41,711 nucleotides of DNA. It comes from Alphaproteobacteria bacterium (GTDB taxonomy: Bacteria; Pseudomonadota; Alphaproteobacteria; Rhodobacterales; Rhodobacteraceae). Both the position numbers and the translations under genes were made by a program. The notes beneath the pieces are model-generated. The model saw nothing but the letters and a program-made list of their open reading frames with translations. It was not told where the DNA came from and ran no database searches. The stretch covers positions 1 through 41,711 of the forward strand of contig JAUHWP010000013.1 in NCBI GenBank assembly GCA_030424645.1, given 5' to 3'. Of this stretch, positions 1 through 41,711 are shown in pieces; the stretch's first letter is position 1, and each line of letters opens with the position of its first letter.

Positions 1-830
1 GCTTGATCGAAGCGGGACGGGTGACGGTAAATGGCACGGTGATTGACAGCCCCGCCCTGAACGTCACCCCCAAGGACGAGATCCTGTTCGATGGCGCACC
101 GCTGGCCGAGCCTGAACCGCCGCGGATGTGGTTGTATTACAAGCCTATCGGCCTTGTAACGACCGAGCGGGACGAGAAAGGGCGCGACACTGTCTTTGAC
201 AAGCTTCCCGAAGATCTTCCCCGGGTGATGAGCGTCGGACGGCTTGACCTGAATTCCGAAGGCCTGTTGCTTTTGACCAATGACGGCGAGGTCAAGCGTA
301 AGCTGGAACTGCCGTCGACCGGCTGGTCACGCAAGTACCGCGTGCGGGTCAACGGCCGCCCGACCGAGGATACACTGACCCCCGTGCGCAAGGGCCTGAC
401 CATTGACGGCGAACGTTTCCAACCCATGTCGGTGTCGTTGGACCGCCAGCAGGGCGCAAACGCGTGGCTGACAATCAGCCTGCGTGAAGGCAAGAACCGC
501 GAGATTCGCCGCGCGATGGAGGCGATTGGCCTGACCGTCAACCGCCTGCTGCGCGTCAGCTATGGCCCCTTCCAACTGGGCGAGCTGAAACCCGGCGAAG
601 TCGAGGAGATTCGCCCGCGCGTGGTGCGTGATCAGTTGGGGATGGAGGGCGCAAAACCCGCCCCGGTCCGCAAGCGTGCTGGGTCGGGCGGGGCGAAGCC
701 TGCGGGGAAACCGCCGTTCAAGAGCGCCGGTCGCCCCGGCGGAAAGCCCGGACAACGCCCCATGGGTAAGGGCAATGGGGGAAAAGGCGGCGGCAAGCCC
801 TCAGGCCGCCCATCGCCACGCAAGAAATAG
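1..830 (+). CDS. rluB: 23S rRNA pseudouridine synthase RluB (5' end off the window)
   Basis: Pseudouridine synthase of the RsuA/RluB/RluE family, which isomerises a uridine in the peptidyl-transferase region of 23S rRNA. The reading frame is open from base 3, so the N-terminal start of the S4 RNA-binding domain lies outside the window; about 20 residues are probably missing. The remaining S4 part (LIEAGRVTVNG) is followed by the catalytic-domain motif GRLDLNSEGLLLLTNDG, whose Asp (about residue 82 of the visible part) is the family's catalytic Asp, and by GKNREIRRAMEAIG. The last 60 residues are a low-complexity tail rich in Lys, Gly, Pro and Arg, common on alphaproteobacterial RluB and probably a flexible RNA-binding extension. 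The gene converges on xseA with only 12 nt between stops. RluB rather than RsuA is inferred from the tail and overall likeness. Confidence 0.9.
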   Translation, partial: LIEAGRVTVNGTVIDSPALNVTPKDEILFDGAPLAEPEPPRMWLYYKPIGLVTTERDEKGRDTVFDKLPEDLPRVMSVGRLDLNSEGLLLLTNDGEVKRKLELPSTGWSRKYRVRVNGRPTEDTLTPVRKGLTIDGERFQPMSVSLDRQQGANAWLTISLREGKNREIRRAMEAIGLTVNRLLRVSYGPFQLGELKPGEVEEIRPRVVRDQLGMEGAKPAPVRKRAGSGGAKPAGKPPFKSAGRPGGKPGQRPMGKGNGGKGGGKPSGRPSPRKK

Positions 831-853
831 CGCTGTAGAGCACTAGAACAGCG
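831..853. terminator. Small bidirectional hairpin between rluB and xseA
   Basis: A 6-bp stem (cgctgt / acagcg) with an 11-nt loop sits directly after the rluB stop, and the xseA stop codon lies in its loop. It has no T-tract on either strand, so termination is only a guess from its position between two convergent genes. Confidence 0.25.
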
Positions 854-2351
854 ACCCCTGATCGGGGGCGTCCTTTTTCGGCTTCGCCTTGCGGGTTGGG
901 GATTGCGGTGACGGCTGCGGCGACGCCCCGCCGTCCAGCGCCAGCCGACCATCCGCAAATTCGATCTCAAGCGCCTTGGCTTTCGCAGCCGCGACCTGCG
1001 AGGTCACAACATGCCCGTCACCGCGCACCACCGCATAACCCCGCTTCAACGTCTCGGTATATCCCAGCGTCTGGCGCATCCGCTCAAGCGCCAACAACCT
1101 GTCATTGTGTGACTTGGTGTTGGCCCGAAAGGCACGATCCAGCCGCGCCGACAGATTGGTCATATCCAAAGCCCGGCGCTTGTTGGCATCCGTAATCCGG
1201 CTGGGGTCCAGCCGTGTCGCCGCCATCGCAAGCCGGTCCCGCATCGGGGCAATCCGTGCGGTCAACACACGCGGGCGCAGACCCGCCGATGCCTCGGACA
1301 GTTTCACCCGCCGATGCTGTGTCAGGTGACGCAGGGCCGATGGCAGCTTGTGGCTGGCGTTGTCCAATCGCTGGCGCGGGGTGTCCAGCAAGGTGTCCGG
1401 GCGTGGCAAGGCCCGCGCCATGTCGCGAAGACGCTGACCGCGTTGTGTCAGGGCCTGTTCCAGTGACCGGGTCAGACGGGTGCCCTGTTCCTCGGTCCAT
1501 GCCAGAAGCTCCATCCGCACCGGCACCGCATGTTCGGCCGCCGCCGTGGGCGTCGGCGCGCGCAAGTCCGACACAAAGTCGATCAGCGTCGTATCCGTTT
1601 CGTGCCCAACCGCCGAGATCAGGGGAATCTCCGACGCCGCCGCGGCACGGGCGACGATTTCCTCGTTGACCCCCCACAGATCCTCGATCGAGCCACCACC
1701 GCGCGCGACGATCAGCAAATCGGGACGGGGCAGTGCGCCGCCCGGTGTCAGACGGTTGAAGCCCTCAATCGCGGCGGCCACCTGCGGCGCGCACGACTCG
1801 CCCTGCACAGCGACAGGCCAGATCAGCACCTTGCGCGGGAAGCGATCGCGCAAACGGTGCAGAATATCGCGGATGACAGCGCCCGAAGGCGAGGTGACGA
1901 CCCCGATCACCTCGGGCAGGAAAGGCAGCTTTTTCTTGCGTTCGGGCGCGAAAAGCCCCTCTGCCGCCAGTGCTTTCTTGCGCTTTTCCAACATCGCCAT
2001 CAACGCGCCTTCGCCCGCGACGACAACATCATCAACGTTCAGCTGATATTTCGACTGGCTGCCAAAGGTGGTCAGCTTGCCGGTGACAATGACCTCCATC
2101 CCTTCTTCCGGGCGGATCGACAGGCGGCTGACCTGCCCTTTCCAACTGACGGCGGCCAACACGGACCGATCATCCTTCACATCGAAATACAAATGACCCG
2201 AGCGCGCCAGCATCACGCGCCCCACCTCGCCACGCACACGGACGCGGCCAAAGGCCCCCTCGATGGTTTTCTTAACCGCGCCTGAAATCTCCGAAACGGT
2301 AAACTCGGGCGCGTTCTGGCCGGGGGTGGGGTCGTCGATCAGGTCGGACAT
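843..2351 (-). CDS. xseA: Exodeoxyribonuclease VII large subunit
   Basis: Large, catalytic subunit of ExoVII, which with XseB degrades single-stranded DNA in both directions. The product is 502 aa from the chosen start. The N-terminal OB-fold region (FTVSEISGAVKKTIEGAFG, about residues 15-110) is followed by the nuclease domain with VARGGGSIEDLWGVNEE and SAVGHETDTTLIDFVSDLRA, both family hallmarks. A helical C-terminal region follows and the protein ends in a Lys/Pro-rich tail. The ATG at 2351 (MSDLIDD) is chosen over a start at 2489 because it has a GAGG ribosome site, removes 46 residues with no family likeness, and avoids a 63-nt overlap with the divergent purD. No xseB is visible in the window. 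Confidence 0.95.
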   Translation of the reverse strand: MSDLIDDPTPGQNAPEFTVSEISGAVKKTIEGAFGRVRVRGEVGRVMLARSGHLYFDVKDDRSVLAAVSWKGQVSRLSIRPEEGMEVIVTGKLTTFGSQSKYQLNVDDVVVAGEGALMAMLEKRKKALAAEGLFAPERKKKLPFLPEVIGVVTSPSGAVIRDILHRLRDRFPRKVLIWPVAVQGESCAPQVAAAIEGFNRLTPGGALPRPDLLIVARGGGSIEDLWGVNEEIVARAAAASEIPLISAVGHETDTTLIDFVSDLRAPTPTAAAEHAVPVRMELLAWTEEQGTRLTRSLEQALTQRGQRLRDMARALPRPDTLLDTPRQRLDNASHKLPSALRHLTQHRRVKLSEASAGLRPRVLTARIAPMRDRLAMAATRLDPSRITDANKRRALDMTNLSARLDRAFRANTKSHNDRLLALERMRQTLGYTETLKRGYAVVRGDGHVVTSQVAAAKAKALEIEFADGRLALDGGASPQPSPQSPTRKAKPKKDAPDQGSLF

Positions 2352-2426
2352 GCTGCCTCGGTTCTTGTGCATTCTGTCATGCGACCTTAGAACGCCGATG
2401 ACGGAAGGCCAAGCAGGGGACGAGCC

Positions 2427-3689
2427 ATGAACATCCTTATTCTGGGAAGCGGAGGGCGCGAACACGCCTTGGCATGGGCGGTCATGCAAAACCCGAAATG
2501 CGACCGGCTGATTGCCGCGCCCGGCAATGCGGGCATGGCGCAGATCGCAGACTGTGCCAAGCTGGATATCGAAGACGGCGACGCGGTGGTGACCTTTGCA
2601 CAGGAAAACACCATTGATTTCGTGATCGTCGGCCCCGAAGCCCCCTTGGCGGCGGGCGTGGCCGACCGGTTGCGCGAAGCCGGGATCAAGGTGTTCGGAC
2701 CGTCGGCGGAGGCCGCAAAACTGGAAGCATCAAAATCCTTTACCAAGGAAATCTGCGACGCGGCAGGCGCACCAACCGCGGCCTATGGCCATTTCACCGA
2801 TGCCGACGCCGCCAAAGCCTATATCCGCAAGCAGGGTGCCCCAATTGTCGTCAAGGCCGATGGACTGGCGGCAGGCAAAGGTGTGATTGTCGCAATGGAC
2901 GAGGCGACCGCGCTGGGCGCCATTGATGACATGTTCGGCGGCGCCTTCGGCGGGGCCGGGGCCGAAGTCGTGATCGAAGAATTCATGGAGGGCGAAGAGG
3001 CGTCCTATTTCATCCTGTGCGATGGCAAGACCGCCTTGCCCATCGGCACCGCGCAGGATCATAAGCGCGTGGGTGATGGTGACACCGGGCTGAACACTGG
3101 CGGTATGGGGGCATACTCCCCGGCACCCGTTCTGACCGACGCGATTGCCGCCCGTGCCATGCGCGAAATCATCGAACCGACCGTTGCCGAGATGGCCAAG
3201 CGCGGCACGCCCTATCAAGGCGTGCTCTATGCGGGTTTCATGATCAAGGACGGGCAGGCCCGGCTTGTGGAATACAATGTGCGCTTTGGCGACCCGGAAT
3301 GTCAGGTCCTGATGATGCGGCTGGGGGCGCAGGTGCTGGACCTGATGCTGGCCTGCGCCGAAGGGCGGCTGGACGAGGCCAAAGTGAACTGGGCCGACGA
3401 TCACGCGCTGACCGTGGTGATGGCGGCAAATGGCTATCCCGGCGCGTATCAGAAAGGGTCCGTCATCAACGGGCTGGATGACCTGCCGGAAGATTCCCAG
3501 AACATGGTCTTCCACGCCGGCACCACCGAGGTCGACGGCAAGATCACCGCAACGGGTGGGCGGGTTCTGAACGTCACCGCCCGCGGTGACAGCCTGCAAG
3601 ACGCCCGCGACCGCGCCTATGCGATGATTGACAAGATCGACTGGCCCGAGGGGTTCAACCGGTCGGATATCGGCTGGCGGGCGCTTTAG
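2427..3689 (+). CDS. purD: Phosphoribosylamine-glycine ligase (GAR synthetase)
   Basis: Second step of de novo purine synthesis: ATP, glycine and 5-phosphoribosylamine give GAR, ADP and phosphate in the cytosol. At 420 aa it is full length. The N-terminal nucleotide-binding-like domain starts [16 protein letters not shown] and carries [14 protein letters not shown]. The ATP-grasp domain has [35 protein letters not shown] and the metal-site segment [19 protein letters not shown]. The C-terminal domain closes with a short [11 protein letters not shown] end. It is divergent from xseA, with 75 nt between starts, and ends 15 nt before the stop of the convergent FG-GAP-like gene. Confidence 0.97.
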
Positions 3690-3704
3690 CCTCGCCACAC
3701 GTCC

Positions 3705-4417
3705 CTAACAGCCCAACCGCGCCGACAGGCTGTCCGGCCCCTGATACGGGCCGACATTGGTCAGTTTCAGTTCGCCCCTGTCCAGACGGGTTTCAATGAC
3801 CCGTGACCAGTTGGCGCTGGCCGTCACGACAACGGGCGACTCGCCCTCGCAATCGCGGATGCCGCCTTCGATCACCGGGCTGCCGAACTTATGGTTGGTG
3901 ACACCCCCGACCGAGGTCAGCGGAGTGATCGCAAAACCGTCCGCAGCGGGCCTGACCGTCACCAGCGTGAGCCTGCGCGCCAGATGGGGGCGATCGACGT
4001 AAGCAATCTCGTCCACCCCATCACCGTTGAAATCTGCGATGCCCGCCACGGCCAGCCAACGGTGGCGGGTGCCTATGGGGCTGTTGGCGCCGCGCAGCAC
4101 CAGCTTTCCATCGTCCCACGCATAGATGCGGATCATCGCGCCCATATCATCGCCGCTGAACACGGTCACGATCTCGGGCAGGCCATCGCGGTCGAAATCA
4201 TGCAGGCGGGGTTTCGCATCTTCGAACACGCCGCCCGTGACACGCGCGATTACCCGCGCACCATCCGCCCGGGCGACCTCAAGCGCGCCATATTCACCAC
4301 CGGGAACCGCCCCGTGGCCATAACGATCTGTCGGTTCGACATAGCGGGCCGATGTGATCTGCGCCGAAGCCGGCGCTGCGAGGCACAGGATAATCAGAAC
4401 GGCCCGCAGACCGACCA

Positions 4418-4418
<1 letters not shown>
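3705..4418 (-). CDS. Secreted FG-GAP/VCBS-repeat-like protein
   Basis: 237 aa with a clear signal peptide (hydrophobic VLIILCLAAPASA, cleavage probably after ASA at residue 19), so exported. The centre has two Ca2+-loop-like segments, HDFDRDGLPEIVTV and IADFNGDGVDEIAYVD, matching the D-x-D/N-x-D-G-x-x-E/D-I pattern of FG-GAP/VCBS beta-propeller repeats. Too few repeats are visible for a whole propeller. It has five Cys, two of them near the C-terminus. The start ATG overlaps the ferredoxin stop by one base (TGATG), so the pair is translationally coupled although one product is cytosolic and the other exported. No enzymatic motif is seen and the function is unknown. Confidence 0.85.
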
Positions 4419-5056
<638 letters not shown>

Positions 5057-5401
5057 TCAGAACGGGTTGGCCATGAACCCGGCAATGGCGGTCGTTACGG
5101 GATCATCCTGCATGATCCAGGCCCCGGCCTGTTCAATCATCGACCCCTGCGCCAGCCTGTCAACGCGGTCATTATAGTTGATCGCACCGACCTGACTGAA
5201 CAGGAAACCCTTGAACAGCATGAACCCGACAAGCGTCAGGATCAGCCCCTTGATCGGAAACCCACGCCGCATTCTGGGTTTGCTGGGCACCAAAAGCCCG
5301 TCACGTTCAACCAGTTGAACATAACCCTGTGACAAACGGCGATGCTGGCGGCTAATTCCGCGCACGCGCTTTTGAAAGTCTTGAACTTGTGCATCAGTCA
5401 C
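5057..5401 (-). CDS. Small single-helix membrane protein, unknown function
   Basis: 114 aa from a GTG start. The N-terminal half is basic and helical (DFQKRVRGISRQHRRLSQGY). One strong membrane segment follows at about residues 48-66 (FPIKGLILTLVGFMLFKGF), then a short, probably periplasmic C-terminal part rich in Asp, Gln and Met. The GTG at 5401 is chosen because GGGAGG lies 9 nt upstream and the codons before it translate to AT-rich, non-protein-like sequence. It follows prmA on the same strand with a 109-nt gap, so it probably has its own promoter. I do not recognise a named family. Confidence 0.7.
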   Translation of the reverse strand: MTDAQVQDFQKRVRGISRQHRRLSQGYVQLVERDGLLVPSKPRMRRGFPIKGLILTLVGFMLFKGFLFSQVGAINYNDRVDRLAQGSMIEQAGAWIMQDDPVTTAIAGFMANPF

Positions 5402-5503
5402 GTTCAATGTCCTCCCACAATTTAATAAATTCAAAAATATACACCCAAGTTCAGAATATGGCAAAAAAGTGATTAAGGCCAGAATTCTGTCAAACTTTCG
5501 TAT

Positions 5504-5521
5504 AAAAAAACTAGTTTTTTT
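5504..5521. repeat. A7-CTAG-T7 palindrome over the prmA stop
   Basis: A perfect 18-nt palindrome: seven A, CTAG, seven T. The TAG in its centre is the stop codon of prmA. It may act as a weak terminator for prmA; on either strand the arm ends in a run of T. An all-AT stem is unlikely to be a strong terminator. Confidence 0.4.
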
Positions 5522-6380
5522 GAAGCACGAGTGTCGTCCAGTCAACAATCTCGGCCCGTTCGACCAGATTGAACCCGTTATCGAGATAAACCGAGATCAC
5601 TTCATCTGCCTGAGGGTTCAGAATGCCCGACAGAATCGCATAACCCTTGGTAGAAAGGTGTTTGGCCATGTCCGGCGCAAGTCCGATCAACGGCCCTTTC
5701 AAGATGTTCGCGAACACAAGATCGAAGGGCGAGGCTTCCCGAAGCTGCGGGGCATTGAACCCCGCGGCCTCGACACAATGGACCCGCTCTTCCAGATTGT
5801 TGGCGGCAACATTCGCCTTGGCGACATCCACCGCCACCGCATCAATATCGCTGGCCAGAACCGGGTGGGGCCAGACGCGCGCGGCTGCCATCGCCAGAAC
5901 CGCCGTGCCGCACCCGATATCGACGACGTTCTTCCCGACAAATCCCTGATCCACCAAGCCATCCAGCGCCTTCAGGCAGCCCAGCGTGGTGCCATGATGC
6001 CCGGTGCCAAAGGCCATCGCGGCTTCGATCAGCAGGGCGATCTTTCCCTCGGGCACATGATCGGCATCATGGCTGCCATACACAAAGAAGCGCCCCGCCT
6101 CGACCGGCGACAATTCGCGGCGCACATGCGCGACCCAATCCACCTCGGGCAGCTGTGAAACGGTGAAGTCCTTCGCCTTGTGCATCGCCGCCAGCAATGC
6201 CAGCCCCGCCGCATCCGGTTCTTCGGTGAAATAACCGCCGACCTCCCACAGGCCGCTGCCATCCTCGATCTCGAACACGCCGACGCCGGTGGGTTCGGGG
6301 GTCAGAGCCTCCATCGCCAGGCCAAGCGCTTCGGCGGCATCCTGACCTTCCAGCGTGGTAAGAGCGGTCCAAGTCGACAT
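5511..6380 (-). CDS. prmA: Ribosomal protein L11 methyltransferase
   Basis: SAM-dependent methyltransferase that trimethylates ribosomal protein L11. It is 289 aa, full length. The N-terminal substrate-recognition part is followed by the conserved AFGTGHHGTTLGCLKAL and the SAM-binding NVVDIGCGTAVLAMAAARV (about residues 155-173). The acidic end of the next strand is ASDIDAVAVDVAKAN, and the catalytic-site motif is FANILKGPLIGLAP. The ATG at 6380 has AGGA upstream. The next upstream gene, an MFS carrier, lies 80 nt away on the same strand. The reading frame ends inside an A/T palindrome. Confidence 0.95.
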   Translation of the reverse strand: MSTWTALTTLEGQDAAEALGLAMEALTPEPTGVGVFEIEDGSGLWEVGGYFTEEPDAAGLALLAAMHKAKDFTVSQLPEVDWVAHVRRELSPVEAGRFFVYGSHDADHVPEGKIALLIEAAMAFGTGHHGTTLGCLKALDGLVDQGFVGKNVVDIGCGTAVLAMAAARVWPHPVLASDIDAVAVDVAKANVAANNLEERVHCVEAAGFNAPQLREASPFDLVFANILKGPLIGLAPDMAKHLSTKGYAILSGILNPQADEVISVYLDNGFNLVERAEIVDWTTLVLQKN

Positions 6381-6460
6381 GGAAACATCCTTTATGATCG
6401 CAGGAACGGCCTAACGAGCACGAGCAGCCCGGTCAACCGCAACAAGGCTTGCCTGCGCGA

Positions 6461-7696
6461 CTACTCTGCCACCTGTGGCAGGGGGCGCGAAAACACGGTC
6501 TCATTCCCCTTCTCCGGGTGACGCGGGATCAGCAGGGACAGCAGTAACGAAACACAGGCCATTGCCGCCGCCAGTCCAAAAACACCCCCCGGCGATACAA
6601 CCCACAGATACCCCAGCAGCGCCGGCAGGAACACGGCGGCGATATGGTTGATGGTAAAGGCCACAGCGGCGGTCGGGGCAATGTCCTGCGGGTCCGCGAT
6701 TTTCTGGAAATAGGTTTTCAGCGCGAAAGCCAGCGCGAAGAACAGGTGATCCAGCACGTAAAGCACCGCGGCCAGCACCACGCCCCAGCCGAAATAATAG
6801 ATCCCGCCATAGGCCAGGAACACGCAAACCAGCCCTGTATATTCAAAGACCAACGCACGCCGTTCGCCCCACTTGGCAACGGCCTTCCCCATCAGCGGGG
6901 CGAAGAAGATGTTGGCGATATAGTTGATCAGGAACAGAGCCGTGACCTCGTGCACCTCGAACCCGAAGCGTTCGACCATCATGAAGGCGGCGAAGACGGT
7001 GAAGATCTGACGCCGGGCGCCTGCCATGAACTGCAACGCGTAATAGAGCCAATAGCGGCGGCGCAGCACGAACTGCTTCAGTTGCGGCTCGGGGCTTTCG
7101 AACTGCGGATAAGCAAAGAAACAGAATACGGCGATGGCCAGCGTGGCGCCACCCGCGATCATGTAGACCAGATTGTAGCTCAGATCGAAGGTCTTCCAGG
7201 TCAGCACAAGCAAGCCATAGCTCAGCAGCGCCGCGGCCGAGCCGATGGACATGATCCAGCCCAGCATCTGCGGTGCGCGCTTCTTGTCGATCCATTGAAG
7301 TTGCAGCGACTGGTTGACCGTTTCGAAATAATGAAACCCGATCGACGACAGCATCGTGATGGTCAGGATACCGCCAAAGGTCGGAAACCACGCGGTGATG
7401 GCGGTGGCCGCCCCCAGAAGCGCCAGCGCCACGACGCCCAGCACCTGCTCGCGAAACAGCATCAACAGGGCGATCACACCAATGGCCAGAAAGCCGGGGA
7501 TCTCGCGCACCGTGTGCAGCCAACCGATTTCGACCCCGGTAAAGCCTGCGGCCTCGATCACGAAGTTGTTCAGAAGTGCAGACCAGGTGAAGAACGCAAT
7601 CGGCATTCCCGCCGCCATCAACATCAAAAGAAAGATGGGGCGGCGCCAGAACGGAAGCGTCCGGGCTTCGTCAAGGGTCAGGATCTGGTGTCTCAT
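6461..7696 (-). CDS. Major facilitator superfamily transporter
   Basis: 411 aa with about twelve hydrophobic segments, beginning after a short cytosolic N-terminus (MRHQILTLDEARTLPFWRR). MFS traits include a longer basic loop in the middle (SPEPQLKQFVLRRRYWLYYAL) and a second-half loop GKAVAKWGERRALVFEYTG that corresponds to the family's loop-2/8 motif. The substrate cannot be read from sequence. It is divergent from the YeeE-type transporter with 133 nt between starts, which could mean shared regulation but does not prove a sulfur substrate. Start ATG 7696 lacks a strong ribosome site. Confidence 0.85.
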   Translation of the reverse strand: MRHQILTLDEARTLPFWRRPIFLLMLMAAGMPIAFFTWSALLNNFVIEAAGFTGVEIGWLHTVREIPGFLAIGVIALLMLFREQVLGVVALALLGAATAITAWFPTFGGILTITMLSSIGFHYFETVNQSLQLQWIDKKRAPQMLGWIMSIGSAAALLSYGLLVLTWKTFDLSYNLVYMIAGGATLAIAVFCFFAYPQFESPEPQLKQFVLRRRYWLYYALQFMAGARRQIFTVFAAFMMVERFGFEVHEVTALFLINYIANIFFAPLMGKAVAKWGERRALVFEYTGLVCVFLAYGGIYYFGWGVVLAAVLYVLDHLFFALAFALKTYFQKIADPQDIAPTAAVAFTINHIAAVFLPALLGYLWVVSPGGVFGLAAAMACVSLLLSLLIPRHPEKGNETVFSRPLPQVAE

Positions 7697-7742
7697 GGGC
7701 CCGCATTACGCCTGTTTGCCCCTTTTGGCGAGGTCAAAACGC

Positions 7743-7790
7743 ATTCACCCAAGCGTATATGTTTATGATATATATCAAGGCATGTTGCTT
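7743..7790. promoter_or_regulatory. AT-rich divergent control region (MFS / YeeE-type transporter)
   Basis: A stretch of TATATG, TATGAT and GATATATATC lies between the two divergent transporter genes and is the likely promoter zone; TATGAT at 7764-7769 could be a -10 for the rightward gene. ATTC-N8-GTAT at 7743-7758 is one base off ATTC-N8-GAAT, the operator I associate with SqrR/BigR sulfide-responsive repressors that often control YeeE-type genes. No such repressor gene lies in the window. Confidence 0.3.
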
Positions 7791-7829
7791 CGAAACCCGG
7801 CAGAATGATCTGCAATCGACGGAGAGCCT

Positions 7830-8897
7830 ATGGATATCGTGCCCCTGATTGACCGGATCGGCGAAGCCCCGACAGCCGCGCTGTTCGGGTTGATCACCGG
7901 AATTGTCTTCGGCGTCGCGGCCCAACGGTCACGCTTCTGCCTGCGCGCAGCCACGGTGGAATTTGCCCGCCGCAGGATGGACAGTTCCGTGGCGATCTGG
8001 CTGCTGACTTTCTCGACCGCGCTCGTCTGGGTCCAAGGGGCATCGCTTCTGGGCCTGATGCGGCCCGAGGATGCGCGGATGATGGCGGTGACCGGCACGT
8101 GGTCGGGCGCCATCATCGGCGGGCTGATGTTCGGCGTCGGTATGGTGCTGGCGCGCGGCTGCTCGGGCCGCCTTCTGGTGCTGGCGGCCACCGGCAACCT
8201 GCGATCGGTCGTCTCCGGCCTGATCTTCGCCGTCGTTGCACAGATGAGCCTGCATGGCTGGCTGGCCCCCACGCGCGACACGCTGGCCCGGCTGTGGATG
8301 ACCGAGGGTGGGGTGAACGTGAACCTTCTGAATGCGCTCGGCCTGCCCGACTGGTCGGGACTTGCGCTCGGGCTTATCATCGCCATCCTGGCGATCCATA
8401 TCGCGCGCCGGTCCGGCATGGGATATCGGCGTCTGGTGTTCGGATCGGGCGTCGGCTTTGCCGTCGCGCTGGGTTGGGTCCTGACCTATGAGCTGTCGCT
8501 GGCCGCGTTCGAGCCCGTATCGGTCACCTCCGCCACCTTCTCTGGCCCCTCTGCCAACACGCTCATGTTCTTCCTGATCCCCGACCCGGTGCTTGAATTC
8601 GACGTGGGGCTGGTGCCCGGCGTTGTCATCGGCGCCTTTGCCGCCAGTTGGCTAACCGGAGAGTTCAGGTTCCAGGGCTTCGAAAACGAGGCGAACATGC
8701 GCCGCTCGATGTTCGGGGCGGTCCTGATGGGCTTCGGCGCCATGCTGGCCGGGGGCTGCGCCATCGGCGCGGGCGTCACCGGTACCTCGATCTTCGTCGG
8801 CACCGCATGGCTCGCGCTCGTCTGTATGTGGATCGGGGCGGTGTTCACCGATGCGCTGGTGGATCAACAGGGGCCTGTTGGGGTGGCGGCGGAGTAA
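7830..8897 (+). CDS. YeeE/YedE-family (TsuA-like) sulfur-compound transporter
   Basis: 355-aa inner-membrane protein with about nine to ten hydrophobic helices. It carries the conserved Cys segments of the YeeE/YedE family: QRSRFCLRAATVEFA (Cys37), ARGCSGRLLVLAATGN (Cys111) and AGGCAIGAGVTGTS (Cys310). In the characterised thiosulfate transporter TsuA, conserved Cys residues along the pore relay thiosulfate. The full-length (two half-repeats fused) form is present. Start ATG 7830 has GGAGAG 4 nt upstream. It stands alone on its strand and ends 28 nt before a large inverted repeat. Thiosulfate as substrate is inferred from family only. Confidence 0.88.
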   Translation: MDIVPLIDRIGEAPTAALFGLITGIVFGVAAQRSRFCLRAATVEFARRRMDSSVAIWLLTFSTALVWVQGASLLGLMRPEDARMMAVTGTWSGAIIGGLMFGVGMVLARGCSGRLLVLAATGNLRSVVSGLIFAVVAQMSLHGWLAPTRDTLARLWMTEGGVNVNLLNALGLPDWSGLALGLIIAILAIHIARRSGMGYRRLVFGSGVGFAVALGWVLTYELSLAAFEPVSVTSATFSGPSANTLMFFLIPDPVLEFDVGLVPGVVIGAFAASWLTGEFRFQGFENEANMRRSMFGAVLMGFGAMLAGGCAIGAGVTGTSIFVGTAWLALVCMWIGAVFTDALVDQQGPVGVAAE

Positions 8898-8925
8898 GGG
8901 GCGCTGCCCCTCGCCTTTTCAAGGC

Positions 8926-8999
8926 TCACCCCGGGATATTTGAGACAAGAAAAAGGCGCGGCGTCCTGGCTTTTTCTTGTCTCAAATATCCTGGGGTGA
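8926..8999. repeat. Large inverted repeat (30-bp arms) between convergent genes
   Basis: Arms 8926-8955 and 8970-8999 are inverted copies with 29 of 30 positions matching; the loop is 14 nt (8956-8969). The core reads GGATATTTGAGACAAG followed by an A-run. It lies between the stop of the YeeE-type gene and the stop of priA, so it can act as a bidirectional terminator. A half-copy with the same AAATATCCTGG core lies at 23234-23244 near ogt, suggesting a dispersed intergenic element. Confidence 0.85.
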
Positions 9000-9053
9000 A
9001 TTGACCCCACAGGGGGCAAGAGGGGCAAGGCCCCTTCGTATACCCCGGTTGAC

Positions 9054-11249
9054 TCAATAAAAACTCTGCGGATCAATATCCACCGACACCCGTATGTCTC
9101 CCTTGATCTGGAACTGCCCCAGCCAGCGTTTCAAGGCGGCCTGAATGGGTGCGCCCTTTTCGGCCTTCACCAGCAGGCGCACGCGATGGCGCCCCCTGAT
9201 CCGCGCGATCGGGGCGGGGGCGGGGCCGTAAAGTTGTGCGCCGATCTGGATCAGGGGCTCGGACCGGCGGGCCATGTCGGTGCCAAGATCGAACACCGCC
9301 TGAATATCGGGCGAGGACAGCACGATCCCGGCCATGCGGCCATAAGGGGGGACGCCGGCGGCCTGACGCTCGGTTGCTTCGGCTTTCCAGAACTTCTCCT
9401 CCTCACCCGCAAGGATGGCGCGGATCACGGGGTGTTCGGGTTGGAAGGTTTGCAGAAGGGCGACGCCGGGGACCTCGGCCCGCCCGGCGCGGCCTGCGAC
9501 TTGCCGGATCAGTTGAAAGGTACGTTCGGCGGCGCGCAGGTCGGAGCCTTGCAGGCCAAGATCGGCGTCGATCACCCCCACGAGCGTCAGTTTCGGGAAG
9601 TTGTGCCCCTTGGCGACCAGTTGCGTGCCGATGATGATGTCGGCCCCGCCTTCGGCAATCAGTTCGATTTGCTCTTTCAGCGCCCGCGCCGATCCGAACA
9701 GGTCCGAGGACAGCACCGCCACACGGGCATCGGGGAAGCTTGCCCGCACTTCCTCGGCCAATCGCTCGACGCCGGGGCCGACCGGGGCCAGCTTGCCCTC
9801 GACCTCGCATTCCGGGCAGGCTTCGGGCATCGGTTTCGTCTCACCGCATTGGTGGCAGACAAGACGTTTCTGGAACCGGTGTTCGACCATCCGCGCGTCG
9901 CAATGGTCGCACCCGATCTGGTGACCGCAGGCACGGCAGATCGTGACCGGCGCATAGCCCCGGCGGTTGATGAACAGAAGCGACTGCTCACCCTTTGATA
10001 TCCGCAAGGTCACGGCCGCTTTCAGAGTAGGGGAAATCCAGCTTTGCGATGGCAGATCCTCTTGCCGCATGTCGATGGCGCGCATGTCGGGCATCACCGC
10101 CGGGCCATAGCGGCTGGTCAGGTCGATGCGTTTGTATTTGCCTGCCTCGCAATTGGCCCAGGTTTCCAGCGACGGCGTCGCCGAGGCCAGCACCACCTGC
10201 GCGTCGCAGATCGAGGCGCGCAGCACCGCCATGTCACGGGCAGAGTAAAGCACCCCGTCTTCCTGCTTGTAGGAACTGTCATGTTCCTCGTCAACGATCA
10301 CCAGACCGAGGTCGCGGAAGGGCAGGTAAAGCGCGGACCGGGCGCCGACGACCAGTGATGCTTCGCCCTGCCCGACCATGCGCCAGCAACGGCGCCGTTC
10401 GGTCATGGTGACACCGGAGTGCCATTCGGCGGGGCGCGCGCCAAAGCGTTCCTCGACCCGTTTCAGGAACTCGGCGGTCAGGGCGATTTCAGGCAGCAGC
10501 ACAAGAGCCTGACGCCCTTTGCGCAGGCAGGCGGCGACGGCTTCCAGATACACCTCGGTCTTGCCCGCACCGGTCACGCCGCGCAGAAGCGTGGTGCCAT
10601 ACCGCCCGGCGCGCACGCCATCGGTCAGTTGTTTCGCCGCTTGGGCCTGATCCGCGGTCAACTCTTTCCCCGGCAACGATGGGTCGAGCCGGGGATAGGG
10701 CATGTCGCGGGGGGTGTCCTCTTCGCGGATCGCCCCCAGCTTGACCAGCCCCTTCACGACCGACCCGCTGACCCCTGCGAGATCGGCCAGCTCTTTCTGG
10801 GTGAACCCGACGCCGGGCTGATCCATCAGCACATCCATCACCTTGGCACGGGCATCGGTCAGACGGTTGGGGCGGTGACCCGAAGACTTCAGCACCTTAC
10901 GCATCGACGGTGGGTCGGACAGGCCCGGCGCACGGGTGGCAAGGCGCAGCATCTGGCTCATCGGGGTCAGGGTATAATCGCCCACGCGGGTCAGAAACTC
11001 GGCCATTTCGGCACGCATCGGCGCCACGTCCAGGACCCGGATCACCGCCCGCAACTTGGCCGCATCAAACCCGCCCTCGCCCGGCCCCCAAACCACACCC
11101 AGCACTTTGCGCGGCCCCAAAGGCACCTCGACGAAATCGCCCTGCACGCAGCCCCCTTCGGGCGCGCGATAGGTCAGGATACGATCCAGGGGCTGGGCGG
11201 TCAGGACCCCGACCCGCGCGCCTTGCTGAAAGTGCTGAATATCGCTCAT
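9054..11249 (-). CDS. priA: Primosomal protein N' (replication restart helicase)
   Basis: DEAH-type 3'-5' helicase that recognises stalled forks and starts reloading of the replicative helicase. 731 aa. The N-terminal DNA-binding domain is followed by Walker A GVTGAGKTEVYLEAV, Walker B VIVDEEHDSSYKQ, and helicase motifs LFINRRGYAP and QVAGRAGRAEVPG. The Cys-rich zinc insert has CRACGHQIGCDHC, VCHQCGE and EACPEC, giving four Cys pairs for two zinc ions. The ATG at 11249 (MSDIQHF) is preferred over one at 11327: the extra 26 residues are not family-like and would shorten the gap to the divergent aldolase gene to 24 nt. It converges on the YeeE-type gene across an inverted repeat. Confidence 0.95.
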   Translation of the reverse strand: MSDIQHFQQGARVGVLTAQPLDRILTYRAPEGGCVQGDFVEVPLGPRKVLGVVWGPGEGGFDAAKLRAVIRVLDVAPMRAEMAEFLTRVGDYTLTPMSQMLRLATRAPGLSDPPSMRKVLKSSGHRPNRLTDARAKVMDVLMDQPGVGFTQKELADLAGVSGSVVKGLVKLGAIREEDTPRDMPYPRLDPSLPGKELTADQAQAAKQLTDGVRAGRYGTTLLRGVTGAGKTEVYLEAVAACLRKGRQALVLLPEIALTAEFLKRVEERFGARPAEWHSGVTMTERRRCWRMVGQGEASLVVGARSALYLPFRDLGLVIVDEEHDSSYKQEDGVLYSARDMAVLRASICDAQVVLASATPSLETWANCEAGKYKRIDLTSRYGPAVMPDMRAIDMRQEDLPSQSWISPTLKAAVTLRISKGEQSLLFINRRGYAPVTICRACGHQIGCDHCDARMVEHRFQKRLVCHQCGETKPMPEACPECEVEGKLAPVGPGVERLAEEVRASFPDARVAVLSSDLFGSARALKEQIELIAEGGADIIIGTQLVAKGHNFPKLTLVGVIDADLGLQGSDLRAAERTFQLIRQVAGRAGRAEVPGVALLQTFQPEHPVIRAILAGEEEKFWKAEATERQAAGVPPYGRMAGIVLSSPDIQAVFDLGTDMARRSEPLIQIGAQLYGPAPAPIARIRGRHRVRLLVKAEKGAPIQAALKRWLGQFQIKGDIRVSVDIDPQSFY

Positions 11250-11351
11250 TTCATCCCAATCCCCGTGTTTGGGCGCACCATAAGGGCTTTCTGCCCGCGC
11301 GCCCATGGGGTATGAGAGCGCAAACACCGAATAGCTGCAGGAGCCGCGCTT

Positions 11352-12005
11352 ATGAAATTCTTCGCTGATTCAGCCGACATCGACGCCATCAAGGAACTGA
11401 ACGACATCGGGATGCTTGACGGCGTGACAACCAACCCCTCGATCATCAAGAAATCGGGTCGTGACATTCTGGAAGTGACAAAGGAAATCTGCGACATCGT
11501 GGATGGCCCGGTCTCGGCCGAGGTCACGGCCGTCGACGCCGACACCATGATCGCCGAAGGCCGCAAGCTGGCCAAGATCGCCGACAACATCGCGGTGAAG
11601 GTGCCGCTGACCTGGGACGGTCTGAAAGCCTGCAAGGTGCTGACCGACGAAGGCACCATGGTCAACGTGACGCTCTGTTTCTCGGCCAACCAGGCGCTGC
11701 TGGCTGCCAAAGCCGGTGCGACCTTCATTTCCCCCTTCATCGGCCGCCTGGACGACATCAACATGGACGGGCTGGAACTGATCGAGGACATTCGCACCAT
11801 CTATGACAATTACGGGTTCGAGACGCAGATCTTGGCGGCGTCGATCCGGTCGGTCAACCACATGAAAGACTGCGCGCTGGTTGGTGCCGATGTGGCCACC
11901 GCGCCCACATCCGTCATTCAGGCGATGGCCAAGCATGTTCTGACCGACAAGGGTCTGGACGCATTCCTGGCGGATATCAAGGCCGCAGGCATCAAGATCC
12001 TGTAA
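11352..12005 (+). CDS. fsa: Short transaldolase / fructose-6-phosphate aldolase (TalC/FSA family)
   Basis: 217-aa class I aldolase of the short transaldolase group, acting on sugar phosphates of the pentose-phosphate pathway. Visible sites are FADSADI with the catalytic Asp6, [13 protein letters not shown], the Schiff-base Lys83 in [41 protein letters not shown], and [11 protein letters not shown]. Length and motifs fit TalC/FSA; transaldolase versus fructose-6-phosphate aldolase activity cannot be settled by eye. The ATG has GGAG 8 nt upstream. It is divergent from priA (102 nt) and followed by a clear terminator. Confidence 0.93.
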
Positions 12006-12034
12006 GGACCACAGGTTGATCATCCGACTGTTAC

Positions 12035-12057
12035 GAGGGGGCCACGGCCCCCTCTTT
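12035..12057 (+). terminator. Rho-independent terminator after fsa
   Basis: An 8-bp GC stem, GAGGGGGC / GCCCCCTC, with a CACG tetraloop runs straight into TTT. It starts 30 nt after the fsa stop. The T-run is short, but the stem is strong. Confidence 0.75.
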
Positions 12058-12145
12058 CATTTCGGGCAGGTGCGAAAAACTGCCGACCTGCGCCGATCCA
12101 TCGTGTATATTCGGTCAAAACGATAAAACAAAACCGAGGCAGCAG

Positions 12146-12853
12146 ATGACCGTACCCGCTACGATTGATGAAGAATTGCGTGCGCATTTGATCGCGCAAC
12201 CCGAGACCATTCTGGACGATCAGGACATCATGCGCGCGCTGATTGCCGCGAACGAACGCGCGATGGGTGCCAATATCGTCGACCTGCGCGGCATCGCGAT
12301 GGACCGGCTTGAGGCGCGGCTGGACCGGCTTGAGGATACCCACCGTTCGGTGATCGCAGCGGCGTATAACAACATTTCCGGCATGAACATGATCCACCGT
12401 GCCGTGCTTCGAATGCTGGACCCTGCGGATTTCGAGCTGTTCATGGCCGACCTTGGCGGCGAGGTGGCCGAGATATTGCGCGTCGATTGCGTGCGGCTGG
12501 TTCTGGAAACCGAGCTTGGCCAGAAAAACAGCGCGGTCGCACGGCTTGGGCAGGTTCTTTCGGTCGCGGACCCGGGCTTTGTCGACGACTATCTTGGCAT
12601 GAGCACCGCTCAGTCGACGCGACAGGTGTTCCTGCGGCAAATCCAGGAACAGGACGAAACGATCTACGGTGACACCGGTTTCTGGGTCCGGTCCGAAGCC
12701 TGCATCCGCCTTGACCTTGGCGAAGGTCGCCTGCCCGGCATGTTGGTTCTGGGCGTCGAGGACGAACACCAGTTCAAACCGGGTCAGGGCACCGACCTTC
12801 TGGCCTTCTTCGGTGGTGTTTTTGAACGCGCGATGCGCCGCTGGTTGTCGTGA
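12146..12853 (+). CDS. DUF484 family protein
   Basis: 235-aa cytosolic protein of the DUF484 (YigA-like) family. After a helical N-terminal part with a likely short coiled coil (DRLEARLDRLEDTHRSVIAAA) comes a GAF-like C-terminal domain (FELFMADLGGEVAEIL to FERAMRRWL). It overlaps xerC by four bases (GTGA). The DUF484-xerC arrangement is widely conserved (it also occurs in gammaproteobacteria), which suggests a link to chromosome-dimer resolution, but the biochemical role is unknown. A TATATT at 12106-12111 could be its -10 element; no good -35 accompanies it. Confidence 0.9.
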   Translation: MTVPATIDEELRAHLIAQPETILDDQDIMRALIAANERAMGANIVDLRGIAMDRLEARLDRLEDTHRSVIAAAYNNISGMNMIHRAVLRMLDPADFELFMADLGGEVAEILRVDCVRLVLETELGQKNSAVARLGQVLSVADPGFVDDYLGMSTAQSTRQVFLRQIQEQDETIYGDTGFWVRSEACIRLDLGEGRLPGMLVLGVEDEHQFKPGQGTDLLAFFGGVFERAMRRWLS

Positions 12854-13785
12854 CCGCCCGAAAGAAACCGATGATCCCGGACGGCACCCGCGCCGCGCTT
12901 TCGGACTGGATTGATCATATCCGCGCGCTGGATGGGGCGTCGGCGAATACGATCGCGGCGTATCAGACCGATCTGAGCGGATACCTGGCCTTCATGGCAG
13001 AGCATCTGGGCGGGTCGGCCGGGCGCGGTGGGCTGGCGCACGTCACACTGTCGGATATGCGGGCATGGATGGCGCATGAACGCGGGCGCGGTGTGGGGGC
13101 ACGATCCCTTGCCCGGTCCTTGTCTGCGGTCAAGAGCTTCTATCGCTGGCTCAGCGAACGGGACGAATTCGACGCGACCGCCGTCCTGTCGATCCGCAGC
13201 CCCAAGTTCACCCGAAAGCTGCCCCGCCCGCTGGCACCCGACGCGGCGAAGACGGTGATCGAAACCGCCGGGATGCAATCGCAACACGGCTGGGTCGGCG
13301 CCCGCGACATCGCGGTCGCGACGCTTCTGTACGGATGTGGCCTGCGGATATCCGAGGCACTTGGCCTGACCTGCGCCGACGCCCCGCTGGCGGAGGCGTT
13401 GCGGATCAGGGGCAAGGGCGGCAAGGAACGCGTGGTGCCCGTGCTGCCCGCTGCGCGCGACGCGGTCGAAACCTATCGCCGCCTGTGCCCTCACCCGGAA
13501 GCCCCCAACGCGCCGCTGTTTCGGGGGGTGCGTGGCGGCGCGCTTGGCCCGCGCATGGTGCAGAAGGTGATGGAGCAGGTGCGCCTGCAACTGGGCTTGC
13601 CGGCCACCGCGACACCCCATGCCATGCGACACAGCTTCGCCACGCATCTTCTGGCCGCCGGGGGCGATCTGCGCGCCATTCAGGAACTTCTGGGGCACGC
13701 CAGCCTGTCCACGACGCAAGCCTATACCTCGGTCGACACCTCACGGTTGTTAGAGGTCTATCACGCCGCCCACCCCCGCGCGTAA
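12850..13785 (+). CDS. xerC: Site-specific tyrosine recombinase XerC
   Basis: Tyrosine recombinase that acts with XerD at dif to resolve chromosome dimers. 311 aa. The N-terminal SAM-like DNA-binding domain covers about residues 15-105. The catalytic set is visible: Arg166 (CGLRISEALGL), Lys189 (GKGGKERVVPV), His257 and Arg260 (PHAMRHSFATHLL), His283 (LLGHASLSTTQ) and the nucleophile Tyr292 (AYTSVD). It starts at GTG 12850, overlapping the DUF484 stop by 4 nt. XerC rather than XerD is inferred from the DUF484 neighbour. Confidence 0.94.
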   Translation: MTARKKPMIPDGTRAALSDWIDHIRALDGASANTIAAYQTDLSGYLAFMAEHLGGSAGRGGLAHVTLSDMRAWMAHERGRGVGARSLARSLSAVKSFYRWLSERDEFDATAVLSIRSPKFTRKLPRPLAPDAAKTVIETAGMQSQHGWVGARDIAVATLLYGCGLRISEALGLTCADAPLAEALRIRGKGGKERVVPVLPAARDAVETYRRLCPHPEAPNAPLFRGVRGGALGPRMVQKVMEQVRLQLGLPATATPHAMRHSFATHLLAAGGDLRAIQELLGHASLSTTQAYTSVDTSRLLEVYHAAHPRA

Positions 13786-13846
13786 CACACAAGCCGAACC
13801 AAGGTTTATCCTTTCCCCCACATCCAATTTCCGGCACAAAGCGCGC

Positions 13847-14545
13847 ATGAAACTTTCGACCAAAGCCCTTTTCGTCCACCTGTTGACCGCAACCGGTGCC
13901 GTTTTTGCAATGTTGGCAATGTTGGCCGCCGTGGACGAGGAATGGAGCCTGATGTTCCTGTGGCTGGTCGTCGCCTTCGGTGTGGACGGCATAGATGGGC
14001 CCTTGGCCCGGCGCTATGACGTGTCAGTCAACGCCCCGCAATATGACGGCGTGTTGATGGACCTGATCATCGACTATCTGACCTATGTGTTCATTCCGGC
14101 TTATGCGTTGTTCAAATCCGGTCTGATGCCGGGTTGGACCGGGTGGTTTGCGATCATCGTCATCACCTTCGCCAGTGCCATCTATTTCGCCGACACGCGG
14201 ATGAAGACCAAGGACAACAGCTTCTCGGGCTTTCCGGGGTGTTGGAACATGCTGGTCATCGTGTTGTTCGCCACGCAGCCCAACTTCTGGTTCATGCTGG
14301 TTCTGGTCACGGCATTGGCGGTTGCGATGTTCCTGCCGCTGAAATTCATCCACCCGGTGCGGACCGAGCGTTGGCGTCTTGTCAGCCTTCCCTGTGCGTT
14401 TGCTTGGACCTTCTTTGCCGGTTGGGCGGCATGGGTCGACTTCCACCCGGAAAGCTGGGCACATTGGGGGCTGATTGTGACCTCGATCTATCTGTTGGGG
14501 GCAGGCGTGGCGCAGCAGATCGTGCCGGAACGCTCGGCCGCATGA
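13847..14545 (+). CDS. pcs: Phosphatidylcholine synthase
   Basis: 232-aa integral membrane enzyme that joins CDP-diacylglycerol with choline to make phosphatidylcholine in one step, the bacterial Pcs route. The CDP-alcohol phosphotransferase motif is DGIDGPLARRYDVSVN followed by APQYDGVLMDLIIDY, giving D-x2-D-G-x2-A-R and later G-x3-D-x3-D. About seven to eight hydrophobic helices follow, and IYFADTRMKTKDNSFSGFP is typical of Pcs rather than PgsA or PssA. It lies 61 nt after xerC on the same strand and stops 4 nt before the convergent moaE stop. Membrane phosphatidylcholine is common in this group. Confidence 0.93.
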   Translation: MKLSTKALFVHLLTATGAVFAMLAMLAAVDEEWSLMFLWLVVAFGVDGIDGPLARRYDVSVNAPQYDGVLMDLIIDYLTYVFIPAYALFKSGLMPGWTGWFAIIVITFASAIYFADTRMKTKDNSFSGFPGCWNMLVIVLFATQPNFWFMLVLVTALAVAMFLPLKFIHPVRTERWRLVSLPCAFAWTFFAGWAAWVDFHPESWAHWGLIVTSIYLLGAGVAQQIVPERSAA

Positions 14546-14549
14546 CGCA

Positions 14550-14999
14550 TTAGCGCGACCAGCGCTTCAGGGCGTCTTCGTCATCCACCTTCGCATCGAC
14601 CCAATCCGTGCTTCCATCCCGCTTGACCTCCCGTTTCCAGAACGGCGCGCGGGATTTCAGGTAATCCATCAGAAACTCGGCCGCCTCAAACGCGGCGACC
14701 CGGTGGGCGGCGGCAGTGGCAACCATCATGATCTGCGCGCCGGGGCGCAGCGGGCCGTGACGGTGGATCACAAGGCAATCGGCCAGCGACCAACGCACGC
14801 GTGCTTCTTCCACGATGGCAGCAATCGCCTTTTCGGTCATACCGGGATAGTGCTCGATCTCCATCCGATCCAGGGTTCCGCTATCGTCACGCACAACGCC
14901 TGTGAAGCTGACGACCGCCCCGACATCGCTGCGCCCTTGGGCGAAACCTGACAGCTCCGCACCCGGATCAAATGCCTCGCTCTGAACCCGGACGGTCAT
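14550..14999 (-). CDS. moaE: Molybdopterin synthase catalytic subunit
   Basis: Large subunit of molybdopterin synthase, which transfers sulfur from the MoaD thiocarboxylate to precursor Z (cPMP). 149 aa, full length. Family segments are GAVVSFTGVVRD, LEIEHYPGMTEKAI-like (MEIEHYPGMTEKAIAAI), VIHRHGPLRPGAQIMMV, and the Lys-rich catalytic loop PFWKREVKRDGSTDW. Its ATG begins one base after the moaD stop, so the two subunits are made together. Last gene of the uvrC-pgsA-moaD-moaE run. Confidence 0.95.
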   Translation of the reverse strand: MTVRVQSEAFDPGAELSGFAQGRSDVGAVVSFTGVVRDDSGTLDRMEIEHYPGMTEKAIAAIVEEARVRWSLADCLVIHRHGPLRPGAQIMMVATAAAHRVAAFEAAEFLMDYLKSRAPFWKREVKRDGSTDWVDAKVDDEDALKRWSR

Positions 15000-15000
15000 G

Positions 15001-15249
15001 TCAGCCCCCCGTCATCGGCGGAAAGAACGCCACCTCGCGCACACCATTCAGGGGGGCATCGAAATCGGCCAGTTCCTGATCCAGTGCAACGCGCAGGGCG
15101 GACAGATCGGCAAAAGCCGCGGCATAGCGAGGCTCGCGCGCCCGCAGTTCCTCGACCAGTTCCGCCACGGTCGCGGCGCTTGTTTCGATCTTCTCGCGCG
15201 GCTCTCCGATACGTTCGCGCACCCAAGCGAAATACATGACTTCAACCAT
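15001..15249 (-). CDS. moaD: Molybdopterin synthase sulfur-carrier subunit
   Basis: 82-aa ubiquitin-like sulfur carrier. It ends in Gly-Gly (FFPPMTGG), the C-terminus that is adenylated and then thiocarboxylated. The N-terminus MVEVMYFAWVRERIG matches MoaD of alphaproteobacteria. The start overlaps the end of pgsA by 8 nt and the stop is one base before moaE, indicating one transcript. Confidence 0.95.
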   Translation of the reverse strand: MVEVMYFAWVRERIGEPREKIETSAATVAELVEELRAREPRYAAAFADLSALRVALDQELADFDAPLNGVREVAFFPPMTGG

Positions 15250-15916
15250 GTTCCGGCTCCTCTCGCAGAAACGGCATTGCCTTGCGGAAATAATCCCAGC
15301 CGGTCACAACCGTCAGCGCACCGGCAATCCACAACAGCGTAATCCCCAGCCATGCAGACCAACGGCTTGCGGCCTCGTAATACAAAAGCCCGATGCCATC
15401 GGGAATCGTGCCATTGAAGATGCCATCAATCGTCGCCTGATCCATCCCCTGCATCCGGTCCAGCAAACTGTGCTGGAATATCCCGGTCGAGAACAGAACG
15501 GCAATCGCAATCATCTGCACCGTGGTTTTCCATTTCGCCAGGTTTGTCACTTTCAGCGCGCGGGCCTTGTCGCCCAATGTCTCACGCAGGCCCGACACGA
15601 ACACTTCGCGATAAATGATCAAAGCCGAGGGCAGAAGGATCCACGGCGTGACCCCCGCATAGCCATTGATCACCAGAAGCGCGATCAGCACCATCGCCTT
15701 GTCGGCAATCGGGTCCATTGCCGCGCCAAACAGGCTTTCCAGCTTCCACGCCCGCGCCAGATACCCGTCAAGATAGTCGGTGATCGAGGCGACGATGAAC
15801 AGGATGATGGCATACCAATCCGCCCACGGGCGCGCGAAATACAGAAACATGACCGGCAGCAAGGGCGCGGCAATCAACCGGGCGACGGTCAGGATATTGG
15901 GAAGGTTCCATTTCAT
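15242..15916 (-). CDS. pgsA: CDP-diacylglycerol-glycerol-3-phosphate 3-phosphatidyltransferase
   Basis: Membrane enzyme making phosphatidylglycerophosphate, the committed step to phosphatidylglycerol. 224 aa. The start MKWNLPNILTVARLIAAPLL is typical of PgsA. The CDP-alcohol phosphotransferase motif is TDYLDGYLARAWKLESLFG followed by AAMDPIADK, complete with all Asp residues. About five to six hydrophobic helices. The ATG at 15916 has AGGAG 7 nt upstream; uvrC ends 18 nt before it. It is the second CDP-alcohol phosphotransferase within 2.1 kb, the other being pcs. Confidence 0.94.
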   Translation of the reverse strand: MKWNLPNILTVARLIAAPLLPVMFLYFARPWADWYAIILFIVASITDYLDGYLARAWKLESLFGAAMDPIADKAMVLIALLVINGYAGVTPWILLPSALIIYREVFVSGLRETLGDKARALKVTNLAKWKTTVQMIAIAVLFSTGIFQHSLLDRMQGMDQATIDGIFNGTIPDGIGLLYYEAASRWSAWLGITLLWIAGALTVVTGWDYFRKAMPFLREEPEHG

Positions 15917-15934
15917 AGGTTTCTCCTTACCCTG

Positions 15935-17818
15935 TCAGCCCTTGTCATGGAAGAAGCCATAGATCGCTTCGGCCAGAGTTTCGGAAATACCATCCACCGC
16001 CTTGAGGTCTTCAAGCCCTGCGCGGCTGACCGCCTTGGCCGAACCGAAGTGCTGCAAGAGCGCGCGCTTGCGGGTGGCGCCCACGCCGGGCACCTCGTCC
16101 AGTGGTGTGGCACCCTGCGCCTTGGCGCGCTTGGCGCGGTGGGTGCCGATGGCAAAGCGGTGTGCCTCGTCCCGCAGGCGCTGGATGAAATACAGAACCG
16201 GATCATTCCGTTTCAACGCGAAAGGGCGTTGTTTCCGTCGGTGAAATTCTTCCTTGCCGTGGTCGCGGTCCACGCCCTTGGCCACGCCGACCATCGGAAT
16301 ATCGGTGACGCCAAGTTCTTCCATGATCTCATGCACCGCGCTGACCTGTCCGGCACCGCCGTCGATCAGCAGAAGGTCGGGCCAGTGTTCGCCCTCGCGA
16401 TCCGGGTCTTCTTTCAACAGGCGTTTGAACCGGCGGGTCAGCACCTCTTTCATCATGCCGAAATCGTCACCGGGGGTCAGGTCGTCACCCTTGATGTTGA
16501 ACTTGCGATACTGGCTTTTCATGAAACCTTCCGGTCCGGCCACGATCATCGCCCCGACCGCGTGCGCGCCTTGGATATGCGAGTTGTCATAGACCTCGAT
16601 CCGTTTGGGCGGGCCGTCCAGATCGAACGCCTGAGCAATCCCGTCCAACAGCCGCGTTTGCGTTGCGGTTTCGGCCATCTTGCGGCCAAGGCTTTCGCGG
16701 GCATTGCGCTGCGCATTGGCGACCAGTTCGGATTTTTCACCACGCAAGGGCACGGAAATCTCCACCTTGCGCCCCAGCCGTTCAGTCAGCGCTTCGGCCA
16801 TCAGATCCTGTTCGTCCAGCGGGTCGGACAACAGGATCAGGCGCGGTGGTTCCTTCTGGTCATAAAACTGGCCGACAAAGGCCTGAAGCACCTCGCCCGG
16901 TCCCGCCCCTGCCCCGGTGCGGGGATAGAAATCGCGGTTGCCCCAGTTCTGATGCGCACGGATGAAGAACACCTGAACACAGGCCTGCCCCCCTTCCATA
17001 TGAAGCGCGATCACGTCGGCCTCGGCCACACCCCGTGGATTGACGCCCTGCGCCTGCTGCACCTGGGTCAAGGCCCGGATACGGTCGCGCAGAACGGCGG
17101 CTTTTTCGAACTCCATCGCCTCGGAGGCCGCCTGCATGTCCGCGGCCAGGTTTTCCTGCATTTTCGTGGTGCGACCGGACAGGAAATCCTCGGCATCGCG
17201 CACAAGGTTTGCATAGCCTTCCTCGTCGATTTTCCCGACACACGGCCCGGAACACCGCTTGATCTGATACTGAAGGCACGGGCGCGACCGGCTGTCGAAC
17301 ATCGCATCCGAACAATTGCGCAGCAGGAACACCTTCTGCAACTGGTTCAGCGTCCGGTTGACCGCATCCGCGCTGGCGAAGGGGCCATAATATGCCCCTT
17401 TCTCTTTCCGTGCGCCGCGGTGCTTCTTGATCTGCGGAAACGCGTGCCCGGTCACAAGGATGTTGGGAAAGCTCTTGTCGTCCCTCAGCAGCACATTGAA
17501 ATGAGGTTTCAACTGCTTGATCAGGTTCTGCTCAAGCAGCAGCGCCTCGGTTTCCGTGCGGGTGGTCAGGAACATCATCGACGCGGTCTGGCCGATCATG
17601 CGCGTGATCCGGGCCGTGTGGCCCGTGGGCTTGGCATAGCTTGACACGCGCTTCTTCAGGCTGCGCGCCTTGCCCACGTATAGCACCCGCCCCTTGGCAT
17701 CGAGCATCCGGTAAACGCCCGGCGAGTTATCCAGCGTTTTCAGGTAGGATTGGATGACACCATGCCCGACCGGAACCGCCGGTTTGTCCTGCTCGTTCGT
17801 GGTGTTTTCACCGTTCAT
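15935..17818 (-). CDS. uvrC: Excinuclease ABC subunit C
   Basis: Nuclease of nucleotide excision repair, making both incisions around a lesion marked by UvrAB. 627 aa. Order: GIY-YIG domain ([19 protein letters not shown], about residues 33-51), Cys-containing linker ([15 protein letters not shown]), UVR domain binding UvrB ([18 protein letters not shown]), RNase-H-like endonuclease domain ([32 protein letters not shown]), and a C-terminal helix-hairpin-helix pair ([33 protein letters not shown]). The ATG at 17818 is chosen; one codon earlier is a TTG. First gene of the uvrC-pgsA-moaDE run. Confidence 0.96.
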
Positions 17819-17864
17819 CAACCCGCTGCCCCGATTCTTTCTGCGCCTGCAATCTTAGCGCCCC

Positions 17865-17879
17865 GAACACAAGAGGAAA
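17865..17879. promoter_or_regulatory. Possible alphaproteobacterial LexA box upstream of uvrC
   Basis: GAAC-N7-GAAA, one base off the alphaproteobacterial SOS box GAACN7GAAC, about 47 nt upstream of the uvrC ATG. A DNA-repair gene makes SOS control plausible, but single near-matches arise by chance. Confidence 0.25.
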
Positions 17880-17894
17880 CCTGCCCACAATTTC

Positions 17895-17903
17895 TGTGGA
17901 TAA
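17895..17903. promoter_or_regulatory. DnaA box (perfect TTATCCACA)
   Basis: TGTGGATAA on the plus strand, the exact complement of the consensus DnaA box, in an AT-rich gene-free region. A weaker inverted match (CCATCCACA, 7/9) lies 20 nt further right. Could be a DnaA-responsive regulatory site; one perfect 9-mer in 42 kb is not improbable by chance. Confidence 0.35.
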
Positions 17904-18133
17904 CTCTGAGGACATGTTTTGACCATCCACAAAAACGCCTTGTATTCCGCCCGCTTCCACGATGTGCCTATTTTTTAGGCATTTTCGCAACCCATTGATA
18001 AATAAGGAAAGAATTGTAACGCCCGTGTAAATAAATGAAATCATTGCAAAAAATACGGACCTTCCGCAAGGTGAACTTCACTAGTGCACAACTTTCCGAC
18101 GGCGGAACAGGTTCGATACCTGCAAGCCGGGAT

Positions 18134-18925
18134 TCACGGATTTTCCACACCGCGAATATCGGGGGTTTGCCATGCCAGATGCTGCCCGCCATCCACGGCA
18201 ATCATCTGCCCCGTCACCGCTGGTGCGGCCAGGAAAAACGCAAGTGCGGCCGTGATGTCTTCGACATTCGCACCACGTTTCAGCAGGGAGGCAGCCCGCT
18301 GCCCGTCGAAATGCGCTTGCGACTGACGCGCGCCAATAAGCGTGGTGCCCGGCGCAATACCGTTGACGCGAACATGCGGAGCCAAGGCCTGCGCACCCGC
18401 GCGCGTCAGCGTCCATAGCGCATTCTTGGCAAGGCTATAGGTCATGAACTCGGGCGTCGGTTTCTGCACACGTTGGTCCAGCATGTTGACCACCAGCGCC
18501 TGCGGACGGCTTTCGCCGTTCTCGTCACGTGTCGCTTTGGGGGATTGCGCGGCAAAAGCCTGCATCAGAAAGAAGGGGGCGCGCAGGTTCGAGGACATAT
18601 GCCGATCCCAACTGTCCTGCGTGGCCGAGGCCAGCGTGTCATATTCGAAGATCGACGCGTTATTGATCAGCACCGAAAGCGAACCGCCCAACGCCTCTGC
18701 GGCGCGCGGGACAAGCGTTTCGACCTGATCCATGTCCAGCAGGTCGGCCTGCAGGGCCACGGCCTGTCGACCCGTGTCCTGTATATCCCGAACGGTCTGG
18801 GCGGCGGCGCCTTCCGAAGTCGCATAATGAACGGCAACGTCAAATCCTGACCGGGCCAGCTCCAGCGCCATGGCCCGGCCAAGACGCGCGCCTGCCCCCG
18901 TCACCAATGCGCGTGGACTATCCAT
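18134..18925 (-). CDS. SDR oxidoreductase resembling pteridine/dihydrofolate reductase (FolM-like)
   Basis: 263-aa short-chain dehydrogenase/reductase with Rossmann fold. The cofactor loop is VTGAGARLGRAMALE (residues 8-22), with Arg-Leu-Gly in place of the usual G-I-G, the variant typical of pteridine reductases and FolM. NNASIFEYDTL is the NNAS segment, and catalytic Tyr-x3-Lys is TYSLAKNALWTLTR. NMLDQRVQKPTPEFMTYS and GIAPGTTLIG also resemble FolM-type enzymes. NADPH use is likely. Its ATG abuts the antiporter stop (TGAATG), so it is the last gene of the S49-peptidase operon. Assignment to pterin reduction is by motif only. Confidence 0.82.
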   Translation of the reverse strand: MDSPRALVTGAGARLGRAMALELARSGFDVAVHYATSEGAAAQTVRDIQDTGRQAVALQADLLDMDQVETLVPRAAEALGGSLSVLINNASIFEYDTLASATQDSWDRHMSSNLRAPFFLMQAFAAQSPKATRDENGESRPQALVVNMLDQRVQKPTPEFMTYSLAKNALWTLTRAGAQALAPHVRVNGIAPGTTLIGARQSQAHFDGQRAASLLKRGANVEDITAALAFFLAAPAVTGQMIAVDGGQHLAWQTPDIRGVENP

Positions 18926-19897
18926 TCAGGAAACCCCCAGAACGATCATCACATAAAGGACATAGAGCGCCGACAGCACGACCCCCCAGATACGCCCCAT
19001 ATGCCATTTCAGGAACACGAAGGGCGCCAGAAGAACCGATGCGCCCAGCATCACCCAAAGGTCGAATTGCAGTATGCCGGGTTCCACAGGGATCGGGCCA
19101 ACCAGCGATGCGATGCCGATGATCGCAAGAAGGTTGAACATGTTCGAACCGATCACATTGCCCAGCGCAACCTCGGCCTGGTTGCGAAGCGCGGCCATGA
19201 CCGTGGTGGCCAGCTCGGGCAGCGATGTGCCAAGCGCCACCAGCGTCAGGCCGATCACCGTTTCCGAAACACCGAAATGACGGGCGATGTTGGTGGACGC
19301 GTCGACCAGAAGATCGGCCCCCAACGGCAGGCCGATCAGGCCAAGCACAAGGAACAGGATGACCTTCCACCAAGGCATGTCGGGGTCTGCGCCCTCGACC
19401 TCTTCCTCGTCGTCGCAACAGTCACCGTTGGCGGTGGCATGGTTGCTGCGCCGATGGGACAGGGCCTCGCGGAAGGCCGAACTCAGCATCAGGCCAAGGG
19501 CCGCCAAAAGCACCAGCCCCTGCACCCAGGTGATCACACCGCCCAGGCACAGGACCGTGAACAAGACCGTGGCACCCATCATCTGAAGATAGCTTTTCCG
19601 GGTGTCGCAGGTTCCCGTGGACAAGCCCGAGATCAGCGCCGGCACACCAAGCACCAGAAGGATATTGGCCGTGTTCGACCCGACCACGTTCCCCATTGCC
19701 AGACCGGGCACCCCAAGGGCAATCGCCTGCACCGAAATCAGAAGCTCAGGCGCCGAGGTGCCGAAGGCGACGATGGTCAGCGATACGATCAACGCCGGCA
19801 CACCAAGGCGCAGCGACATGTTCACAGCACCGCGCACCAGGCTGTCGCCGGCAAGCAGAAGAATGACAAGACCAAGCGCGGCATAGATCAGATCCAA
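18926..19897 (-). CDS. Calcium/sodium antiporter (YrbG/CaCA family)
   Basis: 323-aa inner-membrane cation exchanger made of two inverted halves of five helices. The alpha repeats are VAFGTSAPELLISV with GNVVGSNTANILLVLG in the first half, and VALGTSLPELATTV with GNVIGSNMFNLLAIIG in the second; the Glu and Asn residues line the ion site. The central cytosolic loop is unusual, with two adjacent Cys and an acidic run (NGDCCDDEEEVEGADPD) that could bind metal. The start is TTG 19897, with GGGAAGGG 7 nt upstream and the zinc-ribbon gene stop 3 nt before. Third gene of a four-gene operon. Confidence 0.9.
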   Translation of the reverse strand: MDLIYAALGLVILLLAGDSLVRGAVNMSLRLGVPALIVSLTIVAFGTSAPELLISVQAIALGVPGLAMGNVVGSNTANILLVLGVPALISGLSTGTCDTRKSYLQMMGATVLFTVLCLGGVITWVQGLVLLAALGLMLSSAFREALSHRRSNHATANGDCCDDEEEVEGADPDMPWWKVILFLVLGLIGLPLGADLLVDASTNIARHFGVSETVIGLTLVALGTSLPELATTVMAALRNQAEVALGNVIGSNMFNLLAIIGIASLVGPIPVEPGILQFDLWVMLGASVLLAPFVFLKWHMGRIWGVVLSALYVLYVMIVLGVS

Positions 19898-19900
19898 AGC

Positions 19901-20065
19901 TCAGCCCTTCCCGTTACAGTCGCAGGGGGACTTCCCCAGCCGGTATCGCCCACAGCGCGGACATTTCATCGATTCAATGCGCTGCTGTCCGGGATATTTG
20001 AGCTTTCCGAACATCGCCAACACACCCATGGCAACCAGAAACAGAACGACGATCTTGATGATCAT
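19901..20065 (-). CDS. 54-aa membrane-anchored zinc-ribbon protein
   Basis: Small gene between the S49 peptidase and the antiporter. It starts with ATG 20065 directly after the peptidase stop (TGAATG) and stops 3 nt before the TTG of the antiporter. One N-terminal helix (MIIKIVVLFLVAMGVLAMFG) is followed by a basic linker and two Cys pairs, KCPRCGRYRLG and SPCDCNGKG, a compact zinc-ribbon layout C-x2-C-x10-C-x-C. I recall similar short proteins in other Rhodobacterales but no named family. The tight fit between two coupled genes and the ordered Cys pairs argue that it is real. Function unknown; possibly a small membrane partner of the peptidase or antiporter. Confidence 0.82.
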   Translation of the reverse strand: MIIKIVVLFLVAMGVLAMFGKLKYPGQQRIESMKCPRCGRYRLGKSPCDCNGKG

Positions 20066-20872
20066 TCAAAGACCAAAGCGCGCAAATTCCGCCCGCTCCT
20101 CTAGTGCCGCAATCGCATCGGCGCCAAGCTGCAATCCGAACCGGGTGATGAACGGACGGCGCGGGCCATGCACCCGGAACCGCACCTTGTCGCCGTATCG
20201 CTCTTTCATGGTTGGCACCACATGCCCGATCCCGTCGGCCAGCCCTTTCTCGATCGCCGCGCGGCCAAGCCAGATGTCACCGGTGAACAGGTCTTCACCT
20301 TCGGCCAGCTTGCCCTTGCGGCGGGTTGCAACCTGCGTCTTGAAGGCCTCGTGAATGTCTTCCTGCAACGTCTTCAGACGTTTGATGTCATCCGGTTTTT
20401 CCGGCTGGAACGGGTCCAGCATGGATTTCGACTTGCCCGCCGTGTAAACCCGCCGCTCGACCCCGATCTTTTCGATCAGGCCGGTCAGGCCGAACCCCGC
20501 CGAAATCACGCCGATGGACCCGAGGATCGAGCTTTCGTCGGCATAAATCTCGTCGGCCGCCGTGGCCAGCCAGTATCCGCCGGACGCGGCGACATCTTCG
20601 ACGAAGGCAAAGACCGGGATTTCCCTTTCCGCCGCCAGACGCCGGATGCGCGCGGCGATCAGGCTGGATTGCACCGGGCTGCCGCCGGGCGAATTGATCA
20701 CCAGCGCCACCGCCTGTGGCCTACCCTTGCGAAAGGCACGTTCGATCACCGGGGCAAGGGCCGCGTCATTCAACTGCCCGCGGGCGCCCGTGGCAATCAC
20801 GCCGGACAGGCGGATCACCGCAACCAGCGGCGGCTTCTTGATGAACGGGATGTAGGTCGTCATGGCTGTCAT
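20066..20872 (-). CDS. S49 family serine peptidase (SppA/SohB-like)
   Basis: 268-aa single-domain S49 peptidase of the signal-peptide-peptidase type. ClpP-like fold with oxyanion strand ALVINSPGGSPVQSS, nucleophile Ser98 in EDVAASGGYWLATAAD, GSIGVISAGFG, and the general-base Lys in TAGKSKSMLDPF (Lys147 or Lys149). No N-terminal membrane anchor is visible, so it is shorter than classic SppA and may act in the cytosol or loosely at the membrane. Two ATGs (20872, 20863) lie close together without a strong ribosome site; the longer is given. First gene of the operon with the zinc-ribbon protein, antiporter and SDR. Confidence 0.9.
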   Translation of the reverse strand: MTAMTTYIPFIKKPPLVAVIRLSGVIATGARGQLNDAALAPVIERAFRKGRPQAVALVINSPGGSPVQSSLIAARIRRLAAEREIPVFAFVEDVAASGGYWLATAADEIYADESSILGSIGVISAGFGLTGLIEKIGVERRVYTAGKSKSMLDPFQPEKPDDIKRLKTLQEDIHEAFKTQVATRRKGKLAEGEDLFTGDIWLGRAAIEKGLADGIGHVVPTMKERYGDKVRFRVHGPRRPFITRFGLQLGADAIAALEERAEFARFGL

Positions 20873-20943
20873 GTAGATCGCGGCTCCGGCTCAGACAAGG
20901 GAAAGGGGCGATCCGTGTGGCCCCTGTTGCAATTCACCCATCC

Positions 20944-21705
20944 TCAACTGCGCAACCGATAGCCGGTGCGGAAAATCCAGCCGATGGTTGCAAGACATGT
21001 GGTCATGAACACCGCAATCGCAAGGACGGACCAGCCCAGTGACACGTCTGCCATGCCGAAAAACGCCCATCTAAACCCCGAGATCAGGTAAACCACCGGA
21101 TTGAACAGGGTGATGGTCTGCCAGACCGGCGGCAACATCGAGATCGAGTAGAACGACCCGCCAAGGAACACCAGCGGCGTGATGACCAGAAGGGGCACCA
21201 GTTGCAGTTGTTCAAAGTTTTGCGCCCAGATTCCGATGATGAAACCAAGCAGCGCGAAGCTGATGCAGGTCAGCACAAGAAACGCCATCATCCAGACCGG
21301 GTGGACGATGGTCAGGTCCACAAAGAAATGCGCCGTGGCCAGAATGATCAACCCGATCATGAACGCCTTGGTTGCGGCCGCGCCGACATAGCCGATCACG
21401 ATTTCGAAGAACGAGATGGGGGCGGACAGAAGCTCGTACACCGTGCCGATGAATTTCGGGAAATATATCCCGAAGGACGCGTTGGTGGTGCTTTGCGTCA
21501 GCACGGTCAGCATGATCAGGCCGGGCACGATGAACGCGCCATAGCTGACCCCTTCGACCTGGTCGATGCGCGACCCGATGGCCGCCCCGAACACGACGAA
21601 GTAAAGCGAGGTGGACAGGACCGGCGACACGATGGATTGCATCAGGGTGCGGAAGGTCCGGGCCATTTCGAACCGATAGATCGCGGCAATCGCATTCCAG
21701 TTCAT
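20944..21705 (-). CDS. ABC-2 type transporter permease
   Basis: 253-aa membrane subunit of an ABC-2 exporter with six hydrophobic helices and a cytosolic N-terminus ([20 protein letters not shown]). The segment [37 protein letters not shown] is characteristic of YadH-like permeases (quoted in part: [25 protein letters not shown]). It overlaps the ATPase gene by 4 nt (ATGA). The pair resembles YadGH; the substrate is unknown. Confidence 0.9.
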
Positions 21706-22628
21706 GCGGCATTCTCCTTCACCAGGTCCACGAAAATGTCTTCCAAAGAGCTTTGACGCGTCGACAGATCGGACATGTGCAACCCCGCCTTGCGCAGGTC
21801 GGCCAGCAAGGCGGTGATCCCGGTGCTGCCCGCCTGCGTGTCATAGCTGTAGATCAGCCCGCCATCGTCCGACACGGTCAGGGGATGGCTTGCCAGCGCT
21901 TCGGGCAGGGCCTCAATCGGGCTGTCCAGTTCGATCAACAGCTCCTTTTGTCCCAGCCGCTTGATCAGGGCCGCTTTGTCCTCGACCAGCAAAATCTCTC
22001 CTTTCGAGATCACCCCGATCCGATCCGCCATTGCTTCGGCCTCTTCGATATAATGGGTGGTCAGAATGACCGTCACACCGGTTCGTTTCAGCTTGGCCAC
22101 GATGTCCCACATATCCTTGCGCAGTTCGACATCCACGCCAGCTGTCGGCTCGTCCAGGAACAGGATCGTCGGGTCGTGGCACAGGGCCTTTGCGATCAGC
22201 ACCCGCCGCTTCATGCCGCCAGACAGCGTCATGATGCGGTTGTCTTTCTTATCGTGCAGGCTGAGCAGCTTCAGGATTTCTTCGATCCGCGCATCATCGC
22301 GCGGGCGTCCGAACAACCCACGCGAAAAGCGCACCGTGTTCATGACGGTCTCGAACGGCTCAAGATTGATTTCCTGCGGAACAAGCCCGATCAGGTTGCG
22401 CGCCGCACGATAGTCCTTCACGTGATCGAACCCGTCCACCGTAATCGTGCCGGATGTCGCGGTCGCAATCCCGCAGATGATCGAAATCAGCGTCGTCTTG
22501 CCCGCCCCGTTGGGGCCAAGCAGCGCAAGAATCTCGCCTTCCTCGATTTCAAGATCGACACCTTTCAGCGCCTCGTGACCACCGTCATAGGTCTTGGTCA
22601 CGCCGCTGACATTCAGGATCGTGGTCAT
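21702..22628 (-). CDS. ABC transporter ATP-binding protein (YadG-like)
   Basis: 308-aa ATPase of an ABC-2 exporter. Walker A is [15 protein letters not shown]-loop [14 protein letters not shown], signature [15 protein letters not shown], Walker [14 protein letters not shown], and the switch His is in [19 protein letters not shown]-terminal extension of about 90 residues follows, as in YadG/DrrA-type proteins. It lies upstream of and overlapping the permease gene. GGGGGACAGA precedes the ATG. Confidence 0.92.
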
Positions 22629-22691
22629 TCTGTCCCCCAGTGTTGCCGCCGGGCTGTTTGTTGTTCAACAGCGCCTTGCGAACCAAACCTT

Positions 22692-23150
22692 TCAAATAAG
22701 CAACCCGGCCGCACCTTCAAGGCGCAATAGCCGAACTTTTGTCTCGACCCCGCCTGCTCCGGAAAACCCCACCAGCTTGCCACCCGCCCCCATCACGCGA
22801 TGGCAGGGGATGATGATCGGGATCGGATTGGCGCCACAGGCGCTTCCCACCGCCTGCGCCGAGTTTCCGGTGAGCTTGGCAATCTCGCCATAAGTCCTGG
22901 TTTCGCCATAGGGGATCGCTGCCATCGCGTCGCAGACCGCGCGCTGGAAATCCGATCCGGCCACGTGCAAGGGAAGGTCGAATATGGTCAACCGCCCATC
23001 GAAATAGGCCATAAGCTGCGCGCAGGCTTCGCCCAGCAACGGCGTTTGCGGGCCTTCCGGTGCGGCATTCCAGATCAGACGCGTGATCGCCCCCGCCTCT
23101 TCCACCACGCCCAGACGCCCAACCGGGCTTTCCACAATCGCGACATTCAT
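22692..23150 (-). CDS. ogt: Methylated-DNA-[protein]-cysteine S-methyltransferase
   Basis: Suicide repair protein that moves the alkyl group from O6-alkylguanine to its own Cys. 152 aa. The acceptor is Cys116 in IIIPCHRVMG; the HTH segment is TYGEIAKLTGNSAQAVGSA, with GANPIPI before the active site and GKLVGFSGAGGVETKVRLL after it. It lacks an Ada-type N-terminal domain, so it is Ogt/AGT type. It follows ileS on the same strand after a hairpin-rich 168-nt gap and is therefore probably transcribed separately. Confidence 0.94.
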   Translation of the reverse strand: MNVAIVESPVGRLGVVEEAGAITRLIWNAAPEGPQTPLLGEACAQLMAYFDGRLTIFDLPLHVAGSDFQRAVCDAMAAIPYGETRTYGEIAKLTGNSAQAVGSACGANPIPIIIPCHRVMGAGGKLVGFSGAGGVETKVRLLRLEGAAGLLI

Positions 23151-23233
23151 CCTTCATCCTCACGCACGCGCAGTGCCGGTTCAACCCGCTTCCTGCGAAA
23201 CGGGGATGATGAACGCCCCTTCTTCTGGCCGGA

Positions 23234-23309
23234 AATATCCTGGTGTAGCGTGAAACCCGTCCGGGTTTCACGCGAAGGGGCAACGCCCCTCAGGCTCACG
23301 TCGTGAGCC
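23234..23309. repeat. Hairpin cluster with half-copy of the 8.9-kb element
   Basis: Between ileS and ogt. AAATATCCTGG at 23234-23244 matches the right arm of the inverted repeat at 8970-8999. It is followed by an 11-bp perfect stem (GCGTGAAACCC / GGGTTTCACGC, 23249-23259 and 23264-23274, 4-nt loop) and a 7-bp stem (GGCTCAC / GTGAGCC, 23293-23309). It lies just downstream of the ileS stop, so termination is the likely role, though no T-run is present. Confidence 0.65.
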
Positions 23310-23318
23310 ACCGATGCC

Positions 23319-26309
23319 CTAGCTCAGGGCCGCGTTGCAGCGCTGACAGGTGCCCGCATGATCATGGCTGCCCACATCCGGCAGGATCTTCCAGCAGCGC
23401 TGGCACTTGTCGCCCGACGCCTTTTCGAACACAACGCCCACGCCTTCGATTTCCGGCAGGCGGAACGCTTCGGATGGCAGCGGGTCGTTGGTCAGCGACA
23501 CCGAGGACGTGATCACGATGTCAGCGAAGTTCACCGATTTCAAAGCGGCCAGAATGTCCTTGTCGCGCACATGCACGACCGGGGCCGCTTCCAGCGATGC
23601 ACCGATCACCTTGTCGCGCCGCTGAACCTCCAGCGCTGCGGTCACGACACGGCGGGCCTTGCGGATGCCCGACCATTTTGCCGCCAGCGGCTCGTCCAGC
23701 CAATCGGCGGGCGTGTCGGGGAAATCAACCAGATGCACCGAGCTGTCATCGCCCGGGAACCGTTCCAGCCATACGTCTTCCATGGTGAAGACAAGAATGG
23801 GGGCAAGCCAGGTGGTCAGGCGATGGAACAGGATATCCAGCACGGTGCGCGCGGCGCGGCGGTTCAGGCTGTCCGACCCATCGCAATACAAGGCATCCTT
23901 GCGGATGTCGAAATAGAAGCTGGACAGATCGACGGTGGCGAAGGTGAACACTGTCGAGAAGACCCCCTGGAAATCAAAGGTCTTGTATCCGTCGCGCACG
24001 ACGTGATCGAGCTCCGCCAGACGATGCAGCACCCAGCGTTCCAACTCGGGCATGTCGGCGGCATCGACGCGCTCGGCCTCGTCGAAACCGTGCAGGTTGC
24101 CCAGCATGAACCGCATCGTGTTGCGCAAACGGCGATAGCTGTCAGCCACGCCCTTCAGGATCTCCGGCCCGATCCGCTGATCGACCGTGTAATCCGTCTG
24201 CGCCACCCACAGGCGCAGGATGTCCGCGCCATATTGCTTGACGACCTGCTCGGGCACGATGGTGTTGCCCAGCGATTTGGACATCTTCATGCCCTTCTCG
24301 TCCAGCGTGAAACCATGGGTCACGACGTTGCGATAAGGTGCACGCCCCTTGGTGCCGCAAGCTTGCAGAAGCGAGGAATGGAACCACCCGCGGTGCTGGT
24401 CGGTGCCCTCCATGTAAACATCGGCGATGCCGTCGGGTGTGCCGTCTTCGCGGTCGCGCAGAACGAAGGCATGGGTCGATCCGCTGTCGAACCAAACGTC
24501 CAGAACGTCGAACACTTGCTCCCATTCATCGGCATTGTGATCATTGCCAAGAAACCGCTCTTTCGCGCCCTCGGCATACCACGCGTCGGCGCCTTCGGCC
24601 TCGAATGCCTCGGCGACGCGGGCGTTGACGGCGTCATCACGCAACAAGAAACCCTCGTCCGTCGGCAGCGCCCCTTTCCTGATAAAGCAGGTCAGCGGCA
24701 CACCCCACGCACGTTGACGCGACAGAACCCAGTCAGGCCGTGCCTCGATCATGGAATACAGCCGGTTGCGCCCGGATTGCGGCCACCATTTCACAAGCTT
24801 GTCGATCGAATTCAGGGCACGGGTGCGGATGGTCTTGCCCATCTCGTCCTGGCCGTCGCCAACCTCGCGATCCACCGACGCAAACCATTGCGGCGTGTTG
24901 CGATAGATGATCGGGGCTTTCGACCGCCATGAATGCGGATAGGAATGCTTGATCTTGCCGCGTGCCAGCAATCCGCCCACCTCGACCAGCTTGTCAATCA
25001 CCGCCTTGTTGGCATCCCCCTCGCCGCCCTTGCGGCTCAGGATATACGTCCCGCCAAAGAACGGAAGATCGGCCCGGAACGACCCGTCATCCATCACGTT
25101 GTAGGTGATGACCTGATCCAGCATCCCAAGATCGCGATAAAGCTCGAATTCCTCCATCCCGTGCGAGGGCGCGCAATGAACGAAACCGGTGCCTTCCTCG
25201 TCCGTGACGAAATCGGCAGCGCGGAAATCGCGGGCGTCATCCCATTCGCCGTTTGCGCCTTCGGCACCGGCCAGCGGGTGGTGCAGCGTCATGCCGGACA
25301 GTTGCGCGGGTGTCACGTTGCGCACACGGCGATACATGCCGGGTTCCAGCCGGGCGCGCGCCATCACATCCGCCGCCAGCTTGTCGGCCAGGATGAAGCG
25401 GTCCCCCTTGGCAGCCCAGCATTCGTCGGGGCAATCGGTGACCTCGTAAAGCCCGTAGTCGAAATCCTCGCCAAACACGACGGCCTTGTTCGACGGGATC
25501 GTCCAGGGCGTCGTGGTCCAGATCACCACATGCGCACCGATGAAATCATGCGCCGCCGCGTCCTTGGCCTCGGCCACTGCCGTGCGGGTGTCGTCGGTTT
25601 CCTCTTCATCCGACAGAACCATGTCGGGCAGGCGGAAATCGGTGACTTTGAACTTCACCCAGATGGTGAAGCTTTCCTTGTCGTGATATTCTACCTCGGC
25701 CTCGGCCAGCGCGGTTTTCTCGATCGGAGACCACATCACAGGTTTCGACCCCTGATACAGCGTGCCGTTCATCAGGAACTTCATGAATTCCTCGGCGATC
25801 ACGCGTTCGGCGTGGAAATCCATCGTCAGATAAGGGTCCGCCCAGTTGCCGGTGATGCCCAGGCGCTTGAATTCGTCGCGTTGGATGTCAATCCAGCCTT
25901 CGGCAAACTTGCGGCATTCCTGACGGAAATCGACCACATCGACCGCGTCCTTGTTCTTGCCCTTCTTGCGGTATTGTTCCTCGATCTTCCATTCGATGGG
26001 CAGACCGTGGCAATCCCATCCCGGCACGTAACGCGCGTCAAAACCCATCATCTGGTGCGAGCGCACGATCATGTCCTTGATCGTCTTGTTCAGCGCATGG
26101 CCGATATGAAGGTGGCCGTTGGCATAGGGGGGGCCATCATGCAGCACAAAGGGCGTGCGTCCGGGCTTTTCGCGCAGCCGATCATAGACGCCAATCTTTT
26201 CCCAATGTGCCAGCCATTCGGGTTCACGCGTGGGCAGACCGGCGCGCATGGGAAAATCGGTGACGGGAAGCGTCAGGGTATCTTTGTATTCGGGGGTGTC
26301 GGCACACAT
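23319..26309 (-). CDS. ileS: Isoleucyl-tRNA synthetase
   Basis: Charges tRNA-Ile. 996 aa, full length. Class I signatures are visible: HLHIGHALNKTIKD (HIGH) near residue 70 and GMKMSKSLGNT (KMSKS) near residue 690. The CP1 editing domain includes VIWTTTPWTIPSNKAVV, and the catalytic-core segment PDWVLSRQRAWGVPL follows. The C-terminal zinc finger is KCQRCWKILPDVG with TCQRCNAAL, the form found in bacterial type-1 IleRS. It is preceded by a 272-nt gap with no gene and no recognisable T-box; the promoter should lie there. Confidence 0.98.
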   Translation of the reverse strand: MCADTPEYKDTLTLPVTDFPMRAGLPTREPEWLAHWEKIGVYDRLREKPGRTPFVLHDGPPYANGHLHIGHALNKTIKDMIVRSHQMMGFDARYVPGWDCHGLPIEWKIEEQYRKKGKNKDAVDVVDFRQECRKFAEGWIDIQRDEFKRLGITGNWADPYLTMDFHAERVIAEEFMKFLMNGTLYQGSKPVMWSPIEKTALAEAEVEYHDKESFTIWVKFKVTDFRLPDMVLSDEEETDDTRTAVAEAKDAAAHDFIGAHVVIWTTTPWTIPSNKAVVFGEDFDYGLYEVTDCPDECWAAKGDRFILADKLAADVMARARLEPGMYRRVRNVTPAQLSGMTLHHPLAGAEGANGEWDDARDFRAADFVTDEEGTGFVHCAPSHGMEEFELYRDLGMLDQVITYNVMDDGSFRADLPFFGGTYILSRKGGEGDANKAVIDKLVEVGGLLARGKIKHSYPHSWRSKAPIIYRNTPQWFASVDREVGDGQDEMGKTIRTRALNSIDKLVKWWPQSGRNRLYSMIEARPDWVLSRQRAWGVPLTCFIRKGALPTDEGFLLRDDAVNARVAEAFEAEGADAWYAEGAKERFLGNDHNADEWEQVFDVLDVWFDSGSTHAFVLRDREDGTPDGIADVYMEGTDQHRGWFHSSLLQACGTKGRAPYRNVVTHGFTLDEKGMKMSKSLGNTIVPEQVVKQYGADILRLWVAQTDYTVDQRIGPEILKGVADSYRRLRNTMRFMLGNLHGFDEAERVDAADMPELERWVLHRLAELDHVVRDGYKTFDFQGVFSTVFTFATVDLSSFYFDIRKDALYCDGSDSLNRRAARTVLDILFHRLTTWLAPILVFTMEDVWLERFPGDDSSVHLVDFPDTPADWLDEPLAAKWSGIRKARRVVTAALEVQRRDKVIGASLEAAPVVHVRDKDILAALKSVNFADIVITSSVSLTNDPLPSEAFRLPEIEGVGVVFEKASGDKCQRCWKILPDVGSHDHAGTCQRCNAALS

Positions 26310-26581
26310 GTGTCCGGTCCTTTTCAGGAGATTATCGCAATTTCGGGGTATGGGCGGCGCAGCAATCCAAACGCCTTGTCCCGGCGGCTCGTCTGGATCA
26401 GAGCGCCGGGCATGTAATTCGAATAATGATGGCCTGTGCGTGCATCATGGGGGGCGTTATAGGCGCGTGGATGCAAGAGGTAAAGACGGCTGATTGGTTG
26501 CTGGCCGGATTACCAGCCAAGAGGTATATCAGGACGCGCCAGCATGACCCAGAAAAGCACGATCATCGCAGGGAACACGGC

Positions 26582-27589
26582 TCATTTTCCAAACAAACCC
26601 GTCAGTGCGCGTTTCACGATGCCTGACACGCCGGGTCGTTTCTTCGGCCCAAACGGCAGCGGGCGGCAAACTTCAAGCGCGGCGACGCCGACGCGGGCGG
26701 TCAGGGCGCCGTTCACCACCCCTTCACCGAACCTGCGGCTGAGTTTCGACAACATCCCGCCGCCGGCCAGCGATCCGATCAGGTCATCGCCCACGGCCAC
26801 GGCACCGGTTGCGACAAGATGCGCCATCACCGCACGGGTCAGCCGCCAGCCACCCAGCACACCGGACCGGCCGCCATAGATATCGGCGACGCGGCGGATC
26901 ATGCGAATGTTCGCGGTCAGGGCCGTCACCACATCCGCCAGCGCAATCGGCACGACGGCTGTCACCATGGCGACTTGGCGGGCGGCGGCCTCGATCTCTT
27001 TCACGGCGGCGGCATCCAGCGGGGCCAGCACCTCGCGTTCGGTCAATGCAAACAGGGTATCCACGTCGAACGCATCGGTTTCGCGTTCCGCCAGTCGCTC
27101 CAACCCCCAGCGCGTATCATCGCGCCCGCGATACAGCCCTTTCAGCTTTGTGACAACGCCACGCGCCTCGGCCAGATCGCCATGCGCAATGGCGGCCTCG
27201 GCCGCGCGATGCAGGCCGTCGACCCGGCGTAGCCGGACAAAGGCCACCCATTCCTTCAGCGCGATGGCCAAAAGCACCAGCGTGAACGCGGCAACCAGAC
27301 CCAGCGCGGCATAGCCCAACACAGGCTGGCGGGCGATCAGGCCGGTAATGAAGTCATGTGCCGCCACCGAAAGCACGAAACCGGTGATGGCCAGCAGAAG
27401 CGACCAGAACCAGCGCGCCAGGCGCGAGCCCTTGCGACCCGCAAACCCGATCGCACCCTGCATGGCAGCCCCGGTGGCATCCACCGCAGCAATATCGGGC
27501 ACGGGCGGCGCATCGGCGGGCGATACACCCGGTGTATCGTCCAGCTCGATCAGGACCGGGCCTTTTCGGGGCGTTTCCGGTTTGCTCAT
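26582..27589 (-). CDS. YcjF-like inner-membrane protein (TIGR01620/DUF697)
   Basis: 335 aa. An acidic, Pro-rich cytosolic N-terminus of about 60 residues is followed by two membrane helices (WFWSLLLAITGFVLSVAA and YAALGLVAAFTLVLLAIAL), a long soluble helical part, and a DUF697-like segment with Ala/Val-rich helices (VAMVTAVVPIALADVVTAL). It usually accompanies the P-loop protein YcjX in stress-response operons. It overlaps the GNAT gene upstream by 4 nt (ATGA). Biochemical function is not established in the family. Confidence 0.9.
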   Translation of the reverse strand: MSKPETPRKGPVLIELDDTPGVSPADAPPVPDIAAVDATGAAMQGAIGFAGRKGSRLARWFWSLLLAITGFVLSVAAHDFITGLIARQPVLGYAALGLVAAFTLVLLAIALKEWVAFVRLRRVDGLHRAAEAAIAHGDLAEARGVVTKLKGLYRGRDDTRWGLERLAERETDAFDVDTLFALTEREVLAPLDAAAVKEIEAAARQVAMVTAVVPIALADVVTALTANIRMIRRVADIYGGRSGVLGGWRLTRAVMAHLVATGAVAVGDDLIGSLAGGGMLSKLSRRFGEGVVNGALTARVGVAALEVCRPLPFGPKKRPGVSGIVKRALTGLFGK

Positions 27590-28023
27590 AACGCAGCCCT
27601 CCAGTTGAACCGAATATCCGGCAGGTGTTCGTCATTACCGGCCCCGTCGGTGCGAAATTCTTCAATGAACCCTTCCCGCCTATAGAACCGGCACGCCCCC
27701 TTATTCGCCTGAAAGGCAAAAAGTGAAAGCTGGGACCGGGCTGTCTTGGCCTCGTCCAGCAACGCCTTGCCAATGCCTTTGCCGCGTGCCGCGGGGGACA
27801 GGTAAAGCGCGTGCACCTCGGCCCCGTCACGCGACAGAAACCCGACCGTGCGCCCCCCGTCGCGCGCCACCATGGTCCAGCCACGGTCCACCAGCATCCG
27901 TGCGAAACACTTTTCGCTTGCCCTTGTATGGATGCGGGGCATCCATGGCGTGGCGGCAATCCAACCCGTCAGGATATTCGCGATGGCCGGGGCATCGGCA
28001 GGGCTTGCAGGCACGATCTTCAC
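27586..28023 (-). CDS. GNAT family N-acetyltransferase
   Basis: 145 aa from GTG 28023. The acetyl-CoA-binding motif A is ALYLSPAARGKGIGKALLDEA, and SLFAFQANKGACRFYRREGF is the C-terminal beta-bulge segment. Acceptor substrate unknown. The GTG overlaps the ycjX stop by 4 nt (GTGA), and the gene's own stop overlaps the ycjF start by 4 nt, so it sits coupled between two genes that are usually adjacent. A longer frame to 28146 would run 124 nt into ycjX and has no family-like residues. Confidence 0.88.
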   Translation of the reverse strand: MKIVPASPADAPAIANILTGWIAATPWMPRIHTRASEKCFARMLVDRGWTMVARDGGRTVGFLSRDGAEVHALYLSPAARGKGIGKALLDEAKTARSQLSLFAFQANKGACRFYRREGFIEEFRTDGAGNDEHLPDIRFNWRAAL

Positions 28024-29435
28024 AGCCGATCCCCGATCAGGAACTCGGCGGCCTTGTCCAGCCGGATATGGGGTGGCCCCTCGCCGGGTTTCAGCGAAAC
28101 GACCGCAGGCGCAAAGCGCATGACCTCGTAATCCGCGTCCAGCCATGCCTCGGCCCCTTTTCGGGCGGGCGACAGCAGACGCGCGGGGTCGTCAGGCAGG
28201 TCGCCTGGATAAAACGCGGCGGTCTTGCCGCTGTCCAGAAGCCGCCCGCGCACGCAGTCCAGCGTCTGACCGTCGTGCTCCATGCGCTCTTCAACCGTTG
28301 TGCGTAAGGCGGCGATGGACATGGCGGCGGTCTTGGCCCCGGCAAAATCCGCCCGGTCGCGCGCCTCGCGCAAGAGTGCCTCGGTGATCGCGGTCAGGCG
28401 CGGATGCTGGCTGTGGTGCAAATGATCGGCCTTGGTGGCGGCAAACAGGATCCGTTCGACCCGCCGCCCAAGAAAGATCGAGCTGAGAAACGCGTTTGCA
28501 CCGGGGCGGAAGGCGGTCAGTATCTCGGCCATGGCGCGGCGCAGATCCTCAAGCGCGGCGGGGCCGGAATGGATCGCGCCCAAGACATCGACCAGCACGA
28601 CCTGCCGGTCGATCCTGGCGAAGTGATCGCGGAAAAACGGTTTCACAACGCGGGATTTATAGGCTTCGAACCGCCGCTCCATCTCGCGCCACAGGCTTTT
28701 GCGCGGGGTCGAACCGGGTTGAAGGATGGGCGCGAAGGTCAGAACGGGGCTTCCCTCAAGATCGCCGGGCAACAGAAACCGGCCCGGTGTGCAATCGCTA
28801 TAGCCATCTTCGCGCGCGGCGGCCAGATAGGCGGCAAACCCGCCCGCAAGGCGCTTGGCCTCCATCTCGTCCAGCGGGGCGGCCCCGTCGACCCCCTGCA
28901 CCATGCCAAGATAGCTTGCCGCTTGTGGGCGATTTGCAATCCGTTCCAGCACTTGCGCCGCCCAATCGCGATAGCCGAGATCCAGCAGAGACAGGTCCAG
29001 AAGCCATTCGCCGGGATAATCCACGATGTCCAGATGCACCGTGCGCGGGCCACGCAACCCACCCAACAGGCCCGAGGGCTGCACCCGGAACGACAGGCGC
29101 AATTCCGATGTGGCACGGGTTGAATCCGGCCAGTGCGGTGTTGGCCCCGTCATCGCGGCCAGATGGGTTTCGAAATCGAAGCGTGGCACCGTGTCATCGG
29201 GCTGCGGTTGCAGGAACGCGGTCTGGATACGCCCGTCTGCGGCCGCCAGAAGCCCGGACATGCGCCCGCGGTTCATCAGGTTCGCCACAAGCGACGTGAT
29301 GAACACCGTCTTGCCTGCACGCGACAGGCCGGTGACACCCAGACGGATCACCGGTTCGAACAACGCCTCGCTTGTTGCGTCCCCGATTGCTTCGATCTGT
29401 CGGGTGATGCTGTCTGCGATATCGCCAAGCCCCAC
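28020..29435 (-). CDS. YcjX-like P-loop NTPase (DUF463)
   Basis: 471 aa. Walker [20 protein letters not shown] lies at about residues 34-52, followed by [20 protein letters not shown], which contains the D-x-x-G-like nucleotide-sensing element of this GTPase-like family. [12 protein letters not shown] and [17 protein letters not shown] (a T/N-K-x-D-like base-recognition motif, TKAD) are also visible. It belongs to the YcjX/DUF463 family, linked elsewhere to phage-shock and heat-shock regulons. First of the ycjX-GNAT-ycjF run and divergent from truA (133 nt). Confidence 0.92.
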
Positions 29436-29568
29436 GGGTGCCTCCGTCCTTCTCGTTCACCTGAACATATGTGCGCGGGCGGCTCTGTGCCAGAGGGGAG
29501 GTTTCAATGCGATCTCCCCTCCGCGTCACGTCTTGCCCGCTTCCCCGTCGCACGGTATGCGGAAAGCC

Positions 29569-30336
29569 ATGCCCAGATTTGCATTGAAGATCGAATACCA
29601 CGGGGCCGGGTTCGCCGGCTGGCAACGCCAGAAAGAGCATCCTTCGGTGCAAGGCGCGGTTGAGTCTGCATTGGCCAGGCTTGAACCGGGCGATCACACC
29701 ATCGCAGCGGCGGGGCGAACCGATGCAGGCGTGCACGGGCTGGCACAGGTGGCCCATTGCGATCTGATCAAGGCGTGGGAACCGTTTCGCCTGTCCGAGG
29801 CGCTGAATTATCATCTGAAGGATCAACGGGTCGCGATTGTCGGCTGCGCACAGGTGGCCGACGACTTTCATGCCCGCTTCTCGGCGCTTGAGCGGCGGTA
29901 TCTGTTCCGTATGATCAGCCGCCGCGCGCCCCTGACCCACGATCGGGGTCTGGTATGGCACATCAAGCACAAGCTGGATGCAAAGGCCATGCAGGCCGGG
30001 GCAGACCGCTTGTTGGGGCGCCATGATTTTACAACTTTCCGGTCGTCGATCTGTCAGGCCGACAGCCCCGTCAAGACGCTGGACGAATTTCGGGTCGAGG
30101 AGATCGCAATCCCGAACGGCACCGAATACCGCTTTCACGTCCGCGCCCGATCATTCCTGCACAATCAGGTGCGCAGCTTCGTTGGAACGCTGGAACGGGT
30201 GGGCGCGGGGGCCTGGACGCCCGATGATGTCAGCCGCGCCCTTGCCGCGCGCGACCGGGCGGCCTGTGGCCCCGTGTGCCCCCCGGACGGGCTGTATCTG
30301 GCGGGGGTCTCTTACCCCGAAGATCCGTTTGCCTGA
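29569..30336 (+). CDS. truA: tRNA pseudouridine(38-40) synthase
   Basis: Isomerises uridines 38-40 of the anticodon arm. 255 aa. The N-terminal [19 protein letters not shown] is typical of TruA; the catalytic Asp52 is in [31 protein letters not shown] and [19 protein letters not shown] are conserved tRNA-contact segments. The ATG at 29569 is chosen because the family alignment begins here; the same frame is open for another 181 codons upstream, but that stretch is antisense to ycjX. It is followed by a 136-nt gap without a gene. Confidence 0.96.
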
Positions 30337-30472
30337 GGTGCAGATCACGTGCCCGCGGACCTCTGGCAGATCCATCCGGGCAGGTTTCTGACGCACGCAC
30401 TCCGTGTTTCCCCTTATCCTATCGCGGGTATTCGCCTAACCTCGACCCAGATTTCATCTGGGAGGTATTGAT

Positions 30473-31333
30473 ATGAGTCTTGTAGGAACGCTGGCGAAAA
30501 TTGCCCTTGGCGCTGCCATCGCCAAGGGGGTGTCAAGCATGGGCCGGGGTGGCGCGCGCCAACGCCCCGCATCCGATCCGGGCAGCGGCAGCATATTTGG
30601 CAGCGATCATTCCCCCGGTGGTGGTCTGGGCGATTTGTTGGGCGGCCTGTCCGGCGGGGCGCCAACGACCGCCCAAAGCTCGGGTGGCGGGTTGTCCGAT
30701 ATGCTCGGAAACATCCTGCAGGCTGGCGGCGGGGCGCAACAATCAGGTCGGCAACCCGCCAATCCGGGGGGTGATCTGATGGACATGTTGGGCGGCATGT
30801 TGGGTGGCTCACGGGCAGGCGGTGCTGCACAGGGCGGCCTGGGGGGCTTGCTGGAAAGCCTGTCAGGCGGCGGCGCCCAAGGGGCGGGCCCCGCAGCCCC
30901 TGCACCGGGTTCACTGGGTGACATGCTGAACGACGCGTTCCAGCATGGTGGCGCACCGCAGGCCACCCCGACACAGGAACAGGAAGATCAGGCTGCCGTG
31001 CTGCTGCGCGCCATCGTCCAGGCCGCCAAATGTGACGGCCGCGTCGACGACGCCGAAAAAAAGGCGCTGATCGAGCATATGGGGGACATGACCCAAGACG
31101 AGGTTGACGTGGTAAACGACGCCTTCCGCCGCCCGGTCAGCGTCGAGGGGCTGGTCCGCGACGTGCCACGCGGGATGGAAGCCCAGGTCTATGCGATGTC
31201 GCTGGTCGGTCTGGACCTCGACAGTCAGGCCGAGGCGAAATACCTGCATGAACTGGGCCAGGCCCTGGGCATCGACGCCCGAACTGCCAACGCAATTCAC
31301 CAGCGGATGGGCGAGCCTGCGCTTTACGGCTAA
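30473..31333 (+). CDS. DUF533/TerB-like protein with Gly-rich repeat region
   Basis: 286 aa. The first 160 residues are low-complexity, rich in Gly, Ser, Gln and Ala, with a recurring unit of the type G-x-L-x-D-M/L-L-G-x-x-x-G-G (GGLGDLLGGLSGG, GGLSDMLGNIL, GDLMDMLGGMLGG, GGLGGLLESLSGG, GSLGDMLNDAF). The C-terminal ~120 residues form a TerB/DUF533-like helical domain (AIVQAAKCDGRVDDAEKKAL, LHELGQALGIDARTANAIH). An Asp-containing CDGRVDDAE segment matches the TerB metal-site region. ATG 30473 has GGGAGG 8 nt upstream. Similar to E. coli YebE; function unknown. Confidence 0.88.
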   Translation: MSLVGTLAKIALGAAIAKGVSSMGRGGARQRPASDPGSGSIFGSDHSPGGGLGDLLGGLSGGAPTTAQSSGGGLSDMLGNILQAGGGAQQSGRQPANPGGDLMDMLGGMLGGSRAGGAAQGGLGGLLESLSGGGAQGAGPAAPAPGSLGDMLNDAFQHGGAPQATPTQEQEDQAAVLLRAIVQAAKCDGRVDDAEKKALIEHMGDMTQDEVDVVNDAFRRPVSVEGLVRDVPRGMEAQVYAMSLVGLDLDSQAEAKYLHELGQALGIDARTANAIHQRMGEPALYG

Positions 31334-31355
31334 GACCGCCAAGCACGGCAGACAC

Positions 31356-31394
31356 AGGCGGAAAGGGTATGCTTCACGCTATGCCCTTTCGCCT
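31356..31394. terminator. Hairpin between convergent genes
   Basis: Arms AGGCGGAAAGGG (31356-31367) and CCCTTTCGCCT (31384-31394) pair over 11 bp with one bulged G. The hairpin lies between the DUF533 gene stop and the decarboxylase stop. There is no T-run, so this is a probable bidirectional terminator at best. Confidence 0.5.
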
Positions 31395-31411
31395 GCCACC
31401 TGCGTGCGGCT

Positions 31412-32866
31412 TCAGGTCAAAGACCCGCTTTCAGCCAGCGCCTTCACATCCTGAACCGCCGCATGGATGTGGCGGTCACGCGTCCGGTGATTGGTAAACG
31501 CCGCCCGCAAACAGGTGATCCCGTTCACATGGGTCGTTGAAAAGACCGCCCTGCGGTCGAGTTGCAGCTTGATGGCGATCTGACTGTTCTGGGCGGATTG
31601 CTCCTGCGCGGGCAGGTCGGGGCTGGCCGTGAAGACGCAGATATTCGACACGACCGGCGCGACCAGCGCCATCCCATGCGCCTCGACCAGATCCGCCAGC
31701 AACGCCGCCTGTTCACAGTTGCGCGTGATCGAGGCCGAAAACGCCTCTTCCCCGAACATTTCCAGCGCGCACCAGACCTTCAGCGCCCGGTTGCCCCGTG
31801 ACAGGTCGATGCCATAGTCGCAGAACCAGCGGTCGCCGCCCGACAACCCGCTTTCGAACCCTTCCAGATAGGGGGGGCGCACGGCGAAAGCGGCGCGGTG
31901 ATCGGCCTCGTTCGCGATCAGGGCCAGGCCGCAATCATACCCGACATACATCCATTTGTGGAAATCCATCGCAATGCTGTCGGCCCGCTCGATCCCGTCG
32001 CTCAGACTGCGCCAGGGATCATCCGCCAGCCGCGTCCACGCCCCAAAAGCGCCGTCGACATGCAGCCAGATATCCTGCGCTTTCGCGACATCGGCCAGGG
32101 CGTTCAGGTCATCGAAACTGCCGACATCCACGGACCCGGCCGTTCCGACGATTGCCAGGGGCAGAAAGCCGTCGGCGCGGTCCTGTGCGATTTGCTGCGA
32201 CAGCGCCAGAACATCCATCTTGCCATGATCCGTCGGGATCAGGCGCAGCGCATTGTGGCCAAGGCCCAGCAACTCGACCGCTTTGCGCGTGGCGTTGTGC
32301 ACGCCGTTTCCGGCATAGACCGTCAGCTTCGCTTGCGACCCCTCGGCCCGCAGGTTCGGAATGGCACGGACCTTTGCCGCCTGCAACGACAGCACCGTGG
32401 CCTGCGATGTTCCGGTGACCAGCACACCGCTTGCCTCGGGGCCCATGCCCATCTTGCGCCGCGCCCAGTCGATAACCGCCCATTCCATCGCGTTGGCCCC
32501 ATGATGGCGCCCGCCGACATTCGAATTCATGACCGCCCCGGCAAGCCCCGCCATCAGGTCGGACGGCAAACCGCTGCCCTGAACCCAGCCCCAGAACTGC
32601 GGATGGGTGTTGCCACTGTGATAAGGCATCACCTGTTCGGTCAGGCGCGCGACCAGATCGCCGCCCTGCCCGATGGCGTAGGTTTCAGACAGGTCATCGG
32701 GCGGCACCTGCCATGGGTGACTTTCGGCAGCACACATCCGATCAAGGCAGCGATCAAGAAAATCGTGCATCTGCTCGCGAAACTGGGGCCAATCCGGTGG
32801 GTTAAGGTGCCCATCGGGGTCGATGTCGACAGGCGCGATACCTTTGATATTCATCTGTTCCGTCAC
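31412..32866 (-). CDS. PLP-dependent group II decarboxylase (aromatic-amino-acid decarboxylase family)
   Basis: About 484 aa. Family traits are HPQFWGWVQGSGLPSDLMA, the cofactor-stacking region GVLVTGTSQATVLSL, the cofactor Asp in WLHVDGAFGAW, and the PLP Lys in AMDFHKWMYVGYDCGLALI (about residue 304). Substrates of this family include aromatic amino acids, glutamate and diaminobutyrate; sequence alone does not tell which. GTG 32866 is chosen because AAGGA lies 8 nt upstream; a TTG at 32881 and an ATG at 32854 are alternatives. It is divergent from parE across a short AT-rich gap. Confidence 0.85.
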   Translation of the reverse strand: MTEQMNIKGIAPVDIDPDGHLNPPDWPQFREQMHDFLDRCLDRMCAAESHPWQVPPDDLSETYAIGQGGDLVARLTEQVMPYHSGNTHPQFWGWVQGSGLPSDLMAGLAGAVMNSNVGGRHHGANAMEWAVIDWARRKMGMGPEASGVLVTGTSQATVLSLQAAKVRAIPNLRAEGSQAKLTVYAGNGVHNATRKAVELLGLGHNALRLIPTDHGKMDVLALSQQIAQDRADGFLPLAIVGTAGSVDVGSFDDLNALADVAKAQDIWLHVDGAFGAWTRLADDPWRSLSDGIERADSIAMDFHKWMYVGYDCGLALIANEADHRAAFAVRPPYLEGFESGLSGGDRWFCDYGIDLSRGNRALKVWCALEMFGEEAFSASITRNCEQAALLADLVEAHGMALVAPVVSNICVFTASPDLPAQEQSAQNSQIAIKLQLDRRAVFSTTHVNGITCLRAAFTNHRTRDRHIHAAVQDVKALAESGSLT

Positions 32867-33005
32867 GATCAGGTCCTTCAAAATAACTTAGCAAAAAAAG
32901 GTCTTTTAATACAATCAAGGCGCATACCCGCCCTTTTCCCGGTCGGGTCGCTCTGTCATACTACACCAAATCGCAAAGCAAAGCAGCATGCAGGGCAAAA
33001 AATCT

Positions 33006-34964
33006 ATGAGCAACGATCTTTTGGCTGATCAGGGCCACGATACCTATGACGCATCCTCGATCGAGGTGCTGGAGGGGTTGGAGCCTGTTCGCCAGCGGCC
33101 CGGCATGTATATCGGCGGCACCGACGAACGCGCGCTGCACCACATGGTGGCGGAAATCCTTGATAACTCGATGGACGAAGCCGTTGCGGGCCACGCCAAC
33201 CGGATCGAGGTTGAGCTGCACGCCGATTACGCCGTCACCATCCGCGACAACGGGCGCGGCATCCCGATTGATCCGCACCCCAAGTTCCCCGACAAATCGG
33301 CGCTGGAGGTCATCTTGTGCACCCTGCACGCGGGCGGCAAGTTTTCCGGCAAGGCCTATCAGACCTCCGGTGGTCTGCATGGGGTCGGCTCATCCGTGGT
33401 GAACGCCCTGTCGGATTCGATGGTGGTGCAGGTCGCCAAGAACAAGGAGCTGTTTGAACAACGCTTCTCACGCGGCATCCCGCTTGGCCCGGTCGAAAAG
33501 ATCGGCGCTGCCCCCAACCGGCGCGGCACCGACGTGACCTTTCACGCGGATGAAGAGATTTTCGGCCATCACCGGTTCAAACCAAAGCGGCTGTTCACCA
33601 TGGTGCGGTCCAAGGCTTACCTGTTCTCGGGCGTCGAAATTCGCTGGAAGTCGCATATCGACGACGGCGAAACCCCGGCAGAGGCCACATTCCACTTTCC
33701 CGGCGGCCTGTCCGATTACCTGAAGGAAACGCTGGGCGGCGCGTCGGTCTATGCCGATCAACCCTTCGCCGGAAAGGTTCAGTTCCGCGAACGCTTCAAC
33801 GAACCCGGTTATGTCGAATGGGCGATCAACTGGACGCCGTCGCGTGACGGCTACATCCAGTCCTATTGTAACACCGTGCCGACGCCCGAGGGCGGCACCC
33901 ATGTCACCGGTTTCTGGGCCGCGATCCTGAAAGGCATCAAGGCGTATGGCGAGCTGGTGGGCAACAAGAAGGCCGCCAATATCACCCGCGACGACCTGAT
34001 GACGGGCGGTTGCGCGCTGGTGTCCTGCTTCATCGCCGATCCGTCTTTCGTCGGGCAAACCAAGGACCGGCTGTCGACCGAAAGTGCGAACAAGATGGTC
34101 GAACAATCGGTGCGCGACCATTTCGACAACTGGCTTGCGGCAGACACGAAATCCGCTGGCGCGATCCTTGATTTCCTTGTGCTTCGGGCCGAAGAACGCC
34201 TGCGCCGCAAGCAGGAAAAGGAAACCGCCCGCAAGACCGCCACCAAGAAGCTGCGCCTGCCTGGCAAGCTGGTCGATTGCTCCGCCACCAACCGCGAAGG
34301 GACCGAGTTGTTCATTGTCGAGGGCGACAGCGCCGGCGGCTCGGCCAAGATGGCGCGGGATCGCAAGACGCAGGCGCTGCTGCCCCTGCGCGGCAAGATC
34401 CTGAACGTGTTGGGGGCGGCGTCCTCGAAACTGGGCACCAATGCGGAAATCAGCGACCTGACACAGGCGCTGGGGGTCGGCCTTGGCACCAAGTTCAACG
34501 TCGATGACCTGCGCTATGACAAGGTCATCATCATGACCGACGCCGACGTGGACGGCGCGCATATCGCGTCGCTTCTGATGACGTTCTTCTTCACCCAGAT
34601 GCGCCCGATGATCGACGCAGGCCACCTTTATCTGGCCTGCCCGCCGCTGTTTCGCCTGACCCAAGGCGCCAAACGGGTTTACTGCATCGACGAGGCCGAA
34701 CGCGACGCGTGGCTTGAGAAGGGGCTGGGCGGCAAAGGCAAGATCGACGTCAGCCGCTTCAAGGGTCTGGGCGAGATGGACGCGAAAGACCTGAAAGAAA
34801 CCACGATGGACCCGGCCTCACGAACGCTCATCCGCGTCACGATTGACGAGGACGAACCGGGTGAAACGGCAGCGTTGGTCGAGCAGTTGATGGGCAAAAA
34901 ACCCGAGCTTCGGTTCCAGTATATTCAGGAGAACGCGAAGTTCGTGGAGGAGTTGGATGTTTGA
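33006..34964 (+). CDS. parE: DNA topoisomerase IV subunit B
   Basis: ATPase subunit of topoisomerase IV, which with ParC unlinks replicated chromosomes. About 652 aa, near ParE and clearly shorter than alphaproteobacterial GyrB. GHKL ATPase motifs are VAEILDNSMDEAVAGHA, IRDNGRGIP and GGLHGVGSSVVNALS. The Toprim motifs are FIVEGDSAGGSAKMARDR and MTDADVDGAHIASLL. The opening YDASSIEVLEGLEPVRQRP and PGMYIGGTDERALHHM are ParE-type. The start is uncertain: ATG 33006 (MSNDLLADQ) is given, and ATG 32988 adds six residues. parC is not in the window. Confidence 0.93.
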   Translation: MSNDLLADQGHDTYDASSIEVLEGLEPVRQRPGMYIGGTDERALHHMVAEILDNSMDEAVAGHANRIEVELHADYAVTIRDNGRGIPIDPHPKFPDKSALEVILCTLHAGGKFSGKAYQTSGGLHGVGSSVVNALSDSMVVQVAKNKELFEQRFSRGIPLGPVEKIGAAPNRRGTDVTFHADEEIFGHHRFKPKRLFTMVRSKAYLFSGVEIRWKSHIDDGETPAEATFHFPGGLSDYLKETLGGASVYADQPFAGKVQFRERFNEPGYVEWAINWTPSRDGYIQSYCNTVPTPEGGTHVTGFWAAILKGIKAYGELVGNKKAANITRDDLMTGGCALVSCFIADPSFVGQTKDRLSTESANKMVEQSVRDHFDNWLAADTKSAGAILDFLVLRAEERLRRKQEKETARKTATKKLRLPGKLVDCSATNREGTELFIVEGDSAGGSAKMARDRKTQALLPLRGKILNVLGAASSKLGTNAEISDLTQALGVGLGTKFNVDDLRYDKVIIMTDADVDGAHIASLLMTFFFTQMRPMIDAGHLYLACPPLFRLTQGAKRVYCIDEAERDAWLEKGLGGKGKIDVSRFKGLGEMDAKDLKETTMDPASRTLIRVTIDEDEPGETAALVEQLMGKKPELRFQYIQENAKFVEELDV

Positions 34965-34988
34965 GGGGTAACTTCTCGAGGAATAACT

Positions 34989-35279
34989 ATGGATAACCCA
35001 TTTGGACCCACCAAACTAACGTGGCTCTGGGCACTACTTTTCACTATCGCATATTTTGTGGGATTCGGATTGTGGTTGGAGTTATTGCTACTTGTGCTGG
35101 CGTGGTCTTCAATTATCGGCAGCATAATTTTATTATCTGAGTTTGTAGGTGTTAGCGGAACCGCTGCGATTGCCTTACTGGTTCTTAGCCTTTTCGCTAC
35201 CTTAGCGGTAACGATCATACTTGCTTACCGAGGACAAAACCGTCGCGCAGAAAACTGGCGTCGCAAGCCCTATAGTTAA
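34989..35279 (+). CDS. Small three-helix membrane protein, AT-richer than its neighbours
   Basis: 96 aa with three hydrophobic segments (WLWALLFTIAYFVGFGLWL, LLLVLAWSSIIGSIILL, IALLVLSLFATLAVTII) and a short basic C-terminus (RGQNRRAENWRRKPYS). GAGGAA lies 5 nt before the ATG, and the gene begins 24 nt after the parE stop. Codon use is clearly AT-shifted (many TTA, ATA and ACT codons) compared with parE, suggesting recent acquisition. I recognise no family. A repeat-rich gap follows. Confidence 0.7.
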   Translation: MDNPFGPTKLTWLWALLFTIAYFVGFGLWLELLLLVLAWSSIIGSIILLSEFVGVSGTAAIALLVLSLFATLAVTIILAYRGQNRRAENWRRKPYS

Positions 35280-35297
35280 ACCCCGTCCAAGTGGAGA

Positions 35298-35442
35298 GGG
35301 CAGCGCCCGACCCTGGGTGGGCGCTCACTTCCTTCTCGTGAGGCACCCGCTCACAACCACCGCACCGGCTCAGCATTTTTATACGTCGCAAAAGCGCCCT
35401 CCCGTGGGGAGGGTCGGGCGCTGCCCGGTCTATCGACCGGGC
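35298..35442. repeat. Inverted-repeat cluster after the small membrane-protein gene
   Basis: A 17-bp perfect inverted repeat (35298-35314 and 35410-35426, core GGGCAGCGCCCGACCCT) encloses about 95 nt. Two local hairpins overlap its right side: CCCTCCC/GGGAGGG around GTG, and an 8-bp stem GCCCGGTC/GACCGGGC with a TATC loop (35423-35442). It lies between the convergent small membrane-protein and cytochrome genes; GC-rich arms of this type are common intergenic elements in Rhodobacterales. Confidence 0.7.
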
Positions 35443-35461
35443 GAAGGGGTGGCGTCAGGTC

Positions 35462-35881
35462 CTACCCCTGCACGCTCTCCAAATACTCCGCCAGCCTTAC
35501 CAATGCCCCCGGCGTCGGCGTTTGCACGCCTTTTTCGTCCACCCAGACCTCCATTTCGCTTTCCAGATAGGCGCCAAACTCGGGCATCGGGCCGCGGTGG
35601 GTGCCTTGGGCATAGCCGTCGATGGTGGACATGACGTATCGCGCGGGGAACTTGCCGCCGTGGCGGGCGGTCAGGGTGGTCAGGTCGGGGGCGTCGGCCA
35701 TCGCGCCGCCCTTGGCGTCTGCCCCATGGCACAGGGCGCAATTCTCGGCAAAGATCTGCGCGCCGGTCTCGTCCGTCACGTCGATCTGGTTGGACCTGGC
35801 CGGGAAAATCCCGTCCTGCTCGCACGCGGCAAGGGTCAGGGTCAGGGTCAGGGCGGGGATGATCAGGGCGGTGCGCAGCAT
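35462..35881 (-). CDS. Class I c-type cytochrome lipoprotein
   Basis: 139 aa. The signal peptide ends in a lipobox (LAAC, Cys20), so it is probably lipid-anchored and periplasmic. A single haem site is CALCHG (Cys48, Cys51, His52), with a likely sixth ligand Met99 in HRGPMPEFGAYL. The hydrophobic part of the signal peptide is coded by a GGGTCA hexanucleotide repeat (Thr-Leu repeats). It is separate from lolD by 91 nt on the same strand. The electron partner is unknown; no oxidase or dehydrogenase gene is near. Confidence 0.88.
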   Translation of the reverse strand: MLRTALIIPALTLTLTLAACEQDGIFPARSNQIDVTDETGAQIFAENCALCHGADAKGGAMADAPDLTTLTARHGGKFPARYVMSTIDGYAQGTHRGPMPEFGAYLESEMEVWVDEKGVQTPTPGALVRLAEYLESVQG

Positions 35882-35972
35882 GGAACCTCGCTTGCGTTTG
35901 GGGGTCGGGAACAGAGTATCACGCGCGGGTCTGCGTTCAACCGGAAGGTGGCGGGGCGGCGGCGATTTGCGC

Positions 35973-36665
35973 TTACGCGCCCGCGCCTTGCACGATCACG
36001 CCCGCATCCAGCCTGAGCGTTCGATCCATCCGCCCGGCAAGCTCAAGGTTATGGGTGGCGATCAGGGCCGACAGGCCGGTGTCGCGCACCAGTTCCATCA
36101 GCGCGGCAAAGACCGTGTCGGCGGTGTCCGGGTCAAGATTGCCGGTGGGTTCGTCCGCCAGCAAAAGCGCGGGACGGTTGGCCAGCGCCCGGCAGAAGGC
36201 AACACGTTGCTGTTCGCCGCCCGACAATTCCGCAGGCCGGTGGGTCGCGCGGACATCGACGCCCACCCGCGCCATCAGCTCCATCGCGTGGTCGCGGGCC
36301 GGTTTGTCGCCAATCCCGTTGGCCAGTTGCGGCAGGACGATGTTTTCCAGCGCGGTGAACTCCGGCAGCAGGTGGTGGAACTGATAGATGAACCCCACCT
36401 CGTTCCGGCGGGCGGCAGTGCGTCTGCGGTCCGACAGCGCGCCCATGTCCTGCCCGTTGATCGCCACCTGCCCCGCATCGGCGGTGTCCAGAAGGCCCGC
36501 GATGTGCAGAAGCGTCGATTTGCCGGACCCCGAGGGCGCGACCAGCGCCACGACCTCGCCCCGCGCGATCTGAAGGTCGGCACCACGCAGCACGCGGATT
36601 TCGCCGGGTGTGCCTTCGTTATAGGTCTTTTCGATGCCCGACAGGTGCAGAACGGGGTTATTCAT
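35973..36665 (-). CDS. lolD: Lipoprotein-releasing system ATP-binding protein LolD
   Basis: ATPase that powers release of outer-membrane lipoproteins from the inner membrane to LolA. 230 aa. Walker A is [18 protein letters not shown]-loop [15 protein letters not shown], signature [15 protein letters not shown], Walker [13 protein letters not shown], and H-loop [29 protein letters not shown] is typical of LolD. Its start overlaps the permease stop by 8 nt. Confidence 0.95.
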
Positions 36666-37944
36666 AGCGCAGCGCCTCGACCGGGTTCATCCGGGCCGCT
36701 TTGCGCGCCGGAAACAGGGTGACAAGAAAGGACAGGGTCAGCGACAGGCCAACGGCCGAGGCCACGTCCCAGAACTCCAGCTTGGCGGGCAGGCGATAGA
36801 TGCCCCGGATCGACGGATCCCACACCCCGCCCCCGGCAAAGTAATCCACCACCGAGAAGATGGCGTCGATGTTGATGGCAAACAGGCAGCCAAGGATAAC
36901 GCCTGCGATGGTGCCGACAATCCCCGTCAACGACCCGCACAGGAAGAACACGCGCAAGATCGACCCTTCGGTCAGGCCCATGGTGCGCAGGATGCCGATA
37001 TCGCGCCCCTTGTTCTTCACCAGCATGATCAGGCCGGATGTGATGTTCATCGACGCGATCAGCACCAGCACGGACAGGATGATGAACATCACGTTATCTT
37101 CCATATCCAGCGCCCGCAGGAACGCGCCCGAGCGGTCGCGCCATGTCCAATAGGATGACGGTTCCCCGGTCGCGGTCAGGATATCCTCGATCAAACGGTC
37201 CACGCGTTCCGGGTCTTGGACAATGACCTCGATCTGGTCGGCGGTGCCTTCGCGGTTGAAAAAGCTCTGTGCCTCGGCAAAGGGCAGATAGACGCGGGTG
37301 CGGTCGATGTCCCAGCGCCCGGCGGTGAAGATATAGGTCACATCATAGGCGTTCACCCGCGGGCTGGTGCCAAAGGCGGTTTTCACCCCGTTGGGCGAGG
37401 TGATCTTGATCTTGTCCCCCAGCCCGATGCCCAGTTCCGCCGCCACGCCCGAGCCGATGGCGATGCCGTCCTCGAACGCCGTGATATCGCCCACGAAACT
37501 TTCAGGGTTGGCCACACGCGGGATCGCCAGCAGGTCGTCATAGGTGATGCCAAACACCTCGACCCCGGCGTTGTTCTGACCCGCATTGGCCATGACCTGA
37601 CCCTTGATCAGGGGGGCCGCCCGCAAGACGCCGGGCACCTGGGCGATCCGTGTGGCCCACCCGTCGTAATCGGTGATCGTGTTTTCGACCTGGCCGGCAT
37701 CATTCACATGGCTTTGGGCAAACACTTCGACATGGGCGTTGGCCCCAAGGATCGTGTCGACGAATTCATCGCGGAACCCGGTGCGCACGGCCAGGGTGAT
37801 GATCAGGGCGGCAACCGCCAGCGTGATGCCGATCAGGCTGATCCATGTCATCGTGCTGACGCCCCCATCGGCGCGTCGCGCCCGCAGGTATCGCCACGCA
37901 ATCTGCCACTCGAACCGGGAAAACGGGGCTGTGTGTTTGGACAC
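36658..37944 (-). CDS. lolC: Lipoprotein-releasing system permease LolC/LolE
   Basis: Inner-membrane subunit of the Lol transporter, 428 aa. One N-terminal helix ([27 protein letters not shown]), a large periplasmic MacB-like domain (about residues 50-270), and three C-terminal helices in an FtsX-like domain. Start [21 protein letters not shown] is typical. The GTG at 37944 has GGAG 6 nt upstream; a frame to 38097 is open but the extra 51 residues have no family likeness. A single LolC/E-type gene is usual in alphaproteobacteria, so the product probably forms a homodimer. Confidence 0.93.
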
Positions 37945-38271
37945 CTGTGTCTCCTGACATGTGATCTTTCGCGGCAAGTTGGGGGTTCCGGGGGGTAACG
38001 TCAAGCAGCGCGGGTAAAACCGGCCCGGTTCCGCCTTCCGCCCAAGTCCCAGATAAGCTGTGGAGAAACAAATGTTTTCTGTGGACAACTCGTTCACACG
38101 CGAAAGTTTGTCTTTACAGGGAGTCAGTGACCTGACACCATATCTAGTAAGGGCAAGGCGCAGAGAACGCCGAACCTAGTACAGGCATCAAGTCTTAGTG
38201 GCCGCTTTTGGTCTGATCCCGACCATCTGCCCGAGGCGACAGAAGACTGAAACGAATGGAAGGACAACACC
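37945..38271. other. 327-nt divergent control region (lolC / YbjN gene)
   Basis: No gene is visible. It holds the promoters of lolC (leftward) and of the YbjN-domain gene (rightward). Two direct DnaA-box-like sites, TGTGGAGAA (38059-38067) and TGTGGACAA (38080-38088), each 8 of 9 to TGTGGATAA, lie 21 nt apart. A 14-nt palindrome GTCAG-N4-CTGAC sits at 38123-38136 and could be an operator. Confidence 0.5.
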
Positions 38272-38775
38272 ATGTCCGCGACCGAGCAGTTTATCGAAAG
38301 TGACGACCTTCACCCGATCGACATCGTCGAAAGCATTGCAGAACACCACGCGTGGGAATTCGACCGGGTGGCGGATGACCAGATCGCCATGGCGGTCGAA
38401 GGACAGTGGCGAACCTATTCGCTGACCCTGGCATGGTCGCCCTATGACGAAACGCTGCGCCTGATCTGCACGTTCGAGATGGAGCCGCCGGACGACAGCC
38501 TGCCACGGTTGTTCGACGCCCTGAACCGCACCAATGACATGTGCTGGACCGGGGCGTTCACCTATTGGCACGAACAGCGCCTGATGGTGTATCGCTATGG
38601 GCTTGCGCTGACCGGTGGGCAAATCGTCAGCCCGCAGCAGATTGACCGGCTGATCGCAAGCGCCGTGGCCACGTCCGAGCGGTTTTACCCCGCCTTCCAA
38701 CTGGTCTGCTGGACCGATCGCAGCGTGGAAGACGCGCTTCAGGTCGCCATCGCCGAGGCATATGGCCGCGCCTGA
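38272..38775 (+). CDS. YbjN domain-containing protein
   Basis: 167-aa cytosolic protein, single YbjN domain fold. Typical segments are PIDIVESIAEHHAWEFDRV at the N-terminus, LICTFEMEPPDDSLPRLFD, and a C-terminal helix NTERFYPAFQ-like (SERFYPAFQLVCW). The family resembles type III secretion chaperones in fold and is linked to stress tolerance in E. coli, but its role here is unknown. A GGAAGGA ribosome site lies 6 nt before the ATG. It is followed by a strong terminator, so it is probably monocistronic. Confidence 0.9.
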   Translation: MSATEQFIESDDLHPIDIVESIAEHHAWEFDRVADDQIAMAVEGQWRTYSLTLAWSPYDETLRLICTFEMEPPDDSLPRLFDALNRTNDMCWTGAFTYWHEQRLMVYRYGLALTGGQIVSPQQIDRLIASAVATSERFYPAFQLVCWTDRSVEDALQVAIAEAYGRA

Positions 38776-38803
38776 AGCCAACCCGTAACACGCCTTTGGA
38801 ACG

Positions 38804-38827
38804 GCCCGGCCTCTGCCGGGCTTTTTT
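38804..38827 (+). terminator. Rho-independent terminator after the YbjN gene
   Basis: A perfect 7-bp stem GCCCGGC / GCCGGGC with a CTCT loop is followed by six T. It lies 29 nt after the YbjN gene stop and is the clearest terminator in the window. Confidence 0.92.
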
Positions 38828-38884
38828 GCTGGCCCCCTGCCCGACCCGCGCGTTATCCATGGCTACAACAACGGAGGAACCATC

Positions 38885-39709
38885 ATGAAGGCTGGGGACA
38901 TGAAAACGCTCGAGGCGCGCGGACTGGTGCTTCTGGGCTGTGGCAAGATGGGGTCGGCAATGCTGGAGGGCTGGCTGGCGCAGGGGCTGCCCGCCGGGTC
39001 GGTCTGGGTGAACGATCCCCATCCATCGGATTGGCTTTCGGGAACGGGTGTGAACGTGAACACCGGCCTGCCGGCCCATCCGGCCATCGTTCTGGTTGCC
39101 GTGAAACCGCAGATGATGACCGATGCGCTGCCGACCCTCGCGGGGTTCGGGAACGGCGATACGCTGTTTCTATCGGTCGCCGCCGGCACGCCCATCGCAA
39201 CGTATGAGGCGATGCTGGGTGACCAGACCCCCCTCATTCGCGCTATGCCCAACACCCCCGCCGCGATCGGGCGCGGGATCACCGCGATTTGTGGCAATAA
39301 CCACGCCACCGACGCGCATCTGGGCATGGCCGAAGCACTGTTGTCCGCTGTTGGGCAAGTGGTCCGGCTTGACGGCGAACACCAGATGGATGCCGTGACC
39401 GCCGTGTCGGGGTCCGGTCCAGCCTATGTCTTTCACCTGATCGAAACGCTGGCGGCGGCTGGTGCCGCGCAAGGTCTGTCGCCGGAATTGTCGATGCAGC
39501 TGGCCAAGGCCACCGTTGGCGGGGCGGGTGCATTGGCCGAACAGGCAGACGATGATCCGGCGCAACTGCGCAGGAACGTCACCAGCCCCGGCGGCACAAC
39601 CGCCGCCGCGCTTGAGGTATTGATGAATGAAACCGACGGCTTCCCGGCGCTTTTGACCCGCGCTGTCGCCGCCGCCGCCAACCGATCCAAGGAGCTTGCC
39701 AATGGGTGA
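38885..39709 (+). CDS. proC: Pyrroline-5-carboxylate reductase
   Basis: Last step of proline synthesis: NAD(P)H-dependent reduction of pyrroline-5-carboxylate. 274 aa. The Rossmann motif is VLLGCGKMGSAMLEGWL at residues 13-29. Conserved catalytic and substrate segments are IRAMPNTPAAIGRGI, AVSGSGPAYVFHLIETLA and VTSPGGTTAAALEVL. The ATG has GGAGG 7 nt upstream. The next gene (csaA) starts 8 nt before the proC stop, so the two are coupled. Confidence 0.96.
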   Translation: MKAGDMKTLEARGLVLLGCGKMGSAMLEGWLAQGLPAGSVWVNDPHPSDWLSGTGVNVNTGLPAHPAIVLVAVKPQMMTDALPTLAGFGNGDTLFLSVAAGTPIATYEAMLGDQTPLIRAMPNTPAAIGRGITAICGNNHATDAHLGMAEALLSAVGQVVRLDGEHQMDAVTAVSGSGPAYVFHLIETLAAAGAAQGLSPELSMQLAKATVGGAGALAEQADDDPAQLRRNVTSPGGTTAAALEVLMNETDGFPALLTRAVAAAANRSKELANG

Positions 39710-40040
39710 TCTGAGTTTTGATGATTTTCTGAAAGTGGATATTCGCAAAGGCACGATCACCCGCGCCGAACCCTTTCCCGAAGCCCGCAAACCCGCCATC
39801 AAGCTATGGGTCGATTTCGGGGCAGAGCTGGGCGAAAAGAAAAGCTCGGCGCAGATCACCGTGCATTACGACCCGGAAACACTGGTGGGCAAAGAGGTAC
39901 TGGCGGTCGTCAACTTCCCCCCACGCCAGATCGGCCCGCTGATGAGCGAGGTTCTGGTCCTTGGTGTGCCCGACGAGAATGAAGAGGTCGTGCTGCTGAC
40001 CCCCGACAAATCCGTGCCCAACGGTGCAAGGATGTATTGA
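39702..40040 (+). CDS. csaA: CsaA-type tRNA-binding/chaperone protein
   Basis: 112-aa OB-fold protein similar to the C-terminal tRNA-binding domain of methionyl-tRNA synthetase. Typical CsaA segments are FLKVDIRKGTITRAEPFPEA, KPAIKLWVDFG, KKSSAQITVHYDPE, and VVNFPPRQIGPLMSEVLVLG. It binds tRNA and has been given chaperone activity in Bacillus; a dimer is expected. ATG 39702 has AAGGAG 7 nt upstream, inside the end of proC. Its stop shares one base with the next start (TGATG). Confidence 0.93.
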   Translation: MGDLSFDDFLKVDIRKGTITRAEPFPEARKPAIKLWVDFGAELGEKKSSAQITVHYDPETLVGKEVLAVVNFPPRQIGPLMSEVLVLGVPDENEEVVLLTPDKSVPNGARMY

Positions 40041-40990
40041 TGAAGCTGTTTATCTCGCGCCCCTTGCCCGACGCTGTGATCGACCGCGCCCGCAAGGGGT
40101 TCGATGTGACATTGCGCACCCAAACCACCTCGATGTCGCGCGATGAGATGGTGGCCAGCCTGCGCGACTACGATCTGGTGCTGCCGACGCTTGGCGATCT
40201 CTATTCTGCCGACGTGTTTGACGCAGCGGGCGATATCCGCGCCAAGCTGCTGGCGAATTTCGGCGTCGGCTATAACCATATCGACGTGGACGCCGCCCGC
40301 GCCCATGGGATCGCTGTATCCAACACACCGGGCGCTGTGACGGACGCGACCGCCGACACCGCGATGACCTTGATCCTGATGACCGCACGGCGGGCGGGCG
40401 AAGGCGAACGCATGGTGCGGGCGGGTCGTTGGGACGGCTGGCACCCGACGCAGATGCTGGGGCTGCACGTTACCGGCAAAACCGTCGGCATTATCGGCAT
40501 GGGCCGTATCGGTGAAGCCATCGCGGCCCGTTCCCACCATGGGTTCGGCATGGATGTGGTGTTCTTCAACCGATCCCCGAAATCGCTGCCCTTCCCGGCG
40601 CGTCAGCGGGACAGCCTTCAGGACGTGGCAGGCGCCTGCGACATCCTGGTGATCGCGGTGCCCGGTGGTGCGGACACCCGGCACCTGATCGGCGCCGAGA
40701 CCTTCGCCGCCATGCGCGGCCACGCCATTCTGATCAACATTGCACGCGGCGAGATCGTGGACGAAGCCGCCCTGATCGCGGCACTCGACGCCGGTCAGAT
40801 CGCTGGTGCGGGTCTGGATGTGTACGAGTTTGAACCCAAGGTGCCTGACGCCCTGATCGCGCGGGAAAACGTGACCTTGCTGCCCCATCTGGGCACAGCG
40901 ACGCTAGAGGTTCGGACCGCAATGGGAATGCTGGCGGTGGACAATCTGGAAGCCTTCGCGGCAGGCAAACCGCTGGTCAGCCCGGTGTGA
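40040..40990 (+). CDS. D-2-hydroxyacid dehydrogenase (glyoxylate/hydroxypyruvate reductase-like)
   Basis: 316-aa NAD(P)-dependent dehydrogenase. The substrate domain has ANFGVGYNHIDVDAARAHG. The dinucleotide motif is GKTVGIIGMGRIGEAIAAR. Catalytic residues are Arg in LINIARGEIVDEAAL, Glu in GLDVYEFEPKVP, and His in TLLPHLGTATLEV. Arg in FFNRSPK after the second strand suggests NADPH preference, as in glyoxylate/hydroxypyruvate reductases. Coupled to csaA by TGATG. Its stop lies 14 nt inside the convergent tdk fragment. Exact substrate is not determined. Confidence 0.92.
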   Translation: MKLFISRPLPDAVIDRARKGFDVTLRTQTTSMSRDEMVASLRDYDLVLPTLGDLYSADVFDAAGDIRAKLLANFGVGYNHIDVDAARAHGIAVSNTPGAVTDATADTAMTLILMTARRAGEGERMVRAGRWDGWHPTQMLGLHVTGKTVGIIGMGRIGEAIAARSHHGFGMDVVFFNRSPKSLPFPARQRDSLQDVAGACDILVIAVPGGADTRHLIGAETFAAMRGHAILINIARGEIVDEAALIAALDAGQIAGAGLDVYEFEPKVPDALIARENVTLLPHLGTATLEVRTAMGMLAVDNLEAFAAGKPLVSPV

Positions 40991-41336
40991 TCGAGGCGTC
41001 GCCCCCTGTGTCACCCACCGCTTCGCGCCAATGTCGGCGGCAGAGCGAAACATATGTTTCGTTCCCGCCGATCTGGACCTGATCGCCAGCGGTCAGCACA
41101 TTGCCTTCCCCGTCCTGACGCACAACCATGGTGGCCTTCTTGCCACAATGGCAGATCGTGCGGACCTCGCGCATTTCATCAGCCAGCGCCAACAAAGCAG
41201 CAGAACCGGGAAACAGCTTGCCCTGAAAATCCACGCGCAACCCATAGCACATGACCGGCACGCCCAGATCATCGACCACGCGCGCCAGTTGCCAGACCTG
41301 TCCGGGTTCAAGGAACTGGGCTTCGTCGATGAATTC
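40977..41336 (-). CDS. tdk: Thymidine kinase, C-terminal two-thirds only (cut at a junction)
   Basis: Type II thymidine kinase, which phosphorylates thymidine in the salvage pathway. Only about 118 C-terminal residues are present: FIDEAQFLEPGQVWQLARV, CYGLRVDFQGKLFPGSAAL, and the zinc lid with TICHCGKKATM and ETYVSLCRRHW (Cys pairs). The N-terminal ~75 residues with the P-loop are absent. Upstream of FIDEAQ the frame runs into unrelated residues (KKRLKE and beyond) that are antisense to a DUF1402-like gene. The break falls on a GAATTC at 41331-41336. As shown the gene cannot make an active enzyme; in the source genome it is probably intact. Confidence 0.88.
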   Translation of the reverse strand, partial: EFIDEAQFLEPGQVWQLARVVDDLGVPVMCYGLRVDFQGKLFPGSAALLALADEMREVRTICHCGKKATMVVRQDGEGNVLTAGDQVQIGGNETYVSLCRRHWREAVGDTGGDASITPG

Positions 41337-41711
41337 TTTCAGGCGCTTTTTCGTTGCGACCGCGGCCGCGCTTGCCGTCGTCCTGACCGGTTCGCTGCCG
41401 GCGCCGGTGGCAGCCGCCGATGTCATCGTGGTTCCTCCCGGCAACCAGTTCGAGAGGCAGCCCCGCGTCGACAAGGGGTCCCGCGCCCTGACGGCGATGG
41501 GCGGCGGATCGTTCAAGACCAAGTATGACAAGGTCTACAACCTTCTGAAGGGCAACCCGAAGCTGATCGCCGAGATCAAGCGGGTTGCCGGAATCTACGG
41601 CATCGACCCGATCCACGTCATCGGCGCGATCGTCGGCGAGCACACCTATAACATCGACACCTACGACTCGCTGCAGACCTACTACGTCAAGGCGATGCAG
41701 TACGTGTCGGA
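41329..41711 (+). CDS. Secreted DUF1402-like protein, 5' part (runs off the right edge)
   Basis: Open from ATG 41329 to the end of the window without a stop (127 codons). A signal peptide is clear (MNSFRRFFVATAAALAVVL, then TGSLPAPVAAA, cleavage after AAA). The mature part reads IVVPPGNQFERQP, FKTKYDKVYNLLKGNPKL, and YGIDPIHVIGAIVGEHTYN, which I recognise as DUF1402, a family of exported proteins mostly from Rhizobiales (Rhizobium, Agrobacterium, Mesorhizobium). The family's role is unknown. It is not expected next to tdk in a Rhodobacterales genome; see the junction finding. The true start may differ if the first codons belong to the tdk side. Confidence 0.8.
   Translation, partial: MNSFRRFFVATAAALAVVLTGSLPAPVAAADVIVVPPGNQFERQPRVDKGSRALTAMGGGSFKTKYDKVYNLLKGNPKLIAEIKRVAGIYGIDPIHVIGAIVGEHTYNIDTYDSLQTYYVKAMQYVS

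Follow-up and report, generated by a model that had tools for sequence, protein, structure and literature searches.

The question raised by this locus is why a thymidine kinase gene (tdk) breaks off inside a conserved motif and gives way, without any interval, to the start of a gene for a DUF1402 protein. The window analysed here, that is, the whole stretch of DNA considered, is the complete contig C177 of 41,711 nt, which belongs to a draft genome (G000) of 3.24 Mb in 208 contigs with a completeness of 91.62% and a contamination of 0.64%. Since the window is the whole contig, the tdk/DUF1402 join sits at a contig end. The host presumably belongs to Rhodobacterales, an assignment that fits the gene set of the window. 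The break was first pointed out in a preliminary description of the sequence, and it is real: read on the minus strand, positions 41333 to 40977 fit the Pfam TK profile from position 82 to its end, and the DUF1402 gene directly adjoins this part.

To the left of the join, the sequence is shared by the genus of the host. Every one of the 20 other same-genus genomes holds a DNA match to the tdk part of the window, and G014 is the nearest of the relatives at this gene. The end region of the window as such is matched in 41 of the 61 genomes searched, a number that includes the host draft itself. The likeness to tdk does end abruptly, as described, although not at 41331: the limit of the match is exactly 41333 in 19 of the 20 other same-genus genomes and 41346 in one. 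When the neighbouring dehydrogenase was compared with plasmids by tblastn, the best match came from Pseudorhodobacter (63%), followed by Roseateles, Leisingera and Aminobacter, a set of matches that does not identify the host.

To the right of the join, a plus-strand frame stays open to the contig end and matches the DUF1402 profile (PF07182) at positions 3-102 with 131 bits, its ATG at 41329 overlapping a GAATTC at 41331-41336, in agreement with the preliminary description. The tail protein has its best relative in Bauldia litoralis ATCC 35022, the two being identical at 91% of their amino acids; the protein scan behind this assignment found four loci and may omit records very near the window. 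B. litoralis belongs to Hyphomicrobiales, and the Rhizobiales type proposed earlier for this protein is thereby supported. At the DNA level, B. litoralis matches the window from 41313, a position within the tdk motif, up to 41708 with no gap in between; one base to the left of this match, at 41312, the window and B. litoralis differ. The best relatives of the two sides are different organisms, namely same-genus genomes on the left (20 of 20) and B. litoralis on the right. The earlier suspicion that the last ~375 nt come from another organism is supported, with 227 of 228 positions identical to B. litoralis up to 41540. Its placing of the foreign DNA to the right of 41331 was correct as to the side but not as to the start, which is 41313 and overlaps tdk by 21 nt (Table 1).

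Table 1. Features at the right end of the window, with positions counted from its first base.
Feature	Position	Strand	Evidence or remark
3' part of host tdk, FIDEAQF to stop	40977..41333	-	Pfam TK PF00265 positions 82-176, 105.7 bits
Shared 21-nt word: tdk and the region just before plus the start of the B. litoralis DUF1402 gene	41313..41333	.	Limits of both matches
Foreign segment 1, start of DUF1402 gene (ATG 41329); its first 21 nt are the word shared with tdk	41313..41540	+	227/228 identical to Bauldia litoralis ATCC 35022
GAATTC, EcoRI-site sequence native to B. litoralis DNA; chance	41331..41336	.	Present in L026
Putative foreign segment 2, DUF1402 frame continues	41541..41711	+	41541-41708 identical to B. 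litoralis at 142/168

A DUF1402 gene might have been a normal possession of the group to which the host belongs. We rejected this possibility, as the profile was found above the cut-off in none of the 20 other same-genus genomes (two of which are less than 90% complete) and in none of 247 further genomes sampled evenly across the family, one of these (G130) giving a match below the cut-off. As for the rest of the 6.4-kb Bauldia locus, the other matches in the draft show an identity of 70-71% only, and none exceeds 71%. A literature search on DUF1402 returned no paper.

The tail is not uniform along its length. Identity to B. litoralis falls abruptly from the first foreign segment (41313-41540) to the second (41541-41708). 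As far as 41540 the tail is essentially B. litoralis, also over 41334-41412, another Bauldia being identical to B. litoralis at only 48 of these 79 positions; over 41541-41708 it stands at 142/168 to each of these two Bauldia, which are themselves identical to each other at 155/168. Altogether, 27 differences fall in 396 sites, with just one in the first 228 (hypergeometric P ~1e-9, and 0 of 20,000 permutations), where it should be kept in mind that the breakpoint was picked after seeing the data and that the sites are not independent. Such a drop after 41540 suggests a second switch, and the last 171 nt (41541-41711) probably derive from a second Bauldia-like organism, while natural recombination within the donor may also lie behind the change at 41540. 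A search of 28 genomes belonging to the B. litoralis family did not find the donor of 41541-41711: 23 of the 28 contained some match, and over this part alone the best among the matches listed of at least 100 nt reached 86%.

The GAATTC at the join had been regarded as notable and as a hint of ligation, and a chimera produced at an EcoRI site by restriction-ligation or cloning would indeed leave this sequence at 41331-41336. However, a religated fragment would end at the site, and so would its partner, yet the similarity to B. litoralis continues unbroken for 18 nt further to the left (41313-41330), so that the site lies inside unbroken Bauldia litoralis DNA. GAATTC is also absent from the corresponding place of tdk in all 19 related loci read, and its frequency in the window, 13 occurrences against 13.88 expected, is no higher than chance. 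The count, the similarity to the left of the site and the 19 loci without it led us to reject this explanation, which is scarcely credible. From the earlier alternative of a ligation or an assembly chimera, it is the assembly chimera, with a Hyphomicrobiales tail, that stands, whereas ligation at a restriction site does not.

It had been stated that the half of tdk carrying the P-loop was gone. A PF00265 profile search of the same draft, nevertheless, found two places, the part in the window and C172:7432-7608 (profile positions 1-59). Contig C172 is 7,626 nt long, and by our reading by eye the 5' part of tdk covers C172:7429-7626, starting with an ATG at 7429, including the MNAGKS P-loop and reaching the very last base of the contig. 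The loss of the P-loop half is rejected accordingly, the missing half being carried by C172, and the true continuation of tdk is present elsewhere in the same assembly.

The position of C172 relative to the window could be followed in relatives. In all 19 related loci that were read (L007-L025, 18 from the same genus and one from the same family, the window's own locus apart), the end of C172 follows window position 41333 after a constant 54 nt, or 18 codons; the query in this comparison was cut at 41333, so it informs on the spacing only. In each of the 3 relatives compared, moreover, most of C172 can be aligned next to tdk. The alignment of its end reaches the last base in all three relatives in one comparison and in 8 of the 19 loci in another, the remaining 11 halting 1-13 nt short of it. 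Because the other half of tdk lies on C172, the 54-nt spacing holds in 19 of 19 loci and C172 stands beside tdk in 3 of 3 relatives, tdk is probably intact in the host and split by a gap of ~54 nt between C177 and C172.

The other ends of these two contigs were compared with relatives as well. At the left end of C177, G006 and G009 align from base 1 onwards, and G007, G012 and G014 from base 4. For the start of C172, three relatives were compared, of which two align from base 1 and one from base 3. A foreign tail is present on one of the four ends, the right end of C177 only. Within the window, positions 1-3000 have a match in a single piece in G006, G007, G009 and G012 and in four pieces in G014. 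Within C172 (L005), G014 and G007 lack the stretch 3772-5551 at the corresponding position, and G006 has it. An open frame of this stretch (4106-5572) looks like a glycerol kinase gene (glpK), and ~155 nt of the stretch (3826-3981) find an inverted match in G014 and G007.

The join might be taken for the trace of a natural transfer, an illegitimate recombination at the 21-nt microhomology having brought Bauldia DNA into tdk. The microhomology does exist, the foreign frame is open, and a transfer at this place would give an identical junction. Foreign DNA bordering the other half of tdk, or occurring in relatives, would speak for such an event; yet C172 ends inside tdk, is tdk to its last base and bears no foreign tail. 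The far junction of a foreign insert may lie inside the 54-nt gap. Against a transfer there also stand the counts given above for DUF1402 in the genus and in the sampled family, the identity of 227/228 to a distant lineage, which would require a very recent event, and the tail itself, which is mosaic, only 378 nt long and placed at a contig end. Overall, we regard a natural transfer as very improbable, and we give just as little credit to its most specific form, a very recent transfer from a Bauldia-like bacterium that used the 21-nt microhomology and inactivated thymidine kinase in this strain.

Exactly 21 nt are common to both sides, because the similarity to tdk ends at 41333 and the similarity to Bauldia starts at 41313. 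This word has one copy in the draft and one in the B. litoralis genome (G292), and it occurs in none of the 8 other same-genus genomes tested. From base composition only, ~36 shared 21-mers are expected by chance between genomes of 3.24 and 5.1 Mb. When the model was checked on the sequences in hand, words of 10-17 nt were common 1.9-4.0 times more often than modelled, and at 18 nt none was observed where 0.1 was expected. In view of the number expected and of this check on shorter words, a chance overlap of 21 nt between the two genomes is ordinary. The base that follows 41333 in the window, T, is absent in 18 of 19 relatives and present in one; since the host's own base at this point is unassembled and one relative has the T, the overlap may be slightly longer than 21 nt.

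Common short-read assemblers such as SPAdes and MEGAHIT usually have 21 as their smallest k, and an exact word of this size is what the join contains at 41313-41333. Such evidence induces us to conclude that the join is most likely an ordinary assembly error and not biology: the tail of 378 nt (41334-41711) was, with high probability, attached by a misjoin at the contig end via the shared 21-mer. This reading draws directly on the two halves of tdk, on the 54 nt that separate them in every related locus read, and on the 21 nt that tdk and the Bauldia DNA have exactly in common. The true tdk would run from C177 through ~54 unassembled bases to the end of C172. Reads of a Bauldia-like organism in the same sample would have held the same 21-mer, and at the point where reads no longer covered tdk, a de Bruijn-graph assembler, presumably working at k=21, would have walked into the Bauldia-like DUF1402 gene. 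A further switch, into another Bauldia-like sequence, probably took place near 41540 before the assembler stopped.

A physical chimera that arose before assembly, by template switching at the 21-nt match during amplification or library PCR, is a further candidate, as template switching also works through short matches. However, it is hard to see how one chimeric molecule could have taken the contig past a second switch near 41540, and the length of the overlap equals a common assembler k. We therefore hold this explanation to be quite improbable, and return to the assembly misjoin.

The consequences of the misjoin concern quality control only: C177 should be trimmed of positions 41334-41711 and regarded as a neighbour of C172. 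The tail should not be taken as a case of gene transfer, nor as the loss of tdk. As an artefact, the case is unusually complete: we identified the word at the overlap, the place where tdk truly continues, and the source of the first foreign segment.

Finally, we would like to compare the elements of this locus with known systems. Measured against thymidine kinase of Pfam PF00265, tdk shows no known difference in the gene itself, but it is split over two contigs, the part in the window covering profile positions 82-176 and the part on C172 positions 1-59. The DUF1402 gene (PF07182) is the same as that of Bauldia litoralis at 227 of 228 nt over 41313-41540, and it differs from it in the lower identity over 41541-41708 and in stopping where the contig does, at profile position 102 of 300. 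As to the join, a de Bruijn graph can give rise to chimeric contigs when two species have a stretch in common, according to a passage of PMC8171044 in which chimeric contigs are counted also for MEGAHIT and metaSPAdes. The 'chimeric nodes' of MetaVelvet described in that part of the source (PMC8171044) resemble what we propose here, in that a shared stretch lets a path of the graph cross from one species into another. In the MetaVelvet case, however, as that passage presents it (PMC8171044), the stretches belong to evolutionarily similar species, whereas here the crossing would have used a chance 21-mer between distant lineages at the end of a contig.
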